From contig AP019005.1 of the NCBI GenBank assembly GCA_003945285.1, positions 372,001 through 436,000 of the forward strand: DNA of 64,000 nucleotides, given 5' to 3'. Made by a program: the position numbers and the translations under genes. This document shows, in pieces, positions 1-64,000 of the stretch (its first letter is position 1; each line of letters begins with the position of its first letter). Origin of the DNA: Hydrogenimonas sp. GTDB lineage: Bacteria > Campylobacterota > Campylobacteria > Campylobacterales > Hydrogenimonadaceae. The notes beneath the pieces are model-generated. The model made no database searches. It was not told where the DNA came from and worked only from the letters and a program-made list of their open reading frames with translations.

Positions 1-207
1 TCTTTCGACCTCCAGGCGCTCCACCGCGCTATCGGGAAGATCGAAGATGTAGTCGTCTCTGAGCAGCGACGGTCTGATCAACGTGAAAGAGGGAGTGCTC
101 TTTCCGCTTTTGTCGTAAAGCCTGTAGATATTATCGTCTACCTGCTCGAGTGTAACCTCGCTGCAAGACTCGAATCCCAAAATCGGGATGACTGCTTTGA
201 AATCCAT
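1..207 (-). CDS. fliW: Flagellar assembly factor FliW (N-terminal 69 residues; cut by left edge)
   Basis: The first 69 codons of a minus-strand gene are visible; the 3' part lies outside the window. The peptide begins MDFKAVIPILGFE and contains PSFTLIRPSLLRDDY, which matches the start of FliW. FliW binds flagellin and antagonises the translational repressor CsrA, and so couples flagellin export to its synthesis. The ATG (205-207) is preceded on its strand by AAGGA about 9 nt away. The order fliW divergent from bamD and then lon is that of the C. jejuni chromosome (Cj1075, Cj1074c, Cj1073c), which supports the call and the phylum. The catalytic or binding C-terminus cannot be judged. Confidence 0.88.
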   Translation of the reverse strand, partial: MDFKAVIPILGFESCSEVTLEQVDDNIYRLYDKSGKSTPSFTLIRPSLLRDDYIFDLPDSAVERLEVER

Positions 208-271
208 TGGAGCGCGTCCTTTGTCGGTGCCGGGAAGGCAGCCTTTAATGGGTAAGTAATAAAATATCGGT

Positions 272-277
272 TAGAAT
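272..277 (+). promoter_or_regulatory. Possible -10 box of bamD
   Basis: In the 98-bp gap between divergent fliW and bamD, TAGAAT stands 28 bp before the bamD start codon in an AT-rich stretch. Campylobacterota sigma-70 promoters often have only a clear -10 box, so the lack of a -35 is not disqualifying. A TATTTT-like box for fliW can also be read on the other strand near 257. This rests on sequence only. Confidence 0.3.
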
Positions 278-305
278 CTGTAAAAGTTTATCAAAAAGGT
301 CCTGA

Positions 306-953
306 ATGTATCATATCGCTCTTAAGACAGTACTCATAATTTTTTCCGTTCTTCTTATCGGAGGATGCAGCACGAAGAGCGAACAGGAGTATGAAAAACC
401 GGCACTCTACTGGTATCAGAAGATGATGCGGAGTGTTGCCGCCGGCAATCTAGAAAAGGCCGATGACTACTTTACCTCTCTGGAGAGTGAACACGTCGGT
501 TCCCCGCTGATACCCGAGGCGATGCTGATTTTAGTACAGGCGCATATGGACGGTGAGGAGTATTTGCTGGCCAACTTCTATCTCGACGAGTATCTGAAGA
601 GGTACGGAACCTCCAAGAACCGCGATTTTGTCGAGTTTATGAAGATCAAGGCTTCATTTTTCGGGCTGAAGTCTCCACAGAGAAACCAGGAGCTCATCGA
701 GCAGACGCTGCAGAAGGCGAAAAGGTATATCCGTAACTTTCCGGAGAGTGAGTTCAGGCCGATGGTTGAGACTATAGAGGTGCGTCTGGAGATGACCAGA
801 TATTTGATGAACGAAAAGATAGCCTCTTTATACGAAAGGCGTGACAAGCCGAAAGCCGCACGCATCTACCGTGACCGCAACGCCGCCAGCTGGATAGAAA
901 AGGAGAATATGGTGCCCCCGTCGAAGAGCTGGCTCGGCCGTCTCTTCGAGTAG
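306..953 (+). CDS. bamD: Outer membrane protein assembly factor BamD (ComL) lipoprotein
   Basis: This 215-residue lipoprotein is the essential partner of BamA in the beta-barrel assembly machine, on the periplasmic face of the outer membrane. It starts with a hydrophobic signal (residues 7-18) ending in lipobox IGGC with Cys21. The rest is helical with TPR-like repeats, for example the ALYWYQKMMRSVAAGNLEKA segment near residue 33 and the helix pair near 80-100. The length fits Campylobacterota BamD, which is slightly shorter than the 245 residues of E. coli. The ATG follows AAAAGGT at a normal distance. Divergent fliW and downstream lon give the same neighbourhood as in Campylobacter. Confidence 0.9.
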   Translation: MYHIALKTVLIIFSVLLIGGCSTKSEQEYEKPALYWYQKMMRSVAAGNLEKADDYFTSLESEHVGSPLIPEAMLILVQAHMDGEEYLLANFYLDEYLKRYGTSKNRDFVEFMKIKASFFGLKSPQRNQELIEQTLQKAKRYIRNFPESEFRPMVETIEVRLEMTRYLMNEKIASLYERRDKPKAARIYRDRNAASWIEKENMVPPSKSWLGRLFE

Positions 954-1004
954 CGTGAAACCGCTGTGCTTTTTGCGAACACTCTTCATGGCAGATCCAT
1001 ACTC

Positions 1005-1033
1005 TTGACAAAATAGGAAAAAATCACTATATT
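1005..1033 (+). promoter_or_regulatory. Near-consensus sigma-70 promoter of lon
   Basis: TTGACA (1005-1010) is separated by exactly 17 bp from TATATT (1028-1033). The lon ATG lies 30 bp further on, behind GGAGG. A complete -35/-10 pair with ideal spacing is uncommon in this phylum and suggests strong expression of lon independent of bamD. No CIRCE or other heat-shock operator was seen between 954 and 1062. Confidence 0.65.
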
Positions 1034-1062
1034 TAAGAAAATTTTAAAATTTTGGAGGTTAT

Positions 1063-3489
1063 ATGCAGCTTAGCGACTATGGTGCATTCCCGGCCGATAT
1101 CCCGGTGATAGTGGAGGATGATCTTTTTCTCTACCCTTTTATGATTTCACCGATCTTTCTGAATGACGAAAAGAACGTTCAGGCGGCTGTAGAAGCGGTC
1201 GAGACCAACTCTTTGGTATTGGTCTGCCCGACAAAGCCCAATCATGAGGGGGAACGCACTTTTGACGCGATCTACAATGCCGGGGTCGTAGGCTCCATAA
1301 TGAGGAAGGTCACCCTGCCGGACGGCCGCATAAAAGTGCTTTTCCAGGGGTTGGCTCGCGGCCGTATCGTGGAAGAGGTCTCATCCTCTCCGCTCGTAGC
1401 GAAAGTGGATATTATCAGTTCGAAACCATACAACGAAATGAAAATAGAGGCGCTTATGGAGGTTCTGCGCGAAAAGCTGCGAACCCTCTCGACGGTCTCC
1501 AACCAGTTTCCTCCCGACCTGATAAGAACGATCGAAGAGAATCATGAGCCGAATCGAATCGCGGACCTTATTTCGAGCACCATCAGAATAAAAAAGCCGG
1601 AAGCATACGAACTCTTCATAGAGGAGGATGTTGAGCAGAGACTTCTTCTGTTGATAGATATAATCAGTGAAGAGATCGAGGCAGGCAAACTCCAAAAAGA
1701 GATCCGCTCCAAGGTCCACAACCGTATAGAGCAGGTGAACAAAGAGTATTTCCTGAAAGAGCAGCTTAAACAGATACAGCAGGAGCTCGGTACCGATACC
1801 CAGCGTGAAGAGGAGATAGAGGAGTATTACAAAAAGCTCGAAGCCAAAAAGCCCTATATGAACGAAGATGCGTATAAAGAGGTGAAGAAGCAGATCGACA
1901 GATTCGCCCGTATGCACCCTGATTCCGCGGATGCGAATTTGATACAGAGCTATCTAGACTGGGTACTGGAGATTCCGTTCGGAAAGGTTGCGAAGAAGCA
2001 TCTGAGTGTAGAAGATGTCCAAAGGCAGCTGGACAAAGATCACTACTCCCTGAAAAAGCCCAAAGAGAGGATTGTTGAGTACTTTTCGGTAAGGGAACTG
2101 GCTGAACTGAGGGGTATCAAAGACAAGGAGATAAAAGGGGCGATTCTCTGCTTTGCCGGACCTCCCGGCGTAGGCAAGACATCTCTGGCCAACTCCATAT
2201 CGAAAGCCCTGAAGAGAAAACTGGTACGAATCGCACTCGGCGGACTTGAGGATGTCAACGAGCTGCGCGGACACAGGCGAACCTATATCGGCGCCATGCC
2301 GGGTCGTATAGTCCAGGGTCTGATAGATGCCCAGGAGATGAACCCGGTGATGGTGCTGGACGAGATAGACAAGGTCGGCCGCAGCATGAGAGGCGACCCG
2401 ACCTCCGTACTTCTGGAGATACTCGACCCGGAGCAGAACAGTGCGTTCAGGGACTACTACCTCAACTTCAATATCGACTTGAGCCAGGTGATATTTATCG
2501 CAACGGCAAACGATGTCGGGGCTATTCCGGGGCCTCTGCGCGACCGCATGGAGTTCATCTTCCTGAGCAGCTACACGCCGCAGGAGAAGTATGAGATCGC
2601 CAAGAGGTACCTGATTCCGCAGGAGCTTAGAAAACATGCCCTCAAAAAGAGTGAGTTTTCCATTACCAAGGCGGCTCTGGAGGCTGTCATAGAGAACTAT
2701 ACGAGAGAGGCGGGTGTAAGAAATCTTCGCAGACGCATCGCGGATATTGTCCGAAAAGCGGCGAAGGAGATTCTTTCAAACCCGGATATCGGGAAGGTTT
2801 CGGTGACGCTGAAAAACCTTTCGGAGTTCCTCGACAAACCTCTTTTCGAAATCGATGTCGCGGATACGGAACCTACCGTAGGGGTTGTAAACGGCCTCGC
2901 CTGGACCGCCGTCGGAGGAGACGTTCTCAAGATAGAGACGATAAAGATAAAAGGGAAAGGGGCGCTGCAGCTTACGGGAAGCCTCGGAGAGGTTATGAAG
3001 GAGTCCGCCAGAATCGCCCTGAGTGTTGTCAAGACCCTGATAGACCAGGGAAAGCTTCCCATAGATGAACGCATAATTCCAAAAAGCGCAAAAGAGATAG
3101 AGAGCGGGGTGAAGCCTGAAGCCAGCGAAGTCTACAAGCGATACGATCTGCATATCCATATTCCGGAAGGCGCGACGCCGAAAGACGGGCCAAGTGCAGG
3201 TATTACGATGGCTACAGCCATAGCGTCCATTCTGGGCGAATACAAGGTGCGTGCGGATGTGGCGATGACCGGAGAGTTGACGCTGACCGGGAGAGTACTT
3301 CCTATAGGCGGATTGAAGGAGAAGCTCATAGCGGCATACAAGGCTAAGATAAAAAAGGTTCTGATACCGGAGAAAAACTTCAGACGGGATCTTGACGATA
3401 TTCCGGATGTGGTAAAGGATGCTCTCGAGATCGTACCGGTTAAGGGAGTGGAAGAGGTTCTGAAAGAGGCGCTACTGCTGAAGAGGTAA
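1063..3489 (+). CDS. lon: ATP-dependent protease La (Lon)
   Basis: This 808-residue cytosolic protease unfolds and degrades misfolded and regulatory proteins. The N-terminal substrate-binding domain (about 1-200) and a long coiled-coil helix (210-290) are followed by an AAA+ module. Walker A is GPPGVGKTS with Lys372, and Walker B is VMVLDEIDK. The C-terminal protease domain carries the Ser-Lys dyad: Ser711 in [10 protein letters not shown] and Lys754 in GLKEKL, with the 43-residue separation of the E. coli enzyme. The ATG has a strong TTTGGAGG ribosome site. It follows bamD but has its own promoter. It converges on the phosphorelay operon with only 15 bp between stop codons. Confidence 0.97.
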
Positions 3490-3490
3490 A

Positions 3491-3505
3491 AGAAGGGCGC
3501 CTTCT
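3491..3505. terminator. Short hairpin between convergent lon and receiver gene
   Basis: AGAAGG, loop GCG, CCTTCT gives a 6-bp stem lying exactly between the two facing stop codons. No T-run follows on either side, so it is at best a weak bidirectional terminator or a boundary hairpin. Confidence 0.35.
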
Positions 3506-3879
3506 CAAAGCGTGGAGAGGCGTTCTATTTTTCCCATAATCTCATGCTCTCTGACCGGCTTTGCGATGAAGTCGTTGGCACCGCTGTTGAGAGCCTCCGT
3601 CTTTTTCGTTTCGTCTGTAGTAAGAACGATGACGGGAATATTCTGCAGAGCCGGGTCCGAATTCATGATCTGCAAGACTGCGATCCCGTCCATTATCGGC
3701 ATTATTATATCGAGCAGGACGAGATCTATATCGTTTAGGTCGCGAAGCAGTGTAATGGCTTCCTGGCCGTCTGATGCTTCAACAAGCTCGCCGATCATGG
3801 GACTCTTTTTCAGCATGGCCGCCATCAGCTTCCTGTTTATCATATCGTCATCGACAACCAGAACTTTCAGTGCTTTCAT
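3505..3879 (-). CDS. Stand-alone CheY-like response regulator receiver
   Basis: This single-domain receiver has 124 residues when started at the internal ATG (3877-3879), which follows GAAGGA and lies 4 nt after the kinase stop. An upstream start 12 codons earlier is possible but would sit inside the kinase gene. All phosphorylation residues are present: acidic pair Asp10/Asp11, phospho-acceptor Asp57 in LVLLDIIMP, Thr87 and Lys107 in AKPV. There is no output domain, so it is likely the final phosphate acceptor of the phosphorelay encoded by the four genes upstream and acts by protein contact, as CheY or Spo0F do. Its target is not visible. Confidence 0.88.
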   Translation of the reverse strand: MKALKVLVVDDDMINRKLMAAMLKKSPMIGELVEASDGQEAITLLRDLNDIDLVLLDIIMPIMDGIAVLQIMNSDPALQNIPVIVLTTDETKKTEALNSGANDFIAKPVREHEIMGKIERLSTL

Positions 3880-3883
3880 CAAA

Positions 3884-6800
3884 TTATCCTTCGTTCTTAA
3901 TAAATTTTTCCACAATCAATCTTATAAGATCCCTGTTTACCAGGTTGACAATAACTTCGTCGCTCAGCTCTCTCTCTTCCGTAGTGACCTCACTTGTCGG
4001 ATCTGTCATCAGGACTATAGCGGCGTGCGGCGCGTTTAACTTCAGATTTTCACGCAGAGCGGACAGCGCAAGGCCCTCTCTCTCTTTGTCTACAAAAACC
4101 AAACCGGTCTCTTCATCTATCATGCCTATAAGCTCTTTTGCGTCATTTGCAATATCGACCTTGAATCCAAGTTCGTGAAGCATATTTGCGAAAATCTTAC
4201 TCTCGAGAGGGCTCTTTTTCAGAACCAGGATCCTCTCTCTCGCTTTCTGTTCCGCCTCTTCGCTTCCAGCCTGGTTTTCCGCCGGTTTCTCTGCCGCACT
4301 TTCGACCGGTTGGGCAGAAGTTTCGAAGTTGATCTCTTTCTCCTCACTCTCCGCAGAAAGCCCCTCTTTCGTCTCTCCGGTGTTCATTTTGCCCGAGAGA
4401 AATTTCTTCAGAATCGAAACGATCTCCTCCCTGATCAGCGGCTTGGTAGTATACTCGTCGAGTCCTTCGGCCAGGAATCTCTCCCTATCGCCCTTGAGCG
4501 CGTTGGCTGTCAAAGCGACTATAGGCACATGCGGAACGTTTTCATCCTCTTCGTAGTCGAGGATCTCGTGTGTCGCCTCTACACCGTCCATGACAGGCAT
4601 GGATATATCCATGAAGATGATGTCGTAGTCTCCGCTTCTGCGTTTTTCGAACGCTTCTAGTCCGTTGTCGGCGAGCTCGACCTCAAGCCCCAGATCCTCG
4701 AGGGTTCTTTTGATCAGCTTCTGGTTTATCGTATTGTCTTCCGCCACCAGCGCTTTGGCCTTGAAGCCGATATGCTCGAGTTCGAGCATCGGCCGGCGCA
4801 TCTCTTTGACTACGCCTGAAGTAGCCGCTTTGAGTACCGAAACCATCTTTGTGGCGTTTATCGGTTCGTAGAGAATCTTTTCGCAGTGGAGCTTCAGATT
4901 CTCTATTCGCTTCTGCTGTGTCGACTTGATTATGACGTTGCAGTGGAGGGGAGTTTTACCCATCTTTCTGAGGTCACTGTCCGAAGCGTAGTCGCTATCG
5001 ATAAGGGCTGACTGGACCTTCTTCTCCGTGGCGAGTTTTATCAACTCCTCCGGGGACCCGAAAGGGATCAGTGTGGCACCGAAGTAGTCGAGATACTCTT
5101 TTATGTAGTCGTCCTGCTTCTTATGCATGCCGGCGGATCTGTACATTGCGACTGAAACGTTGCTGAATCTGTTGTACATATCTTCGTTCATCTGCGGAAG
5201 CTCATCGAACTCCAGGGTGAAATAGAACCTGGTGCCTTTGCCCAGTTCGCTCTCTAGCTGGAGATGCCCGCCCATCAATTCGGCATATCTGGCCGATATC
5301 GTGAGTCCGAGGCCCGTTCCGCCGAATTTTCTCGTAACACTTGTATCGGCCTGTGAAAAGGCTTCGAAGATGTGCGCTTTTTTGTCTGGAGAGATTCCTA
5401 TACCGGTATCTTCGACACTGAAGCTGATGGCACACCTGTCGGGATCTTCGGCATGGACTTTTCTGATTTCGACATTGATCGCTCCGCCCTGGTTGGTGAA
5501 CTTGACGGCGTTGCTAAGAAGGTTTATCAGGATCTCTTTGATCTTGGTAGGATCACCCTTGATGGGCTGGTTGAGCCTTGGGTCTATGAAGCATGCCAGG
5601 TTGACACTCTTCTCGGCAGCTTTGACGGCGTAGATTTCGACCGCGCTCTCAAACTCTTCTATCGGGTTGAATACAATGTTTTCTATCTCGACTTTGTTGC
5701 TCTCTATCTTCGATAGGTCTAGAATATTGTTGATGATCTCGAGCAGGTTTTCGGAGCTCTTCTCTATGATGCTTACGAACTCCTTCTGCTCACCTTTGAG
5801 TTCCGTATTTTTTAGAAGCTCCGTAAAGCCGACGATACCGTTTAACGGGGTCCTGATCTCGTGACTCATGTTCGCGAGGAAGAGACTCTTCGCTTCGCTC
5901 GCCTCTTCGGCACGCTGCTGCTCATGCCTTGCCTCTTCTATGATCGTCTGAAGAAGCGAGTAGGCCTTGGCCGTTCCTTCTGCCGTATCGAGGTTGATAT
6001 TGATCTGCTTGCTTGTGGATTCGGCCGCACTCTGCAGAATCGCCTCTAGATTCTTGATGTTCTGTGTGATCTCCCTGCTCACTATGTATCCGAGGGTTGC
6101 CAGAATCAGTGTTATTACCCATAGAGCCGCCGAAGCGAGGGCTATGAACATCTGCTCTTCCATCGTCTCGCCGCTCTTCTCTTTCAGTGAAGTGAATATG
6201 ATACTCTGCGCCTCTGCCAGGCGTGTAATCTTCTCAGTATTCAGCTTGAACCAGTAGAGAGGGTCAATCGTGTAGTAGCCGTCATTTATGGAGTGAAGTA
6301 TCTCCGTTCTTGCTTTTGTTAGCGCTTCGAAAGCTCTCTCTGCTTCCGGGGAGGTGAGCAGGGCGTGTACACGCTGCTTGAGCTCTTCGTCGTTTATGAA
6401 ATCGTACTCGAAAGAGTCGGCCTGTCCAATGTAGTGGATCCATTTTTGCAGCTCTTCGTCGCTCATCTTGGTATATCTGGTAAGAATATAAGACATGAAT
6501 CCGCGTTCAATACCGCTGTACTCTTTCGCTTTCGCAAAGTTTACGTAGGCTTTCGCTTCGTTCGCTATCTCATGCTCCAGGCCGATGGTGGTTACCTTGT
6601 CTATCTCTTCAATAAGCGCTTTTATAAGCACCGAGTAGTAGTTGAAAAAGGCTTTGTTGAAATCGATCTGGAGTGTATCGATCTGCTCACGCTTCTTTCC
6701 GAGCATACCAAGCAACAGCCTTATCAGTTTTTTCGGTTTGACTTCCGGGTGGTTGGATAGGTATCTGTTGAATTCGGCTATCTCTCTATCGACTGCGGCC

Positions 6801-7051
6801 CGCTGCTTTTTCAGCTTTTCGATCGCTTTTTTGCCGTTCGATGCGATATATATCGATGTGAGTCCGCGCTCTACGGCCAGCTGGGTGGCTACACGGTTGA
6901 CTATGGCGTTGTACTCAATCCGTTCATTTAGGGTTTGAACCTTAAGGTAGTTGGTAGCCGACTGATAGAGAAAAAAGCTGGCAAATGCCAGCAGCAGGGT
7001 GATTGGGAAAAGAGATATCAGTTTGAGTTTACTTTGTACGCCTATTTGCAT
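3884..7051 (-). CDS. NIT-domain hybrid sensor histidine kinase with several receiver domains
   Basis: This is a 1055-residue inner-membrane kinase. A membrane segment at 10-31 is followed by a helical periplasmic region, 45-290, whose QLAVERGLTSIYIASNG stretch resembles the nitrate/nitrite-sensing (NIT) family. A second segment lies at 301-323. The cytoplasmic part has HisKA with His397 in MSHEIRTPLNG, HATPase with Asn514, DTGIGI at 548-553 and FGGTGLGL. Then come a degenerate receiver-like region (about 630-745), a canonical receiver (765-885; Asp772, Asp815, Lys870), an acidic linker rich in Glu, Ala and Ser, and a C-terminal receiver-like domain (939-1050). In the last, the acidic pocket is replaced by Lys945-Lys946 although Asp988 remains. 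There is no HPt domain; that is supplied by the neighbouring gene. NIT domains can sense ligands other than nitrate. Confidence 0.9.
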   Translation of the reverse strand: MQIGVQSKLKLISLFPITLLLAFASFFLYQSATNYLKVQTLNERIEYNAIVNRVATQLAVERGLTSIYIASNGKKAIEKLKKQRAAVDREIAEFNRYLSNHPEVKPKKLIRLLLGMLGKKREQIDTLQIDFNKAFFNYYSVLIKALIEEIDKVTTIGLEHEIANEAKAYVNFAKAKEYSGIERGFMSYILTRYTKMSDEELQKWIHYIGQADSFEYDFINDEELKQRVHALLTSPEAERAFEALTKARTEILHSINDGYYTIDPLYWFKLNTEKITRLAEAQSIIFTSLKEKSGETMEEQMFIALASAALWVITLILATLGYIVSREITQNIKNLEAILQSAAESTSKQININLDTAEGTAKAYSLLQTIIEEARHEQQRAEEASEAKSLFLANMSHEIRTPLNGIVGFTELLKNTELKGEQKEFVSIIEKSSENLLEIINNILDLSKIESNKVEIENIVFNPIEEFESAVEIYAVKAAEKSVNLACFIDPRLNQPIKGDPTKIKEILINLLSNAVKFTNQGGAINVEIRKVHAEDPDRCAISFSVEDTGIGISPDKKAHIFEAFSQADTSVTRKFGGTGLGLTISARYAELMGGHLQLESELGKGTRFYFTLEFDELPQMNEDMYNRFSNVSVAMYRSAGMHKKQDDYIKEYLDYFGATLIPFGSPEELIKLATEKKVQSALIDSDYASDSDLRKMGKTPLHCNVIIKSTQQKRIENLKLHCEKILYEPINATKMVSVLKAATSGVVKEMRRPMLELEHIGFKAKALVAEDNTINQKLIKRTLEDLGLEVELADNGLEAFEKRRSGDYDIIFMDISMPVMDGVEATHEILDYEEDENVPHVPIVALTANALKGDRERFLAEGLDEYTTKPLIREEIVSILKKFLSGKMNTGETKEGLSAESEEKEINFETSAQPVESAAEKPAENQAGSEEAEQKARERILVLKKSPLESKIFANMLHELGFKVDIANDAKELIGMIDEETGLVFVDKEREGLALSALRENLKLNAPHAAIVLMTDPTSEVTTEERELSDEVIVNLVNRDLIRLIVEKFIKNEG

Positions 7052-7064
7052 GAGTCACCTCTGG

Positions 7065-7466
7065 TTATAATGGAATATTGTATTTCGCCGCGATAGCTGT
7101 GCACTCGCCGGCGCCGTTTTCTCTGCCCTCTTTCAGGAGGCCGAGCAACTCTTTTTTGTCTGCCCTCTTGCTCAGAATCTTGGCTTCGGCGAGGAAACAT
7201 TTTGCCCTCGCATTACCGAATGCAACAGCTTTTTGGAGATAGATTCTGGCTTTCGACAGGTCACGGTTTACACCTTTGCCTTTCAGGTAGATAAGCCCGA
7301 GAAGAAAATAGGCCTGCTGCGCACCCTCTTTGTCTACGGCTTTTTGCAGCATCTCTTTCGCTTTGGTATAGTCTCCCGACTTATATGCGCGAATACCGTC
7401 TGAAAAGTAGCTGGAGAAGAGCAGAGAGGGGGTTAGGACCAGAAGTGCGAGGAGAGCCTTTTTCAC
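7065..7466 (-). CDS. Secreted Sel1/TPR-repeat protein in phosphorelay operon
   Basis: This protein of 133 residues has a cleavable signal peptide (about 1-18, MKKALLALLVLTPSLLFSS) and two to three Sel1/TPR-type helical repeats, such as YFLLGLIYLKGKGVNRDLSKA near 53-73. Such repeats bind other proteins. Its start is GTG, overlapping the HPt gene stop (GTGA) behind a good AAGGAG. Translation is therefore coupled to the HPt gene, and the kinase starts 13 nt later. A periplasmic partner for the kinase's sensory domain is a reasonable guess, but nothing in the sequence proves it. Two Cys residues near the C-terminus could form a disulfide, as in HcpA-type proteins of the phylum. Confidence 0.72.
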   Translation of the reverse strand: MKKALLALLVLTPSLLFSSYFSDGIRAYKSGDYTKAKEMLQKAVDKEGAQQAYFLLGLIYLKGKGVNRDLSKARIYLQKAVAFGNARAKCFLAEAKILSKRADKKELLGLLKEGRENGAGECTAIAAKYNIPL

Positions 7467-9133
7467 GCGTACTCCTTTTCTATCATCTTAGTCAGTGCGG
7501 CAAGCTTGTGATAGAACTCTATAAGCTCTTTCTCGACCTCTTTCGGATTTTTGGCGTGCTGTACATTTTCCATCAACTGTTTCATATCCTCGATTCTTAG
7601 GTTCGCTGCTACCCCTTTGAGCTTGTGTGCCACCTCGTTCAGCCTATTTATATCACCATCCTCATAAGCCTCTTCGAAGCTGCTCCTCTCTTCGCGGGCC
7701 TGCTCGATAAAATCATTCACGAACTCGAGTATCAAAGACTCCGGAAGTCCCAGGGCCTCCGCGGCTTCGTTGGGATCGAAGACAATCGTCTCTCCGGTAT
7801 CTTTCTCCTCAAGCTTCAGCTTCGGAGAGATCTCTTCGGCAGGCTCGCTCTCTACCTGTTCTACCGGTTTTCCAACGCTATGGAGCTCATCCTTGGGAGA
7901 TTCGAAGCGCTCAGTGATTTCGGAAGCGGTTTGCAATATCGTCTCTCCTGCCGTCTCGGACTCCGGTATGTAGACGGCCGCCAATGTATGCATATATGAG
8001 TCTATTTTACGCCAGGCACTTTTCAAGTCACTTTCGCCCTTTTTCGAGAGAAGTGTTTCAAGAGCCGCCGTTAGCGGTTCCATTCTGAGGTTGGCGGCAA
8101 CCCCTTTCAGTATCAGTGCCTCTTTTCTTACTACATGAAAATTGTCGGAGGCCAGTGCGGCTTCCATCTCCGGCCTCTTATCCATATATGTAGTTACAAA
8201 CTCCCTGATAAACGCTTTGATCATACTCTCCGGCAACCCCAGCATAGAAGAGACTTTTCGTATATCCGGTATTTCGATTCCGCTCTCCTTCGGCTCCTGC
8301 TCTATATTCGCGGATGCGGGTTCACCGATGTCGGCGAAAGCTCTTTTCATATCGGCATCTTCGGCCTCAAATATGAACGGCTCTTCACTCTTTGGCTCTA
8401 TCTCTTCAGGCTCGGCAGCCGTTTCGGTTTCAGGGCGACTCTCCTTCGCTTCAGTACTCTCCTCTACGGTTACATCGAAAAGAAGCTCTTTAATCTCCTC
8501 CTCTCTCTCCTTTTTGTCGGTATCTATATCGAAATCGATCGGTTCCGCAGGCCTCTCTTCCGACGCGGAAGAAGCTTGAGCCGTAAGCTCCCCGATCCGA
8601 GAGAAGTCGAAGTCTCCGGCCCCGTCTTCCGTCTTCTCTTCGAAAAAGGGCGGTTTCGTCTCCTCTGCATCCAAAGATATATCAGTATCCGCGGCGGACG
8701 GGATGTCGACAGGAAGCTCGGTTGCACGGAAATCGTCGAATGCTCTCTCCTCGAAAGCCGCCTCTTCCGGGCTTTCGAAAGAGGCGGCGCTGCCGCCGGT
8801 GAGTTTGAGGTTCTTGAACTCCACATGGTAGAAAAACTCGGGAGTGTTCTCATCGAATTCGACAGGATAGTGCACATCCAGCGAGAGTGTGCATTCGTAG
8901 GTTGCGTTGTCTTTCGTCGATATCAGAACTCTCTTCTGTTCATCGTTGGCGTTTCTCAGAAAGCTGATCCATGAGAAATTTTCGAAGTTGTAGATATACC
9001 CGGGGCGTTTGACAAAAAGTTCGCTGTAGTCGTTATGTTCGGCGTTGAAGTGCTCAATGTCGTGGTATCCTGCAAGCTGCAGGGCCTTTTTCGAGATACT
9101 GAACAGTTTGCCGTCGTTTCTATAGATTAGCAC
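7463..9133 (-). CDS. Double HPt-domain phosphotransfer protein with PAS-like N-terminus
   Basis: This 556-residue soluble protein has a PAS-like alpha/beta start (about 1-110), a long acidic, low-complexity linker (115-285) and two histidine phosphotransfer domains joined by a second linker. The second HPt has the expected motif VAHKLKGVAANLR with His503. The first aligns as EALILKGVAANLR, with Leu340 where the phospho-histidine should be, and therefore cannot take part in phosphotransfer in the usual way. The gene starts 2 nt after the PAS gene and overlaps the Sel1 gene. It supplies the HPt step missing from the hybrid kinase, between that kinase's receiver and the stand-alone receiver. Confidence 0.85.
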   Translation of the reverse strand: MLIYRNDGKLFSISKKALQLAGYHDIEHFNAEHNDYSELFVKRPGYIYNFENFSWISFLRNANDEQKRVLISTKDNATYECTLSLDVHYPVEFDENTPEFFYHVEFKNLKLTGGSAASFESPEEAAFEERAFDDFRATELPVDIPSAADTDISLDAEETKPPFFEEKTEDGAGDFDFSRIGELTAQASSASEERPAEPIDFDIDTDKKEREEEIKELLFDVTVEESTEAKESRPETETAAEPEEIEPKSEEPFIFEAEDADMKRAFADIGEPASANIEQEPKESGIEIPDIRKVSSMLGLPESMIKAFIREFVTTYMDKRPEMEAALASDNFHVVRKEALILKGVAANLRMEPLTAALETLLSKKGESDLKSAWRKIDSYMHTLAAVYIPESETAGETILQTASEITERFESPKDELHSVGKPVEQVESEPAEEISPKLKLEEKDTGETIVFDPNEAAEALGLPESLILEFVNDFIEQAREERSSFEEAYEDGDINRLNEVAHKLKGVAANLRIEDMKQLMENVQHAKNPKEVEKELIEFYHKLAALTKMIEKEYA

Positions 9134-9135
9134 GC

Positions 9136-9555
9136 TTATCCTTTACTCATCTCATCTTCAAGCATCTGGGCGTATCTATGGGTTATCGAATCGATATCTA
9201 TCCGTTTGGCCGGATGCCTGGCAGCAATGTATCCGACTTTTTTACCGTTTTTGAAGACCGGTTTGATGAAAGTGCTGACCCAGTAATATCGGCCGTCTTT
9301 GCGCAGATTTTTAACAAGACCTGTCCACTCTTTATCGGCCTGAATGGTATCCCACATCTCTTTAAAGGCGGCTTTCGGCATATCCGGGTGGCGGATGATG
9401 CTGTGGGGCTGTCCCACCAGCTCCTCTTTTGTGTAGCCGGAAATCTCGATGAACTTCCGGTTCGCGTATGTAATGATACCGTTGAGGTCCGTTTCGCTGA
9501 TAATGATTCCGTCAACGAAGGTATACTCTTCATCGATCGGTTCAGGTCTTCTCAT
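9136..9555 (-). CDS. Aer-type PAS domain protein
   Basis: A protein of 139 residues that is almost entirely one PAS domain of the Aer redox-sensor type. Motifs include SETDLNGIITYANRKF, GQPHSIIRHPDMPKAAF and KNLRKDGRYYWV, which in Aer surround the FAD. It ends in a short helix. I place the start at the ATG 9553-9555 because GGAG lies 5 nt before it; an ATG five codons upstream (9568-9570) has no clear ribosome site. As first gene of the minus-strand phosphorelay operon, it may bring redox or oxygen information to the kinase. It lacks a transmitter or methyl-accepting domain. Confidence 0.85.
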   Translation of the reverse strand: MRRPEPIDEEYTFVDGIIISETDLNGIITYANRKFIEISGYTKEELVGQPHSIIRHPDMPKAAFKEMWDTIQADKEWTGLVKNLRKDGRYYWVSTFIKPVFKNGKKVGYIAARHPAKRIDIDSITHRYAQMLEDEMSKG

Positions 9556-9619
9556 CAACTCTCCATTCATTAAAACTATTTAGGTAACCTATGCTGCCCG
9601 CAGAGCACTGAAAAACTAT

Positions 9620-9679
9620 CTCTTTGCGGCGTCCCGCAGGGTGAATCCGGCCCGGCGTACAGATTTTGCGTAAGGTCAG
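9620..9679 (-). repeat. Half copy (A) of intergenic inverted-repeat element
   Basis: The last 60 bp match one end of the element found whole at 13767, 18091 and 26827: a GCGTCCCGCAGGG core and the terminal repeat that reads TGACCTTACGCAAAATCTG on the minus strand. The other half is missing. It lies 65 bp upstream of the PAS gene in the 284-bp gap 9556-9839. Apart from a few AT-rich -10-like boxes near 9750-9775, I see nothing else in that gap. Confidence 0.75.
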
Positions 9680-9839
9680 TTAAAGGTATAAATCCGCTAT
9701 TATCGGTCAGCCGTTAGGCATATGCACCTTTCAGGCGGCAAACCAGTCTCTATCTATTGTAAGATAAACTGTTTATAATGAACAGAATAATAGCACAACT
9801 TTCGATAGCTTTCACTTATCCTTACCCGGATTATATCGG

Positions 9840-11648
9840 TTATTTAGCGATATTTTTCAGGTGCTCGAAAAGGCTTTGCGCATCCTTTTCGCTCAACACC
9901 GCGGAGAGATCTTTTATGCCGGCACTTTTCACAGCTTCGAAGGTGCCGAAAAAGTCGAGAAGCCGTTTGACCTTCGCAGGGCCTATTCCTTCCGCTTCAA
10001 GCAGGGAGATCTCCTTCTCTCTCTTCAGGCGCTGCTTTTTGTGAAACGATATCGCGAAGCGGTGCGCTTCGTCACGCAGCCGCTGAAACCACTGAAGCCT
10101 TCCGTCGCCTGGCATGAGCCGCAGCTCACCTTCGGGCGTATGGAGTATATCTTTCGCGGCCCCTTTCGCCCGGTGGGCCTTGGCGTCGATCTTCTCCTTC
10201 GCTATGGCGACCACCGGGAGGTTGACCCCCGCATCTTTCAGGAGAGTTACAGCCAGCTGCCGCAGCGTCTCTCCCCCGTCTATTACCCACAGGTCGGGCG
10301 GCGGCTCTTTTTCGAAGCTCTCTATCCGTCTGCCAAGCATCTCCCTCATCTGGCCGTATTCGTCTCTGGAGTCCAGGTTGTAGTGCCTGTAACTCTCTTT
10401 GTCCCACCTCTCTTCGTGCATTACCGCCATCGCTCCCACACAGGCTCTTCCCATAAGGTGCGAGTTGTCGAAGACCTCCACTCTGACCGGCGGTGAGGAG
10501 AGCCCCAGTAGATCGCCTATCTGCTTCGAAAGCAGCGACTTAGGTCTCTTTTTATGCTGTTTCAAAAGCTCTTCGGCATTCTGCAGCCCCAGTTCGACAA
10601 GCCGCCTTTTCGCTCCCCTTTTGGGTGAGAGTATTCCGACTCTTCGGCCCACTCTTATGCTTATAAGGTCGGAAAGGCCGGAAGCCTCGTCCAGCGGTAC
10701 GGCAGTCAGGACCGTGCCTGCCGCAAACGGGGTTCCCGGGGCGTAGAACTCCAGAATCGCACGTCTATAAATCTCCTGTATGTCGATATCTTCATGCACA
10801 TCGAAGAGGGTATGGCTTGAAGATACGATCTTCCCTTCCCGCATGAACATTCTGACTATCACCCCGTGGGTATCGTCGTAGCCGACCGTGAAAATATCGA
10901 GGTTTTCGAGCGTTGCAAGGTCCGCTGCGGAGTACTCCTCGATCTTTCCTATCGCCTCTATGCGGTCGCGGATCTCCGCAGCCTCTTCGTAGCGCATCGA
11001 CTCCGCGTAAAAAGACATCTTCTCCTTCAGGGCGGAGATGAGCCTCTTTTTGTTGTGGATATAGCCGAGCGCCTCATCTATCAGTTTCGCATACTCTTTC
11101 GTGTCGATCTTCCCTTCGCAAGGGGCCATGCAGCGGCCTATCTGATGGAAAAGACACGCTTTTTTCCCCTTCAGGCACCCCTTTTTCTGAACGAGAGGCA
11201 CCAACTCGTAAAGAGAGGAGAGAATGGCTCTCGCTCCGGCGGGAAACGGGCCGAAATACTTTACATCTTTTCCCTTTACCACTCTTCTGGTGAGTTCGAA
11301 GCGGGGAAAGGGTTGGCTGAGGTCCAGGTAGATGTAGGGGTATGTCTTGTCGTCGCGCAGCAGGATGTTGTATTTGGGTTTGAGCTGTTTTATCAGCGAG
11401 TTTTCCAGCAGCAATGCGTCGCTTTCGCTCTGTGTAACGATTGTCTCTATTCTTGCCGTCTTGCTGACCATTCTATGTATGCGCGGCCCGAGCCTCGGTG
11501 CCGGCGCAAGTTCCGGCCTCATTCTGAAGTAGCTTTTCACCCGCTTTTTGAGACTCTTCGCCTTTCCCACATAAAGAAGCCTGCCGTCGCGGTCGAAATA
11601 TTGGTATACACCCGGCCTGTCCGGAAGGTTTTTCAGCGTCTCGAGCAT
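9840..11648 (-). CDS. uvrC: Excinuclease ABC subunit C (UvrC)
   Basis: A 602-residue nuclease that makes both incisions in nucleotide excision repair with UvrA and UvrB. The N-terminus has the GIY-YIG nuclease (PGVYQYF..LLYVGKAKSLKKRV, residues 13-35). A cysteine-bearing region (GCLKGKKACLFHQIGRC) and a UVR motif near 200 follow. The C-terminal RNase H-like nuclease shows VEVFDNSH and LWVIDGG, and tandem helix-hairpin-helix motifs (LLEAEGIGPAKVKRLLDFF) end the protein. The start MLETLKNLPDRPGVY at 11648 is the family start; the frame stays open 59 codons further upstream but that stretch lies antiparallel in another gene and has no family similarity. It overlaps the preceding small gene by 16 bp. 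Confidence 0.95.
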   Translation of the reverse strand: MLETLKNLPDRPGVYQYFDRDGRLLYVGKAKSLKKRVKSYFRMRPELAPAPRLGPRIHRMVSKTARIETIVTQSESDALLLENSLIKQLKPKYNILLRDDKTYPYIYLDLSQPFPRFELTRRVVKGKDVKYFGPFPAGARAILSSLYELVPLVQKKGCLKGKKACLFHQIGRCMAPCEGKIDTKEYAKLIDEALGYIHNKKRLISALKEKMSFYAESMRYEEAAEIRDRIEAIGKIEEYSAADLATLENLDIFTVGYDDTHGVIVRMFMREGKIVSSSHTLFDVHEDIDIQEIYRRAILEFYAPGTPFAAGTVLTAVPLDEASGLSDLISIRVGRRVGILSPKRGAKRRLVELGLQNAEELLKQHKKRPKSLLSKQIGDLLGLSSPPVRVEVFDNSHLMGRACVGAMAVMHEERWDKESYRHYNLDSRDEYGQMREMLGRRIESFEKEPPPDLWVIDGGETLRQLAVTLLKDAGVNLPVVAIAKEKIDAKAHRAKGAAKDILHTPEGELRLMPGDGRLQWFQRLRDEAHRFAISFHKKQRLKREKEISLLEAEGIGPAKVKRLLDFFGTFEAVKSAGIKDLSAVLSEKDAQSLFEHLKNIAK

Positions 11649-12076
11649 TTGATGGTCTCTTTCAGCGACTCGAACCTCTCTCTTATCTTCCCGTTTTTGC
11701 ACTCTATTTTGAACTCCCCTGCAGACCTCTCTTTGTAGAACGGAACGGAGTCTGAGCTCTCCTTCGGCTCCGGCGCGAATTTGGAGACGAAAGCCTTGAC
11801 ACGGCGAATCTCGTGTGTGCCGCACGCCTCTTTCAGAGGCGGCAGCGTGCTTAATAGGTTCTTAATTAAAGAGAGCTTATAATCAAATTCCATTTTGAAA
11901 GCGGGATGTTTCAGAGCGAAAAAGAGTGTTCCGTTTTTTACATAAATAAAAAGGATGCCGCGTTGCAGTCTCTGCGGAAGTGCTTTTTTGATGAGCGTGA
12001 AGCACCTCTGCCGGCGGAGAACGGCATATGTCGGCTGTGAGAGAAGATGATCGATAACCGTTTCAACATTTTTCAT
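11633..12076 (-). CDS. Conserved small protein upstream of uvrC, possibly DciA/DUF721-like
   Basis: A basic protein of 147 residues. The middle (residues 28-75: ALPQRLQRGILFIYVKNGTL, then FALKHPAFKMEF and SLIKNLL) has the strand-strand-helix pattern of the DUF721/DciA fold, whose better known member DciA loads the replicative helicase. This similarity is weak and by eye only. The C-terminal third is rich in Lys, Arg, Glu and Ser and looks disordered. The stop overlaps uvrC by 16 bp, so the two are likely co-transcribed and coupled. Its start region overlaps, on the opposite strand, the start of the small lipoprotein gene at 12047. Confidence 0.6.
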   Translation of the reverse strand: MKNVETVIDHLLSQPTYAVLRRQRCFTLIKKALPQRLQRGILFIYVKNGTLFFALKHPAFKMEFDYKLSLIKNLLSTLPPLKEACGTHEIRRVKAFVSKFAPEPKESSDSVPFYKERSAGEFKIECKNGKIRERFESLKETIKCSRR

Positions 12077-12184
12077 ACTATTATTATAACATCAATCCTT
12101 TCGGTGCTTCTGCTCGGGGTCTCGGGATGCGGTTACAAAAAGCCTCCATACTATCCTAAAGAGAAAGCGGGTGCGGGCAGATGA
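12047..12184 (+). CDS. LptM-like small lipoprotein, translationally coupled to nadB
   Basis: This 45-codon gene encodes a hydrophobic signal (residues 9-24) and a lipobox VSGC with Cys28, followed by GYKKPPYYPKEK. The short Cys-Gly-x-Lys-x-Pro-x-Tyr-x-Pro tail is the signature of LptM/YifL lipoproteins (CGxKGPLYxP), which stabilise the LptD-LptE translocon in E. coli. The TGA stop overlaps the nadB ATG (ATGA). The first 30 bp overlap the start of the divergent gene at 11633-12076. The ribosome site is weak (GAGAG). lptD itself is 8 kb downstream. Small size makes this easy to miss; the lipobox and tail make it a real gene in my view. Confidence 0.72.
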   Translation: MIDNRFNIFHTIIITSILSVLLLGVSGCGYKKPPYYPKEKAGAGR

Positions 12185-13638
12185 AAACCCATACGAAATA
12201 TGACGTCATAATCATAGGTGCCGGTATAGCCGGCCTTTATGCGGCACTCCATATTCCGAAAGAGAAGAACGTTTTGATTCTCTGCAAAGATATTCCCTGG
12301 GAGTGCAACACATTCTATGCCCAGGGAGGAGTGGCCGCGGCTGTGGACGGGGATGATGTGGAACTACATATAGAAGACACCCTCAAAGCCGGTGCCGGGC
12401 TCTGCAACGAAGAGGCCGTTCGCACGATGGTTGAAGAGAGCCTGGATGTAATTCCTGATCTCCTTGAACGCGGTTTCGAATTCGACCGTGATGAAGAGGG
12501 GAGGCTGCTCTACACGAAAGAGGCGGCGCACAGCAGGTCACGCATACTACATGCAGGCGGAGACGCTACCGGCCGCTATCTTCACCAGTTTCTGATGAAA
12601 CTGAACCCCCACCCGTTCATCTACAATGTAAGGGTCTTCGACCTGATGCGCTCTGGCGATACATGCTACGGCCTTCGTGCCCTGATAAACAATGAGATAA
12701 AAGAGCTCTATGCCGACAACATGATAATCGCCAGCGGCGGTGTAGGAAGCCTCTATGCCTATCATACCAATTCGCGCACCATTAGCTCCGATATTCACGG
12801 GATCTGCATCGAAAGGGGCATCAAGCTGGATATGATGGAGATGATGCAGTTTCATCCGACTGTTTTCGTCGACAATCCGTGGGCGAGAAAGCAGCTTTTG
12901 ACGGAGGCTTTGAGGGGAGAGGGGGCCCAGATAGTGGATGAGGAGGGGAGGAGATTTCTCTTCGACTACGACGAGAGGGGAGAGCTCGCCCCGCGGGATA
13001 TCGTCAGCAGGGCGGTTTTCGACTACAAGAAGAGGAGCGAAAGCAGGGTCTTTTTGAAGATGGATATGTTCGACGAGGAGTTTTTCGCCCACAGATTCCC
13101 GAACATAAAGAGTGCGCTTGCCGGTCTGGGCTTCAACCTGCCTCACGATCTTGTTCCCATATCTCCGGCGTTTCATTACGCCATCGGAGGAATTGTCTGC
13201 GATCTGGACGGACGGGTGCCGGGCCTGGAAAATCTCTATGTCGTAGGTGAAGCGGCCAGCACCGGTGTTCACGGGGCCAACAGGCTCGCCAGCAATTCGC
13301 TGCTCGAAGGTCTGGTTTTCGGAAAACGGGCGGCGCTCAAACTCAATGAAGAGTCTTTCTCTTGGAGCCAGAAACCGCCTTTTGCGGAGTTCAAAGGCTC
13401 CCTGATAGAGAAGGACGATACGATACTGAAGCAGCGCCTTAGAAGAACGATGTGGCAGGAGGTGGGAATCGTCCGTACTGTCTCCGGGCTGAAGCGTGCG
13501 CTCGATTTCGTCGACGACGTGCAGCATCTGACCATAGGACGCCTTCTCGCACTCCGCCTAAAAACGGCGAGAAACATCATAGAGAGTGCACTCTCCCGGA
13601 AGGAGTCTGTCGGAGCGCACTACATACTCAACGAGTAG
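12181..13638 (+). CDS. nadB: L-aspartate oxidase (NadB)
   Basis: This FAD flavoprotein of 485 residues oxidises L-aspartate to iminoaspartate, the first step of de novo NAD synthesis. The N-terminal dinucleotide fold is IIIGAGIAGLYAAL, followed by the CNTFYAQGGVAAA flavin loop. The substrate region holds MEMMQFHPTVF and the capping stretch HYAIGGIVCDLDGR. The FAD end motif is VVGEAASTGVHGANRLASNS, and together these distinguish it within the succinate dehydrogenase flavoprotein family. The C-terminal helical domain is short compared with E. coli NadB (540). nadA and nadC are not in the window. It is coupled to the upstream lipoprotein gene by ATGA. Confidence 0.94.
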   Translation: MKTHTKYDVIIIGAGIAGLYAALHIPKEKNVLILCKDIPWECNTFYAQGGVAAAVDGDDVELHIEDTLKAGAGLCNEEAVRTMVEESLDVIPDLLERGFEFDRDEEGRLLYTKEAAHSRSRILHAGGDATGRYLHQFLMKLNPHPFIYNVRVFDLMRSGDTCYGLRALINNEIKELYADNMIIASGGVGSLYAYHTNSRTISSDIHGICIERGIKLDMMEMMQFHPTVFVDNPWARKQLLTEALRGEGAQIVDEEGRRFLFDYDERGELAPRDIVSRAVFDYKKRSESRVFLKMDMFDEEFFAHRFPNIKSALAGLGFNLPHDLVPISPAFHYAIGGIVCDLDGRVPGLENLYVVGEAASTGVHGANRLASNSLLEGLVFGKRAALKLNEESFSWSQKPPFAEFKGSLIEKDDTILKQRLRRTMWQEVGIVRTVSGLKRALDFVDDVQHLTIGRLLALRLKTARNIIESALSRKESVGAHYILNE

Positions 13639-13766
13639 TACCCTATACTATTCCGGGAGTTGGACGATAATTATCTGACAGCCGAAGTGCAAAGGAGTCG
13701 TACCGCTGTGGTGATTCTTTGCATGGTATCGGCAACTTATACCGGCAAGCGGTGTAATATGGGCAA

Positions 13767-13928
13767 CTGACCTTACGCAAAATCTGCCCGCCTGGCGGAA
13801 TCTGTCATGCGGAGCGCCGCAAAATATCAAAAAACGGCTGATGCCTCCGGCGCTCCGACGGGCAAGAGCGGATTTTTGACCTACCTTTATGCCAGGTTCC
13901 TGGGCCGGCAAATTTTGCGTAGGGTCAG
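13767..13928 (+). repeat. Intergenic inverted-repeat element, copy B
   Basis: A 162-bp element bounded by TGACCTTACGCAAAATCTG on the left and CAAATTTTGCGTAGGGTCA on the right, i.e. terminal inverted repeats of about 19 bp. The interior (GGAGCGCCGCAAAATATC, then GGCTGATGCCTCCGGCGCTC) is homologous to copies C and D but more diverged. It fills most of the gap between nadB and the antiporter gene, whose start codon lies 22 bp after the right end. Same orientation as copy C. It encodes nothing of its own. Confidence 0.85.
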
Positions 13929-13950
13929 AGATCAAGATAAAAGGAAAAAC

Positions 13951-15258
13951 ATGCATGAAGCGACTATGCACCTGACGACGACATGGGTCGGAATTGTGGA
14001 TTTGGCGATTTTCGTAATTGCCTACTATTTTATAGCCACAGAAGAGAAGTATGAGATAAACAAGGCCAAGCCTGCACTCTTTGCGGGAACATTCATGTTC
14101 ATGATGATCGGTGTCTACTTTAGCCTGAACGGAATGGACCCCGATCCGATGCACGATGAGATGTCTAAACTCATTCTCGAGATTGCGGAGATATTCTTCT
14201 TCCTCTTCGTCGCTATGACCTTTATCGAAACACTGATAGAGCGGCGGGTTTTCGATGTTTTGAAATATAAACTGGTCTCAAAAGGGTACAGTTACAAAAA
14301 GCTCTTCTGGCTGACCGGCCTTCTGGCGTTCTTCATCTCTCCGGTGGCCGACAATCTTACGACGGCGTTGATTCTCTCCACGGTACTCTTTACGATCGAT
14401 AAAACGAATAAAGAGTTTCTGGTGCCCGGTGCCATCAACATAGTTGTTGCCGCCAATGCGGGCGGTGCGTGGAGCCCGTTCGGAGATATTACGACACTTA
14501 TGGCATGGACGGCGGGCAAGGGAGAGTTCGTCGACTTCCTCTATCTCTTCGTCCCTTCTATAGCAAGCTGGCTGCTTACCGGCTGGCTGCTGGCCATGTA
14601 TGTACCGAAAGGCGAGCCGCACTTCAATGTGGAAACCGAAAAGGTGCCGCAGATGAAAGAGGGCGGCAAGACCGTCATATGGCTCGGTGCCTTTACGATC
14701 GCCATAGCGGTTATAGGGCATCAGCTCTTCCACTTCCCTGCAATGTGGGGCATGATGTTCGGACTCTCCCTGCTGAAGCTGCACTCTTTCAGGCTCTCCC
14801 GCAAAGGGCATAACGGATATGATGTTTTCGTCAACATGAAAAAGATAGAGAACGATACGCTGCTCTTCTTCTTCGGTATCCTCTCCGCTGTAGGGGCGCT
14901 CCACTTTCTCGGCTACCTGGAGTATATCCACGACCTCTACTCCCTTGTCGGACCTACGGCCGCCAATATCGGGGTAGGGTTCATTTCGGCTATTGTGGAC
15001 AATGTACCTGTCATGAGCGCCATCTTGAAGGCAAGCCCGGAGATGGGATTGGACCAGTGGCTGCTCGTCACCCTGACTGCGGGTATCGGCGGAAGCCTCA
15101 TTAGCTTCGGTTCCGCCGCCGGGGTCGGTGTTATGGGGCGCCTGCGCGGCATATACACTTTCGGCGCGCATATAAAGCTTGCCTGGACCGTTCTGGCCGG
15201 CTATATACTCGCTATGGTTCTTTGGTATATCCAGTTCGAGATGCTCGGACTTTATTGA
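13951..15258 (+). CDS. nhaD: NhaD-type sodium:proton antiporter
   Basis: A protein of 435 residues with about 11-12 membrane segments, of the ion transporter superfamily that contains NhaD and ArsB. The conserved LAFFISPVADNLTTALIL segment, the AANAGGAWSPFGDITTLM loop, and the mirrored FISAIVDNVPVMSAIL and GIGGSLISFGSAAGVGVMG segments are typical of NhaD. It exchanges Na+ (or Li+) for H+ across the inner membrane and keeps the cytoplasm low in sodium, which suits a marine habitat. The start chosen is the ATG at 13951 behind AAAAGGA; an upstream in-frame ATG would place 48 residues inside repeat copy B. Confidence 0.9.
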   Translation: MHEATMHLTTTWVGIVDLAIFVIAYYFIATEEKYEINKAKPALFAGTFMFMMIGVYFSLNGMDPDPMHDEMSKLILEIAEIFFFLFVAMTFIETLIERRVFDVLKYKLVSKGYSYKKLFWLTGLLAFFISPVADNLTTALILSTVLFTIDKTNKEFLVPGAINIVVAANAGGAWSPFGDITTLMAWTAGKGEFVDFLYLFVPSIASWLLTGWLLAMYVPKGEPHFNVETEKVPQMKEGGKTVIWLGAFTIAIAVIGHQLFHFPAMWGMMFGLSLLKLHSFRLSRKGHNGYDVFVNMKKIENDTLLFFFGILSAVGALHFLGYLEYIHDLYSLVGPTAANIGVGFISAIVDNVPVMSAILKASPEMGLDQWLLVTLTAGIGGSLISFGSAAGVGVMGRLRGIYTFGAHIKLAWTVLAGYILAMVLWYIQFEMLGLY

Positions 15259-15279
15259 TAACTTCACTAATGTTATGCA

Positions 15280-15430
15280 GAGCTTCGGCGGGGACCGGCC
15301 CTCCACTGCACCCCTCCAAAGCTCGGGATGACGTTACGTTTTTTATATAACGTGGCAACTTCATTTGTACTTTTTCCCGGCCCTCCCGGAAAATTGGAGT
15401 TGCCGGGCCCCCGCAGGACTATCTTGCGGG
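15280..15430. other. Four successive hairpins between antiporter gene and guaA
   Basis: The 240-bp gap before guaA holds, in order, GAGCTT/AAGCTC (15280-15324), ACGTTA/TAACGT (15331-15353), a longer arm GGCAACT/AGTTGCC (15354-15404) and GCCCCCGCA/TGCGGGC (about 15407-15432). None is followed by a clear T-run, so they are not obvious terminators. It is not the TGACCTTACG element. It could be a decayed mobile repeat or a structured leader. A -10-like TAAAAT lies at 15462-15467, 37 bp before the guaA start. Confidence 0.4.
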
Positions 15431-15498
15431 CCTACCTTCCAAACTTTCAACAATCTTTCGATAAAATAGCGCAACTATCTACTCTCAAGGATCAGAAT

Positions 15499-17049
15499 TT
15501 GAAAGATGTCAGCATCATAGTGCTCGATTTCGGATCGCAGTATACACAGCTAATCGCCAGAAGACTTCGCGAAGAGAAGGTCTACTGTGAAATTGTCCCA
15601 TACTTTACCAAGGCCGATGAGATCAAGGCGAAAAACCCAAGGGGGATCATTTTGAGCGGAGGTCCAGCGTCGGTTTACGACGAGGGTGCATTTACGGTAG
15701 ACAGGGCCGTTTACGAACTCGGAGTGCCGGTTCTGGGTATCTGTTACGGAATGCAGCGCATCGCCGTCGATTTCGGCGGCAGGGTGGTCCGCTCCACACA
15801 TCACGAATATGGAAAAGCCGAGCTCCATTTTCATGAAGAGCACGGAGACACTTCGCCTCTCTTCGAGGGGTGTCACGACGGAACTGTCGTATGGATGAGC
15901 CACAGTGACCGGGTTGAGACGCTGCCGGAGGGCTTCAAGCCCATAGCATACAGCGACAACTCTCCATACGCCGCAATAGCGGACGAGAGTCGAAAAATAT
16001 ATGCTCTGCAGTTCCACCCGGAGGTCCACCACTCCGAAGAGGGGCACATAATGCTGCGCAACTTCGCCCGAAAGATCTGCGGGGTTGTAGAGAAGTGGGA
16101 TATGGGCCATTTTCTCAAAGAGCAGATCAGGAAGATCCGCGAGCAGGTAGGTGACGGAAAAGTGCTGTGCGCTCTTAGCGGAGGTGTTGACTCTTCGGTG
16201 GTAGCGGCACTTCTTTACGAGGCGATAGGAGATCAGCTGATCCCGGTTTTCGTAGACAACGGACTTCTTAGAAAGGGTGAACGAGAACAGGTCGAGAGCG
16301 TCTTCAAAGTTCACCTGAAAGTCCCTCTCATAACCGTAGACGCGAGCGAACACTTTCTTGTGAAGCTGGCCGGTATTACCGACCCGGAGCAGAAACGCAA
16401 GATCATCGGCCATACATTCATAGAGGTTTTCGAAGAGGAGGCCAAAAAACACGAGGGTATCAAGTTCCTGGCACAAGGGACCCTCTACCCCGATGTTATC
16501 GAGTCGGTCTCCGTCAAGGGGCCCAGCGAGACAATCAAGTCGCACCACAATGTAGGCGGCCTTCCCGACTGGATGGATTTCGAGCTGATAGAGCCGCTTC
16601 GTGAACTCTTCAAAGATGAGGTACGCAGGCTGGGGCTGGAGCTGGGACTTCCCGAATCCCTGGTATACCGCCACCCGTTCCCCGGGCCGGGACTCGCCAT
16701 ACGCATCATGGGAGAGGTAAACATTTACGATCTCGACATACTTCGCGAAGCGGATGTGATACTGCTCGAAGAGCTCAAGGCTAGCGGATACTACAACAAA
16801 ACATGGCAGGCGTTTGCGGTACTGCTCAATGTAAAGAGTGTCGGCGTCATGGGTGACAACCGAACCTACGACAATACCGTCTGCGTAAGGGTGGTCGAAG
16901 CGGTCGACGGAATGACCGCTACGTTCGCCCACCTGCCGCACGACCTTCTTGAGCGGATCAGCCGCCGCATAATCAACGAAGTGGACGGCATAAACAGGGT
17001 CGTCTACGATATCAGTTCCAAACCGCCGGCGACGATAGAATGGGAGTAG
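15499..17049 (+). CDS. guaA: GMP synthase, glutamine-hydrolysing (GuaA)
   Basis: A 516-residue cytosolic enzyme that converts XMP, ATP and glutamine to GMP. The N-terminal class I amidotransferase has its nucleophile in GICYGMQ and the HPE triad residues in [10 protein letters not shown]. The ATP-pyrophosphatase loop is [15 protein letters not shown], and the C-terminal dimerisation domain includes [11 protein letters not shown] and the terminal [10 protein letters not shown] place the start at TTG 15499 because AAGGA stands 7 nt before it and homologues begin there ([14 protein letters not shown]). An ATG-initiated frame 171 bp upstream would add unrelated residues. It overlaps hemD by 10 bp. 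Confidence 0.96.
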
Positions 17050-17699
17050 AGAGACCCGTTTACCTTCTTTCGCCCACACCCGCGGAGGGTGTGCGGCATC
17101 TTCCGATGATCGAGTTCAGGACCATTCCGCAAAATATCGACTTCTCTCTCTATGACGGCCTCATATTTACATCCAAGCAGGGGGTCATAGCGCTGGACGG
17201 GATCAGCGGCGGAAGTTGGAGAGATACCCCTGCGGCCGCTATCGGCAAGATGACGGCAAAAGAGATCGAAAAGAGGGGAGGCAAGGTACTTTTTGTCGCC
17301 TCCAAAGCCTACGGAGAGGTTCTTGCGAAAGAGTTGTCCGGCAGGTTCAAATCTTTCAGATGGCTCTATCCGCGTCCCAGGGTGGTAGCCTCCAAGATAG
17401 CCTCAGACCTCCGATCGGCCGGCATAGAGGTTGAAGAGAGGGTCATTTACGAGACTCTCTGCAGGGAGTATCCCAAGAGCAAGAAGCCGGAAGATGGAGC
17501 GGTCCTGATCTTTACATCGCCCTCCATTGTGAAGTGCTTTCTAAAGCAGTTCAGCTGGAACGAAAGCTACAGGGCCGTAGCCATCGGAAAAAAGACGGCC
17601 GAGGCCTTCGGAGGGGAAGTCGGGTGCGTGGTTTCACCCTCTCAGTCGATCAAAGATACGATAGATTTCGCAAAGAGTCTATCCCAAATCCAGAAATAG
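17040..17699 (+). CDS. hemD: Uroporphyrinogen-III synthase (HemD)
   Basis: This protein of 219 residues has the two-lobed HemD pattern. The N-terminal [16 protein letters not shown] and [12 protein letters not shown], the hinge with VYET-type VIYETLCR, and [14 protein letters not shown] followed by [12 protein letters not shown] are all characteristic. It closes hydroxymethylbilane to uroporphyrinogen III in tetrapyrrole synthesis. Sequence conservation in this family is always low, but these motifs and the length (about 210-250) are convincing. The ATG lies inside the end of guaA (10-bp overlap), so expression is coupled. A terminator hairpin follows 36 bp after the stop. Confidence 0.88.
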
Positions 17700-17734
17700 A
17701 GGAACTCGTCACGATCATTGCAGCCATGCACTTC

Positions 17735-17781
17735 GGGAAAAACCGTCGACGCACCTGACGGGTGCGCCTCAAATTTTTCCC
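17735..17781. terminator. Intrinsic terminator of guaA-hemD
   Basis: Inner stem CGCACC/GGTGCG around TGACG, extended by outer arms GGGAAAAA and TTTTTCCC. On the plus strand the T-run follows the stem; the outer arms make the structure usable from both sides. It separates hemD from the 6S RNA promoter. Confidence 0.7.
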
Positions 17782-17866
17782 AAACCGCCTGACTGCAAGC
17801 ATCACAACGGTTTCGATCTATTCTATTTCCGGATCCGGATTTAGAGTGCCCTTAAGCAAGTTGGAG

Positions 17867-17872
17867 TATAAT
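17867..17872 (+). promoter_or_regulatory. -10 box of the 6S RNA gene
   Basis: A perfect TATAAT ends 7 bp before position 17879, where the closing stem of the predicted 6S RNA begins, so the transcript start implied by the promoter and the 5' end implied by the fold agree. No clear -35 box is seen at the expected distance, which is normal for this phylum. Confidence 0.65.
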
Positions 17873-17878
17873 TAAATT

Positions 17879-18070
17879 GACTGAGCGGTGCGCTATCCGC
17901 ATTACGGGGGTCCAACACTTTGATATTGCGGGACAGCGTAGATGCACCGTGTGTCGGCAACTTCGCTTGAGCCGGTGCTCCCGGCGAGAAGCTGCCGCCT
18001 AAAGTGCATCTCCCTCCTGCATCGTTGGTCTGCTTTGGACCACACTTGAGCGTGAACGCCCGCTCGGTCC
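17879..18070 (+). ncRNA. ssrS: 6S RNA (SsrS), regulator of RNA polymerase
   Basis: About 190 nt without a reading frame fold as 6S RNA does. The ends form a perfect 10-pair closing stem (GACTGAGCGG, 17879-17888, with CCGCTCGGTC, 18060-18069). A second 7-pair stem, GATGCAC (17941-17947) with GTGCATC (18004-18010), leads to a terminal arm with GCCGG/CCGGC. Between the two stems the strands are open, forming the promoter-mimicking bubble, with a small hairpin (TGGTC/GACCA, about 18027-18042) on the 3' side as in E. coli. CGAGAAGC in the apical arm also matches the E. coli RNA. The size (184 nt in E. coli) agrees. 6S RNA binds housekeeping RNA polymerase in slow growth. It lies upstream of purD; as I recall, Helicobacter pylori has the same neighbour, but I could not check. 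Confidence 0.8.
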
Positions 18071-18090
18071 TACGGTCTGAAGTTTATTGA

Positions 18091-18266
18091 CTGACCTTAC
18101 GCAAAATCTGCACGCCGAGAGGGATTTGCCCTGCGGGACGCTGCAAAATATCTAGAGGTGCCCTGAAAACCGCTGACGCCTTCGGCGCCCTGACGGGCAA
18201 GCGCGGTTTTTTGAACGATATTTTTCCGCTCAAATCCCGGGGCTGACAAATTTTACGTAAGGTCAG
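18091..18266 (+). repeat. Intergenic inverted-repeat element, copy C
   Basis: A 176-bp element with ends CTGACCTTACGCAAAATCTG and CAAATTTTACGTAAGGTCAG. The interior contains an imperfect palindrome (AAAACCGCTGACGCCTTCGG, then GCGCGGTTTT) and TCTAGAGGTGCCCTG. It begins 21 bp after the 6S RNA 3' end and stops 122 bp before purD. Because it can fold into a long hairpin it might affect the 3' end of the 6S transcript or read-through into purD; this is inference. Confidence 0.88.
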
Positions 18267-18388
18267 TTACTGGTATTGCGCAGTGTACACGGCTTCCCGG
18301 AATATAAGCCGGGTAGGGGCAGATTCGAAAAGTTCTGTTTCCGGGTGGCCACTGCGAAATATCATCATCAAAATCCAAGGTATTTATT

Positions 18389-19663
18389 ATGAGAGTCATG
18401 GTAGTCGGAAGCGGAGGCAGGGAGTATGCCATAGGGCGAGCCCTCCACAAAGACGGGAGTGTAGAGAAGATCTACTTCGCCCCGGGAAACGGCGCAACGC
18501 CGCAGCTCGGTGAAAATGTGGAGATAAGCGGGTACGAAGAGCTGGCGGATTATGTGGAAAAAGAGGGGATAGATCTGACTATAGTCGGTCCGGAGGCCCC
18601 CCTGGTCGGAGGCATCGTGGATGTTTTCAAAGCCAGGGGACTGAAGATCTTCGGCCCCTCCAAGGCGGCGGCGCAGCTCGAAGGTAGCAAAATATTCATG
18701 AAAAACTTTCTAGCCCGCCACAATATCCCGACAGCAAAATATATCGAAACGGATAGTACTGAGGAGGCTTTCAGGTTCATCGAGAGCCTGAAGCCGCCCA
18801 TAGTCGTGAAAGCGGACGGTCTCTGTGCGGGGAAGGGTGTTATCATAGCCCGGACGTATGACGACGCCAAGAGAGCGGCATCGGAGATGCTGAGCGGCAA
18901 GTCGTTCGGCGATGCCGGAACGAAAATAGTGGTAGAGGAGTATCTCGACGGTTACGAACTATCGCTTTTTGCCGTCTGCGACGGCAGGGATTACGTACTT
19001 CTGCCCGCGGCGCAGGATCACAAGCGCCTTCTGGACAATGACGAAGGGCCGAATACGGGCGGCATGGGAGCGTATGCGCCTACTCCCCTGATAGACGATG
19101 AGCTATACGCGAAGATAGAAGAGAGGATCATACGGCCGACCGTCGAGGGGATGGCCGCCGAAGGTATGCCTTTTGAGGGAGTGCTTTTCGCCGGATTGAT
19201 GATAGTCGACGGTGAACCGTATACTCTCGAGTTCAACGTCCGCTTCGGCGATCCTGAGTGTGAAGTGCTGATGCCTCTTTTGAAGACTCCGGCCGGGGAG
19301 CTTTTCGACAGGGCCGCATCGGGAGATCTGGGCGGAGTGAACGTGGAGTTTATCGACAAATATGCAGTCGGTGTAGTTATGGCCAGCAGGAACTATCCCT
19401 ACAAAAGCAGCGAACCGGCCGAGATCATCGTAGACAAGATCGTCCATACGGAACTTGCCGAGAGCGCCCACATCGATTATGCCGGCGTCTCGCTCATCGA
19501 CGGAAAACTTATGGCTACAGGCGGGCGTGTACTTGTATGTGTAGGGCTGGGGGATACGATAAGAGAGGCCAGGGACAACGCCTATATGCTCTGCGGCCAG
19601 GTCCATTTTGCCGGAAAACAGTGCCGCAGCGATATCGCCTATCAGGCACTGCGAGAAGCATAG
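18389..19663 (+). CDS. purD: Phosphoribosylamine-glycine ligase (PurD)
   Basis: A 424-residue ATP-grasp enzyme that joins 5-phosphoribosylamine and glycine to give GAR, the second step of purine synthesis. The N-terminal [16 protein letters not shown] and [16 protein letters not shown] motifs, the ATP-grasp core ([19 protein letters not shown]), [20 protein letters not shown] and the metal site [15 protein letters not shown] are all present and intact. Length is typical. The ATG follows CCAAGGT. The gene is preceded by 6S RNA and repeat copy C. Its TAG stop overlaps the GTG start of the next gene. Confidence 0.96.
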
Positions 19664-20112
19664 TGCCGCCCAATCCGGAAGGCTCCTTCCGCCGGGAAGA
19701 GTCAGATCTGGCCTCTATCGGCAGGCGTGCCGTCGCATATGCGATAGACGATATCCTTATAAGCCTGATCTTTGTCATTCTGTTATGGGAGCCGATTTCA
19801 ATGGCGCAGAACCCGGAGCGTGTTGCGGAAATAATAAACGGGGTCTGGCTGTTTATGGCTGCGGCACAGATAATCTATCACACACTGTTCGTGTGGCTTT
19901 ACGGTGCATCTTTGGGCAAGATGGCCGTGGGTATACGCGTGGCGGATGCGACCACGCTCGGCAGGCCTGGTCTTCAGTCTTCGTTCAACAGGGCGGTGTT
20001 TCGTGTCGTAAGCGGGGTAGTCTTCTACCTGGGATACCTCTGGGCTCTTTTCGACCCGATGCGTCAGGCCTGGCACGACAAAACCGCCTCCACACTGGTA
20101 GTAAATGCATAG
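19663..20112 (+). CDS. RDD family membrane protein
   Basis: A protein of 149 residues with the RDD signature: R-x-x-A/D-D near the start (SIGRRAVAYAIDDIL), then two hydrophobic segments (about 28-42 and 57-82), the SLGKMAVGIRVAD motif and a last membrane segment followed by RQAWHDKTASTLVV. RDD proteins are small inner-membrane proteins of uncertain function; some act as sodium antiporters. I start it at GTG 19663, in frame and sharing its first base with the purD stop (TAGTG). An in-frame ATG 126 bp upstream lies inside purD and adds unrelated residues. The 3' end overlaps lptD by 8 bp. Confidence 0.78.
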   Translation: MPPNPEGSFRREESDLASIGRRAVAYAIDDILISLIFVILLWEPISMAQNPERVAEIINGVWLFMAAAQIIYHTLFVWLYGASLGKMAVGIRVADATTLGRPGLQSSFNRAVFRVVSGVVFYLGYLWALFDPMRQAWHDKTASTLVVNA

Positions 20113-22174
20113 ACTTCTCTCTCTTCTTCTGCTGGGAGCGATTATGCTCTTCGCGGCTGCCGAGGAGAAAAATATAGAGATTCTGGCCGCTTCGGTCGAG
20201 AGAAACGGAACGGTTGTCACCGCTACCGGAAGTGTCGTGGTCTACTACGATAAAAAGATTCTGCAGGCGGATAGAGCCAGATACGATACAAACGGCTCCA
20301 TACTGGAGCTTTTCGGCAGGGTCGAGGTGATGGACGGGCTCGAGTTTGCATCTTTGAGCGACTATGTCCGACTCGACCTGAAGAGTGATGAGAGCAGTTT
20401 TTCCAACCCGTTCATGGCCGATCTGCAGTCTGAACTGTGGATGCGCGGCGAAAAGGCGAAAAGGATTGAGAAGAGGATAAAGCTCGCGAACGCTTTCGTC
20501 TCAAGTTGCGATGTAACATGTCCAGACTGGCATATGGAGTTTACCTCTCTGGATTACAATACCAGTACAAAATGGGTCAATATATGGAATCCGGTTCTAT
20601 ATATGAAAGATACCCCGCTTCTATATTTTCCCTATCTGGGCTTTTCTACCGACAAGAGGCGCAGAAGCGGGCTCCTGCGACCATATCTGGGCTTTTCTTC
20701 AAGAGACGGCTTCTTTTATATACAGCCTCTATATTATGCCCCCGATCCGCAGTGGGATCTGGAGATAGATCCGCAGATCAGAGCCGCCAGGGGAAAAGGA
20801 GTGTATGCGACATTGAGGTTTGTTGATACTCCCCGCTCCCGCGGAAAGATAACTACCGGGTACTTTGTCGATAACAAGAGTTTCGTAGAAGAGTATAACC
20901 TGCGCAACAGTTCACACTATGGATTTCAGGCCAATTACGAGTCGCCGGAAGTGTTTGTTTCGCCCACAGGCGGCAATCATGACGGGCTCTATGTAGATGT
21001 CACATATCTCAAAGATCCGGATTACAAAAATCTTCAGGTATTTACCACTTCCGAACTGGCAAACAGCTCTCAGGTGCAGTCGAGAATAAACTACTACTTC
21101 AACACGCCGGACTACTATACCGGTATATATGCCAAATATTTTATCGATACCTCTCTTGCATCCAATAAGGATACGGTACAGAGTATTCCTGTTATCCAAC
21201 TTCACAGATACCAGAACAAACTTTTCGGGCTGGATGCTCTGCACTACTCCGCCGACTACAGGATGAGCAGTTTTTTCACCGCAGCCGGAAAACATATGCA
21301 GCTTCAGGAGATCAATGCCCCGCTGATCTTCTATACGAACTTTTTCGAAGGCTATCTGAACCTCTCCGTTTCGGAAAATCTATACTACTCCTATATCGGC
21401 TATCAGAACCTGCCTTCAGATACTCCGGGCAGCTACTACTCGTTTTTCAGAAACTATCATAAAATAGATCTCTATACCGATCTGGCGAGGAGGATCGGCG
21501 AACGATTTCACACCCTCCAGTTTCGTCTCACCTACAACAGGCCCAGTTTCAGCAACGAAAAGGGTTATATCGACCCGAGCATATCGGTGCTGCGCTCTCC
21601 AAACGAGAATTTGGTTGCAAGCGCCACCAACTATCTTTACGACCAAGACGGAAAAGAGTTTCTATACTATCGTATTTCGCAGCCTGTACTCTATGAGAAG
21701 AGTGACCACAAGTATGGAGATATAGAACATGAATTCCGAATAAAGTTTCCAAAAGGTTATGAATTTTATACAGATATCTTTTACTCCTACTATATGAAAT
21801 CGCTCTCAGGTGCCACTTCCCATATCAAATACAGGCAGCCCGGCTATGATATAATGTTGACCCATTTCTTCAAGGTTGTGCAGAACGAGAGACGTTCGGA
21901 CTTTTTTACCGTTTCGGGAGTTTACAGAAGTGAAGCCGGAAACGACTGGATTGCGAAGATCTCTTACGACAATCTCGATCAGAAGATTAGAAGATGGGAA
22001 GCGGGAGTGCACTTCTTCAGGCACTGTTGGGATCTGAATTTGGGCATAAAAGATGAGAAGAGACCGATTCTTACCTCAGCAGGTGCAGAGTCGATTGACA
22101 ACCTGGTTCTCTATTTTCAGATAAATCTTGTTCCGCTGGGCGGCTTCGAACAGAGATTCGAACAGGAGTTTTAA
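20105..22174 (+). CDS. lptD: LPS-assembly protein LptD
   Basis: A 689-residue outer-membrane beta-barrel that inserts lipopolysaccharide into the outer leaflet. A signal peptide (1-19, ending LFAAA) precedes the periplasmic OstA/LptA-like jellyroll (about 25-140: TGSVVVYYDKKILQADRARY). The barrel follows with many aromatic beta strands, including WNPVLYMKDTPLLYFPYL, a family hallmark. It ends in Phe as barrels do. Cys135 and Cys139 follow the jellyroll and one Cys lies near 650 (FRHCWDLNL), so the disulfide pattern differs from E. coli. It overlaps the RDD gene and is 11 bp before the MCE gene. No LptE candidate is adjacent. Confidence 0.93.
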   Translation: MHRLLSLLLLGAIMLFAAAEEKNIEILAASVERNGTVVTATGSVVVYYDKKILQADRARYDTNGSILELFGRVEVMDGLEFASLSDYVRLDLKSDESSFSNPFMADLQSELWMRGEKAKRIEKRIKLANAFVSSCDVTCPDWHMEFTSLDYNTSTKWVNIWNPVLYMKDTPLLYFPYLGFSTDKRRRSGLLRPYLGFSSRDGFFYIQPLYYAPDPQWDLEIDPQIRAARGKGVYATLRFVDTPRSRGKITTGYFVDNKSFVEEYNLRNSSHYGFQANYESPEVFVSPTGGNHDGLYVDVTYLKDPDYKNLQVFTTSELANSSQVQSRINYYFNTPDYYTGIYAKYFIDTSLASNKDTVQSIPVIQLHRYQNKLFGLDALHYSADYRMSSFFTAAGKHMQLQEINAPLIFYTNFFEGYLNLSVSENLYYSYIGYQNLPSDTPGSYYSFFRNYHKIDLYTDLARRIGERFHTLQFRLTYNRPSFSNEKGYIDPSISVLRSPNENLVASATNYLYDQDGKEFLYYRISQPVLYEKSDHKYGDIEHEFRIKFPKGYEFYTDIFYSYYMKSLSGATSHIKYRQPGYDIMLTHFFKVVQNERRSDFFTVSGVYRSEAGNDWIAKISYDNLDQKIRRWEAGVHFFRHCWDLNLGIKDEKRPILTSAGAESIDNLVLYFQINLVPLGGFEQRFEQEF

Positions 22175-22185
22175 AGGATAACGGA

Positions 22186-23631
22186 ATGAAAACGGAAGCG
22201 AAAGTCGGACTTTTTGTATCTATAGGTCTGATTTTTCTCTTTTTGCTCAGTACCCAGGTCAACAAGTTCCAGGGCTTCGGTAAAAAAGGGTACGATGTTG
22301 AGGCTGTCATCGAAGATGCCAGCGGCCTTGAGCCTCATGCCAAAGTGAGGATGAAGGGTGTAGAAATCGGATATGTGAAAGATATATCTCTGTCCGGAAC
22401 CAAAGTGGTTGTAACACTTTTTATATATAAAAACGTGAAGATCCCCAGCGATTCGGAGGTGGTATTGACACAGGAGAGCCTGCTGGGGAGCAAGTATATA
22501 AACATAGTTCCGGGGCATGCCCGTGAGTATTTGAAAAACGAAGGCAAACTGACCAAACAGAAGGTTATGGCATCTATGGATGAAATGACCGCGAGCATGG
22601 CTGAAGCTGCAGATGAACTTCGGGGATTCATAAGTGAAATGCGCGAAACCCTCGACGCCGGGAGCAGGGAACACCTGAAGAATACGTTCAGCAACCTTGA
22701 TATGCTGACCGCCGACCTGAAAGAGCTCATTGCGCGCAACAAAGAGGGCGTGGACACTCTTGTAAAAAATATCAATGATGCTGCCGGCAAGTTTGCAGAG
22801 ATGTCTTCCAAATTCTCGAAAAGCGCCGATACGATCAACTCTGACCTCCCGGATATAATGACAAAGCTTGATGAGACTGTCGACTCGTTCAGGGGCGTAG
22901 GAAATACTTTAAATGAAAGACTACCGTCACTCGCCGACAAGTTCGAGTCTCTTGAAGACAAGCTGAACGTGTTGATAGATGAAAACAGAAAACCGCTTCA
23001 TAGCGCATTGACATCCTTCGACGGCTTTTTCAGGAAAGGCACAGGAACTATCGACAAGCTGGATGACTATCTGGACTCAGTTACGCAGAGCCGTTTGAAC
23101 CTGGGTCTTCAGTCGTTCTACATGGCCAATGACGGAAATCTCAAAGGTGGACTGCACCTGGATTATATGCCGACATACACGAGGCATTATATGTTCGATA
23201 TTGTCTCCTCTCCTGACTACTCGGAGAAGGTGGACGGGAAGTATATAGCCGAGCTTGATCATACGAAAGGTAAATTCTACGTATCCGCACAGATAGGAAA
23301 GCGCTATGAAGATATAATGTTCAGAGGGGGCCTTATAGAGAGTACCGCAGGGTTCGGGCTCGACTATTTCGCAAATTACGACAAGTTGAAGCTTTCGGTA
23401 GACGCCTTCGACTTCGGTGCGGTAAACGACCTGAGAGGAAACAATCCGAGGCTAAGAACGACAATGCGTTACAGGTTTTTCAAGCATGTGGATACATATT
23501 TGGGAGCCGACAATATACTCAACTCCGACGCGTTCAATATCTTTTTCGGGCTGGGTGTCCATTTCGAGGATGACCGTATCAAGTATCTTCTCGGAAGCGG
23601 AGCGAGTGCTGGGGCGTCGGCATCGAAATGA
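22186..23631 (+). CDS. MCE/MlaD-domain protein with C-terminal beta-rich domain
   Basis: A protein of 481 residues. One N-terminal membrane anchor (about 7-24) is followed by a single MCE domain (38-118: LEPHAKVRMKGVEIGYVKDI, TQESLLGSKYINIVPG) as in MlaD, which forms rings that pass lipids between membranes. Residues 125-300 are helical with heptad character. The last 170 residues (RLNLGLQSFYM to FFGLGVHFEDDRIKYLLGS) are short alternating strands ending in aromatic turns, like an outer-membrane barrel or lipocalin-like sheet. MlaD itself is only about 180 residues. No mlaE or mlaF is adjacent. Placement next to lptD suggests an envelope lipid transport role. The stop overlaps the J-domain gene (ATGA). 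Confidence 0.82.
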   Translation: MKTEAKVGLFVSIGLIFLFLLSTQVNKFQGFGKKGYDVEAVIEDASGLEPHAKVRMKGVEIGYVKDISLSGTKVVVTLFIYKNVKIPSDSEVVLTQESLLGSKYINIVPGHAREYLKNEGKLTKQKVMASMDEMTASMAEAADELRGFISEMRETLDAGSREHLKNTFSNLDMLTADLKELIARNKEGVDTLVKNINDAAGKFAEMSSKFSKSADTINSDLPDIMTKLDETVDSFRGVGNTLNERLPSLADKFESLEDKLNVLIDENRKPLHSALTSFDGFFRKGTGTIDKLDDYLDSVTQSRLNLGLQSFYMANDGNLKGGLHLDYMPTYTRHYMFDIVSSPDYSEKVDGKYIAELDHTKGKFYVSAQIGKRYEDIMFRGGLIESTAGFGLDYFANYDKLKLSVDAFDFGAVNDLRGNNPRLRTTMRYRFFKHVDTYLGADNILNSDAFNIFFGLGVHFEDDRIKYLLGSGASAGASASK

Positions 23632-23897
23632 GCCGTGCTTACGAAGAGGTGCATGAAGCGCTCGAGGTGCTCGGGCTTCCGACGCATGTCAGCCTGAAGG
23701 ATATTACACGAAGATACAGGTACCTGGCGGCAAAAAAGCATCCGGATGCGGGTGGGGAGAGTGAAGAGATGGCGCGCATAAACGAGGCTTACGACCTGCT
23801 GAAGCGTTATATAGAAAACTACCGCTTCTCTTTCAGTGAAGAGGAGATAGCCAAGCAGTTTCCGCAGGAGACTCACGCCAAACGGTTTAGATTTTAA
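23628..23897 (+). CDS. Small J-domain protein
   Basis: This 89-residue protein is little more than a DnaJ J domain. Helix II carries DITRRYRYLAAKK, the diagnostic HPD tripeptide follows in KKHPDAGGES, and helix III is MARINEAYDLLKRYIENY. J domains stimulate ATP hydrolysis by DnaK. There is no zinc-finger or substrate-binding part, so it is a type III co-chaperone. The ATG overlaps the MCE gene stop by 4 bp and pnp starts 16 bp after it, giving an lptD-MCE-J-pnp run. Whether it serves the envelope proteins upstream is unknown. Confidence 0.85.
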   Translation: MSRAYEEVHEALEVLGLPTHVSLKDITRRYRYLAAKKHPDAGGESEEMARINEAYDLLKRYIENYRFSFSEEEIAKQFPQETHAKRFRF

Positions 23898-23913
23898 CAA
23901 AGGAACGCAATAG

Positions 23914-26118
23914 ATGGTTTGCAGATTTGAATTCGAGATGAACAATAGGAAAACGGTATTTGAGACCGGAAAAGTCGCGAGGCAGGCAAACGGCTCCGTT
24001 ATATTGAAAAGCGGTAAAACTGTACTGCTCGCGACAGCCGTTATGGACGACAAGCCGATAGATGAGCATTTTCTGCCTCTTACGGTTCAGTATATCGAGA
24101 AGAGTTACGCAGCCGGAAAGATACCGGGAGGTTTCATTAAGCGCGAGACCAAGCCCGGGGATTTCGAGACGCTCACATCCAGGCTGATAGACCGCTCGCT
24201 GCGGCCGCTCTTTCCGAAAGGTTTCTACAACCCTGTACAGATTACCGTGATGCTGCTGAGCGTAGACGAAAATGCCGACCTCCAGTCCCTTGCTCTGGAC
24301 GCCGCATCGGCCGCACTTTTCATCTCGGATATTCCCGTCTCCAGAAGTGTCGCAGGTGTGCGAATAGGTCGTAAAGAGGGGAGTTTCGTACTCAACCCGA
24401 GTCTAGAAGAGCTGGAAGAGGGGAGCCTCGATCTGTTCGTCTCCGGTACGAAAGAGGATCTTCTGATGATCGAAATGAGAGCCATCGGCAGCGTGGAGGT
24501 GGAGATAGAGCCGAGTGTGGCCATAGATCCCATGCTCGACCCTATGCTTGCCGATGAGATCATCCAGGTTCCGCATGTAAACGAATTGAAAGAGGAGGAG
24601 CTCATCGAAGCCATAGAGATGGCTCAAAAGGCTATCGAAACGGCAGCTTCCGAGTATGAGAAGGTCTTCTCGGAAGCGGCAAAACCCAAAAAGAGTGTGC
24701 CGCTGTTCGACGAAAAGGCCGATCCTTCGATCGTCACCTACGTAAAAGAGTTCTATCTCGACGATATCAACAGGGCACTTGGAGGTATGGCGAAAAGCGA
24801 GAGAGGCACAGAGATAAAAGCCATAGTCGAGCAGGTTTTGAGTGACGATACGGCCGTGAAAGAGGAGTGGACGGAAGATCAGGTAAAAGCAGCCGTATCC
24901 GAAGTCAAACGCGAGCGTGTAAGATCTATGATCGTCGACGAAGGCAGGAGAGCCGACGGAAGGGGGCTCAAGGATGTACGCCCGATCTCGATAGAGACAA
25001 ATCTTCTGCCGAGCGTCCACGGCTCCTGCCTCTTTACGCGCGGTGAAACCCAGGCGCTTGTAACGTGTACACTCGGTAGTCGACAGGATGCACAGATGTT
25101 CGAGCGCATAACCGGCAAAAACGCCAGCTATGAAGAGTTCATGGTCCACTACAACTTTCCGGGATTCAGCGTAGGCGAAGCTTCACGCATAGGACCTCCG
25201 GGCCGACGTGAACTTGGCCACGGAAACCTGGCGAAAAGGGCACTGGAACCGGTTCTGGACAAGACTCAGCTCGATTCCATAATCCGGCTCGTATCCGAGA
25301 TACTCGAATCGAACGGCTCATCCTCCATGGCTACCGTCTGCGGCGGCTCCCTGGCACTCAAAGCGGCCGACGTTCCTGTACTCAAACTGATAGCGGGCGT
25401 GGCAATGGGCCTAGTCTCAGAAAACGGTAAAAATGCGATACTCACCGATATCATGGGCCTGGAAGATCATGACGGAGATATGGATTTCAAAGTTGCCGGA
25501 AGCGAAGATGGAATAACAGCCCTTCAGATGGATATAAAACTGGGGGGGATCAGCCTGGATCTGCTGAAAGAGGCGCTGGAGCAGGCGAAAGAGGCAAGAC
25601 TCCATATCCTCGGCATAATGAAAGAGGCCGCCGAAAAGATAGAGGTCAATGAAGAGGTGCTTCCGAGCAGTGAAGTCTTTCATGTGGAGCCGCACAAGAT
25701 CGTAGACATAATAGGGCAGGCCGGAAAGACCATAAAAGAGATAATAGAGAAGTTCGAAGTGAGTGTAGACCTCGACCGAAAAGAGGGTGAAGTAAGGGTG
25801 GCAGGCCCGAGCAAAGCAAAGGTAAAGGCTGCCTGCGACCATATAAAAACACTTACCGAAGGGGGCGCTGCCAAAAAAGAGATACCGCAGTTCGAAATCG
25901 ACAAGCCGCTGAAAGGAAAAGTGAAAAAACTGGTGGATTTCGGTGCTTTCGTAGAGCTGCCGGGAGGAGTAGACGGACTGCTTCATATCTCAAAAATCTC
26001 AAAAAGAAGAATCTCCCACCCGAGCGACGTACTGCACGAAGGGCAGGAGATAGAGGTGGTAGTCAAGTCACAGCAGGGACATAAGATTTCGCTGGAGCCG
26101 GCGAAGCCCCTCGATTAA
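23914..26118 (+). CDS. pnp: Polyribonucleotide nucleotidyltransferase (PNPase)
   Basis: A 734-residue phosphorolytic 3'-to-5' exoribonuclease, part of the RNA degradation machinery. Two RNase PH-like domains (about 1-235 and 315-560) flank a helical linker. The second has the active-site stretches FTRGETQALVTCTLGS, NFPGFSVGEA and ILTDIMGLEDHDGDMDFKVA. A KH domain lies near 590-645 (IIGQAGKTIKEII) and an S1 domain near 660-730 (GKVKKLVDFGAFVELPGG). Length and order are those of the family. The ATG follows AAAGGA. Last gene of the run before the atpE promoter. Confidence 0.96.
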   Translation: MVCRFEFEMNNRKTVFETGKVARQANGSVILKSGKTVLLATAVMDDKPIDEHFLPLTVQYIEKSYAAGKIPGGFIKRETKPGDFETLTSRLIDRSLRPLFPKGFYNPVQITVMLLSVDENADLQSLALDAASAALFISDIPVSRSVAGVRIGRKEGSFVLNPSLEELEEGSLDLFVSGTKEDLLMIEMRAIGSVEVEIEPSVAIDPMLDPMLADEIIQVPHVNELKEEELIEAIEMAQKAIETAASEYEKVFSEAAKPKKSVPLFDEKADPSIVTYVKEFYLDDINRALGGMAKSERGTEIKAIVEQVLSDDTAVKEEWTEDQVKAAVSEVKRERVRSMIVDEGRRADGRGLKDVRPISIETNLLPSVHGSCLFTRGETQALVTCTLGSRQDAQMFERITGKNASYEEFMVHYNFPGFSVGEASRIGPPGRRELGHGNLAKRALEPVLDKTQLDSIIRLVSEILESNGSSSMATVCGGSLALKAADVPVLKLIAGVAMGLVSENGKNAILTDIMGLEDHDGDMDFKVAGSEDGITALQMDIKLGGISLDLLKEALEQAKEARLHILGIMKEAAEKIEVNEEVLPSSEVFHVEPHKIVDIIGQAGKTIKEIIEKFEVSVDLDRKEGEVRVAGPSKAKVKAACDHIKTLTEGGAAKKEIPQFEIDKPLKGKVKKLVDFGAFVELPGGVDGLLHISKISKRRISHPSDVLHEGQEIEVVVKSQQGHKISLEPAKPLD

Positions 26119-26141
26119 TCGAAGTTTTACGTTTATGCAGA

Positions 26142-26147
26142 TATAAT
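26142..26147 (+). promoter_or_regulatory. -10 box of atpE
   Basis: TATAAT lies in AGATATAATTCG, 90 bp before the atpE start, implying an 80-nt leader. atpE stands alone here between pnp and a tRNA gene, so a dedicated promoter is expected. No clear -35. Confidence 0.55.
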
Positions 26148-26237
26148 TCGCCTGCAAAGTGATAAGTAGGGATACGCAAGCCGAACGGACTTTGCAGCGC
26201 AACCGGGCGTAAATCCGGAAAATTCAAGGAGTTTTCA

Positions 26238-26543
26238 ATGAAAAAGTTTTTTCTTCTTATGGCTGCATTTGCAGGTTTTGCATTTGCGGGCGAAGGTGAG
26301 TCCATGATTCAGGCGTACAGCGTCGTAGCTGCAGGTGTCGGTCTCGGTCTCGCGGCACTCGGCGGTGCCATCGGTATGGGTAACACTGCGGCCGCTACCA
26401 TTGCCGGTACGGCAAGAAATCCCGGTCTCGGCGGCAAGCTGATGACTACGATGTTTATCGCTCTCGCGATGATCGAAGCCCAGGTTATCTATACACTGGT
26501 TATCGCTCTTATCGCCCTTTATGCAAACCCGTTCCTCGGATAA
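26238..26543 (+). CDS. atpE: F0F1 ATP synthase subunit c (AtpE)
   Basis: The proteolipid that forms the rotor ring of ATP synthase in the inner membrane. It is 101 residues against about 79 in E. coli: the extra part is a signal-like N-terminus (MKKFFLLMAAFAGFAFAG), as in other Campylobacterota. Helix 1 is glycine-rich (GLAALGGAIGMGNTAAATIAG), the polar loop is ARNPG with Arg60, and helix 2 carries the ion-binding Glu80 in AMIEAQVIYTLV. The residue after Glu is Ala rather than Ser or Thr and no helix-1 Gln is present, so protons rather than sodium are the likely coupling ion. The ribosome site AAGGAG is strong. The gene is separate from the other ATP synthase genes. Confidence 0.95.
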   Translation: MKKFFLLMAAFAGFAFAGEGESMIQAYSVVAAGVGLGLAALGGAIGMGNTAAATIAGTARNPGLGGKLMTTMFIALAMIEAQVIYTLVIALIALYANPFLG

Positions 26544-26564
26544 TCTGCATAAAGTTTAACTATA

Positions 26565-26598
26565 CGGTCGGAAGCACTTGCTTCCGACCGTTTTTTTT
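26565..26598 (+). terminator. Strong intrinsic terminator of atpE
   Basis: An 11-bp GC-rich stem (CGGTCGGAAGC and GCTTCCGACCG) around a 4-nt loop is followed directly by eight T. A textbook rho-independent terminator, 22 bp after the atpE stop. Confidence 0.92.
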
Positions 26599-26600
26599 GC

Positions 26601-26606
26601 TATAAT
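26601..26606 (+). promoter_or_regulatory. -10 box of tRNA-Leu
   Basis: TATAAT, two bases after the atpE terminator T-run and 24 bp before the mature tRNA 5' end. It gives the tRNA gene its own promoter. Confidence 0.55.
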
Positions 26607-26630
26607 TTCGGCCTCTTAACGAATACAAGT

Positions 26631-26716
26631 GCGACGGTGGTGGAATCGGTAGACACGCTGTCTTGAGGGGGCAGTGGGCTTTGCCCGTGCGAGTTCAAGT
26701 CTCGCTCGTCGCACCA
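26631..26716 (+). tRNA. tRNA-Leu (anticodon GAG)
   Basis: The 86-nt gene folds as a class II tRNA. The acceptor stem GCGACGG pairs with TCGTCGC (last pair G-U), and CCA is encoded. The D arm contains GGTAGACAC, the anticodon stem is CTGTC/GGCAG around TTGAGGG (anticodon GAG), the long variable arm is TGGGCTTTGCCC-like, and the T loop is GTTCAAGTC. GAG reads CUC and CUU leucine codons. Confidence 0.95.
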
Positions 26717-26826
26717 TAACTTCTTTTTCGTTTATTCATACTTACTCTACATGCAGAATTATTTAACTAATCTCTATACGGTAGTCATCTCTTTATTATC
26801 TCCTATATTCTTTATTTATCTAAACT

Positions 26827-27020
26827 GTTGACCTTACGCAAAATTTGTCAGCTCCGGGATTTGAGCGGAAATATCGTTCAAAAAAACCGCGCATACCAGT
26901 CAGGGCGCCGAAGGCGTCAGAGGTTTTCAGGGTATCTCTAGAGGTGCCCTATAGATTTTTTGCAGCGTCCCACAGGGCAAATCCGGCTCGGCGTGCAGAT
27001 TTTACGCAAGGTCGGTCAAC
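26827..27020 (-). repeat. Intergenic inverted-repeat element, copy D
   Basis: At about 194 bp this is the longest copy, in reverse orientation relative to B and C. Ends are GTTGACCTTACGCAAAATTT and GCAAGGTCGGTCAAC. Compared with C it holds an additional inner palindrome (GGGTATCTCTAGAGGTGCCC), of which C retains only one arm, so C looks like a deletion derivative. It lies in the 430-bp gap between tRNA-Leu and wza; the rest of that gap is AT-rich, with a possible -10 box (TGTAAAAT near 27074) for wza. Confidence 0.88.
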
Positions 27021-27146
27021 TCCCTGGCTTTTGTGAACTCTATTCTCTTATGATATTGATTTAATTAAAAATAGTGTAAAATCACTTTGCCATTAAAGTT
27101 GATATAGTGTAACCGGTAAAATCCAGCTTGGAAGCGGAGGAAAGAA

Positions 27147-27980
27147 ATGAAGATTTCGTCTATACTGCCTATCTGCGCAGGGCTCTTTTTCGCGGGGTGC
27201 TCGGCAAATAAAGAGTTTGTATATTTTAATCAGAACATGAATGAAAACAAGGTCGTAAAAGAGGTTTCCGACAGCGAATATGAAGCTGAAAAAAAGTTCG
27301 AGTGGAAGATAAGCCCGGGTGACCGGGTGGAGATTACGGTTTTCAACCAGACCGGATCCTCCGGCGGAGGGCAGCTCAATTCGCTTCTTGGTACTTCAGC
27401 ACAGTCGACATTCATGAACCGTACCGGGACGGAGGGTAAGCTTGTTCCGCCTGACGGTAAGATTCGGCTCCCACTGATAGGAAAGATCAAGATTACCGGC
27501 TTTACAGAAATCGAAGCCGCGGAGAGACTTACACAAGAGTATAAGAAGTATCTGCGCAACCCATATGTTGAGGTGAAGATCCAGAATCAGAAGCTGATTG
27601 TTCTCGGGGAGATAAACTCTCCAGGTGTTGTTCCTGTGACAAACGGTACTATGACACTTTTTGAAGCATTGGCCGCAACCGGTGATTTGACCGATGATGC
27701 GATGCGTACCAACATACTGATCTTGCGTGGCGATTTGAGACACCCGCAGGTAAGACAGGTGGATATTACCGATATGTCCAAGCTGAGACTCTCCAGTCTT
27801 ATACTGCGCCCCAACGATATTGTCTATGTGCAGCCGAGATATATGAAAGCCATAAACAAAGAGTTTATAGAAAAAGGGCAGTTTTTCAGGTTCCTCAATA
27901 CTATTATGTCGCCGTTCCTTACATATAGGGCTATCGACCAGAGCTACAACATCGGCATAACATCTTCAACAGGGAACTGA
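27147..27980 (+). CDS. wza: Polysaccharide export outer-membrane lipoprotein (Wza family)
   Basis: A 277-residue lipoprotein: signal 1-17, lipobox FAGC with Cys18. The poly-export domain (52-150: WKISPGDRVEITVFNQTG, LVPPDGKIRLPLIGKIKITG) and an SLBB-type domain (IQNQKLIVLGEINSPGVVPV) match Wza, the octameric outer-membrane channel for capsule or exopolysaccharide. It is shorter than E. coli Wza (379), lacking one SLBB repeat. The start follows GGAGGAAAG. It ends 2 bp before wzc, its periplasmic partner, and the pair is set against the minus-strand polysaccharide genes. Confidence 0.9.
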   Translation: MKISSILPICAGLFFAGCSANKEFVYFNQNMNENKVVKEVSDSEYEAEKKFEWKISPGDRVEITVFNQTGSSGGGQLNSLLGTSAQSTFMNRTGTEGKLVPPDGKIRLPLIGKIKITGFTEIEAAERLTQEYKKYLRNPYVEVKIQNQKLIVLGEINSPGVVPVTNGTMTLFEALAATGDLTDDAMRTNILILRGDLRHPQVRQVDITDMSKLRLSSLILRPNDIVYVQPRYMKAINKEFIEKGQFFRFLNTIMSPFLTYRAIDQSYNIGITSSTGN

Positions 27981-27982
27981 CA

Positions 27983-30328
27983 TTGGGTATTGAATCTACT
28001 TCACCGAAAGCTATGAGTGACGAAATAGATATAAAAGAGATAGTACAGACACTCTCTCGTTACAAGTGGTCGATCATTTTCGTCACCATTATATTTCTGG
28101 GTGGGGCAGCGGTCTATGCGTATTTCTCTCCCAATATATACAGAGCGACTACGACGATGAAGATTTCGTCGGAGACAGCCAGGAGTATTGCCGGTTCCGA
28201 CTTTATGAGTGCTGCCCTCGGGGGAGAAAAATTGGTATTTGAAGATGAGTTTACCTTGATGAAGTCCCGTTTCCTGGCGAAAAAAGCTCTTGAAGACCTT
28301 GATATAGGTACAAGGTATTTTATAGAAAAGAGCTACAGGAAAACAGAGCTCTACAAAGATTCCCCCTTTATTGTCTCGACTGAGTCTATGGAGCCGGACT
28401 TCTACGGAAAAGAGATAAAGCTGGAGCCGGTGAGCGAGGAGAGTTTCCGCATCTACTTCAAACCGTCTTGGAAAGAGAGTCTAAAATACAAAATCTACAG
28501 CTATCTCAAACTACCGACGCAGAGGCCTCTAGAGTATGACGAGATTCACAGATACGGCGAAAAGATAAGCACTCCGTGGTTTGTTCTGACCGTTCAGAAG
28601 GTATTCGATCTGGATAAAGGTGAATATTCGTTCAGTGTCGTACCCAACGACTCAATGTCATGGTTTATTAGGGGTGGAATAGATGCCGCACCTCTCTCCA
28701 ACTTCGGTTCAATAGTATCAGTATCTTTTTATGATACCGTACCGCTTCGTGCAAAGGAGATAGTAGATGCCATTGTAAAGGCTTACAACGCCGAGAAGAT
28801 CAGGCTGAAGAGCGAAAGCGCGAACAAAACCCTCAACTTCATAGACAGTCAGCTTAAAGCCATACATGAGACGCTGCAGAAATCAGCCACCAAGCTGCAG
28901 AGCTTCAAGGCTACGCATGTTATTATGAATGTCGAGGCGAAAGCGACTGCTACAGCGGCAAAACTGAGTGAACTGGAAGCAAAGCTTTACGAGATAAACA
29001 CCCGCATAAGTATTCTGGAGAATCTTTTGAGCTATGTGGAGTCCGACAAAGATATAAACGGCATAGATATGAGCTCCGCCCAGATCGTGGGACCGGTCAT
29101 AAGCGGACTGATACAGAAACTGCAGACGGCCGTCTCCATGCGAAACACGCTGTTGATTGACTATACGGAGCTTCATCCGGATGTCGTGAAGATTACCGAA
29201 CAGATAAGCCATCTGAAATCTATGCTGAAAGAGTCGATCAAGAGTTCTCTAAACGGATTCAAGGCGAGAAAAAGCGAACTTCTCAGGAGAATCAGGGAGT
29301 ACAAAAAGGCGCTTCACTCTCTTCCCCGGGAGGAGCAGCAGCTCACGCAGTTGACAAGAGACTTTATGGTCAACGAGAAGATCTACTCGTTCCTGCTTCA
29401 AAAGAGGGCTGAAACCGCGATTGTGGAAGCTTCGAAGGTTTCTGAAGTACAGGTACTCGATCCGGCGCTTGTTCCAGGTTCTCCTATAGAACCGAACAGA
29501 AACAGGATTTTGGCGATAGGCCTGCTGCTGGGGCTGGTTTTTGGAGTTCTGCAGGCGTTTATCAGGAAAATGATGGATAATACCGTCAAATCCGTTGAAG
29601 ATCTGGAGAAACTTACCGATCTTCCGGTTTACGGTGTTATTCCGTTCCGAAGTTCCAGGAAGATGAAATCGGCCTATCTTGAGTCCCTCAGGGTCATAAG
29701 AACGAACCTGGAGTTTTTGGCAACCGGCGGCAGATCGAAGCTGGTTACAATCACCTCCTCGATACCGCAGGAGGGTAAAAGTACTACAACTGCGGAGCTT
29801 GCAAAAATTATCGCGAAGAGTGAAAAAAAGGTTATTGTTTTGGACCTTGATATGCGCCGTTCCAAACTGCATGAGCTCTTCAAGCTTCCAAACAAAGAGG
29901 GTGTAAGTACCCTTCTGGCAGGAAAGGTCACCCTGAGAGAGGTGATTCAGCATACACGCGATGACGGTCTTCATGTAATAACAGGCGGTCCTACGCCTCC
30001 GAATCCTTCCGAACTTCTTATGTCGGATTCATTCAAGCGGATCATAAAAACTTTGCTTGGTGAGTATGATTATGTTCTTCTCGATTCCCCCCCGATAGGT
30101 CTGGTGACGGATGCAATGACGGCCATGAGAATGTCCGATATCAATCTTATTCTGATAAGGGCGGAGTATTCCAAAAAAGATTTCCTGAAGCGCATAAACC
30201 ACTTCGTAAAAGAGCATGATCTGAAGGCTGGAATAGTCCTGAATGCCGTCAAAGCCTCTTCAAAAACGGCCGCATACGGCTTCGGATACGGCTACAACTA
30301 CGGCTACAAGAACAACTACTACACATAA
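27983..30328 (+). CDS. wzc: Polysaccharide co-polymerase / tyrosine autokinase (Wzc family)
   Basis: A 781-residue inner-membrane protein with membrane segments at about 29-47 and 508-528 that enclose a periplasmic Wzz domain with long coiled coils (about 270-330 and 410-470). The cytoplasmic BY-kinase has Walker A IPQEGKSTTTAE (Lys599), Walker A' VLDLDMRRSKL (Asp621, Asp623) and Walker B YVLLDSPPIG. The last 18 residues hold seven tyrosines (YGFGYGYNYGYKNNYY), the autophosphorylated cluster. The cycle of phosphorylation controls polymer length and export through Wza. The start is TTG 27983 behind AGGGA at 7 nt; an ATG ten codons later has no ribosome site. Confidence 0.92.
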   Translation: MGIESTSPKAMSDEIDIKEIVQTLSRYKWSIIFVTIIFLGGAAVYAYFSPNIYRATTTMKISSETARSIAGSDFMSAALGGEKLVFEDEFTLMKSRFLAKKALEDLDIGTRYFIEKSYRKTELYKDSPFIVSTESMEPDFYGKEIKLEPVSEESFRIYFKPSWKESLKYKIYSYLKLPTQRPLEYDEIHRYGEKISTPWFVLTVQKVFDLDKGEYSFSVVPNDSMSWFIRGGIDAAPLSNFGSIVSVSFYDTVPLRAKEIVDAIVKAYNAEKIRLKSESANKTLNFIDSQLKAIHETLQKSATKLQSFKATHVIMNVEAKATATAAKLSELEAKLYEINTRISILENLLSYVESDKDINGIDMSSAQIVGPVISGLIQKLQTAVSMRNTLLIDYTELHPDVVKITEQISHLKSMLKESIKSSLNGFKARKSELLRRIREYKKALHSLPREEQQLTQLTRDFMVNEKIYSFLLQKRAETAIVEASKVSEVQVLDPALVPGSPIEPNRNRILAIGLLLGLVFGVLQAFIRKMMDNTVKSVEDLEKLTDLPVYGVIPFRSSRKMKSAYLESLRVIRTNLEFLATGGRSKLVTITSSIPQEGKSTTTAELAKIIAKSEKKVIVLDLDMRRSKLHELFKLPNKEGVSTLLAGKVTLREVIQHTRDDGLHVITGGPTPPNPSELLMSDSFKRIIKTLLGEYDYVLLDSPPIGLVTDAMTAMRMSDINLILIRAEYSKKDFLKRINHFVKEHDLKAGIVLNAVKASSKTAAYGFGYGYNYGYKNNYYT

Positions 30329-30356
30329 AAAGCCCGCGTCTCCGTAGGTCGGCTTT

Positions 30357-30388
30357 AAACCCATATCTTTATTTCGAGATTTGGGTTC
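30357..30388. terminator. Hairpin between convergent wzc and tyrosine phosphatase gene
   Basis: AACCCATATCT and AGATTTGGGTT form an imperfect 10-pair stem in the 58-bp gap between the facing genes; a smaller AAAGCC/GGCTTT stem lies just before it. No long T-run, so probably a moderate bidirectional terminator. Confidence 0.4.
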
Positions 30389-31127
30389 AAAGCAGAGTGT
30401 TGTTTAAAACGGTGTTCTTTTCGAAAATCTGCTGAAGTGTCTGAGAGGCGAGAACTTTTTTCAGTGTCTCTATCTGGGAGAACTTGTGTACATCGCTTCC
30501 TAGAAAGTCTACCATTCCCCGGTCGGCCAGCTCCATAGCGATTTTTTGTACATTTTTCGAGTACTGTCCGGCGAGTGAATTGAGATTTAGCTGAAATAAG
30601 ACACCAAGCTCTTTCAGCTCCTCATACTCTTCGAAATCCTCATGCATAAATATATATCTCTCCGGATGGGCCAATACCGGTCTGTAACCTGCCGACTCGA
30701 TGTCGAATACTATTTCACGCAGATCTTTCGGGGCCCTGGTGTATGACATTTCGAAAAGAAGGTAGTTGTCACCGAAAGTCAATATATCTTTTTTCTGCAG
30801 CAGCTTTGCAAAATTCTCGTCCAGGTAATACTCCGAAGCCGCTTCGATCTCTATCTCTACCTCATGGTCGGCAAGTGCGTCTTTCAGATACTCCAGTTTT
30901 TCCAGAATGATTTCGGGACTGTTTCTGTATCTGTGCCACATTATGTGCGGTGTAGTAATGAGTTTCTTGTAGCCCATGCTCTTGTAGGCTTTTATCATTT
31001 TAACCGACTCGTAAGTGGTTTTTGAGCCGTCATCTATACCAGGAAGCAGGTGGGAATGTATGTCGACGTAGAGTTTTTGTGCTTCACTCTGTTTGGATAG
31101 AGAGAAAAGTCTTTTAAAAAAATTCAT
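30387..31127 (-). CDS. PHP-type tyrosine-protein phosphatase (CpsB/YwqE family)
   Basis: A protein of 246 residues of the polymerase-and-histidinol-phosphatase metal hydrolase family. The metal motif DIHSHLLPGIDDGS (22-35), TTPHIMWHRYRNS near 90-100, EASEYYLDENF, LAHPERYIF and LGSDVHKF are all those of CpsB (Streptococcus) and YwqE (Bacillus), which dephosphorylate the tyrosine kinase of the capsule machinery. It would reset Wzc, encoded face to face with it. Proteobacteria with Wzc usually carry a low-molecular-weight phosphatase Wzb instead; none is seen here. The ATG overlaps the preceding glycosyltransferase stop (ATGA). Confidence 0.9.
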   Translation of the reverse strand: MNFFKRLFSLSKQSEAQKLYVDIHSHLLPGIDDGSKTTYESVKMIKAYKSMGYKKLITTPHIMWHRYRNSPEIILEKLEYLKDALADHEVEIEIEAASEYYLDENFAKLLQKKDILTFGDNYLLFEMSYTRAPKDLREIVFDIESAGYRPVLAHPERYIFMHEDFEEYEELKELGVLFQLNLNSLAGQYSKNVQKIAMELADRGMVDFLGSDVHKFSQIETLKKVLASQTLQQIFEKNTVLNNTLL

Positions 31128-32368
31128 CTCTTAGCCTCACATTTGAAGTCGCCTCTTTCGGCCGCTCTCTTTTCAAGTATACTGAACATCTTTCCGGCCA
31201 GCCTCTTTCTGTCGAAATCTTTGGCTAGTGCTTCGCACCCTCTTTGGGCCCTCTTATAGAGTTCACGGTCCCTTTTGAGCCTGTAGAGCTTTTCTATGAA
31301 GTCATCTTCGTTTTCCGGCTCGAATGCGAGACCAGCACCATATTTTTCGATGATTTTCTGAGCCTGGCCCTCCACTCCGAGAAGTGTCGGCTTCTGCATT
31401 GCCGATGCTTCGAAGATCTTGGACGGAATAACCGTTTTGAAGGTATCCGACTTTTTCAAAGGGGCCAAAGAGAGATCGATGCACGATAGATAGCGCGGAA
31501 CCTCCTCTTTGGAAACCGGGTCCAAAAAGAGGGTGTTCTCAAGTTCGAGCTCCTTCGCAAGAGAGACCACCTCCTTTTTCATAGCTCCGTCACCGATGAA
31601 TAGGAAGAGAAAATCGGGATCTTCCACCCTTTTCAGAGATTTCACGATAAAGTCGAGACTGTGTGCCATGCCGTGAGTACCGATGTAGCCAACGACAAAC
31701 TTTCCCTCCAGCCCGTAGCGTTTCACTATTTCATCATCCTTCCCGCGAGGGTAGAAGAGCTCCAGGTTCGATCCGTTGGTGACTATCTCTATCTTTTCCG
31801 GATCTATTCCTCTTTCAACGAGGTTCTCTTTGAAAGCATCGGTAACCGCCACCACCCTGTCGCAACTCCTGTATAGCCCAAGCTCTATTTGCTCCAGCAG
31901 CTCTATAGCCTTTCCCTGTTTCATCGCCCCTACCGTTTTTATCGACTCGGGCCAGAGATCCCGAAGCTCGAAAATCCAGGGCCTTCTCTTCACTTTCGAA
32001 AGCGCCCATCCCGCCCAGGTGGTAAAGAATTGCGGAGATGTCGCGACGATAATGTCGCACTTCTGGAAAAGGCCTGCCCAGAAGGCCGAGTGGGCGAAAC
32101 TGATATAGTCTAGTACACGCTTCGCGAAGCCTTTGTTCGCGCTGATGTAGCTCCAGACCCTTACTACCTTTATGCCCTCCATCATCTCGACACTGTAGAG
32201 CCGGTTTTTGTATCCGCTGTAGAGCTTGCCGTGCGGAAAGTTGGGGGCGCAGGTGATAACGGTAATTTCGGCCCCCAGCTTCACCCACTCTTTGCAGTGT
32301 TCGAATGTGCGGGTGGCGGGTGCGTTCACTTCCGGTGGAAAGTTGTCGGTTATAAAAAGAATCTTCAC
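31124..32368 (-). CDS. Glycosyltransferase family 4, WbuB-like
   Basis: A GT-B glycosyltransferase of 414 residues. The N-terminal half starts MKILFITDNFPPEVNAPATR and contains WIFELRDLWPES, a stretch typical of WbuB-like enzymes (fucosamine or N-acetyl sugar transfer). The C-terminal half has the nucleotide-sugar binding region: VVGYIGTHGMAHSLD, FLFIGDGAMKKEV and KIFEASAMQKPTLL, with Glu of the family's E-x7-E motif. It acts at the cytoplasmic face of the inner membrane. Donor and linkage cannot be told. It lies 19 bp after the heparinase-like gene and is coupled to the phosphatase gene. Confidence 0.87.
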   Translation of the reverse strand: MKILFITDNFPPEVNAPATRTFEHCKEWVKLGAEITVITCAPNFPHGKLYSGYKNRLYSVEMMEGIKVVRVWSYISANKGFAKRVLDYISFAHSAFWAGLFQKCDIIVATSPQFFTTWAGWALSKVKRRPWIFELRDLWPESIKTVGAMKQGKAIELLEQIELGLYRSCDRVVAVTDAFKENLVERGIDPEKIEIVTNGSNLELFYPRGKDDEIVKRYGLEGKFVVGYIGTHGMAHSLDFIVKSLKRVEDPDFLFLFIGDGAMKKEVVSLAKELELENTLFLDPVSKEEVPRYLSCIDLSLAPLKKSDTFKTVIPSKIFEASAMQKPTLLGVEGQAQKIIEKYGAGLAFEPENEDDFIEKLYRLKRDRELYKRAQRGCEALAKDFDRKRLAGKMFSILEKRAAERGDFKCEAKR

Positions 32369-32387
32369 TTTTTCTCTCTTCCGTCGC

Positions 32388-33980
32388 TCATAAGATAATC
32401 TCTATCTCCATCTCTTTTTTAAATGAAAGTTCAGCTACAACCGCCTTTTCTACCCTGTTGAACTCTGGAGCGTAAAAGTAGTCCGACAGCCCAATATCGG
32501 CACTCTTTACCGATAAGACCGCGTTTGAACAGACAATCGTACCCTCTATTAGCGCCGGGTCGGCATCCGGGTGAAAATGGAGATAAAACCGGGCGTCATG
32601 AGGTCTGTCCGAAACAATTCTGTCCGAAATTTTAATACTATTTTCATTAAAAACGAATTCTCTTTCATGGATCGCGTTCAGCCTGCTTCTGTATCCGTCA
32701 TGTGAGGCCCTGATGAAGTTTTCGCTCTCTACCCTGTCGTGTACATATGCTCTTCGCGCAACCCTGAATCCGCCCCATACCTCACTCTGCTCCAAGCCGT
32801 CGAGCACGACCGTATTGTGTGCGGCTGTAGACCTCTCTATGAAGCGTCGTTCGTTTGTCTCGTAAGTGGATGTACCGGTATCGACTATCAGAGGCTTACC
32901 GTCGACGTAGAGAACGAAAGAGAAGGTGTCGCTGTGTGCATGGCCAGGTATGTAGTCTGGGCCGATTCTGCCTATATCTACGACTATGGTGTATCTCCCT
33001 TTTTCAAAGACCCTGTAGCCGGAATCTCCAAGCGGTTTTCGCAGAGGCTCCACGCCGAGCGAATTCGCATACTCTTCCAGCTGCTTCACGGTTGGGGCGA
33101 TCTTCAGCGCACTGTCGTTCAGCAGCGGTATGCTGCCGTCCGGAAGTTTCATATTTTCAAGCCAGCCGAGCATAACCGAGGCCTTCTGTATGAAGAGTTC
33201 CAGAAGCCCGCCCTTGCCGAAGTCGTTGTGCTTTAGAAGATTTATGCAGTCCAGCACCCTATAAAGCATTATCTGGTGGTACATCGGACTAAGTTCGAAG
33301 TGCGCACCGTCTTCTAGTATCTGCTCTTCAAGCTCTCCCTCCAATATCTCTTTCGCCTTTTTGTAGAGCTTTTCATCTCTGAAATAGAAGGCTCCGAAAA
33401 GGAGCGAAAAACCGTTTTCGAGCAGATGGTTTCCCAGTAGATGATACTCCGGGTGCTTTTTCAAAATCTCATACTGTGCCCGCAAAGAGGCGTCTATCTC
33501 TCTATCTTCGATCTTGTGTTTCGAGATGAACTTGATCCAGTTGATCCCCCTCAAAGAGATTGGAAAGGGCTCCAGTCCGTCTTTTATATTTTCAATATCG
33601 GAAATGAACTCTTTAATGAGCTCAATCCCAGTTTCGCGGCTCATATCCTCCTGCATCAGGAAATCGAAATAGTTGAGATTGTAGGTCCAGAGCTTCCCGT
33701 AACCGGGAAAGTTCCAATCTATTTCATTTTCGAACCGTTTCGAAAGATTCAGAAAGGTGAACTCTTTTTCGCCGCTGTACGATGACTCCGGAACTACGCT
33801 CTTATGCAGCTTCAAAGGAGTGCCGGAAACTTCGATTCTGTATGCGGGCCTGATTTCCAGCGCGCTTTTTATCTTTTTCGAAAGCGTATAGTAGAGTCTG
33901 TAGTATATCTGTTTCGCTTTGAGGTAACGAACCGTGTTGAACAGTCTAATAGGTTCAGATATATCCATAACTCTTCGCAA
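32388..33980 (-). CDS. Heparinase II/III family protein
   Basis: A protein of about 530 residues with the N-terminal alpha/alpha toroid (LGNHLLENGFSLLFGAFYF, FELSPMYHQIMLYRVLD) and C-terminal beta-sheet domain (GHAHSDTFSFVLYVDGKPLI, DTGTSTYETNERRFIERSTA, HNTVVLDG) of heparinase II/III lyases. No signal peptide is seen, which is usual for copies in polysaccharide biosynthesis loci; these are thought to edit or trim uronic acid-containing glycans, or be involved in their synthesis. Start uncertain: TTG 33980 has GGAGG 3 nt before it, ATG 33968 is 15 nt after the same site. Neighbours are a WbuB-like transferase and a two-domain oxidoreductase, a common trio. Confidence 0.85.
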   Translation of the reverse strand: MRRVMDISEPIRLFNTVRYLKAKQIYYRLYYTLSKKIKSALEIRPAYRIEVSGTPLKLHKSVVPESSYSGEKEFTFLNLSKRFENEIDWNFPGYGKLWTYNLNYFDFLMQEDMSRETGIELIKEFISDIENIKDGLEPFPISLRGINWIKFISKHKIEDREIDASLRAQYEILKKHPEYHLLGNHLLENGFSLLFGAFYFRDEKLYKKAKEILEGELEEQILEDGAHFELSPMYHQIMLYRVLDCINLLKHNDFGKGGLLELFIQKASVMLGWLENMKLPDGSIPLLNDSALKIAPTVKQLEEYANSLGVEPLRKPLGDSGYRVFEKGRYTIVVDIGRIGPDYIPGHAHSDTFSFVLYVDGKPLIVDTGTSTYETNERRFIERSTAAHNTVVLDGLEQSEVWGGFRVARRAYVHDRVESENFIRASHDGYRSRLNAIHEREFVFNENSIKISDRIVSDRPHDARFYLHFHPDADPALIEGTIVCSNAVLSVKSADIGLSDYFYAPEFNRVEKAVVAELSFKKEMEIEIIL

Positions 33981-34002
33981 ATGCCTCCGGTAGTCTCATC
34001 CC

Positions 34003-36141
34003 TCAAACCTCTACGGCACTTTTCGATTTGAGAGATTCGAGTATCCTGAAGGTTGTTTTGGTAGTGTTGTAGAGAGACTCGAAAGGGATGGCCGGCTTTC
34101 CGCTCCGTACCGCCTCTTTGAAAGCTTTGAACTCATTTACGAAACCTTTGTCCTGGTTGGCGCTTTTGAGACGCTCTTTTTGCCCTTTCTCGTAAATCGT
34201 CAATTCTCTGAAATCGTTCATCTGCATAGATACGCCGTTGGCGAAGAGCTCTATATACTCTTTGGGCATACCGCTGTCTCCGTATGCGTAGTAGTTTATA
34301 GTCGCGGTAGAGCCGTTTTTGTAAGTGAGGGTGATGCTGACATTGTCTTCATCGGGAACCGATTTGTCGTTTTTGTGTATGCAGGCGGCATAGAGAGACT
34401 CCACTTCGCTGCCGATGAGGAAGCTGCAGGTATCTATGAAGTGGCAGACTTCGCCCACAATTCTCCCTCCGCCTATTTCGGGGTCCTGAATCCAGACGTT
34501 TTTGGGAATGATGCCCGCGTTTATCCGGTAAATAATCGACATCGGCGCATCGCCGACACTCTTTTTCATCTTTTCGACAAGAGGTGAAAAGCGGCGGTTG
34601 AAGCCGACCTGTATTATTGTGCTTCCGTCGTATGCCGCAGCTATGGCTTCGAGCTCCTCCTCTTTTATGCAGAGCGGTTTTTCCACGAAACAGTGCTTTT
34701 TCGATTCGATGGCTTTTATGACACTGGCAGCGTGTCTGTCGTGTCTTGTGGTTACGAAAACGGCGTTTATCTCACCGTTTTTGAAGATCTCATCCTCGTC
34801 GGTAGTTATATATTTGAAACCGTGTTTCTCCCCGGTTCCGTGGGCACTCACTCCTGTAGCCGTACATAGGCCAACAAGGTCGTACCCGCCCGCCTTTTTG
34901 AGATTCGGCAGAATGACCGACTTGGCAAAGTTTCCCGCTCCTATAAGGCCGATATTGAGGTGATCGTGCGTAATCGGCTTTTCGCTTATCTGTACACTTC
35001 TGCTCTTCTCGAGATCCACTTCACACGGGTAGGTGAGTACTATACCGAGATACTTCTCCTGAGTTTTGCCTTCGAGAAGATCGTAAGCCTTCATGGCATC
35101 ATCGAAATCGAACTGATGGGTAATGAGCTCTTTCGGTGTCACCCTACCTTCGGCGATGAGGTTCAAGAAGGCTTCGAAGTTTCGCTGTTCCGTCCATCGA
35201 ACGAGGTCGTATGGGTAGTCTATGCCCTTCTCTTCGTAGTCCGGGTCGTAGCGCCCGGGGCCATAGGCCATCGAGAGACGAAGGTCGAGCTCTTTTTTGT
35301 AGTATTCGTTGCGCGGAATATCCATGCCGACCATGCCCACGACCACCACGCGGCCGCGCATACGGGAGATATCCCCGGCATCTATGATGGGCTGGTTGCT
35401 TGAAGTGGAGGCGGTGATTATGACCGCATCCACACCGTAGCCGTTGCTGAACTCCATCGCTTTTTTTACAAGATCTCCGGCATGGCACGCTTCGTCCGCT
35501 CCAAGCTTTTTGGCAAGTTCCATCTTGTCCGGGTCTATGTCGCTACCGATGACGCGGCAGCCGTTGGCTTTGAGAAGCTGGACGGTAAGCTGCCCCAGAA
35601 GCCCCAGACCCATAACGGCGATATTTTCACCCAGTGTCGGAGCACACTGCCTGACACCCTGCAGCGCGATGGCGCCGACGGTCACGAAGGAGGCATCCAC
35701 ATCATCTACACTGTCGGGAATCTTTACGAAGAGGTTTTTGGGAATGTAGTTAACTTCGCTGTGGCTGGCGTACCCGGCACCCCCGCAAGCCACACGCTCA
35801 CCGACGATGACCCCCTCTACGAGCCGCCCTACCTCCAGGACCCTTCCGGCACAGCTGTAGCCGAGAGGAATAGGGGTGTCAAGCTTGCTGAAAACCTTCT
35901 CCAGGGTATTTTTCACACCCTCTTTTTTCATCTTGTCTATCACCTGCTTCACCAGGTCTGGACGGGCCTTCGCCTTGCCCAGAAGCGATTTCTTGGCGAT
36001 GTCGACTATCATCTTCTCGGTACCGGCCGAGACCAGCGATACGGTAGTCTTTACCAAAACACCGTGATCGTCACAAGCCGGAGCAGGAACTTCAAACAGC
36101 CCCAGTTCTCCGGTTTTGTAACTTTGGATTAGTTGTTTCAT
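34003..36141 (-). CDS. Bi-domain oxidoreductase (zinc-type alcohol dehydrogenase fused to Gfo/Idh/MocA)
   Basis: This 712-residue protein has two enzyme units. Residues 1-365 form an MDR/alcohol-dehydrogenase unit (PLGYSCAGRVLEVG, VACGGAGYASHSEVNYIP, nucleotide fold VMGLGLLGQLTVQLL). Residues 392-705 form a Gfo/Idh/MocA sugar dehydrogenase (LNIGLIGAGNFAKSVIL, CFVEKPLCI, IGGGRIVGEVCHFID). Such fusions are regularly found next to heparinase-like and AsnB genes in exopolysaccharide and O-antigen loci and probably oxidise a sugar nucleotide or glycan intermediate. The true substrate is not known. It ends 22 bp before the heparinase-like gene, so they are likely co-transcribed. Confidence 0.9.
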   Translation of the reverse strand: MKQLIQSYKTGELGLFEVPAPACDDHGVLVKTTVSLVSAGTEKMIVDIAKKSLLGKAKARPDLVKQVIDKMKKEGVKNTLEKVFSKLDTPIPLGYSCAGRVLEVGRLVEGVIVGERVACGGAGYASHSEVNYIPKNLFVKIPDSVDDVDASFVTVGAIALQGVRQCAPTLGENIAVMGLGLLGQLTVQLLKANGCRVIGSDIDPDKMELAKKLGADEACHAGDLVKKAMEFSNGYGVDAVIITASTSSNQPIIDAGDISRMRGRVVVVGMVGMDIPRNEYYKKELDLRLSMAYGPGRYDPDYEEKGIDYPYDLVRWTEQRNFEAFLNLIAEGRVTPKELITHQFDFDDAMKAYDLLEGKTQEKYLGIVLTYPCEVDLEKSRSVQISEKPITHDHLNIGLIGAGNFAKSVILPNLKKAGGYDLVGLCTATGVSAHGTGEKHGFKYITTDEDEIFKNGEINAVFVTTRHDRHAASVIKAIESKKHCFVEKPLCIKEEELEAIAAAYDGSTIIQVGFNRRFSPLVEKMKKSVGDAPMSIIYRINAGIIPKNVWIQDPEIGGGRIVGEVCHFIDTCSFLIGSEVESLYAACIHKNDKSVPDEDNVSITLTYKNGSTATINYYAYGDSGMPKEYIELFANGVSMQMNDFRELTIYEKGQKERLKSANQDKGFVNEFKAFKEAVRSGKPAIPFESLYNTTKTTFRILESLKSKSAVEV

Positions 36142-36186
36142 TGTTTCTGTTTCCTTTAAATTTTTAGAATTTTTTTTAGAGGTGAG

Positions 36187-38031
36187 CTACATATCATTCT
36201 GTCTAAACCACTCTTCTAGTACTATTAAGCTCCAAATGAAAAGAGATCTATCCCGTTTGTTTGTCTCATGCTCATAGATTAACTGCTGTATGAAACTGTA
36301 GTTAAACAGCCCCCGCTGTTCTACACTCTCTTTAGATAAATAGTTACCTATAAATTCTTTCAGGTCTTTTTTGAGCCATATTCCCATTGGAGGATTCAAG
36401 CCTATTTTCGGTTTGTTGATGATTCGTTCGGGAACTTTGCCTGTAAGGAGTTTTTTGATTAAATATTTTGTCTTTCCATCTTTTATTCGGTATTTTGTAT
36501 CTATGGATGTCATAAACTCGATTACTTTATGGTCTATTAATGGAAAGCGCACTTCGAAAGAGTTGGCCATGCTCATAATATCACCATAGCATAATAAATT
36601 GTTTGGTAAAAAAGTTTTCAAGTCTACGATAGAGCTTTTCAGAATACCGTCATCGTGTTGAAGTCTATTCCAGGTTTCGCTGACAACGTGCTTATAAGGG
36701 TAGTAGCTTTTTAAAAGTTTTTTCAGCTCTTCATCCGAAAAGTAACTTATCCAATCTTCATACATTTTTTCCTCCGGTTTGGAAAGGGAGGTTATAAATG
36801 TCTTGAGTCGTCTCAAATTATGGTTCCCAGATGAGTTTTCAGGAATAAAGTCTGTAAATTTTGAAGCAAGAGCAAATAGCGGCTTGGGAACAAAATTTAA
36901 TTTTTTCGCCAGATGAATTGCCTGGTATCTTGGATAACCGCCGAAAATTTCATCTCCCCCATCACCTGCTAAAGCGACCGTAGCATACTTTTTTGTCTCC
37001 TTGGTCAACTCATAAATAAGCAGGGCTGTCGGGTTGCCGAAAGGTTCGTCAAATTGGTCAACCATTTTTGGTAACAGGTCTGCCGCATTCGGATTAATTA
37101 TGATTTCGGTATGATGGGTATTAAAAAACTCAGCCATTATTTTGGCGTCATCAGTTTCATCATACATGCTGGCCCCGTTGAATCCCAATGTGAAAGTATT
37201 GATCTTCTTGTTTGAATTTTTGTGCATGTAATAAAGAATCAGGCTGCTGTCTATACCTCCGCTCAAAAATGATCCAAGCTCAACATCTGCAATCATCCTT
37301 AATTTTACAGACTCATCAAGTAAATTATCCAGATTGTAAAGAATATCGTTTTCAGACATCTCGGCATTGTCTCCGACATAATCTTCTATGTCCCAATATT
37401 TTTTTATGCTTATCTCACCTTTTTCGTACAGTAAGAGATGTGCAGGCGGTAATTTGAAAATGTTATCGTAGATTGTATTTGGATAAGGAATATATAAATA
37501 GTGCAGATACTGACTTATAGCTGCTGTGTTGATGGCTGGCTTACTTTGTAAAGCTTCTAAAACCATCTTAATTTCAGATGCAAAAATGAACTTATCTGCT
37601 TCTTTATAATATACAAACGGTTTTATTCCTAGTCTGTCTCTTGCACAGAAGAGCCTATCTTCCTGCTTATCATAAATAGCAAAAGCGAACATTCCCCGCA
37701 AATCATACAAAGCCCTTTCACCATTTTCAATATAATGGTACAAAATAACTTCTGTATCCGACTCAGTCCTAAACCGGTATTTTTTTTTCAATCTGTTCCG
37801 TAAATCATGATGATTGTAGATCTCTCCGTTAAAAACAATAGTATACCGTCCGCACACCGAGGTAAACGGTTGATTGGAATCAGGGTTGTGATCTACAACT
37901 GAAAGACGATTATGCCCAAACGTGAATTTTCCTATTTCGGCTATTGACGTATTGTCAGGACCCCGATGATTTGCTATTGTAAAAATTTTTTGATTTATAG
38001 ATTTGAAGTTGAACCCGATTATTCCACACAT
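36187..38031 (-). CDS. asnB: Asparagine synthase (glutamine-hydrolysing), AsnB type
   Basis: A 614-residue amidotransferase. The N-terminal class II glutaminase starts MCGIIGFNF, with Cys2 as nucleophile after Met removal, followed by NHRGPDN and FNGEIYNH. The ATP-pyrophosphatase domain has LGSFLSGGIDSSLI and ALAGDGGDEIFGGY. Copies in polysaccharide loci may make asparagine or transfer amide nitrogen to uronic acids (amidated sugars); I cannot decide. It is the first gene in this region with markedly AT-rich sequence and overlaps the preceding short gene by 13 bp. Confidence 0.9.
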   Translation of the reverse strand: MCGIIGFNFKSINQKIFTIANHRGPDNTSIAEIGKFTFGHNRLSVVDHNPDSNQPFTSVCGRYTIVFNGEIYNHHDLRNRLKKKYRFRTESDTEVILYHYIENGERALYDLRGMFAFAIYDKQEDRLFCARDRLGIKPFVYYKEADKFIFASEIKMVLEALQSKPAINTAAISQYLHYLYIPYPNTIYDNIFKLPPAHLLLYEKGEISIKKYWDIEDYVGDNAEMSENDILYNLDNLLDESVKLRMIADVELGSFLSGGIDSSLILYYMHKNSNKKINTFTLGFNGASMYDETDDAKIMAEFFNTHHTEIIINPNAADLLPKMVDQFDEPFGNPTALLIYELTKETKKYATVALAGDGGDEIFGGYPRYQAIHLAKKLNFVPKPLFALASKFTDFIPENSSGNHNLRRLKTFITSLSKPEEKMYEDWISYFSDEELKKLLKSYYPYKHVVSETWNRLQHDDGILKSSIVDLKTFLPNNLLCYGDIMSMANSFEVRFPLIDHKVIEFMTSIDTKYRIKDGKTKYLIKKLLTGKVPERIINKPKIGLNPPMGIWLKKDLKEFIGNYLSKESVEQRGLFNYSFIQQLIYEHETNKRDRSLFIWSLIVLEEWFRQNDM

Positions 38032-38495
38032 TTTTTTCTCTTCATTTCAATATATTTAACATCAATCAAAAAATAGAACCATAATCCATGCAGAAGATGA
38101 AATATAAAACCCTCTTTCCTGTCCAAAAAACCCAGTCTAAAAAAATATCTATGCGTAAAATAGATAAAAGGTCGAAACAAAGGGGGCATTAGTGGGTTCC
38201 ATACATACTCGCGTAACAAGCGTTTTCTCTTCGCTTGATTGCCAAACAGTTTCTCAAAACCGTCTTTTTCCTTTCTCTTTTGATGTTTATCATGCTTCAG
38301 TAGTTCAAGTGCCGCGTAGGTGGTATAATTATTGAGGTTACAAAGATCTCTGTCTATGACAATCTTATCTGAAAATATCCTATTTTTATATTTATAAATC
38401 AGCAGATAGAAAAAATTACCGTTTGGAATATATTTGATAAATTTCATATATCCTATTGGCAGAGATTTATATTTGTTTTTTAATAAAGAGAGCAT
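38019..38495 (-). pseudogene. C-terminal fragment of a family 2 glycosyltransferase (WaaE/KdtX-like)
   Basis: A reading frame of about 158 residues from ATG 38495 (AAAAGG 6 nt upstream); TTG starts up to 38543 have no ribosome site. It matches only the tail of GT2 core-polysaccharide transferases: NYTTYAALELL, then a basic helix, and FRPFIYFTHRYFFRLGFLDR plus KEGFIFHLLHGLWFYFLIDV. The whole N-terminal GT-A catalytic domain, with its DxD motif, is missing. The N-terminal 40 residues are unrelated and basic. It could be a remnant of a replaced glycosyltransferase or a small membrane-associated accessory protein. It overlaps asnB by 13 bp and follows a terminator-like hairpin. Confidence 0.6.
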
Positions 38496-38601
38496 TGTAT
38501 GCCTTTTGCGGATGGTATCTTTTGAAATATAGAATTTTTGCAAGAACTAAAAGTCTAGTATTATCATAATAGTTTCATTGCCTTGGAAAATTTTTGTACA
38601 G

Positions 38602-38625
38602 TAAAAATAGGTGCTATTATAGCAC
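38602..38625 (-). terminator. Intrinsic terminator-like hairpin within the polysaccharide run
   Basis: On the minus strand GTGCTA and TAGCAC pair across a 3-nt loop and are followed by CTATTTTT. It lies in the 120-168 bp gap between the glycosyltransferase at 38664 and the GT2 fragment, the widest gap in the minus-strand run. It may end one transcription unit (53.2 to 38.7 kb); a new promoter would then serve asnB and onwards. Confidence 0.5.
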
Positions 38626-38663
38626 TGTAATAATTAAAACAATTATAGTCAAATTGTATTTTT

Positions 38664-39692
38664 CTAACGCATAACCGATTCGATAAGTTTTTCTATATTG
38701 TTATTGACTTTACTGGTGCTCTTTTTTTGTGATGCACTTTTTGAGTTTTTTAGATATTTTCTTATTGTTTCAGCAATATCTTCAAATGATCCGGGATCGA
38801 ATGTGTCTGTGGGTTCAATAACTTCAAAAGTAAAGGGGAGATCGGATGCGATAATATCTAGCCCAAGCAATGAAGCCTCTACCAGAGGTAGCCCAAAGGA
38901 TTCGCTTGTTGATGGGAAAATTAGACACCTGCTTTTTTTATAAATTTTACAAACTTCGTGCTTTGAAACAACACCGAAATTTTCGATCTTTACATTCCCG
39001 ATTTCATTGATTTTTTCTATTTTTTCGATCAAGTCAGACCTGTTTTTTTCTATAGTCAAAGCTATACTTAACGCTAAGCCATCCAGTGCCAGTAGTTCCA
39101 GTGCTTTTAAAAGATTGAGATGATTTTTATGTGGATGCGCAATTGAAATATAGCAGAAGTCAAAATTCTTTTCCATTTGTGACCTTGGCTTGGGACATAC
39201 TCTAAAAAATGGCATTACTTTTACATTCTTATACCCATACTTAGTGATAAATTGTTTTTGAACCGTTTTATTTTGGCATGCAACAAAACTTACGTTCTTT
39301 ATAAATAGTTTTATATATATTTGCCTAATAATATCTTTGAACTTATTTATAATGTTATTATTTGGCAGTGAACACACTTCTTTGAAAGATAATAGAAGAT
39401 ATCTGTTATGAAAAAAAACAGCAGAGTTTTTAGTTTTTCTATAAGGAGGAAGGTTTCCAAAATATAATGCATTTGAAAGTGGTTTGCCGTGCAGTTTGAT
39501 AACATCAACAATTCTATTTACCTGAATAATTTTTATATTTGAAGTTTGTATCTCATTGCAGATTGCATTATTTGCAAAAAGAGTAACTTGCACTTCGGGG
39601 TACTCTTTTTGTACATACTCGACCAAATAAAGCAATAGCTCCTTTCCTCCACCGGTCTTAATTGTGGGAGCAATAATATTTAACTGCCTCAT
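38664..39692 (-). CDS. Glycosyltransferase family 4
   Basis: A GT-B transferase of 342 residues. It begins MRQLNIIAPTIKTGGGKELL, with the glycine-rich acceptor loop, and has CYISIAHPHKNHLNLLKALE and CLIFPSTSESFGLPLVEASL (the E-x7-E donor motif) in the C-terminal half. Codon use is AT-rich like its neighbours. It adds one sugar to the lipid-linked repeat unit; donor unknown. 20 bp separate it from the acyltransferase gene. Confidence 0.85.
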   Translation of the reverse strand: MRQLNIIAPTIKTGGGKELLLYLVEYVQKEYPEVQVTLFANNAICNEIQTSNIKIIQVNRIVDVIKLHGKPLSNALYFGNLPPYRKTKNSAVFFHNRYLLLSFKEVCSLPNNNIINKFKDIIRQIYIKLFIKNVSFVACQNKTVQKQFITKYGYKNVKVMPFFRVCPKPRSQMEKNFDFCYISIAHPHKNHLNLLKALELLALDGLALSIALTIEKNRSDLIEKIEKINEIGNVKIENFGVVSKHEVCKIYKKSRCLIFPSTSESFGLPLVEASLLGLDIIASDLPFTFEVIEPTDTFDPGSFEDIAETIRKYLKNSKSASQKKSTSKVNNNIEKLIESVMR

Positions 39693-39712
39693 TTATGCTA
39701 TTTACCTTTGTT

Positions 39713-40669
39713 TTAAATGAATTTTATCTTTTTTTTCAATGGCTTGACTGCCCATTCATAAAGAGCGATGCTCCCAAGAAGTTTGATAGTTGAAATAATG
39801 ATAAAGTTTTTTTCTATGCCAAAAAAGCTGTTGAATGAATCCGTAACAGGAACAAATATTTGATGGAATATGAAAATATATAAAGATATTCCTCCAAGAT
39901 ATTCCAAAATTGTATTGGAATGAATTTTTCTTGACAAGAAGATGATCAATAATGTACCAAGAAGTCCGTTTAATAGCATTAGTGGAATGCTCTTTCCAAA
40001 GTAGTTGGCACCTATGTCTACCGTTTGATGAATAGTGTAAAAAGAGATGGAAAAAATGCCTATAACAAATATGGAATAGTAAACCAGACTCTGCCATTTT
40101 TCAATATAAAAATCCTTTTTCCGATATAAGTATCCTGCCAAAAAAAAGAAAAGTGCCACAGGTACAGTTGTGACTGAATATATGGAGTTTCCCTTTCTAT
40201 CTGTAAAATATATTAAAAGAATCAGAAAAAAAAGAATGGCAATATGAGTAAGTTTAGTTTTTGGGGTTTTCAGGAGAATGATATAGGCGGCGATGCTCGT
40301 TAAAAAGAGCGACGGTAAAAACCACAAGTCGGTATTTGCCAAATTCTTTTCCCGTCCATTCAGCAAACCGGACAAATAGTGAATGGTTATATCCGGGCTT
40401 AAATCGCCTTTATACCAGTGAAGTAAAAGAATAAGGATTGTCATGAAAAAACCATAGATATAGAATGGAATCATCAATGTTTTGAACTTATGTTTGAAAA
40501 ACTGTGTAAATATAGGTTGGGTTTTGTTGAAAAGATAACCGGATATAAAGAAAAAAAGTGGAATATGAAAATAATAAAAGAAATGATAGAGAAACTCCGG
40601 AGGATAGGAGTGTCCTATAACAATTAGGAGAATACCTATTCCTTTCGCTATGTTTATCCAGCTAATCAA
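39713..40669 (-). CDS. Acyltransferase 3 family membrane protein
   Basis: A protein of 318 residues with about ten membrane segments. The N-terminal MISWINIAKGIGILLIVIGH places the conserved His at residue 20, and FFYYFHIPLFFFISGYLFNK is the second family signature (as in OafA and fucose 4-O-acetylase). It acetylates or otherwise acylates sugars of the repeat unit at the inner membrane. The start is TTG 40669 with GGAGAG 7 nt upstream, inside the end of the deacetylase gene; only 3 nt separate the two genes. Confidence 0.86.
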   Translation of the reverse strand: MISWINIAKGIGILLIVIGHSYPPEFLYHFFYYFHIPLFFFISGYLFNKTQPIFTQFFKHKFKTLMIPFYIYGFFMTILILLLHWYKGDLSPDITIHYLSGLLNGREKNLANTDLWFLPSLFLTSIAAYIILLKTPKTKLTHIAILFFLILLIYFTDRKGNSIYSVTTVPVALFFFLAGYLYRKKDFYIEKWQSLVYYSIFVIGIFSISFYTIHQTVDIGANYFGKSIPLMLLNGLLGTLLIIFLSRKIHSNTILEYLGGISLYIFIFHQIFVPVTDSFNSFFGIEKNFIIISTIKLLGSIALYEWAVKPLKKKIKFI

Positions 40670-40672
40670 GAA

Positions 40673-41413
40673 CTAACTCTCCGGATGATAATGCTGTTTA
40701 AGATAGCGTTTGTAGAAAACTTTGTCTGCACCATTGAGTATTTTTTGAAACTCTTTGTCTGATGCAGCTTGAACAAGTGATCTGTTTATCAAACCTTCTC
40801 GAAAATGCTCAAAATAGTTTCCCGGGAGGCATGTATATTGTTTGGAGTAGCCCAGGTCTTTGGCACATTCAACAGCAGTATCATTGAATCTTCCTCTAGG
40901 ATAGCATAGGGTATCAACTTCGCAATTCAGCATATCTCCAAGTATCTCTTTGGAGCGTTTCAACTCATCATATATTTGATCTTTCGTCAATATTTCCAGA
41001 TCAGAGTGGGTGTGGGTATGAGATCCTATAGAAAGCAGACCGGTGTCGTACATATTTTTTAACTCATAATCGGTTAAATATCCATTTTTACCTATAAAGC
41101 TTGTTACGGTAAACAGTTTTACCGGAATATTACGGTCAATAAAGATCGAGAAGTTCTCATATAGACCTCTAAAGCCGTCATCGAAGGTAATTTCCAACTG
41201 CAGATCATTTTTATCGATACTTTTAACAATATCGTAGTCGTTCATCGCAATGATATCAAGATGCTTTTTGAAAAGATCTACAGGGGTGGACATGGGCGTA
41301 AAGGAGTCTTTATCATGTAGGTCATGGTAATAGATAACTTTACTGCTTCTATTTTCATACAGAAAGTTTCCAATATGCAAATAGCCGTTTTTAATAAACT
41401 GTTTTATTCCCAT
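40673..41413 (-). CDS. Polysaccharide deacetylase (NodB homology domain)
   Basis: A 246-residue protein of the carbohydrate esterase 4 family. The metal motif is EITFDDGF (Asp78, Asp79), the second is IGSHTHTHSDL (His132, His136), and CYPRGRFND is the third. These residues are complete, so it should remove N-acetyl groups from amino sugars. It has no signal peptide or membrane segment, pointing to a cytoplasmic, lipid-linked or nucleotide-linked substrate. Tight packing with the acyltransferase downstream (3 nt) suggests one decorated site being processed by both. Confidence 0.87.
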   Translation of the reverse strand: MGIKQFIKNGYLHIGNFLYENRSSKVIYYHDLHDKDSFTPMSTPVDLFKKHLDIIAMNDYDIVKSIDKNDLQLEITFDDGFRGLYENFSIFIDRNIPVKLFTVTSFIGKNGYLTDYELKNMYDTGLLSIGSHTHTHSDLEILTKDQIYDELKRSKEILGDMLNCEVDTLCYPRGRFNDTAVECAKDLGYSKQYTCLPGNYFEHFREGLINRSLVQAASDKEFQKILNGADKVFYKRYLKQHYHPES

Positions 41414-41414
41414 C

Positions 41415-42491
41415 TCAATCTTTTCTTTCCAAAATTTGTTTACATCTACCTATTGCCTTGCTTAAAGATGCTTTGTAAAGATCGTAGTTCCAGTACTCCT
41501 GCATTAGCTTGGATGCATTTTTGCTCATTTTTTCATATAGATTTTTATCATCGTAAATCAGTTTCATTTTATTTGCCAAATCATCTTTTGGCTCAAAAGA
41601 GAAAATATAGCCCGTATCTCTTTTGTCTATCAGGTCGAATATAGCCCCTACCTCTTCTGATGCTATAACCGGGAGGCCGGCCGCCAATGCTTCATTTACT
41701 ACCAGCCCCCACTGCTCCCTTTCCGAAGGGAGAACAAGTACGTTGGAAGAGTGATACTCGTTTACCAGGTCTTTACCAAACTTTGGACCGGTAAATATTA
41801 TGTTTGAATGATTGTCATATTTTTTTTTCAGTCCAGTCAAAAGCTTGCCACCTCCAACTATTTTCAGCACTGCATTCTCGTTGTTTGCAAAGTTGGATAA
41901 AAAGCTCTCAATCAATAAATCTATCTGTTTCAGAGGAATAATCCGTCCTACGAAAAGAAAAGTGAATGGCTTATTTTTGTGCGTGCCGTTGAAAAAGAAT
42001 TTTTTGTTGTTTACCATCATCGGCATTAGAAAGATATTATCCTCTTTCATTCCGTAACGCCTGAAAAGCTCTTTATGGGTGAAATTCCCTCCGGGAAAAC
42101 CAAGCACATTCCTGTTTGAAAATATAGGAGTTAGGTACAACTTTTTGATTAGACCTTTTATGCCGGACCTCTTTCTGAATCGAGTATCTGAATCGATCGC
42201 CAGTACTTTTCTGTTTCGGCTTAATAAATTCAAAATAAAAAGAAGCATAAACTGCCATTTGTCGTAACCATTGAAAATAATCAGGTCATAATTTTTATGT
42301 ACATTCAATAAAAAGCGGATTTGCCGTGGCAAGCTTTTTTCAGTCAATGCTTCTATCTCTTTTCCGCCATCCGCAATTGCATGGGATGAATTATTCAAAA
42401 ATATATAATCTATACTCATTTTTTCATGAATATTCGATATCAGATCACGTGTATAAGAGCTAGGCTCTACAAAAAAAGTAAAAACTTTCAT
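41415..42491 (-). CDS. Glycosyltransferase family 4
   Basis: A GT-B transferase of 358 residues. The C-terminal half has PFTFLFVGRIIPLKQIDLLI, AVLKIVGGGKLLTGLKKKYD and VLVLPSEREQWGLVVNEALA, which includes the donor-binding E-x7-E motif, then GLPVIASEEVG. The N-terminal half contains LIIFNGYDKW and a basic membrane-facing helix. Its donor is unknown. It lies 1 bp before the deacetylase gene and 4 bp after the GNAT-like gene. Confidence 0.88.
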   Translation of the reverse strand: MKVFTFFVEPSSYTRDLISNIHEKMSIDYIFLNNSSHAIADGGKEIEALTEKSLPRQIRFLLNVHKNYDLIIFNGYDKWQFMLLFILNLLSRNRKVLAIDSDTRFRKRSGIKGLIKKLYLTPIFSNRNVLGFPGGNFTHKELFRRYGMKEDNIFLMPMMVNNKKFFFNGTHKNKPFTFLFVGRIIPLKQIDLLIESFLSNFANNENAVLKIVGGGKLLTGLKKKYDNHSNIIFTGPKFGKDLVNEYHSSNVLVLPSEREQWGLVVNEALAAGLPVIASEEVGAIFDLIDKRDTGYIFSFEPKDDLANKMKLIYDDKNLYEKMSKNASKLMQEYWNYDLYKASLSKAIGRCKQILERKD

Positions 42492-42495
42492 CAGG

Positions 42496-43590
42496 CTATC
42501 GCTTTATCAATTTATTTATGAGTATCTTGTTTTTTTTGTAGAAGTTCATTATAGATTTTTTTGCAAAAAATTTAGATAAGTAAGAAAGAAAATCAAAATT
42601 ATATTTTGAAAAGAAAAAAGTGTATTGTTGTTTTATTATAGGTAAAAAGTTTTTAATTTTATAATCGTATAATCCACGACCAAAGTCAAATATGATTTGC
42701 TTATCACTAGACTCTATAATAGTCTTCATAAATGTGATATAGGAAAATATATTGATGTATTGAAAGTTTTTATAAATATCTATCCAGAATATATAACGCT
42801 CTTTTGGGGATTTCAATACAAAGTTCATAGCCACACTTTCACCTCTGCTATTTTGAATAGTTTGAATTATCAAATTATCTTTTTCATACAATACATAAAT
42901 TATTTCTAAAAGAGTGCTATCTAAAAAAGTCTCTTCTCTAAGACCGTTTTTTGTCATTTCATTTGAAATAGACTTAATATCATCTAGAGGAAAAGTATCT
43001 GTATTTGCAGTCAATATGGAAGATGTATAGCCAGAGTATTTTTTGTATATACGCTTTAATTCACTTTTTCGTTTTGATTTTAAATGGCTAAAGCTGTTGA
43101 AAAAATTATCTTTTACAGGTGTAATTTCAAGATAAGAGTAACCGTTCGATTGAAAAAATATTTTTTTATTGTCAAAAGGTAACTGTAAATAATTTATTAG
43201 TGCGTCATCCTGATTGATGTTTTTTAACTCTATGCTCTTGCAACTGCAATTATTGAATAAATTAAAAAAAATTTTTGATATGTCATACATATCGGCAATA
43301 TCTAAATCAGTAGATAAAATCTTACTAAAATCGGTGTGAATATCTGCAATGAATCTCAAAATATTTTTTTCATCTATTATTAATGGGAAAATGGCGATTG
43401 GATTTTCGATATTTTTTTTAAAAAAAACAATTATGAATAACTGATCCTCCCGATGTCCCTTTAACCACCATTCATAATTCCATTCAAACGTCTGGAATAC
43501 AGTACAGCAACCACATGATTCATAAAGTCGTTCCCATATCTGTTTTGAGCTCTTAAAATCATTTTCATTTTGTATAATGTGATATTTCAT
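42496..43590 (-). CDS. GNAT/FemAB-like acyltransferase (BioF2-like)
   Basis: A very AT-rich gene for 364 residues. The start (W-x-x-L-x-x near WERLYESCGCCTVFQTFEWN, then YEWWLKGHREDQL) and the C-terminal half (KSKRKSELKRIYKKYSG, AMNFVLKSPKERYIFWIDIY, IIFDFGRGLYDYKIK) match the GNAT-like family with a FemAB/CelD fold that accompanies exopolysaccharide loci. It likely transfers an acyl or aminoacyl group to a sugar amine. Members are diverse, so the donor is not known. 16 bp follow the Wzy-like gene. Confidence 0.75.
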   Translation of the reverse strand: MKYHIIQNENDFKSSKQIWERLYESCGCCTVFQTFEWNYEWWLKGHREDQLFIIVFFKKNIENPIAIFPLIIDEKNILRFIADIHTDFSKILSTDLDIADMYDISKIFFNLFNNCSCKSIELKNINQDDALINYLQLPFDNKKIFFQSNGYSYLEITPVKDNFFNSFSHLKSKRKSELKRIYKKYSGYTSSILTANTDTFPLDDIKSISNEMTKNGLREETFLDSTLLEIIYVLYEKDNLIIQTIQNSRGESVAMNFVLKSPKERYIFWIDIYKNFQYINIFSYITFMKTIIESSDKQIIFDFGRGLYDYKIKNFLPIIKQQYTFFFSKYNFDFLSYLSKFFAKKSIMNFYKKNKILINKLIKR

Positions 43591-43606
43591 AAACTTCCTG
43601 ACCTTA

Positions 43607-44743
43607 TTATGTACTCACTGTTTTTTGCTTATATATATACATCATATATAAACTGATTGATATCCAAAAAACAAACCCTTCAAACCCGCTAATTCCAAAT
43701 AAAATTGACTCGAACATCCCTGCAATGAAAGTATACAGAACCATAAAAAGTACTATTTTATTGTACGGTTTTGAAAATAAAATACGTAGTAAATAGTACG
43801 TGAGCAGTAGCATGACCCACGATGCCAAAGGTATTCCCAGTTGAATAAAAAGTCCCATAAATGAGTTATGCGGATTTGGTACCAATATATATTTTAATTG
43901 CACTGGAATAACTTTTGCTGAGATAAATGCATATTTGTCCAGTCCGAAACCTGTAAATGGTGAAAGCATTAAAGTTTTATATCCGTAAAGATTTGTCATT
44001 TCTCTACTTGTCAAACCGCCACCAGTCTCAATCACTCTGTCAAGACCTGTCATAAAGCCATACTTGGCAGCGATTACATTTATAATTAGAGCAAAAATCG
44101 CCAAAAAAGAGATCAATAGAATATTTTTTAAACTGAAGTTACGTAAAATCAGCGCAAGTCCGACTCCAAGCAAAGCCCCTCTGGAACCGCTTATAAAAAC
44201 CATAATCATCAAAAAAAACATCAGGAGAAGTTTTTTAATGCTAAAGTCTTCAGATAAAATCATAATGCCCAATGCCAAAGCGGACAAATAGCCAACCGTG
44301 TTGGGATTCCCCAAAATTCCTCCATATCTGCCGCCAAAATCATGATGCACAAAGATTCCTATAACAAGAGAAATCAGAGCGATTAAAACTATAAATTTAG
44401 GGAATTTCTCTAAATAATAGTCATAATAGTAATATATAGAAATTGCTATCGTTGAAAAGAACACTCCTTTCAAAATAACATATGCCAGTCCATTATAGGT
44501 ATGATCGAAGAGGATCATATAGGCTAAGTAGGTTAACCAGATCAAAGCTAAAAGACGAAAAGCAGGGTGTAGAAAAATTTTAGGATTGGTGATTAGCTGA
44601 AGAAAAACAAAAAATGCACTGAAAAAGAAAAAACCATAAAAAAGATTTTTTACCACCCCAAACGGTACGAATGGGGCACGAATCTGTACTAGAATAGCCA
44701 AGAAGAAAAAAACAAAGAGTGCATATTTTCTGAAATAGTTCAC
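43607..44743 (-). CDS. O-antigen polymerase/ligase family membrane protein (Wzy or WaaL)
   Basis: A protein of 378 residues with 10-12 membrane segments and one larger loop near 240-290 (GLTSREMTNLYGYKTLMLSPFT, LVPNPHNSFMGLFIQLGIP), where the H-x-S/N-x3 pattern of the Wzy_C/WaaL family occurs. In a locus with Wzx, Wza and Wzc a polymerase (Wzy) is required and this is the only candidate in the window; a ligase role cannot be excluded from sequence. It starts at GTG or nearby, 5 bp after a glycosyltransferase. Confidence 0.82.
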   Translation of the reverse strand: MNYFRKYALFVFFFLAILVQIRAPFVPFGVVKNLFYGFFFFSAFFVFLQLITNPKIFLHPAFRLLALIWLTYLAYMILFDHTYNGLAYVILKGVFFSTIAISIYYYYDYYLEKFPKFIVLIALISLVIGIFVHHDFGGRYGGILGNPNTVGYLSALALGIMILSEDFSIKKLLLMFFLMIMVFISGSRGALLGVGLALILRNFSLKNILLISFLAIFALIINVIAAKYGFMTGLDRVIETGGGLTSREMTNLYGYKTLMLSPFTGFGLDKYAFISAKVIPVQLKYILVPNPHNSFMGLFIQLGIPLASWVMLLLTYYLLRILFSKPYNKIVLFMVLYTFIAGMFESILFGISGFEGFVFWISISLYMMYIYKQKTVST

Positions 44744-44748
44744 AATGG

Positions 44749-45909
44749 TTAAACTCTCTTTATTTCATTTACAAAGGTGGATATGAATGAATCGATATCC
44801 AACTTGTATGAAATAGTTGGGACCGAATTTTTTTCAAAAAAATTGTGAATAAGTTTAGACATCTGAATAGTATCGCTTTTATCAATTAAAAATGTATCTC
44901 GATCGCCATTTTTTATAAGTTCTTCTATTCCCTGTCCTTTCACTGCGATAACAGGAATTCCCACCTGCAAAGCTTCCGTATAGACGCATCCGAGCGCTTC
45001 ATAGTACGAAGGTAGCACAAATAGATCCAGAGAGTTATAGAAATCGTTCAGCTCTGTATGATCTATTTCGTTTTGAAATTGTACAAAATTGTTCAATGAT
45101 TTTTGCTGAACGTAACTTTTACACTCTTCGAGTGTCGGGCCGCTGCCGACGAATATAACCTTGATATTCTCGATGCCTTTTTCGTTTACAAGGATATTCA
45201 GTGCTTTAAGCAGTGTTATCTGGTCTTTTATTTTCCAAAAATTTCCTATGCAGCCTATGGTAAACCTATAATCTTTTTCCACCTCTTTTTTAAAAAACTT
45301 TTTGGTATTTACGCCGTTGTAAAGGACGTAGGTATTTGAATTGGAAAAACCTTCAATCTTTTGAAGCTCGTCGAGCACCTTTTGGCTTACACCGATATTC
45401 AGGTCTGTACCGTTGACACTTTTTAAAAATCTGTTTTTTATGAAAGAGTTGTTCCACTCTCTCGCTTTCCCTTTAAGCAGTCTGCCGTTACTCAACTGCA
45501 TAACATCGAGGCCGTGATGCTGGATGAAGTTTTTTATTCGGTGCTTCCTGCCGAAATCAGCCCCTATAGCACCCGCAGGATACGCCACATGTGAATGTAT
45601 AAAGGCTATCTGTTTGGGAAGAAGACCGACTCTCTCTTTTAAAAATCTTTCAAATCGCATAAGATTTATTTTGTGAAATAGTCCGGGCAAAATGGATGAT
45701 GGAATATCCAGAACCTTGAAGTTGTAAACTTTTACTCCCTGATATTCGTAGACCGCTTCTTCATTAGAAAAGGCGGATACGACTTTTACAACTACGACTT
45801 CAAAGTCGCTATTTCTCTCTATAGCCTTTACCTGGTCGTATATGTATGGACCGCGGAAGCTCTCTTTGGTGGGGAAAAAGGGGGTGATTTCCAGATAAAC
45901 TCTTCTCAT
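44749..45909 (-). CDS. Glycosyltransferase family 4
   Basis: A 386-residue GT-B protein. N-terminal EITPFFPTKESFRGPYIYDQ and FIHSHVAYPAGAIGADF lead to the C-terminal donor domain: FTIGCIGNFWKIKDQITLLK, KVIFVGSGPTLEECKSYV, LFVLPSYYEALGCVYTEALQ (E-x7-E) and GIPVIAVKGQGIEELI. The donor sugar cannot be read from sequence. Spaced 4 bp from wzx upstream and 5 bp from the Wzy-like gene, inside one operon. Confidence 0.88.
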   Translation of the reverse strand: MRRVYLEITPFFPTKESFRGPYIYDQVKAIERNSDFEVVVVKVVSAFSNEEAVYEYQGVKVYNFKVLDIPSSILPGLFHKINLMRFERFLKERVGLLPKQIAFIHSHVAYPAGAIGADFGRKHRIKNFIQHHGLDVMQLSNGRLLKGKAREWNNSFIKNRFLKSVNGTDLNIGVSQKVLDELQKIEGFSNSNTYVLYNGVNTKKFFKKEVEKDYRFTIGCIGNFWKIKDQITLLKALNILVNEKGIENIKVIFVGSGPTLEECKSYVQQKSLNNFVQFQNEIDHTELNDFYNSLDLFVLPSYYEALGCVYTEALQVGIPVIAVKGQGIEELIKNGDRDTFLIDKSDTIQMSKLIHNFFEKNSVPTISYKLDIDSFISTFVNEIKRV

Positions 45910-45913
45910 AACA

Positions 45914-47374
45914 TTACCCGCCTGCCTTTACAAGTCTGTACACCTCGATAAGCTTTTTATAAAAAATAGCAAAAAAAATAGCATAAAAGAGTATCGGGTA
46001 GAGTAAATACTCCCATATAGCAAAAGTGTTGGTGTGGTATTTAAAGACTATAAAAAGAGATACCAAAAACATACCCATAAGTATATATGAATATCTGTCC
46101 CAGGGCCATATGGCGAACCGTTTGTAAATATAGTAAACCTCTGTCTGATTGATCATAAACATCGATGCAAAACGTATAAACACTGCGGCCAGCACTCCAT
46201 AAAGCGGTAAAAAAATCAAAGAAGATATCAGAGTAAAGAGAAGTTGATATATCTGAATCTTGAGCTCCTCTTTTTCCAGCCCTCCCATCATCATTATCAT
46301 TCCGGAGCTACCAACCATCAAGGAGTAGTAGTTTGCAAGAAAGAGTATCATCAGTTCGAAAGTGTAGTTGCTGAACTCATGCCCATACAATCCCAATATA
46401 TCTTTTGAAAAGAGTACAACGGCAAGGATGAACGGAATGGTCATGATATTTAGAACGAAAGTGGACTCTTTGTATAGTAGAGATAGCTGATCGAACTCCT
46501 CTTTGGAGACAAGAGTGGAGATGATAGGTGCAAAAACTTTGTTTATATTAGATTGCAGAAAATTGGTGAGTCCCGCTATCGTCATTAAAATTGCAAAGAT
46601 TCCTATCAGTTTTGCCGGCAGCAGAATGCTCATTATGAATGTCATCGTATAGCCGCCGACAAAGCCCACAAGAGAGTTGGAATAAATTGTCTTTGCGAAA
46701 GAGAGTATAGACTCTTTTTCGCTTAACGGTTTTTTAATACTGGAGGGGTCGAAGAGTTTCAATTTGTCTGATTTGAAACGAGCGGTCAAGAGAACGATAG
46801 AGACAATTTGTGCGACAATCTCAATCCATAAAAAGTAGATAATCTCATCGCTGTAGCTGAATACGGCGAAAGTAAGCAGGGCCCGTATTGTTACAAGATA
46901 AAGTGTTCCATAGAGAATGATCTCTTTGATCTTCAAAAAAGAGCGGTAGACCGATGTGATATACATAGAGTAGAGCGTAAGCGGAATATAGAGTGAAGAT
47001 ATGGCGATAATCGTGTCGAGATTCTCTTTATGGAAAATATATTTCGCAATCAAACTGTTTGCGGTAATCATGCTTATAACAGCTACAAGGCTTACTGAAA
47101 GAAGAAAGAGTAGAGACTTTGTACAGAGTATGGTAGCCGCTTCTTTATCATCCCTGTTTATATATTTCGGCAGAAATTTTATGATGACAGTAGGTAGGGA
47201 AAAAGCTATCAGAGTAGCAATGGCACCCTGAAATCCCTGTCCGATAGTGTATAGACCGAAGTCGGTTGCACCGACTTTGTTGACAAGAAACATTTTGACA
47301 AAAAAACCGATTGCAAAACCGTATACCGTTCCAAGAAGGCTCCAGTTGGTTTGCGTAAAGAGGGTTTTAATCAT
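45914..47374 (-). CDS. wzx: Oligosaccharide flippase (Wzx family)
   Basis: A 486-residue membrane protein with about 12-14 hydrophobic segments, in the MATE-like polysaccharide transporter fold. The start (NWSLLGTVYGFAIGFFVKMF, VGATDFGLYTIGQGFQGAIA) and the middle (FLQSNINKVFAPIISTLVSK) are typical of Wzx/RfbX. It flips undecaprenyl-linked repeat units to the periplasm, where the Wzy-like protein would polymerise them. It lies 12 bp after the sulfotransferase gene. Confidence 0.9.
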   Translation of the reverse strand: MIKTLFTQTNWSLLGTVYGFAIGFFVKMFLVNKVGATDFGLYTIGQGFQGAIATLIAFSLPTVIIKFLPKYINRDDKEAATILCTKSLLFLLSVSLVAVISMITANSLIAKYIFHKENLDTIIAISSLYIPLTLYSMYITSVYRSFLKIKEIILYGTLYLVTIRALLTFAVFSYSDEIIYFLWIEIVAQIVSIVLLTARFKSDKLKLFDPSSIKKPLSEKESILSFAKTIYSNSLVGFVGGYTMTFIMSILLPAKLIGIFAILMTIAGLTNFLQSNINKVFAPIISTLVSKEEFDQLSLLYKESTFVLNIMTIPFILAVVLFSKDILGLYGHEFSNYTFELMILFLANYYSLMVGSSGMIMMMGGLEKEELKIQIYQLLFTLISSLIFLPLYGVLAAVFIRFASMFMINQTEVYYIYKRFAIWPWDRYSYILMGMFLVSLFIVFKYHTNTFAIWEYLLYPILFYAIFFAIFYKKLIEVYRLVKAGG

Positions 47375-47386
47375 TTATATTATTTC

Positions 47387-48097
47387 TTAAAAAGAGTAAC
47401 CGAAAAGCTCTATATCTTTTTTGTACACTTCGGCAACCTTTTCAGCCATTTCTGGAGTATAGACCTCCCTGTAGTCATTCTCTTTTTTGTCTTTCGTTTT
47501 GTTGAGATGCTTCAGATGCTCTCCTGTGCCTATTTTTTCTCTTATTTTTTCGTAGTCTTCGTTGAGATTTTCGAAACGGCCGACAAAATCAACCATAAGT
47601 TCAAATTCCGGAGAATATATAAATTGATATTGGGGAATGAAGTGGAAATACGTTTGTACATTTTCCGCATTTACCCACTCCATGACAAAACTTTCAAAAG
47701 TATCGTAATTAATCAAAGTTGTTTCATTGAAGATGACATCAGGCTCGCTGATTCCACCCTTTTTCAAAAACTTATATGCGGAATATAATCTGTCCCAGGG
47801 GTTTCTTACAAAAGAGAATTTAAAATATCTGTTATAAGCCTTTTCGCCGTATACAAAAATGAAATGAGTGTAGGGCCTATGACCTATACCGTTGGCTCTT
47901 TCGCCGTATAGGCTTTTTATTGTGGAGATTCCCGCGGCTTTTGGAATATGGATAAATATACTCTGTGTTTCGTCGAATCTTTTATAAGTATTGTCTGGCG
48001 TGTTTCTCAATTTTTGATATTTCTTGTATTCTACCATGCGGTGGTATTTGTTCCTGATGTTTTCCGGAACAACAGCCCTGACTATCGGTTTTTTCAT
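47387..48097 (-). CDS. Sulfotransferase family 2 (carbohydrate sulfotransferase-like)
   Basis: A 236-residue protein with the two PAPS-binding elements of the family: SIFIHIPKAAGIST (Lys53, 5'-phosphosulfate loop) and FSFVRNPWDRLYSAYKFL (Arg98 and Ser106, 3'-phosphate site). These are the features of the sulfotransferase 2 domain (HNK-1 and chondroitin sulfotransferases and bacterial relatives). It implies that the polysaccharide carries sulfate and that the cell makes PAPS. It is cytoplasmic or membrane-peripheral, with a basic N-terminus. It precedes wzx by 12 bp. Confidence 0.85.
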   Translation of the reverse strand: MKKPIVRAVVPENIRNKYHRMVEYKKYQKLRNTPDNTYKRFDETQSIFIHIPKAAGISTIKSLYGERANGIGHRPYTHFIFVYGEKAYNRYFKFSFVRNPWDRLYSAYKFLKKGGISEPDVIFNETTLINYDTFESFVMEWVNAENVQTYFHFIPQYQFIYSPEFELMVDFVGRFENLNEDYEKIREKIGTGEHLKHLNKTKDKKENDYREVYTPEMAEKVAEVYKKDIELFGYSF

Positions 48098-48172
48098 AGT
48101 TCCTGCCTTTCAAATATTTTGAAAACCCATATTGTCTACACCGCTATTCGGAAACCTTGTAGAATGAGTACT

Positions 48173-49243
48173 TTACTTTTCGTTGTATAATTCTTCCATT
48201 GCGGCTTCCCAGTCTTTTATAACAGTGTCCCAGTCAAAACGTTTTGCCAATTGTATAGCATTTTTCGAAACTTCTCGTAGTTTTTCAGGTTCATCCGACA
48301 ATTTTTTAATTATCTCTTCCATCTCATTTAATGTGTGTACGACAAAACCGTCTTTGTTGTGTGTAATCCATTCATCAGCTCCATAATCGCTATAGACAAG
48401 AGATGGCACGCCTGCAGCCGCGGTTTCAAGTGTGACTTTCGGAAAACCTTCGGAACGAGAGGGAAAAATATGTAAATCAATAATTTTCAAAAGATTTTTC
48501 AATTCATTATGTGTTAGGGTCCCGTGGTAAATAATATTGTCTAAATTTCTTTTTTTTATTTCATCAGGTATGTTGATTTTTCCATTGCCGGAGCCAACAA
48601 TATGGAAAGTAATTGAAGGGATCTGCTTGGCTAAATCCAAATACTCATATATACCTTTACGTATCAGGTCATTTCCGATAATTATGACATTTCCCAGATG
48701 ATCGGTTTTTTTTGACTCATTTAAAAAAGTAGTTATGTCGGTACCAAGATAAAGAGTTTTTGGGTCTGTTTTTATTCCCGTAAGTTTTTCATTTTTTCTG
48801 CGCATAAAACCGGTGATTGAGAAAAGCCTATCGAAAGAATCGTAATATGTTTTCATATTATCCAAAGAGCCGAAATGGTTTGTGATATTTTTTAAGTTTG
48901 ATTCATCATAGGTTATTTCGATTGTTGAAAAAGTTTTTTTCTTTAAGAGCTTTGTTAGAAAGGTAGTGTATTTAGGAAGTTCTCCTTTCGGTAAATAAAC
49001 AATATCTGCCCAGAAAATTCCCATTGTATATGCCAAATATCTTGAAAGCTTGAAGGGATAAAAGGCAGTAAAAACTTTGATATGTTTTGTGAATGGTTCA
49101 TCTGGTAATGTACCGGAGTATAATTTCAAGGCTGCAACGTCAAAACGATTTGGGTCCAAATACTTTGCCAAAGCTCTGCAGTTAAGGTTTTGTGCGTTAA
49201 TACTATTTATATAACCGCCAAGAAAAACTTTGATTTTTTTCAT
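48173..49243 (-). CDS. Glycosyltransferase family 4
   Basis: A GT-B protein of 356 residues. Begins KKIKVFLGGYINSINAQNLN; the C-terminal half holds NVIIIGNDLIRKGIYEYLDL, ITFHIVGSGNGKI, LHIFPSRSEGFPKVTLETAA (E-x7-E) and GVPSLVYSDYGADEWI. Unlike its neighbours the R-K of the usual GR-x-x-x-x-K is NDLIRKG, still acceptable. It is overlapped by the preceding gene (ATGA at 49240-49243). Confidence 0.86.
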   Translation of the reverse strand: MKKIKVFLGGYINSINAQNLNCRALAKYLDPNRFDVAALKLYSGTLPDEPFTKHIKVFTAFYPFKLSRYLAYTMGIFWADIVYLPKGELPKYTTFLTKLLKKKTFSTIEITYDESNLKNITNHFGSLDNMKTYYDSFDRLFSITGFMRRKNEKLTGIKTDPKTLYLGTDITTFLNESKKTDHLGNVIIIGNDLIRKGIYEYLDLAKQIPSITFHIVGSGNGKINIPDEIKKRNLDNIIYHGTLTHNELKNLLKIIDLHIFPSRSEGFPKVTLETAAAGVPSLVYSDYGADEWITHNKDGFVVHTLNEMEEIIKKLSDEPEKLREVSKNAIQLAKRFDWDTVIKDWEAAMEELYNEK

Positions 49244-50454
49244 TTCGCAACCTCTGGTAAATTTAATGCTTCAAAAAAAGTGTTCTCTTTCAAAGGTGTA
49301 TAGCAGTAATTGAACCAATCGAAAACCTTTTCACTTTCATTTTCGTATCTTCCAGGTTTTTCAAGATATTCTGATATTTTACCGATAATCTTATCATCAT
49401 CTAGAGGCTCAATTGGATATTTGTAATATTCCTGGTACAGGAAGGCTTTTGAGTCCGTGGTATTCCATAACAGAGTAGGTATTCCTCTCGCAGCCGCATC
49501 GAAAACTACCGTGGAAAATAGTGTAATATGAATAAAGCAGTTTTCAAGAGCATCGTCCAAGGTGCCGTCGAACAGTTCGGTAAATTTAAAATTGTACAGT
49601 GATGAGTCGTCGTATTCGGGTGAATAGCGAGGATGCCTTTTAAAGATGATTTTTAGTCCATTGGTGGTAAAAAACTCGGAATGCCTGTTTAAAAACCGAT
49701 TTATCACTTTGACCCAGTTGCGATCTCTTTTAGGCTCGTCACCGGCAATCTGCAGAGAGAAGAGAATGTTTTTTTTCTCAGGGTTCACTTTCCTCTCATG
49801 TTTTTCAATATGTTTGCCTATTACATAGGTATGATTTTTATAGTAGTCCGAATCTGTATATTCGATTAGTATCTCTTTGAACAGCCGGCTGTAAAGAAGA
49901 AGGTTGACACTGTTTTTATATATATGGTCCGGCACTCTTTTTTCTTCTGAAATGTAGCCATCGTGTGACGGATATATTATTCCGTGCTGGTAGTCGAAAA
50001 TCCTGGCGTTTTTGTCCATTCCATGAAAAAACCCGACCATACTGTTCGATAAGACAATGACGTTATCATATTGAAGTTTTCTAAGCAGTAGATTTTTTAT
50101 TTTATCTGCTATGTATGACTCTTTTTCATAAAAGTCTTTGAAGTGTTTTGCGGGCAGGATCTTTCTTAGGACAAGTATAATTAAAAAAATAAAATCGAAC
50201 GGTACGGCTTTGTCACTGCGAGTAACTGCTCTGTCCAAAACAGGCTCCTCCAATATCAGATAGGAAATATCATGACGGTCGCAAATTTCATACAGAGGTT
50301 CAAAGAACTCATTCTTTTTGGATTCAGATCTATTGAAATGTGCAGGATAATAGAAGAGTATGTTGTAACTATTTTTCTTCAATATATTTTTTACACAAAA
50401 AAGGAACGATCTGCCCAACTTCAGGTTTTTAAGCATAAGTATTTTTTTCAGCAT
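49240..50454 (-). CDS. Putative GT-B-fold polysaccharide biosynthesis protein
   Basis: A protein of 404 residues that I do not recognise at family level. Its organisation resembles capsule-type GT-B enzymes: an N-terminal ILFYYPAHFNRSE strand-loop, DNVIVLSNSMVGFFHG, a central RIFDYQHGIIYPSHDGY loop, KNILFSLQIAGDEP at the start of the second half and ITLFSTVVFDAAARGIPTLL (the donor-site helix with the S/T-x-x-x-E/D-A pattern) near the end. It is distantly like CDP-glycerol glycerophosphotransferases or KpsS/C-type enzymes. It may add glycerol phosphate, Kdo or the nonulosonic acid made by the two upstream genes. Coupled to the next glycosyltransferase by a 4-bp overlap. Confidence 0.6.
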   Translation of the reverse strand: MLKKILMLKNLKLGRSFLFCVKNILKKNSYNILFYYPAHFNRSESKKNEFFEPLYEICDRHDISYLILEEPVLDRAVTRSDKAVPFDFIFLIILVLRKILPAKHFKDFYEKESYIADKIKNLLLRKLQYDNVIVLSNSMVGFFHGMDKNARIFDYQHGIIYPSHDGYISEEKRVPDHIYKNSVNLLLYSRLFKEILIEYTDSDYYKNHTYVIGKHIEKHERKVNPEKKNILFSLQIAGDEPKRDRNWVKVINRFLNRHSEFFTTNGLKIIFKRHPRYSPEYDDSSLYNFKFTELFDGTLDDALENCFIHITLFSTVVFDAAARGIPTLLWNTTDSKAFLYQEYYKYPIEPLDDDKIIGKISEYLEKPGRYENESEKVFDWFNYCYTPLKENTFFEALNLPEVAK

Positions 50455-50483
50455 CTTTACGGCAGCCGTTCAGAGATAAATTT

Positions 50484-51545
50484 TCAAGAAAAGTGACTCC
50501 ACTGAAGAACGGTATCTTCAGAAATGTCCTGTGCCGCTTTTTTACCTACGATTTCGTCGATATATTTCGGGCTTACACCGTGGGCAGGCCGCTTGAAAGT
50601 GAGATCATCTTCGGTTATTACATCTCCTTTTTTTATATCTCTTTTTGCCACGAGGCTTCTTCTGGCATTACGCCGTGCCGGTTCTTCATCTTTGAGCGCC
50701 TTTATTTCGAAGCTGCCCAGCAGTTTGAAGATATGTTCTAGTTTTTCGTTGAATAGTTTCAGATCTTCCTTGTCCATAGCGTGGTAGTGGTCGTTACCGG
50801 GCAGTGTCTTGTCAAAAGTGAAATGTTTTTCTAAAATCACCGCTCCAAGTAGTGTTGCAGTCTGGAGTGTACTCATATCTTTCGGAAGTGTGTGATCGGA
50901 GTAGCCTATGATACACTTGTTTCCGAAATAGTTGTAGAGTCCTTTTACCATTCCCAGGTTTGCATTCTCGTCCGGAGTGGGGTAGTTCAGGACACAATGC
51001 AGGAGTGCGAGAGGATTGCCTAAATCAGTTATCCACTCCTTCGCTTCGGCTATCTCGTGCAGTGAACTGGCCCCTGTCGATAGAATGACGGGTTTGTTGA
51101 ATTTGCATATATGTTGTATAAAAGGTTTGTTGGTTATATCTGAAGACGAAATTTTGTAAACATCCATCAAATCATTCAAAAAGTCAGCCGACTCTATGTC
51201 GAATGGTGTGGACATGAACTCTATATCTGCACTGTCGCAATACTTTTTCAACTCTTCGAACTCATTTTTCCAGAAGCTGTCATGTTTTTTGAAAAGCTCA
51301 TACTGGCTCTTCGTCGGCTCTTTGGTCGTGTCCCAGTATGCAGGGGAGTCTTTGGATGCCAGGGTTTTAGCTTTATAGCTTTGAAATTTTATGGCATCTG
51401 CGCCTCCCTCTTTGGCTTCATCTACCAGTCTTTTCGCAAGATTCATACTCCCTTCGTGATTTACTCCTGCTTCGGCTATTATGTATGGGCGCTTTATTTT
51501 AAAATCACAGTAGTCGTGGTTTTCAAACAGTTCAAGAATTTTCAT
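50484..51545 (-). CDS. neuB: Nonulosonic acid synthase (NeuB/LegI/PseI family)
   Basis: A 353-residue enzyme that condenses phosphoenolpyruvate with a six-carbon amino sugar to make a sialic acid-like sugar. The TIM barrel (about 15-285) has PYIIAEAGVNHEGSMNLAKR, AIKFQSYKAKTL, FMSTPFDIESADFL, VILSTGASSLHEI, HCVLNYPTP, IGYSDHTL and ILEKHFT. The C-terminal SAF (antifreeze-like) domain (about 295-350) starts RRSLVAKRDIKKGDVITEDD. Which nonulosonate is made (neuraminic, legionaminic or pseudaminic) cannot be settled by eye. The ATG overlaps the stop of the upstream CMP-transferase fusion, so they act in one pathway. Confidence 0.92.
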   Translation of the reverse strand: MKILELFENHDYCDFKIKRPYIIAEAGVNHEGSMNLAKRLVDEAKEGGADAIKFQSYKAKTLASKDSPAYWDTTKEPTKSQYELFKKHDSFWKNEFEELKKYCDSADIEFMSTPFDIESADFLNDLMDVYKISSSDITNKPFIQHICKFNKPVILSTGASSLHEIAEAKEWITDLGNPLALLHCVLNYPTPDENANLGMVKGLYNYFGNKCIIGYSDHTLPKDMSTLQTATLLGAVILEKHFTFDKTLPGNDHYHAMDKEDLKLFNEKLEHIFKLLGSFEIKALKDEEPARRNARRSLVAKRDIKKGDVITEDDLTFKRPAHGVSPKYIDEIVGKKAAQDISEDTVLQWSHFS

Positions 51546-53176
51546 TGTTTCTCCAAAACATTGTTTATGAGCCGGTTCACACGCTCTCGCCCGGCTTTAA
51601 GATCTTTTTCCAGCATGAGCCGCTGCATATATTGCCTGGTTTCAAAAGAGTCCGCAAGAGATTTGAAATTTTCAAAGATGGTTTCTCTGTCTACATTCGC
51701 ACCCAGTCCAAGATGCAAAAAGCCGTTCGCCTCCGATGCGAAAAAGTGAGTCATCTCCCTTTCGTTTTGAGCCAGTACAATTGCCGGAGTTCCGACAGCT
51801 GCTATTTCGTAAAGAGTTCTTCCGGCAGATATGAACGCTATGTCGGCATTTTCCATAAAGTCCGAGATATTGTGGATGTTTTTGCGCACTTTGATCTTCT
51901 TGAACGGTTTCAGAGATTCGTACTCTTTGTAACCGAGACCCGTAACCACATTTATCTCTATATCATTGCTCTCACAATAGTCGTAAATTGCTTCAAGAAC
52001 CTTTTTTGTAAAGTTGTTCGGATCTACTCCTCCGAAACTTATAAGTACATTGTCGACACCCTCTTTTACCGGTGAGCGGTTCGAGAGAATGAATTCGTCT
52101 CTAAGGAGAGTATACTTATGCCCGAAATAGTGGTTGGGCATGATGGTTTTCTCCGGGTATATAGCATTTATGACAAGATCGGCTTCAAGAGCTCCGGGAC
52201 CGAGATCTTCGAAATTTATGGTAACTATTCCCTCTTTTCTCAATGAAAGCATGTACTCTCTGTCCGTATCCAGTCTGTCGTTTATTACTACATCCGGTTC
52301 CAGTTTTAGAATATCTTCGACAATATCGCTGCTGTTCTGCTTGAAGACAGGGTAATTCTTCTCCATGATCTTTTCATATGCAAGATCGCTTTTGTCATCT
52401 ACCAGAAAAAGCAACTCATGGTTCAAAATATCGTTGGCTACAATCAGTGTGTTGTAAACATGGCCCAGCCCGATTTCCGGATAGCCAGAAACGACGAAAA
52501 GTATGCGTTTTCTTTTAAGGTAGTACGAACATAGGTTCCAATCTTCATATGTGTCTATGTCGATCGCTTCCGGTCCCTCAAGTATGAACAGATCTACATT
52601 CTCTCCGATGCGGTTTCGGGGTGTGACTACAGAAGCACGCGTAATAAGAAAGCCGCCGGTCTCTTTGAATGTGGGAGTAAGATACTGCCTGTTCAGACGC
52701 TCTTTATAGTTTGGTACAAATCTGTCGTTCTCTCTCCTCCAGCTTAGATGGGTGTCGTCTATCGCTGAAATAACGGTATCGATATTCCGGTTTTTTAACA
52801 TCTTTTCTATAGCTTCGTCGAGAGTTCTCGTTCTCAGCAGTGGAGAGGTCGGCTGCATAGTAACGATGATCCCATACTCTTTATCGTATTTTTGTTTGCT
52901 ATCCTGCCAAGCTTCATAGATAACAGGGTCCAAAGTGGCCTGGTCTGTAGATGCTGCTTTGCTGCGTTGATGTATTCCAGCACCCATTTTTTGCGCTATG
53001 TTTAGAATCTCATCATCATCGCTTGTTACGACAATATCGATGTCGAATTTCGATGCTTTGGCCGTGGTGATAGCGTAGGTAATCAGAGGTTTGCCTACCA
53101 ATGTCCGCAGGTTCTTTCTCGGAATACCTTTTGAACCGCCTCTTGCGGGAATAACCAATAGAATATTATTTTCCAT
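51542..53176 (-). CDS. Fusion of CMP-nonulosonate cytidylyltransferase and PseG-like UDP-sugar hydrolase domain
   Basis: A 544-residue two-domain protein. Residues 1-220 are an acylneuraminate cytidylyltransferase: VIPARGGSKGIPRKN (8-22), IVVTSDDDEIL, MQPTSPLLRT (107-116) and EAIDIDTYEDW (203-213). Residues 223-540 are a GT-B-like half matching PseG: RILFVVSGYPEIGLGHVYN with His239 of the G-x-GH motif, VINDRLDTD, LISFGGVDPNNFTKKVLEAI, DIAFISAGRTLYEIAAVGTP. PseG removes UDP from UDP-2,4-diacetamido sugar in pseudaminate synthesis. The GHVMR of true PseG is GHVYN here, so the substrate may differ. It is first gene of the long minus-strand operon. Confidence 0.85.
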   Translation of the reverse strand: MENNILLVIPARGGSKGIPRKNLRTLVGKPLITYAITTAKASKFDIDIVVTSDDDEILNIAQKMGAGIHQRSKAASTDQATLDPVIYEAWQDSKQKYDKEYGIIVTMQPTSPLLRTRTLDEAIEKMLKNRNIDTVISAIDDTHLSWRRENDRFVPNYKERLNRQYLTPTFKETGGFLITRASVVTPRNRIGENVDLFILEGPEAIDIDTYEDWNLCSYYLKRKRILFVVSGYPEIGLGHVYNTLIVANDILNHELLFLVDDKSDLAYEKIMEKNYPVFKQNSSDIVEDILKLEPDVVINDRLDTDREYMLSLRKEGIVTINFEDLGPGALEADLVINAIYPEKTIMPNHYFGHKYTLLRDEFILSNRSPVKEGVDNVLISFGGVDPNNFTKKVLEAIYDYCESNDIEINVVTGLGYKEYESLKPFKKIKVRKNIHNISDFMENADIAFISAGRTLYEIAAVGTPAIVLAQNEREMTHFFASEANGFLHLGLGANVDRETIFENFKSLADSFETRQYMQRLMLEKDLKAGRERVNRLINNVLEKQ

Positions 53177-53213
53177 TTTTTCTCATATCGTAAAGAAATA
53201 AAAATATATAGAG

Positions 53214-53219
53214 ATTATA
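53214..53219 (-). promoter_or_regulatory. -10 box for the minus-strand polysaccharide operon
   Basis: On the minus strand TATAAT (in TTGTATAATCTC) lies 38 bp before the start of the NeuA/PseG fusion gene. It is the only good -10 box in the 107 bp between that gene and the IS256 end. The IS element stands just upstream and could influence it. Confidence 0.5.
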
Positions 53220-53283
53220 CAACTAAAAACTTTAATGTTCTGCCAAGTTTAGGAAAAAGTTAATCCAAGTTGTATTAATATTA

Positions 53284-54560
53284 GGTAGCGTAAAATAATT
53301 TCTGTAAATTCCAAATCGACTATGATACGAAGAAAAAGGATCATAGTGATGGAGTTGAACGGGGATAAGCTGGAGTTTGATCTGCAAGAGCTGATGCCAC
53401 TGCTCTTGCAGGATAAACAGGAGGGATTTCGAAAGATTGCTGAAAAGCTGCTCAACGTGGTTTTGGAGAAGGAGTTCGAAGCATACATCGGTGCGAGTAA
53501 GCATGAGCGCAGTGAGCAGCGTCGGGATTATCGTAACGGCTACAAGGAGCGTCAGCTCAAGACAACGTTGGGGGAGCTGAATCTTCTTCGACCGTATGCC
53601 AGAAGTGGACGGTTCGAGACAAAGCTGTTCGAGAACTATTCGCGGATCGACAAGGCACTGGTATCGGTGATCGTGGAGAGCTACCTCAAAGGAGTTTCCA
53701 CCCGCAAGGTCGAGTCGATCGTCTCGGAACTGGGGATCGAGCTCTCCCATGCAACGGTCAGCAATCTCAGCCATGAGCTCGATGATCTGATCACCGAATT
53801 TCGCACTTCTGCACTGCGGAGTTGCTACCCTTACCTCTATGTGGACGCTCTCTATCTGAAAGTCTTCGACGGTGCACGTTTTGTCTCCAAGGCGGTGATG
53901 ATCGCTATCGGAGTGAATGAAGAAGGCTATAGAGAGATCCTGGATATGGATATCATCCATGAAGAGTCCTATGCGACATACAAAGGGTTTTTCGAAGCCT
54001 TGAAAGATCGAGGTGTAAAGAGAGTGAATCTGGTGATCAGTGACGGACACCGGGGAATCAAGAAAGCCGCCAGCGACAGTTTCGTAGGCTCAAGCTGGCA
54101 GCTTTGTACGGTACACATGAAGCGTAACCTGATGAAAATTGTACCAAAAAATCTTTTGCAGAGGTAGTGGGACATCTCGATGACATTCTAAAAGCCAAGG
54201 ATATCAAGGAGGCCATGAGTATGGCCCACGGCATGATTGCCGCCTATGAAGAGCGGATGCCAAAGCTGGCCAGATTTCTTGAAGAGAATATTGCTGACGC
54301 GATAACGTTTCTGGCCTTTCCGAAGCCACACCACCGCAAGATCCACTCCACCAACGTACTGGAGCGGCTCAACAAGGAGGTGAAACGTCGAACCAAAGTC
54401 GTCGGAGCGTTCCCCTGCGAGGAATCGGTGCTGCGTCTACTGGTGCCACTGGCGGTTGATACCAACGCCAAGTGGTTGGATAGAAAATATGTCTCGTGGG
54501 AAAATCTGGAACACGATGAAAATGTCGATGATGAATTTACAGAAAAATCTTGACGTTATC
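53284..54560 (+). mobile_element. IS256-family insertion sequence
   Basis: About 1.28 kb with imperfect inverted ends. The left end begins GGTAGCGTAAAATAATTT (53284 on) and the right end, read on the minus strand, begins GATAACGTCAAGATTTTT (54560 back); both continue into CTGTAAATTC and ATCGAC. One transposase gene fills the interior. No 8-9 bp target duplication is seen outside the ends (AATATTA left, GAAAACGG right), so the insertion is old or rearranged. It separates the minus-strand polysaccharide operon from two AT-rich plus-strand genes. Confidence 0.85.
53349..54553 (+). pseudogene. IS256-family (Mutator-like) transposase, frameshifted
   Basis: About 402 residues in two frames. The first part starts at ATG 53349 (AAAAGGA upstream) with MELNGDKLEFDLQEL and contains YLYVDALYLKV (first catalytic Asp) and NLVISDGHRGIKKA (second Asp). 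It stops at TAG 54165. The second part continues from about 54151 in the -1 frame (KKSFAEVVGHLDDILKAKDI) and contains HSTNVLERLNKEVKRRTKVV with the catalytic Glu. The break is at a run of six A (54146-54151). One lost A, a sequencing error, or -1 slippage at A-AAA-AAT would all explain it; without repair the DDE triad is split and transposition is not expected. Confidence 0.88.
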
Positions 54561-54656
54561 GAAAACGGGTTATATGCAAACAGTTTTTCGATGTAGAGAA
54601 GATAAGGCTCCATAAAGAAGCAAGCTGACAATAAGATAGTTTAAATAAGGGTGTAA

Positions 54657-56216
54657 ATGATAAAAAATAATTATTTTTCTTTTTTAAATAAAATTTTTCA
54701 AGAATATAGATCTCACAAACATTATATTGCATATGCTTTATTTCTTTCTTTATATGTATATTTACCTCAAATATTAGGCGTTGGATCAATAAGACAGGGT
54801 GTTCTTTGGTTGATATCTATAATGATTTTATGGCTTATTTCAAAAGTCAATAAATTATTGTTTTCTGTATTTGCATTTATAACACTGTTTATTAGTGCAA
54901 TTGGCATTCATATCTACTACCACTGGGGAGATTTAAGGCTGTCATCACGCTTGGAAGTAGCTTTGTTATCACCACATGAAGAAACAATGGAATATCTGCA
55001 AACATATATTAATTGGGTAGATATTATTGCAATATTATATTTTATAATAGGTAGCTATTTGTTGTATTTTTTGTTTAAAAAAAGAAACAATTTTTTAAAA
55101 ATTGTGAAAGTTTCTTCACTTGTTTTATTACTTATCATTTTTAGTACTTTAAGTTTATTAATAAATCCGGTTGAAAGAATAACCCCTTTCAATTTAATTA
55201 GCATAGTTGAAGAAGCCAACAAATGGCAAAGTCTAATAGGACAAAGAAAAAAATTTTTACAACAAAGAAAACACAAGTATAATCTTAGTGAATTGCCATA
55301 TGATAAAATAGTGATAATTATTGGAGAAAGTGCAAATAGATATCATATGAGTGTCTATGGTTATAATAGAAAAACTACACCATTTTTAGATTCTCTAAAA
55401 AATAGAGGAGTAGGCTTTTATTTTAATAATATTTTTTCTCCTGCAAACTCAACCAGGTATGCTATTCCTTTAGAGTTAACAAGTGCAAAAGTTGAACATT
55501 TTTTCGATTTTTTAGTATCAGAATCTATTATTACTGTACTTAACGATATAGGATATAAAACATATTGGATTTCAAATCAGAGTATGGTTGGAGAACATGA
55601 TACCTATATTACAAGTATCGCCAATGAAGCAAATATTACTCAAATATTGAATGCTTTCTATACAGACCAAAAAAGCGAAAAGAGTGTTCCAGATGAAATT
55701 TTATTAAAATATTTGGATAAATTTAAACCAGAATCATCAAAAAAACAGGCATTCTTTTTTCATTTAATGGGGTCACATGCAATGTACGAAAGAAGATGCC
55801 CGGAGAATAGAAGATTTATAAAAAGTCCTCAAAACATGATAGATAACTATGATAATTCAGTTTACTATACAGACTTTGTACTTTCACAAATATATGAAAG
55901 ATTCAAAAAAGCAAATACATTGTTTATCTATATCTCTGATCATGGTGAATATTTTGGTAAAGTTAGACACGGCCATGGATCTTTGAAAGGATATAAAGAT
56001 GAGTTTAACATTCCATTTATTGCAATTAGTTCATCATTCAATCCGAGATTATCTTCACTATATGAGCTGAATAAGATAAAGAGTATAAATATGGAAAGTT
56101 TTTATGATATCGTATTGTATTTACTCGGATTAAAGGAAGAGCTTGAAGAAATTAACAATACAAAAGTAATAACTGTCTCTCCAAGTGATATAGTAAATTA
56201 TACAGACTTGAAATAA
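54657..56216 (+). CDS. EptA-like phosphoethanolamine/phosphoglycerol transferase (sulfatase superfamily)
   Basis: A 519-residue inner-membrane enzyme, strongly AT-rich. Five membrane segments (about 22-40, 48-64, 67-88, 119-140, 149-169) precede a periplasmic sulfatase-fold domain. The metal site residue Glu224 is in IIIGESANRYHMSVYGYNR, the probable nucleophile Thr266 in SPANSTRYAIPLEL, Asp428-His429 in IYISDHGEYFG, and HGHG at 438-441. This arrangement is that of EptA/CptA, which move phosphoethanolamine from phosphatidylethanolamine to lipid A or core sugar. The ATG follows AAGGG. The GDPD-like gene 10 bp downstream suggests that a phosphodiester-linked group, perhaps glycerophosphate, is handled by both. 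Confidence 0.82.
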   Translation: MIKNNYFSFLNKIFQEYRSHKHYIAYALFLSLYVYLPQILGVGSIRQGVLWLISIMILWLISKVNKLLFSVFAFITLFISAIGIHIYYHWGDLRLSSRLEVALLSPHEETMEYLQTYINWVDIIAILYFIIGSYLLYFLFKKRNNFLKIVKVSSLVLLLIIFSTLSLLINPVERITPFNLISIVEEANKWQSLIGQRKKFLQQRKHKYNLSELPYDKIVIIIGESANRYHMSVYGYNRKTTPFLDSLKNRGVGFYFNNIFSPANSTRYAIPLELTSAKVEHFFDFLVSESIITVLNDIGYKTYWISNQSMVGEHDTYITSIANEANITQILNAFYTDQKSEKSVPDEILLKYLDKFKPESSKKQAFFFHLMGSHAMYERRCPENRRFIKSPQNMIDNYDNSVYYTDFVLSQIYERFKKANTLFIYISDHGEYFGKVRHGHGSLKGYKDEFNIPFIAISSSFNPRLSSLYELNKIKSINMESFYDIVLYLLGLKEELEEINNTKVITVSPSDIVNYTDLK

Positions 56217-56225
56217 AGGTTTAGA

Positions 56226-57236
56226 TTGCAAGTTATATCCATACTATTTAAAAAAACAGTTACTTTTATAGTGGATGTAATAATTTTTTTTAGTTTGTTA
56301 GAACTTGCTTATTATATAAAAATGGGTAAAAGCTTAGATTTTATTTTTATAAAAAATATTATTAGTTTTAATGTTAAATATGTCATATTTTTAGTGTTCA
56401 TATTTTTATTATTCATATTTATTAGGTTTTTGTTGAGTAAAATAAAAACAGTTTATAAATATGCGGCTGCTTTTATATCAATGGTATTGCTGGTTGAAAC
56501 CAATGCACTTAGTGACTTTTTATATACCATGAAAGCTGTAAAAATATTATATTGGCATGAAGGAAAAATTGTTAATCAAAGTCATGTAAAATATAAATTA
56601 ATTGCACATGCCGGTGGTGAATTGGAAGGCTTTACTTATCTTAATTGCCTAGAGAGTTTGGACCATTCATATAAAAAAGGTTTTAAGCTAATCGAATTGG
56701 ATATACAAAAGACTGGAGACGGATATTTTGTCGCAGTTCATGATTGGAATAGTTGGAGAAAAATGACTAACTATAAAGGCGATTCTTTACCAACTTTGAA
56801 AGAGTTTCTTGCTCATCGTTTATATAATAAATATACGCCACTTGATATGCATGCAATTAATAATTGGTTTTCAAAACATCCTGATATTATATTGGTAACA
56901 GATAAAATAAACTCTCCTGTAAAGTTTGCCGACAAATTTATTGATAAAGATAGATTGGTTATGGAATTATTTACTATAGAGTCGATTATTAAGGCCAAAG
57001 AGATAGGTGTAACCCCTATGGCCAGCTATAATCTATTATCTCTTTTGGATGATCCTGCTCAGGACCTGATAAGACTTGGTGTTAACGAAATTGTTATTTC
57101 TTATGCAGCCTATTCGGAAAATATTGATTTAATTAAGAAAATATTTAAGGTAGGTATACATATTTATGTGTATGGGAATTATGATAAAAATATCGAAGAA
57201 CCATATTATTTTGGTCGGTATTTAAATCACTTATGA
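56226..57236 (+). CDS. Membrane-anchored glycerophosphodiester phosphodiesterase-like protein
   Basis: A protein of 336 residues. Three hydrophobic segments (about 8-30, 50-70, 78-96) precede a GDPD-type TIM barrel. LIAHAGGELEGFTYLNCLES has His128 of the catalytic pair, KLIELDIQKT has Glu157 and Asp159 for the metal, and VAVHDWNSW has His172. The usual EIK of strand 4 is TDK and the E-N-T after the first motif is changed, so it is a variant that may act on an unusual phosphodiester. TTG start 56226 lies behind AAAGGT. Base composition matches the upstream EptA-like gene but not the rest. Its end overlaps wecC (convergent) by 10 bp. Confidence 0.78.
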   Translation: MQVISILFKKTVTFIVDVIIFFSLLELAYYIKMGKSLDFIFIKNIISFNVKYVIFLVFIFLLFIFIRFLLSKIKTVYKYAAAFISMVLLVETNALSDFLYTMKAVKILYWHEGKIVNQSHVKYKLIAHAGGELEGFTYLNCLESLDHSYKKGFKLIELDIQKTGDGYFVAVHDWNSWRKMTNYKGDSLPTLKEFLAHRLYNKYTPLDMHAINNWFSKHPDIILVTDKINSPVKFADKFIDKDRLVMELFTIESIIKAKEIGVTPMASYNLLSLLDDPAQDLIRLGVNEIVISYAAYSENIDLIKKIFKVGIHIYVYGNYDKNIEEPYYFGRYLNHL

Positions 57237-58495
57237 TCATTAAATAATTTCTGCTTTTTTTCTATAACCCCGCAAAAGTCCAAATAGTTCAGATCTTCAA
57301 CGTCAAGGCGCCTGAACTGCTTGTGTGCGACCAGGAAAACCAGCAGATCGGCCTCTTCGAGAGCGTCGAAAATGTCGGTCAGCCTGAAGTTGGGGTTGTC
57401 TATTTTGAGTTTCGTTTCGGTGTCTGTGTCTGCAGGAATATTGGGCTCTACCCCAATAACCGCGTCGTTTTGCATTGCCAGTCGCTGAGTAATGTAGAGG
57501 GCAGGAGACTCTCTCAGGTCGTCGATGTCTGGTTTGAAGGCGAGGCCCATGCATGCTATTTTCGGTTTTCTTCCGAGCTTTTTTTCGAGTTTGGCTGCCT
57601 CTTTCTCCACCTTTTCCACTACCCATTCACTCTTGTAGTCGTTTCTCTCCCTGGCTGTGCGTATTAGTTTGGCATCTTCGCCGCCCGCATCCACTATGAA
57701 CCACGGGTCTACGGCGATGCAGTGGCCTCCGACCCCTGCGCCGGGCTGAAGAATGTTCACGCGCGGGTGGCGGTTGGCCAGTTCGATGAGCTCCCAGACG
57801 TTTATGCCGAATTTGTCACAGAGTATGGAGAGTTCGTTAGCGAAGGCGATGTTTACGTCACGGAAACTGTTCTCTGTCAGCTTCGCCATCTCCGCAGTTT
57901 TGGCATCGGTACGCAAGACCGTTCCGTTTACGAAAGATTCGTAGAACTTTGCCGTAATCTCGGTGGCTTCCGGGGTTAGCCCGCCGACTATGCGGTCGTT
58001 CTGGACCAGTTCGAGCATGATGCGGCCGGGCAGTACCCTTTCGGGGCAGTGGGCGATATGTACTTTGGAGGTATCGACACCTTCATCTTTCAGAACATCC
58101 GCAACCATGTGTGTGGTTCCTACAGGGGAAGTGGACTCGAGAATGACGATGTTTCCCGGCTTTACGTAGGGCGCTATGGCTTTTGTAGCATCCTTTACAT
58201 AGTCGACGTTCGGGACGTGCCCTTCGTGAAAGGGGGTGGGTACCGCTATGATGAATATATCGGCTTCGTCCGGCTTCGTGTCGGCTTTTAGCCTTCCGGA
58301 GTTTACCGCCGACTGTACAAAGACGTCGAGTTCGGGTTCCACTATGTGGATTTTACCCGCATTTATGGTATCTACCGTGCTCTGTACCACATCCACCCCG
58401 TGGATGCTGAAGCCTCTGTTGGCCAGAAGTGCCGCAGTGGGTAGACCTATGTATCCCAGACCTATGACGCATATCTTTTCTATACTGTTTGCCAT
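57227..58495 (-). CDS. wecC: UDP-N-acetyl-D-mannosamine dehydrogenase (WecC)
   Basis: A 422-residue NAD-dependent enzyme of the UDP-glucose/GDP-mannose dehydrogenase family that oxidises UDP-ManNAc to UDP-ManNAcA. N-terminal fold ICVIGLGYIGLPTAALLA, ILESTSPVGTTHMV, HCPERVLPG, a middle domain AKLTENSFRDVNIAFANEL, and the catalytic Cys in PGAGVGGHCIAVDPWF. I start it at the ATG 58495 with AAGGAG 6 nt before; an ATG 13 codons upstream has no such site. It follows wecB by 46 bp and thus continues its pathway. The related UDP-GlcNAc dehydrogenases (WbpA) cannot be fully excluded. Confidence 0.9.
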   Translation of the reverse strand: MANSIEKICVIGLGYIGLPTAALLANRGFSIHGVDVVQSTVDTINAGKIHIVEPELDVFVQSAVNSGRLKADTKPDEADIFIIAVPTPFHEGHVPNVDYVKDATKAIAPYVKPGNIVILESTSPVGTTHMVADVLKDEGVDTSKVHIAHCPERVLPGRIMLELVQNDRIVGGLTPEATEITAKFYESFVNGTVLRTDAKTAEMAKLTENSFRDVNIAFANELSILCDKFGINVWELIELANRHPRVNILQPGAGVGGHCIAVDPWFIVDAGGEDAKLIRTARERNDYKSEWVVEKVEKEAAKLEKKLGRKPKIACMGLAFKPDIDDLRESPALYITQRLAMQNDAVIGVEPNIPADTDTETKLKIDNPNFRLTDIFDALEEADLLVFLVAHKQFRRLDVEDLNYLDFCGVIEKKQKLFNDHK

Positions 58496-58541
58496 TCGCT
58501 TCTCCTTTTTGCCGGAGGCATTATATTTATTCATTCTTTTT

Positions 58542-59699
58542 TCATACTTTAAAGAACTTTTTGAGAGTTTCCGTGATCCTGTCGCACGCTTTCCCGTCTC
58601 CGTATGGGTTGTGCGCTTTCGACATCGCTTCGTAGCTTTCGGGGTCGTTCAGAAGTTCCTGTACGCTTTTTACTATAAGCTCTTCGTCCGTTCCCACCAG
58701 CTTTACGGTACCGGCATCCACGGCTTCGGGGCGCTCGGTAGTCTTTCTCATGACAAGAACCGGTTTTCCCAGGCTTGGAGCCTCCTCCTGTATGCCGCCG
58801 CTGTCGGTAACTATGATGTGCGCTCTACTCATAAGGTAGACGAACGGCTCATACTCAAGTGGCGGAATTAGGTGAATGTTGCCGGTATCGCCCAGAATCT
58901 CCTTTACCGGTTTCTGCACGTTCGGGTTGAGGTGCACGGGGTAGACTATCTCCACCTCCGGGTCCGCCTTCGCGATCTCTTTCAGTGCGTTGCAGATGTC
59001 GATAAAACCCTGCCCGAAGTTTTCACGTCTGTGGCCGGTTACCAGGATGAATTTCGGGATTTTGGATTCGGGGGAGGGGAAGAAGGGGAGATGTCTGTTC
59101 AGGATATTCAGGATTTCAGCCTCTTTTTCCGGGTTCGAGCCGATCTTCTCCAGCACGAGAAAAAGGGCGTCGATGACCGTGTTTCCTGTAACGGTTATCT
59201 TCTCTTGGGGGATATTCTCTTTCAGAAGGTTCTCCCTGCTCTTTTTGGTCGGGGCGAAATGAAGGGTCGTCAGTCGTGAGGTCAACTGCCTGTTTGCCTC
59301 TTCCGGCCAGGGGCTGTAGATATCTTCGGTGCGAAGTCCGGCTTCGACGTGTCCGACCGGGATCTTTCGGTAGAAGGCCGCCAATGAGGCCGCAAGTGTC
59401 GTCGTGGTGTCTCCGTGAACGAGCACCATATCGGGTTCGAACTCTGCGAGCACCTTCTTCATGCCCGTCAAAACGTTTGCCGTAATGTCGTAGAGATCCT
59501 GCCCAGGTTTCATTACGTCAAGGTCGTAATCGGGGGTGATTTCGAAGATCTCCAGGACCTGGTCGAGCATCTCTCTGTGCTGTGCGGTAACACAGATACA
59601 GCTTATGAAACTCTTATTCTCTCTTTGCAGAGCCTTTACAAGCGGGACCATCTTAATCGCTTCGGGACGTGTTCCGAAGACAATGAGTATCTTTTTCAT
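58542..59699 (-). CDS. wecB: UDP-N-acetylglucosamine 2-epimerase, non-hydrolysing (WecB)
   Basis: A 385-residue cytosolic enzyme that interconverts UDP-GlcNAc and UDP-ManNAc. Diagnostic stretches are [86 protein letters not shown] and [20 protein letters not shown]. All active-site residues look intact (Asp, Glu and His in these motifs). It lies upstream of wecC in the same direction and supplies its substrate. Confidence 0.95.
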
Positions 59700-59719
59700 A
59701 TGAAATAATCTCTAAACGG

Positions 59720-60796
59720 TTAATTTTGACTAGATTTTAACAGATTGCCGCTTAGTTTACGCCGCATCGCCTTTTCATATTCGTCTATATTCTCTTTTGT
59801 GAGCAAAACTCCGAAATCTTTAGGTATATTTTCATGACCGTAACCGCTGATTCTTTGTGCTATCATCCTGTCTACGTCGGCATATACATGGTGGGCGTCG
59901 AAGAAATTTTTCAGATCGGACGTGACACTGTTTATATCCATGAAGTGGTAGACTCTTCCAAAGACCGAAACAGTTTCGTTCAGCCATCTAAAGTATTCAT
60001 CTATATGACCTGCCTCCACGACAAATTTTTTGAAGAACGGCATTGAAACCGGAGTAGTGAAGAGAATGAAACTGCTTTCCGGGTTACGTTTTTTCAGATT
60101 TTCCAGAAGCAGCGGCCAGTCGGAGCGGTATCTGTACTCTTTTGTCATAGGGATCAGGTACTCATCGATATCTCGTTCAATATTCTTTTCCAGTTGCTTA
60201 GGGGAAACTTTTATTGAGACGTGCCGGACGTTGTTGCGGTCGTAGTCGCTTACTGTCGGGTTGTAAACCCGTTTTATATCTCTTATCGAATGTTTCGTAG
60301 AGTCCCATGTGAGGAGCATTTTGTAGCGATATAGCGGCTCTATGGTTTGTGCGAAGTAGTCTTCCGGTTTTTTGTGGTTATAGTAGCGGTCGACAACGGC
60401 ATCGTAGTTTTCTGCGGTGCCGAAAAAGTCTATTCCGATAACAATGTTCCTGAAACTGCCGCCTTTTATCCGCTTTGCAATCTCTATCCATCTTTCATAC
60501 TCTTTCGGCACCATATTGTCTGTAGCGTAATTATAGAGTCTCATCCCCTTGAAGTCGAACTGGTTTATGTATGCGGTGCGGCTGCTTCCGAGTAAAATGG
60601 AGTCCGAATTTCTGAGCATTTGGGTGAAATATGCCCTGTTTGTCTTCTGCTGCCTCTCGTTGAAGCCGTCCTGGCGGTTGTTCAAAGAGTTCGAGTGCGA
60701 GAAACACCATAGCGGGTCAATGTAGTAGTTCAAAGCAGCCAGGAGTACCAGGGGGATGATAACAAGAAAGAGCCAGAGCCTTACAACATTTTTCAT
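59720..60796 (-). CDS. AlgJ/DltD-like SGNH-type protein, partner of the MBOAT acyltransferase
   Basis: A protein of about 358 residues with one N-terminal membrane segment (7-23), so the rest is periplasmic. SDSILLGSSRTAYINQF (Ser near 71-72) resembles the GDS block of SGNH enzymes, and DAHHVYADVDRMIA near 310 resembles the D-x-x-H block. The organisation, membrane anchor plus SGNH fold next to an AlgI-like gene, is that of alginate and cellulose O-acetylation systems. Overall similarity to named AlgJ or AlgX is low, so the function is inferred from neighbours. Start: ATG 60796; an ATG three codons earlier has its ribosome site too close. It follows the MBOAT gene by 14 bp. Confidence 0.65.
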   Translation of the reverse strand: MKNVVRLWLFLVIIPLVLLAALNYYIDPLWCFSHSNSLNNRQDGFNERQQKTNRAYFTQMLRNSDSILLGSSRTAYINQFDFKGMRLYNYATDNMVPKEYERWIEIAKRIKGGSFRNIVIGIDFFGTAENYDAVVDRYYNHKKPEDYFAQTIEPLYRYKMLLTWDSTKHSIRDIKRVYNPTVSDYDRNNVRHVSIKVSPKQLEKNIERDIDEYLIPMTKEYRYRSDWPLLLENLKKRNPESSFILFTTPVSMPFFKKFVVEAGHIDEYFRWLNETVSVFGRVYHFMDINSVTSDLKNFFDAHHVYADVDRMIAQRISGYGHENIPKDFGVLLTKENIDEYEKAMRRKLSGNLLKSSQN

Positions 60797-60810
60797 TATG
60801 ACCATCCCTT

Positions 60811-62265
60811 CTAGAAATTGAAATAGATAAACTCGGAAATTCTGTTCAGCGAAAGGGCGGCTGCGAGAAAAAGGAGCGAAGCGTATGTCATTTTTACATA
60901 ACCGATGCCGGAGTTCATGAGTTGTGTGGAGTTTTTCGTCAAGAGTACCGCTCCCAGTGCCGCCAGCAGATATGCTACTGTAGAAGCTCCTGTCCCGAGG
61001 GCACCGAGGTATGAACCGAACTCCACACCTGACTCTTTGAGAAAACCTAGCTTTTGGCTAAGTGCCGCCGGAAGTACGATTTTCCCGAAAAACATTCCAT
61101 TCAGTACTTTCAGCGCGTCGTCGAAATCTTTTGCCCTGAAAAAAATCCAGGCAATATTTACGAAATTGAAGGTCAGAAACCAGGCCAGTACCGTCGGCAT
61201 ACGAATGGCAAAAGCACTCCAGATGCGGTGTATTATGAGGGCCAGACCGTGAAGTGTTCCCCAAAATATGAAGGTCCAGCCTGCACCGTGCCAGATTCCG
61301 GCCAGGAAAAAGACGATGAAGATATTGAGGTATGTCCTGTATCTACCGTGCCTGTTGCCTCCGAGAGGAATGTAGAGATAGTCCTTGAGAAAGCGGGTGA
61401 GCGTCATATGCCAGCGTCTCCAGAAGTCCCGGATATTTCGGGCCTTGTAGGGGCTGTCGAAGTTTATGGGGAGCCTTATGTTGAAAAGAAGCGCCGCTCC
61501 AATCGCCATGTCGGTGTAGCCGCTGAAATCGAAATAGAGCTGAAACGTATATGAAAGGGATGTGACCCAGGCTTCGAGCATGTTGAGATTTTCCGCAACA
61601 TCGAACCCTCTTGTGGCCCATACCGCGAACCGGTCGGCAATCATCACCTTTTTGAAAAGCCCGATAGAGAAGATGAAAAGTCCCATGGCGATATTTTTGT
61701 GGTTCACTATAAGGTTGCTCTTCAGTGCGAACTGCGGGAGCATCTCTTTGTGGTGAACTATAGGCCCAGCTATGAGCTGTGGGAAAAAGGTGACAAAAAG
61801 GGTGTAGTTCAAAAAGCTGTACTCCTCCGTTTTTCCCTTGTAGCTGTCTACAAGATAGGTGATCTGCTGGAATGTGAAAAAGGAGATACCGAGGGGGAGT
61901 GCCAGATGCAAAAGTGGGTAGGAAGTATCAAGCGCTATATTTATATTTTCAAGGAAAAAGTCACTGTATTTGAAATAGCCCAGCATAGCCAGGTTGGCTG
62001 TTACTCCAATGAGAAGCAGCGCTTTTTTTACTCTTTGGGAGACGGTAGATTTTCTGCTTATCAGGCTCCCTACAGCAAAATTGAAAAAAACCGATAGTAG
62101 TATTATCGGTAGATAGACCGGGTTCCACCAGGAGTAGAAAAAGAGTGAAGCTCCTATCAGGAACAGTTTCGCGACAGTTGCATAACGGAGCCTGTTTATC
62201 AGAAAGTAGAGAAAAAAAACTACCGGCAGAAACAGAAATATATATTCAAAACTGTTAAATAACAT
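60811..62265 (-). CDS. MBOAT family O-acyltransferase (AlgI/DltB-like)
   Basis: A 484-residue protein with about 11-12 membrane segments. Family marks are ALPLGISFFTFQQITYLVDS (121-141), FPQLIAGPIVH (161-171), FDFSGYTDMAIG, RDFWRRWHMTLTRFLKDYLY (279-298), and the catalytic His326 in IWHGAGWTFIFWG with His339. These proteins pass acetyl groups from cytosolic acetyl-CoA to the periplasm for transfer to polysaccharides. Its downstream partner at 59720 would finish the transfer. First gene of the minus-strand unit ending at wecC, though wecB and wecC may have their own promoters. Confidence 0.9.
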   Translation of the reverse strand: MLFNSFEYIFLFLPVVFFLYFLINRLRYATVAKLFLIGASLFFYSWWNPVYLPIILLSVFFNFAVGSLISRKSTVSQRVKKALLLIGVTANLAMLGYFKYSDFFLENINIALDTSYPLLHLALPLGISFFTFQQITYLVDSYKGKTEEYSFLNYTLFVTFFPQLIAGPIVHHKEMLPQFALKSNLIVNHKNIAMGLFIFSIGLFKKVMIADRFAVWATRGFDVAENLNMLEAWVTSLSYTFQLYFDFSGYTDMAIGAALLFNIRLPINFDSPYKARNIRDFWRRWHMTLTRFLKDYLYIPLGGNRHGRYRTYLNIFIVFFLAGIWHGAGWTFIFWGTLHGLALIIHRIWSAFAIRMPTVLAWFLTFNFVNIAWIFFRAKDFDDALKVLNGMFFGKIVLPAALSQKLGFLKESGVEFGSYLGALGTGASTVAYLLAALGAVLLTKNSTQLMNSGIGYVKMTYASLLFLAAALSLNRISEFIYFNF

Positions 62266-62412
62266 AAGATAGATTAATCCTTATTGAAAAAAAGTTGAAA
62301 TTCATTAATTTTTTATACTATATAGAATATAATTTTATCATAATTAGTTAAGAACTGATGCTGCGGAGTGTCCGCCACCCTCCGTAACATCGGCCAAGAA
62401 CAACCTCTGACT

Positions 62413-62418
62413 TATAAT
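62413..62418 (+). promoter_or_regulatory. -10 box of the WbqC-family gene
   Basis: TATAAT in CTTATAATAG, 27 bp before the start codon at 62446. A second TATAAT at 62328-62333 lies further upstream, and a TATAAA-like box on the other strand (about 62312-62320) may serve the divergent MBOAT gene. Confidence 0.45.
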
Positions 62419-62445
62419 AGTTCAAAACCAACAGAATGTGGAGTA

Positions 62446-63153
62446 ATGGAAAAAGTTGTAGGAATGACCCAGTCGAACTATCTGCCGTGGAAAGGTTACT
62501 TCGACTATATAAACAGTGTTGACGAGTTCTATTTCTACGACGATGTACAGTATACGAAGCAGGATTGGCGAAACAGAAACCTGATAAAAACACCGAAGGG
62601 GGTGGAGTGGCTGACCGTACCGGTAGGGTCAAACAGGGACAGGCTTATATGTGAAGTAGAAATAAGAGACAGCAGCTGGCAAAAAAGTCATTGGGGGAAG
62701 ATAGTACAGTACTATCGGAAAGCACGATACTTCAAGATGTACAGAGAATTTTTCGAAGAGTTTTACAGGGGTACCGAGTGGACCAACCTTTCCGATATGA
62801 ATCAGACGATGATAAAGAGGATTGCAAGAGAGATCCTGGGTATAGAGACGAAATTCGGCGACTCGCGCCCTTTCAAGCTTACCGGAAAAAAAGAGCAAAG
62901 ATATATTCCTCTTTTGAAGGAGGTGGGGTGCACAATCTTTTTGAGCGGTCCGTCCGCCAAAAACTATCTTAAAGAGGAGACTCTCGAAAAAGAGGGGATA
63001 AAACTGGAATGGATGTGTTATGAAGGGTATCCGGAGTATACACAGTTCTACCCGCCGTTCAATCACCATGTATCCATAATCGACCTTATATTCAATGAAG
63101 GTCCTGATGCCAAAGACTATATGTTGAGTTTCGACAAACCGGAAAGAGGGTAG
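62446..63153 (+). CDS. WbqC family protein
   Basis: A 235-residue protein with the WbqC signature: VGMTQSNYLPWKGYFDYINS near the start, FYDDVQYTKQDWRNRNLIKT, KSHWGKIVQYYRKARYF, IFLSGPSAKNYL, YEGYPEYTQFYPPFNHHVSI and a final DLIFNEGPDAKDYM. The family occurs in O-antigen loci and is thought to be an enzyme of sugar nucleotide or amino sugar modification, with no firm biochemical role. I start it at ATG 62446 (GTGGAG just before it), where homologues begin; the frame is open 78 bp upstream. First plus-strand gene after the O-acylation unit. Confidence 0.85.
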   Translation: MEKVVGMTQSNYLPWKGYFDYINSVDEFYFYDDVQYTKQDWRNRNLIKTPKGVEWLTVPVGSNRDRLICEVEIRDSSWQKSHWGKIVQYYRKARYFKMYREFFEEFYRGTEWTNLSDMNQTMIKRIAREILGIETKFGDSRPFKLTGKKEQRYIPLLKEVGCTIFLSGPSAKNYLKEETLEKEGIKLEWMCYEGYPEYTQFYPPFNHHVSIIDLIFNEGPDAKDYMLSFDKPERG

Positions 63154-63171
63154 GAGGCGAAGCTAATCAGG

Positions 63172-63344
63172 GTGGATTTGACGGGGGAAATAGAGTTTTT
63201 TCAATATAATGGAAAAAATATATTCAATGCGATGAACAAGAGGCGTGTCGGGGAGATAAAGCAAAAACCTAAAGATATGTTGCCGGTTTTTTGAAATATA
63301 TAGCCGACATCTTTCAGGATTCGTTGAAAAAGTATTTGGATTAA
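63172..63344 (+). pseudogene. Small decayed ORF after wbqC
   Basis: Forty codons from GTG 63172 read VDLTGEIEFFQYNGKNIF and on to MLPVF, then stop at TGA 63292. If one more T is supposed in the run 63287-63292, the frame continues LKYIADIFQDSLKKYLD to TAA 63344. The first part is also in frame with the TAG stop of the WbqC gene. The peptide looks protein-like but I do not recognise it. The remaining gap to 63500 (about 155 bp) shows nothing I can name. Confidence 0.3.
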
Positions 63345-63500
63345 AAAATTTTTTAAAGAACTCTATTGAGACAATCGTGGAACCGCACAAGCCGAACGAA
63401 ATATTATATCAGTGACAGTTTTGCGGCAAGGTTGGATAGAACTCTGCAACGGGGAAAGAGTTACTCGTATTTAGCGGGGGTTTAAATTTGAAGGTTGGCA

Positions 63501-64000
63501 ATGGTCGCAAAAAATACTTTTGTGAAAAGTGGGAATGAAAAAATGAATAGAGCCTGGGTGGGAATGTTTATTCTCTATTCACTTTTTTCTGTCGTATTGA
63601 TAAAGCTGGACTTGAGTTATCTCGGAACGGTAGATGATCCGTTTATTAGAGAGTTTGTATATAACGGAGAGAACAGAACACTTATAATGAGCTATCCGCT
63701 CTCAACGCTGCTTGCATATCTTTACAGGATGTTTCCGGAGGTGCAGTGGCTTAGTTGGACATACTTTGTCTATATGGAAATCATCATTGCTATATACTCT
63801 TTCTATATTTCCAGAATGGAAGATATTGCCGTTCGTGCCTCTATGTTTCTGTTCGGACTTATTGTTCTGCTTTTTGCATGGCAGAATATTACCGTTACAC
63901 TTCTTACGCTTTTGCTCATAGTCCTTGCAATGCCGCTCGTAAAGAGGCATCAAATTTTATTTTGGACTCTTTTTCTGCTTGCTTCTCTTCTTCGTGATAC
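63501..64000 (+). CDS. Multi-pass membrane protein, possibly a GT-C type glycosyltransferase (cut by right edge)
   Basis: The first 166 codons are visible and the frame is open at the edge. Start ATG 63501 with AAGG 6 nt before; ATG 63543 is an alternative. After a membrane segment (about 17-34) comes a periplasmic-looking stretch GTVDDPFIREFVYNGENRT, then at least three more membrane segments (about 82-98, 105-122, 125-142, and the last residues). An Asp-Asp pair after the first segment is also seen in GtrII and other GT-C transferases that use lipid-linked sugar donors. This is suggestive only. Its place in the polysaccharide region fits. Confidence 0.55.
   Translation, partial: MVAKNTFVKSGNEKMNRAWVGMFILYSLFSVVLIKLDLSYLGTVDDPFIREFVYNGENRTLIMSYPLSTLLAYLYRMFPEVQWLSWTYFVYMEIIIAIYSFYISRMEDIAVRASMFLFGLIVLLFAWQNITVTLLTLLLIVLAMPLVKRHQILFWTLFLLASLLRD

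Follow-up and report, generated by a model that had tools for sequence, protein, structure and literature searches.

In gammaproteobacteria, uvrY adjoins uvrC. In the ExoR-ExoS-ChvI system, ExoR is located in the periplasm and ChvI carries a DNA-binding output. Excerpts of PMC4550343 describe this system as one in which a Sel1-repeat protein works with a sensor kinase. Excerpts of PMC12632262 report that the pseudo-receiver of ShkA inhibits the kinase and binds c-di-GMP, that pseudo-histidine kinases and pseudo-receivers have lost their phospho-sites yet are retained in signaling networks, and that Hpt domains without the histidine amount to 0.9% (90 of 10,312). CetA and CetB form an energy-taxis system in C. 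jejuni (PMC2628428). Here, we compare described systems with an operon from a 64,000-nucleotide window of Hydrogenimonas sp. DNA, the window being the whole stretch that was analyzed. Five genes at 3505–9555, all on the minus strand, encode a PAS protein, an HPt protein, a secreted Sel1 protein, a NIT hybrid kinase, and a lone receiver. The features of the locus are as follows.

1063–3489, plus strand: lon, convergent neighbor
3505–3879, minus strand: lone receiver, 124 aa, with Asp57 (Pfam Response_reg, 2.8e-24)
3884–7051, minus strand: NIT hybrid histidine kinase, 1055 aa (domains by Pfam, residues, and structure model)
7065–7466, minus strand: Sel1-repeat protein, 133 aa (Pfam Sel1, 8.5e-10)
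7463–9133, minus strand: PAS-HPt protein, 556 aa (PAS fold at 1–111, acidic linker, His-less HPt, HPt with His503)
8801–9133, minus strand: PAS-fold domain at the N terminus of the HPt protein, used for tracing the module across the phylum
9136–9555, minus strand: lone PAS protein, 139 aa, Aer/CetB redox (FAD) type (Pfam PAS_3, 3.4e-18)
9787–9795, minus strand: promoter-like element, extended −10, TGCTATTAT, between uvrC and the PAS gene
9840–11825, minus strand: uvrC, the usual upstream neighbor (frame as listed, true start lower)

The spacings from PAS through HPt, Sel1, and kinase to receiver are +2, −4 (an overlap), +13, and +4 bp. The coordinates of all five frames thus bear out the initial annotation, which had described a same-strand set with gaps of 13 bp or less or with overlaps. 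A residue check also placed His397 (in SHEIRTP), Asp815 (in FMDISMP), His503 (in AHKLKG), and Asp57 (in LLDIIMP, numbered from the ATG at 3879) where it had put them, across three proteins. The residue set of a His-Asp-His-Asp phosphorelay (kinase His plus receiver, HPt His, and terminal receiver Asp) is complete in the window, and by the residues present a four-step phosphate chain could operate here. Pfam likewise agreed that no DNA-binding or enzyme output domain is encoded in the operon. The description of the operon as self-contained was almost correct: in a search among HisKA-type kinases, its kinase was the only frame of the genome matching both HisKA and a receiver, but two further HPt proteins with the histidine exist, plus one CheA-like frame.

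These genome-wide counts bear on another reading, an ordinary phosphorelay in which the lone receiver serves as a sink or shuttle for phosphate while the real output regulator is encoded elsewhere in the genome. Excerpts of PMC9239204 propose a phosphate-sink role for stand-alone receivers in Campylobacterota clusters. This reading also fits the genome's two additional HPt proteins and its 25 receiver matches. The single HisKA-receiver frame and the keeping of operon partners over many families argue against it. This reading, which we regard as somewhat unlikely, also leaves unexplained a Campylobacter-type genus (g10) that retains a dead kinase with the PAS protein and has no adjoining lone receiver.

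The kinase begins with a hydrophobic stretch (~9–30), the NIT domain (54–283), and a second hydrophobic stretch (~300–328), followed by HisKA (His397) and HATPase. Its C-terminal half contains a pseudo-receiver (~628–745), the receiver with Asp815, a linker, and a C-terminal pseudo-receiver (~940–1050). In the structure model, this tail forms three receiver-type folds; the middle fold, with Asp815, is the sole canonical one, and the other two are degenerate. In the last fold, Lys945-Lys946 replace the acidic pair and Asn1036 occupies the expected Lys site. The tail therefore carries pseudo-receivers, defined as receiver folds without the conserved catalytic residues, with the topology taken from the model. 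ShkA (6qrj) was among the model matches with a Z of 19.4, but with an rmsd of 16.7 over two domains; the VIA structure comparison of the 430-residue tail is mainly a test of the middle receiver. The NIT domain matched PF08376 at 134.1 bits, against a gathering score of 24.9. Its profile matched NasR (4akk) at 1.6e-6, while the domain as a single sequence gave no match in the PDB. The arginine of the NIT ERG motif aligns with that of NasR in a sequence alignment. The predicted ligand is a nitrate/nitrite-class compound. Arg248 of the NIT domain varies by lineage and is Lys in all 14 Sulfurospirillum-type rows with letters; the ligand may therefore differ there.

The HPt protein had been called a double HPt protein. 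It does contain two HPt domains, but the first (~293–392) has Leu340 in place of the histidine and cannot carry phosphate; the second (~456–554) bears His503. An AF2 model (pLDDT 95) gives its residues 1–111 a PAS fold, and the PDB matches listed for this domain were PAS proteins (Foldseek probability up to 1.00; best E 0.0059, none at 0.001). The best VIA match gave a Z of 8.6 and an rmsd of 3.2 over 92 residues. The PAS assignment came from the structure model and its comparison: Pfam saw PAS in only 1 of 17 members, and hhalign of this domain against the operon's own PAS protein found no relation.

The lone PAS protein is related in sequence to the FAD-binding PAS domain of Aer, and FAD is predicted. 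Its best PDB matches were aerotaxis receptors (8dik at 5.6e-34 over residues 15–125), and the RHPDMP motif occurs in 66 of 81 operon PAS proteins. The Sel1 protein was called secreted on a signal-peptide-like start judged by eye, and it is possibly a periplasmic partner of the NIT sensor. Asp11, Asp12, Thr88, Asp89, and Lys107 of the lone receiver are invariant across 67 of 67 orthologues. With Aer as the best match of the PAS protein and CetA/CetB as an energy-taxis system in C. jejuni (PMC2628428), one could place the module in a chemotaxis or energy-taxis branch, with the lone receiver as a second CheY, the PAS protein as a CetB/Aer relative, and the flagellar motor as output. Against this, the receiver scored 55.5 bits with the curated CheY model NF007901, short of its cut-off of 189. 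FliG_C was absent in all five genomes of a Campylobacter-type genus (g30), yet four of them carry the kinase and lone receiver, and no Hpt match, CheA included, was found in the two g30 genomes tested. Since kinase and receiver persist in four genomes that lack flagella, the flagellar motor is not the sole output. These aflagellate carriers disfavor a taxis output, which we consider highly improbable.

The gap of ~270 bp between uvrC and the PAS gene was considered as a leader RNA or riboswitch and rejected, as Rfam gave chance matches only. Conservation of the gap within the genus is limited to the promoter-like element. TGNTATNAT occurred in 12 of 16 same-genus regions (within 330 bp before the PAS start), compared with a mean of 0.5 and a maximum of 3 in 200 base shuffles; TATTAT in the gap ends at 9787. 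On the other side, lon is also the neighbor in other Hydrogenimonas, Nitratiruptor-type, and many Sulfurimonas-type loci. The position of the module between uvrC and lon, the 4-bp overlap of uvrC with the PAS-protein gene in 4 of 7 g10 loci, and the same protein classes as in CckA-ChpT-CpdR raise the idea of a proteolysis or genome-maintenance switch, with the neighbors as partners: the lone receiver would be an adaptor as in that system, in this case for Lon, or the module would serve UvrC. We find this quite unlikely. Sulfurospirillum-type and Campylobacter-type regions have no lon beside the module, and the same is true of some Sulfurimonas-type loci; uvrC is not beside the module in f15 or in 4 of 8 genomes of another Campylobacter-type genus (g26). 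Neighborhood by itself is weak evidence, and convergent genes share no transcript.

Separation of the genes in related genomes, which would have told against a module, was not seen. A search with the HPt protein as the only query found a kinase orthologue downstream on the same strand, no more than six called frames away, at 111 of the 112 loci with enough sequence. The lone receiver was likewise present downstream at 99 of 112, and uvrC lay upstream, at most five frames off, at 115 of 121. The same query found the kinase adjoining the HPt protein in nine family codes. The order uvrC-[PAS]-HPt-[Sel1]-kinase-receiver recurs in Hydrogenimonas, Sulfurimonas, Sulfurospirillum, and Nitratiruptor-type genomes. 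The set of five genes is not constant, as PAS (72 of 121) and Sel1 (23 of 112) are optional; the PAS, Sel1, and receiver counts are lower bounds because loci with overlapping wrong-frame ORFs or contig ends count as absent. One genome (f6) had no lone receiver after the kinase.

The kinase histidine was present in 82 of 82 members, the fused receiver aspartate in 76 of 76 with letters (6 gaps), and Asp57 of the lone receiver in 67 of 67, counts that predate the addition of the Campylobacter-type family. The profile of the HPt N-terminal domain (A2) matched 84 of 220 genomes at E ≤ 1e-6. For strong matches, the regions of 29 of 37 were examined (G046, G058, G068, G136, G152, G169, G207, and G230 were left out), and all 39 Campylobacter-type matches were examined (4 g30, 8 g26, and 27 g10). 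The "Sulfurimonas-type" class (64 loci) collects what remained after the other types were assigned: some of its records are named Arcobacter, Helicobacteraceae, or Sulfuricurvum, and it also contains L073, which behaves like the Nitratiruptor type. The module is old, present in several families of Campylobacterales, and apparently vertically inherited.

The four-step chain, complete in the window, is not general. Its residues are retained in Hydrogenimonas, Sulfurimonas, and Nitratiruptor-type loci, but in permissive profile searches the HPt histidine was absent in all 16 Sulfurospirillum-type HPt proteins and in 16 of 19 Campylobacter-type ones, the other 3 having no HPt match; in neither group does the operon carry the full phosphorelay set. 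The HPt-like domains without histidine numbered 79 of 158 here, against the 0.9% given in part of PMC12632262, which is not the same measure as our count with an own profile seeded with both kinds. Kinase trees were built from 67 of 122 rows, without g10 and with every third Sulfurimonas-type row; the best one explained the His-less HPt groups by one change. Support for this branch (SH-aLRT) was 34 if f15 and f5, two long single rows, were included and 100 once f15, f5, and f6 were omitted. The mechanism proposed below does not rest on the support of this branch. A uvrC tree (88 of 124 rows) recovered families as single groups with weak deep forks and did not place the His-less groups together. 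A tree of HPt domains (122 rows, 93 columns, support ~80) was built without Campylobacter-type members and with a thinned Sulfurimonas-type set. In it, the Hydrogenimonas His-less HPt fell among His-bearing domains, apart from the Sulfurimonas His-less ones. This placement suggests, as a lead only, independent losses of the histidine in the two.

The Campylobacter-type groups show further losses. All four g30 loci retained the kinase histidine, the fused receiver, and the lone receiver. The g26 loci retained the kinase histidine and lone receiver, while the fused receiver was without its Thr in 8 of 8, and the N-box Asn and a G-box Gly were already missing in 2 of 8 kinases. In g10, the kinase histidine, N-box Asn, and both G-box Gly were missing in 27 of 27 orthologues, which are therefore pseudo-histidine kinases lacking both the phospho-His and the ATP-site residues. 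No lone receiver followed the g10 kinase in the 26 loci with sequence beyond it, and a Pfam scan of two g10 orthologues found no HisKA, HATPase, or NIT in either. The C-terminal pseudo-receiver kept Lys945 (25 of 27), Lys946 (19 of 27, Ser in 8), Glu950 (26 of 26), and Asp988 (26 of 26).

Such a kinase could be a slowly dying pseudogene in a gene order merely inherited by descent, its parts forming no unit. Loss of the module in the same-genus genome G009 (100% complete), the 136 of 220 genomes without an A2 match, the shortened 845-aa frame of the g10 draft genome L194, which stops before the tail, and a g10 kinase dN/dS that is 2–7 times the uvrC value for the same pairs are in line with this reading. 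We nevertheless judge it very unlikely. Frame lengths were 943–973 aa in 25 of 27 g10 orthologues, the remaining two being one cut at a contig end and L194, and dN/dS over the former kinase region was 0.03–0.13, far from 1 in each of the 9 pairs. The g10 frames are under purifying selection by this sequence measure. The last 125 residues gave a noisy dN/dS of 0 to 0.26, not visibly tighter than the former kinase region, and the tail was only slightly better conserved than the rest (52% versus 40–51%). Since the g10 kinase is catalytically dead yet preserved, the kinase probably also works by holding proteins together.

Taken together, we favor, with slightly more confidence than doubt, a nitrate/redox phosphorelay with a contact output, built on a scaffold whose noncatalytic role outlives its chemistry. 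The gene set, residues, synteny, missing HPt histidine, dead kinase, and selection come from the sequence. In the window genome, the NIT domain would sense a periplasmic ligand of the nitrate/nitrite class, and this sensing is likely modulated in the periplasm by the secreted Sel1 protein. The kinase would autophosphorylate on His397. From there, phosphate would move to Asp815 in the kinase's own receiver, on to His503 in the PAS-HPt protein, and finally to Asp57 of the lone receiver, whose action would be to bind another protein. Additional, cytoplasmic (redox) input may come from both the Aer-type PAS protein and the HPt protein's PAS domain. The His-less HPt and two pseudo-receivers may serve as docking surfaces joining kinase, HPt protein, and receiver. 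Losses would have come in the order HPt histidine, sound fused receiver, and then all kinase chemistry with the lone receiver. We infer the ligand, the direction of phosphate flow, the order and direction of losses, the docking role, and the contact output. The PAS-HPt and kinase proteins stay adjacent, under purifying selection, in lineages that lack the chemistry, and for this reason the assembly would have a role in its own right. The suggestion of an undescribed module acting by contact gained support, with additional evidence from the catalytically dead kinase that all 27 g10 genomes retain; a literature search found no description of the module, and our analysis found no output partner of the lone receiver.

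More tentatively, and at somewhat less than an even chance, what selection acts on in the scaffold may be not phosphotransfer but a core in which a PAS-headed pseudo-HPt protein docks to a membrane sensor at the sensor's pseudo-receiver tail. The phosphorelay would then be an input that can be detached and that one lineage lost step by step; what is left in a Campylobacter-type genus would be a dead NIT-kinase paired with the PAS protein, coupled to uvrC and still acting by conformational contact.

Living species appear to hold graded forms, from a full four-step phosphorelay to a dead sensor, mostly in one syntenic place. These forms make it testable what pseudo-kinases, pseudo-receivers, and His-less HPt domains contribute that selection maintains once the chemistry has been lost. 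The analysis offers a concrete unnamed signaling module, likely with nitrate plus redox input, for Hydrogenimonas, Sulfurimonas, and Sulfurospirillum relatives, and flags Campylobacter-type proteins that Pfam fails to see as kinase descendants.

Among known systems, the tripartite hybrid kinases of the BarA/GacS type, which work with UvrY/GacA, gave the best NCBIfam match of the kinase (residues 378–909), at 403.7 bits with BarA NF008318 against a cut-off of 890. Unlike BarA/GacS, the module has a NIT sensor, a separate HPt protein, an extra C-terminal pseudo-receiver, and no DNA-binding output. ShkA-ShpA-TacA also has a hybrid kinase with a pseudo-receiver, with a different sensor and output. 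The pairing of a Sel1 protein with a sensor kinase resembles ExoR-ExoS-ChvI, while the Sel1 protein reached only 15.2 bits with the ExoR model (cut-off 450) and the module has no DNA-binding output such as that of ChvI. CetB/Aer redox sensors share the lone Aer-type PAS and RHPDMP with the module, which is linked to a histidine kinase operon rather than a chemoreceptor. CckA-ChpT-CpdR of Caulobacter resembles the module in its hybrid kinase, separate HPt function, and contact-acting lone receiver, and differs in its HPt protein and sensor.

The host genome is a single contig of 2.19 Mb, and among named records those of Hydrogenimonas are its closest relatives. The five operon genes occupy window positions 9555 to 3505 of the minus strand and are separated by +2, –4, +13, and +4 bp. 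The first encodes an Aer-type PAS protein (best PDB match the aerotaxis receptor 8dik, 5.6e-34), which suggests that a redox input may enter here. The N-terminal domain of the HPt protein was modeled by AF2 with pLDDT 95; the PDB matches listed for the model are PAS, LOV, and FixL domains, with a best VIA-align Z of 8.6 (rmsd 3.2 over 92 residues), and the Foldseek matches were all weaker than E 0.001 (best 0.0059). Acidic linkers follow this PAS-fold domain, then a His-less HPt-like domain, then the HPt domain with His503. The start of the Sel1 protein resembles a signal peptide, and the same holds for the orthologues whose N-termini were compared. In the kinase, a NIT domain flanked by two hydrophobic stretches precedes HisKA and HATPase, and residues 626–1055 form three receiver-type folds in the model, the middle one canonical (Asp815) and the other two degenerate. 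The last fold bears a Lys-Lys...Glu...Asp signature, with conservation of 0.99 for Lys945, 0.92 for Lys946, 0.94 for Glu950, and 0.99 for Asp988 in rows with letters. The lone receiver, with Asp57, is the last gene. The initial annotation, a five-gene operon with a full relay, stands for the genes, order, spacings, and the chain His397-Asp815-His503-Asp57, which is complete in the window, but not for the double HPt, as one of its two domains, the His-less one, has Leu340 at the His position.

Two hybrid kinases, a diguanylate cyclase (GGDEF), and an HD-domain protein from this group of bacteria, at four loci, also carry PAS-like domains related to the one in the HPt protein.

Proteins with related PAS-like domains
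L207, 823-2781
L209, 732-2711
L210, 698-1717
L211, 130-1983

The relay was also proposed to be self-contained. Genome-wide, there are 25 receiver and 15 HisKA matches, and the operon kinase alone joins both in one frame; the neighboring pair at C1:1249389 and 1250105 consists of two separate frames. However, Hpt matches fell not only in the operon HPt protein (two stretches) but also in a CheA-like frame of 819 aa and in two other HPt proteins, one of 132 aa and the other of 239 aa and membrane-anchored, so cross-talk is possible. The 239-aa protein (THGLKGAA; L004 1045-1764, genome C1 1412780-1413499) adjoins a shikimate-kinase-like gene, and HPt matches in 234–261-aa frames of six same-genus genomes may be the same protein. 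The lone 132-aa protein (L003 1450-1848) is flanked by panB- and trpA-like genes, and 135–156-aa frames with Hpt matches in Sulfurospirillum-type and Campylobacter-type genomes are possible orthologues.

The module is real and old, and its synteny is conserved. An HPt-protein locus was present in 16 of 17 same-genus genomes, and gene order around it was unchanged up to the end of the contig or flank. The genome G009 (locus L051; same genus, 100% complete) is without the whole module and has, between uvrC and lon, two genes that do not match it. When the HPt-protein alignment was used to scan genome contigs, 112 pattern stretches emerged, of which 100 were confirmed and 80 kept. Across scanned loci and further genome regions the order was uvrC, PAS (optional), HPt, Sel1 (optional), kinase, receiver. 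Because the HPt protein was the sole query, neighbor genes are independent evidence. They were counted among the 132 assembled loci wherever there was enough sequence, with the window left out of the counts, which are lower bounds. The proposed survey in Campylobacterota found the genes kept together, with the kinase within six frames downstream of the HPt-protein gene in at least 111/112 loci, the lone receiver downstream in at least 99/112, and uvrC within five frames upstream in at least 115/121. A fixed set of five did not hold up, PAS being found in at least 72/121 and Sel1 in at least 23/112. Of 16 same-genus loci, 12 have the element TGNTATNAT ahead of the PAS gene, compared with a mean of 0.5 in shuffles, a recurrence suggesting that this gene may have its own promoter.

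Upstream of uvrC, a minus-strand gene (11633-12076) weakly matches DciA, a helicase-loader family (16.6 bits against a cut-off of 24), and a gene of like size precedes uvrC in many loci. Elsewhere in the window, a purD RNA motif (RF01069) lies at 17938-18069 on the plus strand (81.1 bits; gathering score, 41).

Residues in competent lineages were counted before Campylobacter-type members joined the alignment. The kinase His was present in 82/82 and the fused receiver Asp in 76/76 rows with letters, and 67/67 lone-receiver orthologues had Asp57, Thr88, and Lys107. Identity to the window kinase over eight loci was 72–91% in HisKA and 52–76% in the fused receiver versus 20–38% in the sensor region and 19–35% in the tail; judged by sequence, such a pattern marks a functioning relay. 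The 90 HPt proteins comprised 58 with a His domain followed by a His-less one, 10 with the reverse order, 10 His-less only, 7 His only, 2 His-His-less variants, and 3 with none. By our own profile, seeded with both kinds, 79/158 HPt-like domains lacked the His; for Hpt domains at large, PMC12632262 gives 0.9%. Nitratiruptor-type HPt proteins had two His-bearing domains and one His-less in 3/6, and two His-bearing in 2/6.

What is most telling about the module is seen in other genomes, where phosphotransfer is lost by degrees while the scaffold is retained. Among 220 genomes of the phylum, each at least 90% complete, the N-terminal PAS domain of the HPt protein was matched (E up to 1e-6) in 84, with 37 strong matches, 39 weaker ones, all in family f10, which is Campylobacter-type by size and context, and 8 others solely in larger frames of 489–1003 aa. 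We inspected the regions of 29 of the 37 strong matches and all 39 f10 matches. In f10, the HPt-protein gene adjoins the kinase orthologue in 39/39 and uvrC in all except four of the eight genomes of genus g26.

Forms of the module by lineage
Form A: all relay residues present; Hydrogenimonas, Sulfurimonas-type, Nitratiruptor-type
Form B: HPt His missing; Sulfurospirillum-type (16/16 HPt proteins), 4 genomes of f10 genus g30, single rows of families f22 and f6
Form C: 8 genomes of f10 genus g26; kinase His 8/8, lone receiver 8/8, fused receiver without Thr 8/8
Form D: 27 genomes of f10 genus g10; substitutions at the kinase His, the N-box Asn, and the two G-box Gly in 27/27

The four-step chain is thus not general, since the HPt His is missing in forms B–D and further chemistry is eroded in C and D. 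Sulfurospirillum-type members keep the kinase His and fused receiver Asp (15/15), and the lone receiver was found in 15/16. In form C, position 772 of the fused receiver is acidic in 1/8, and 2/8 kinases also lack the Asn of the N-box and one Gly of the G-box. In form D, no lone receiver was found after the kinase in the 27 genomes (one contig ends there), and NIT, HisKA, and HATPase were all undetected by Pfam in two kinase orthologues. The tail signature persists (Lys945 25/27, Lys946 19/27, Glu950 26/26, Asp988 26/26), only a pointer to a possibly functional domain. In the best kinase tree, unrooted and with g10 left out, the His-less HPt groups need one change; branch support was 34 when the tree included the long single rows f15 and f5 and 100 when f15, f5, and f6 were omitted. 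From HPt homology we infer that the change was a loss. The linker past the PAS domain of the g10 HPt proteins, such as L153 7346-8098, repeatedly contains a short motif of LRLP type (PEVRLP, PALRLP, LNLRLP), possibly for docking.

That the g10 kinase orthologue is a dying gene is opposed by low dN/dS in nine pairs (0.07–0.15 overall, 0.03–0.13 in the former kinase region) and by frames of 943–973 aa in 25/27. One more is cut by a contig end; the other, in the draft G119 (L194 3312-5849; about 180 contigs), has 845 aa and ends before the C-terminal pseudo-receiver, through error or real truncation. Constraint is weaker than on uvrC (0.015–0.052) and not visibly tighter in the last 125 residues than elsewhere, and we therefore limit our claim to a retained function, assigning no domain.

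As initially annotated, Pfam detected no DNA-binding or enzyme output domain in the five window proteins or the orthologues scanned. The flagellar motor is ruled out as output in g30, where FliG_C was undetected in 5/5 genomes while four of these keep the kinase and lone receiver. No Hpt match was detected in the two g30 genomes searched, so any Hpt linking the kinase to the lone receiver there would have to be one that the search could not see. According to PMC12632262, phosphotransfer has no way around the Hpt His site; therefore, the HPt-like domain of forms B–D must do something else, and docking is the simplest idea.

Among the papers listed in the literature searches, none was recognizable as a description of the operon. 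PMC9239204, a survey of Campylobacterota signaling, reports stand-alone sensor genes on either side of hybrid kinases, receivers that stand alone and may serve as sinks, and, in Campylobacter, a loss of signaling together with degenerate cyclases that are retained; its sections 7 and 8 mention neither the module nor a degenerate kinase. Among known systems, the NIT profile of the kinase matches the structure 4akk (1.6e-6) of NasR, a NIT protein responding to nitrate (PMC8199190), and the ERG arginines of the two line up. In forms A and B this arginine has few exceptions, and it is not uniform in later forms; Arg248 is Lys in Sulfurospirillum-type rows. Although the Sel1 protein is not a member of the ExoR family, its best comparison is ExoR, which works with ExoS (PMC4550343).
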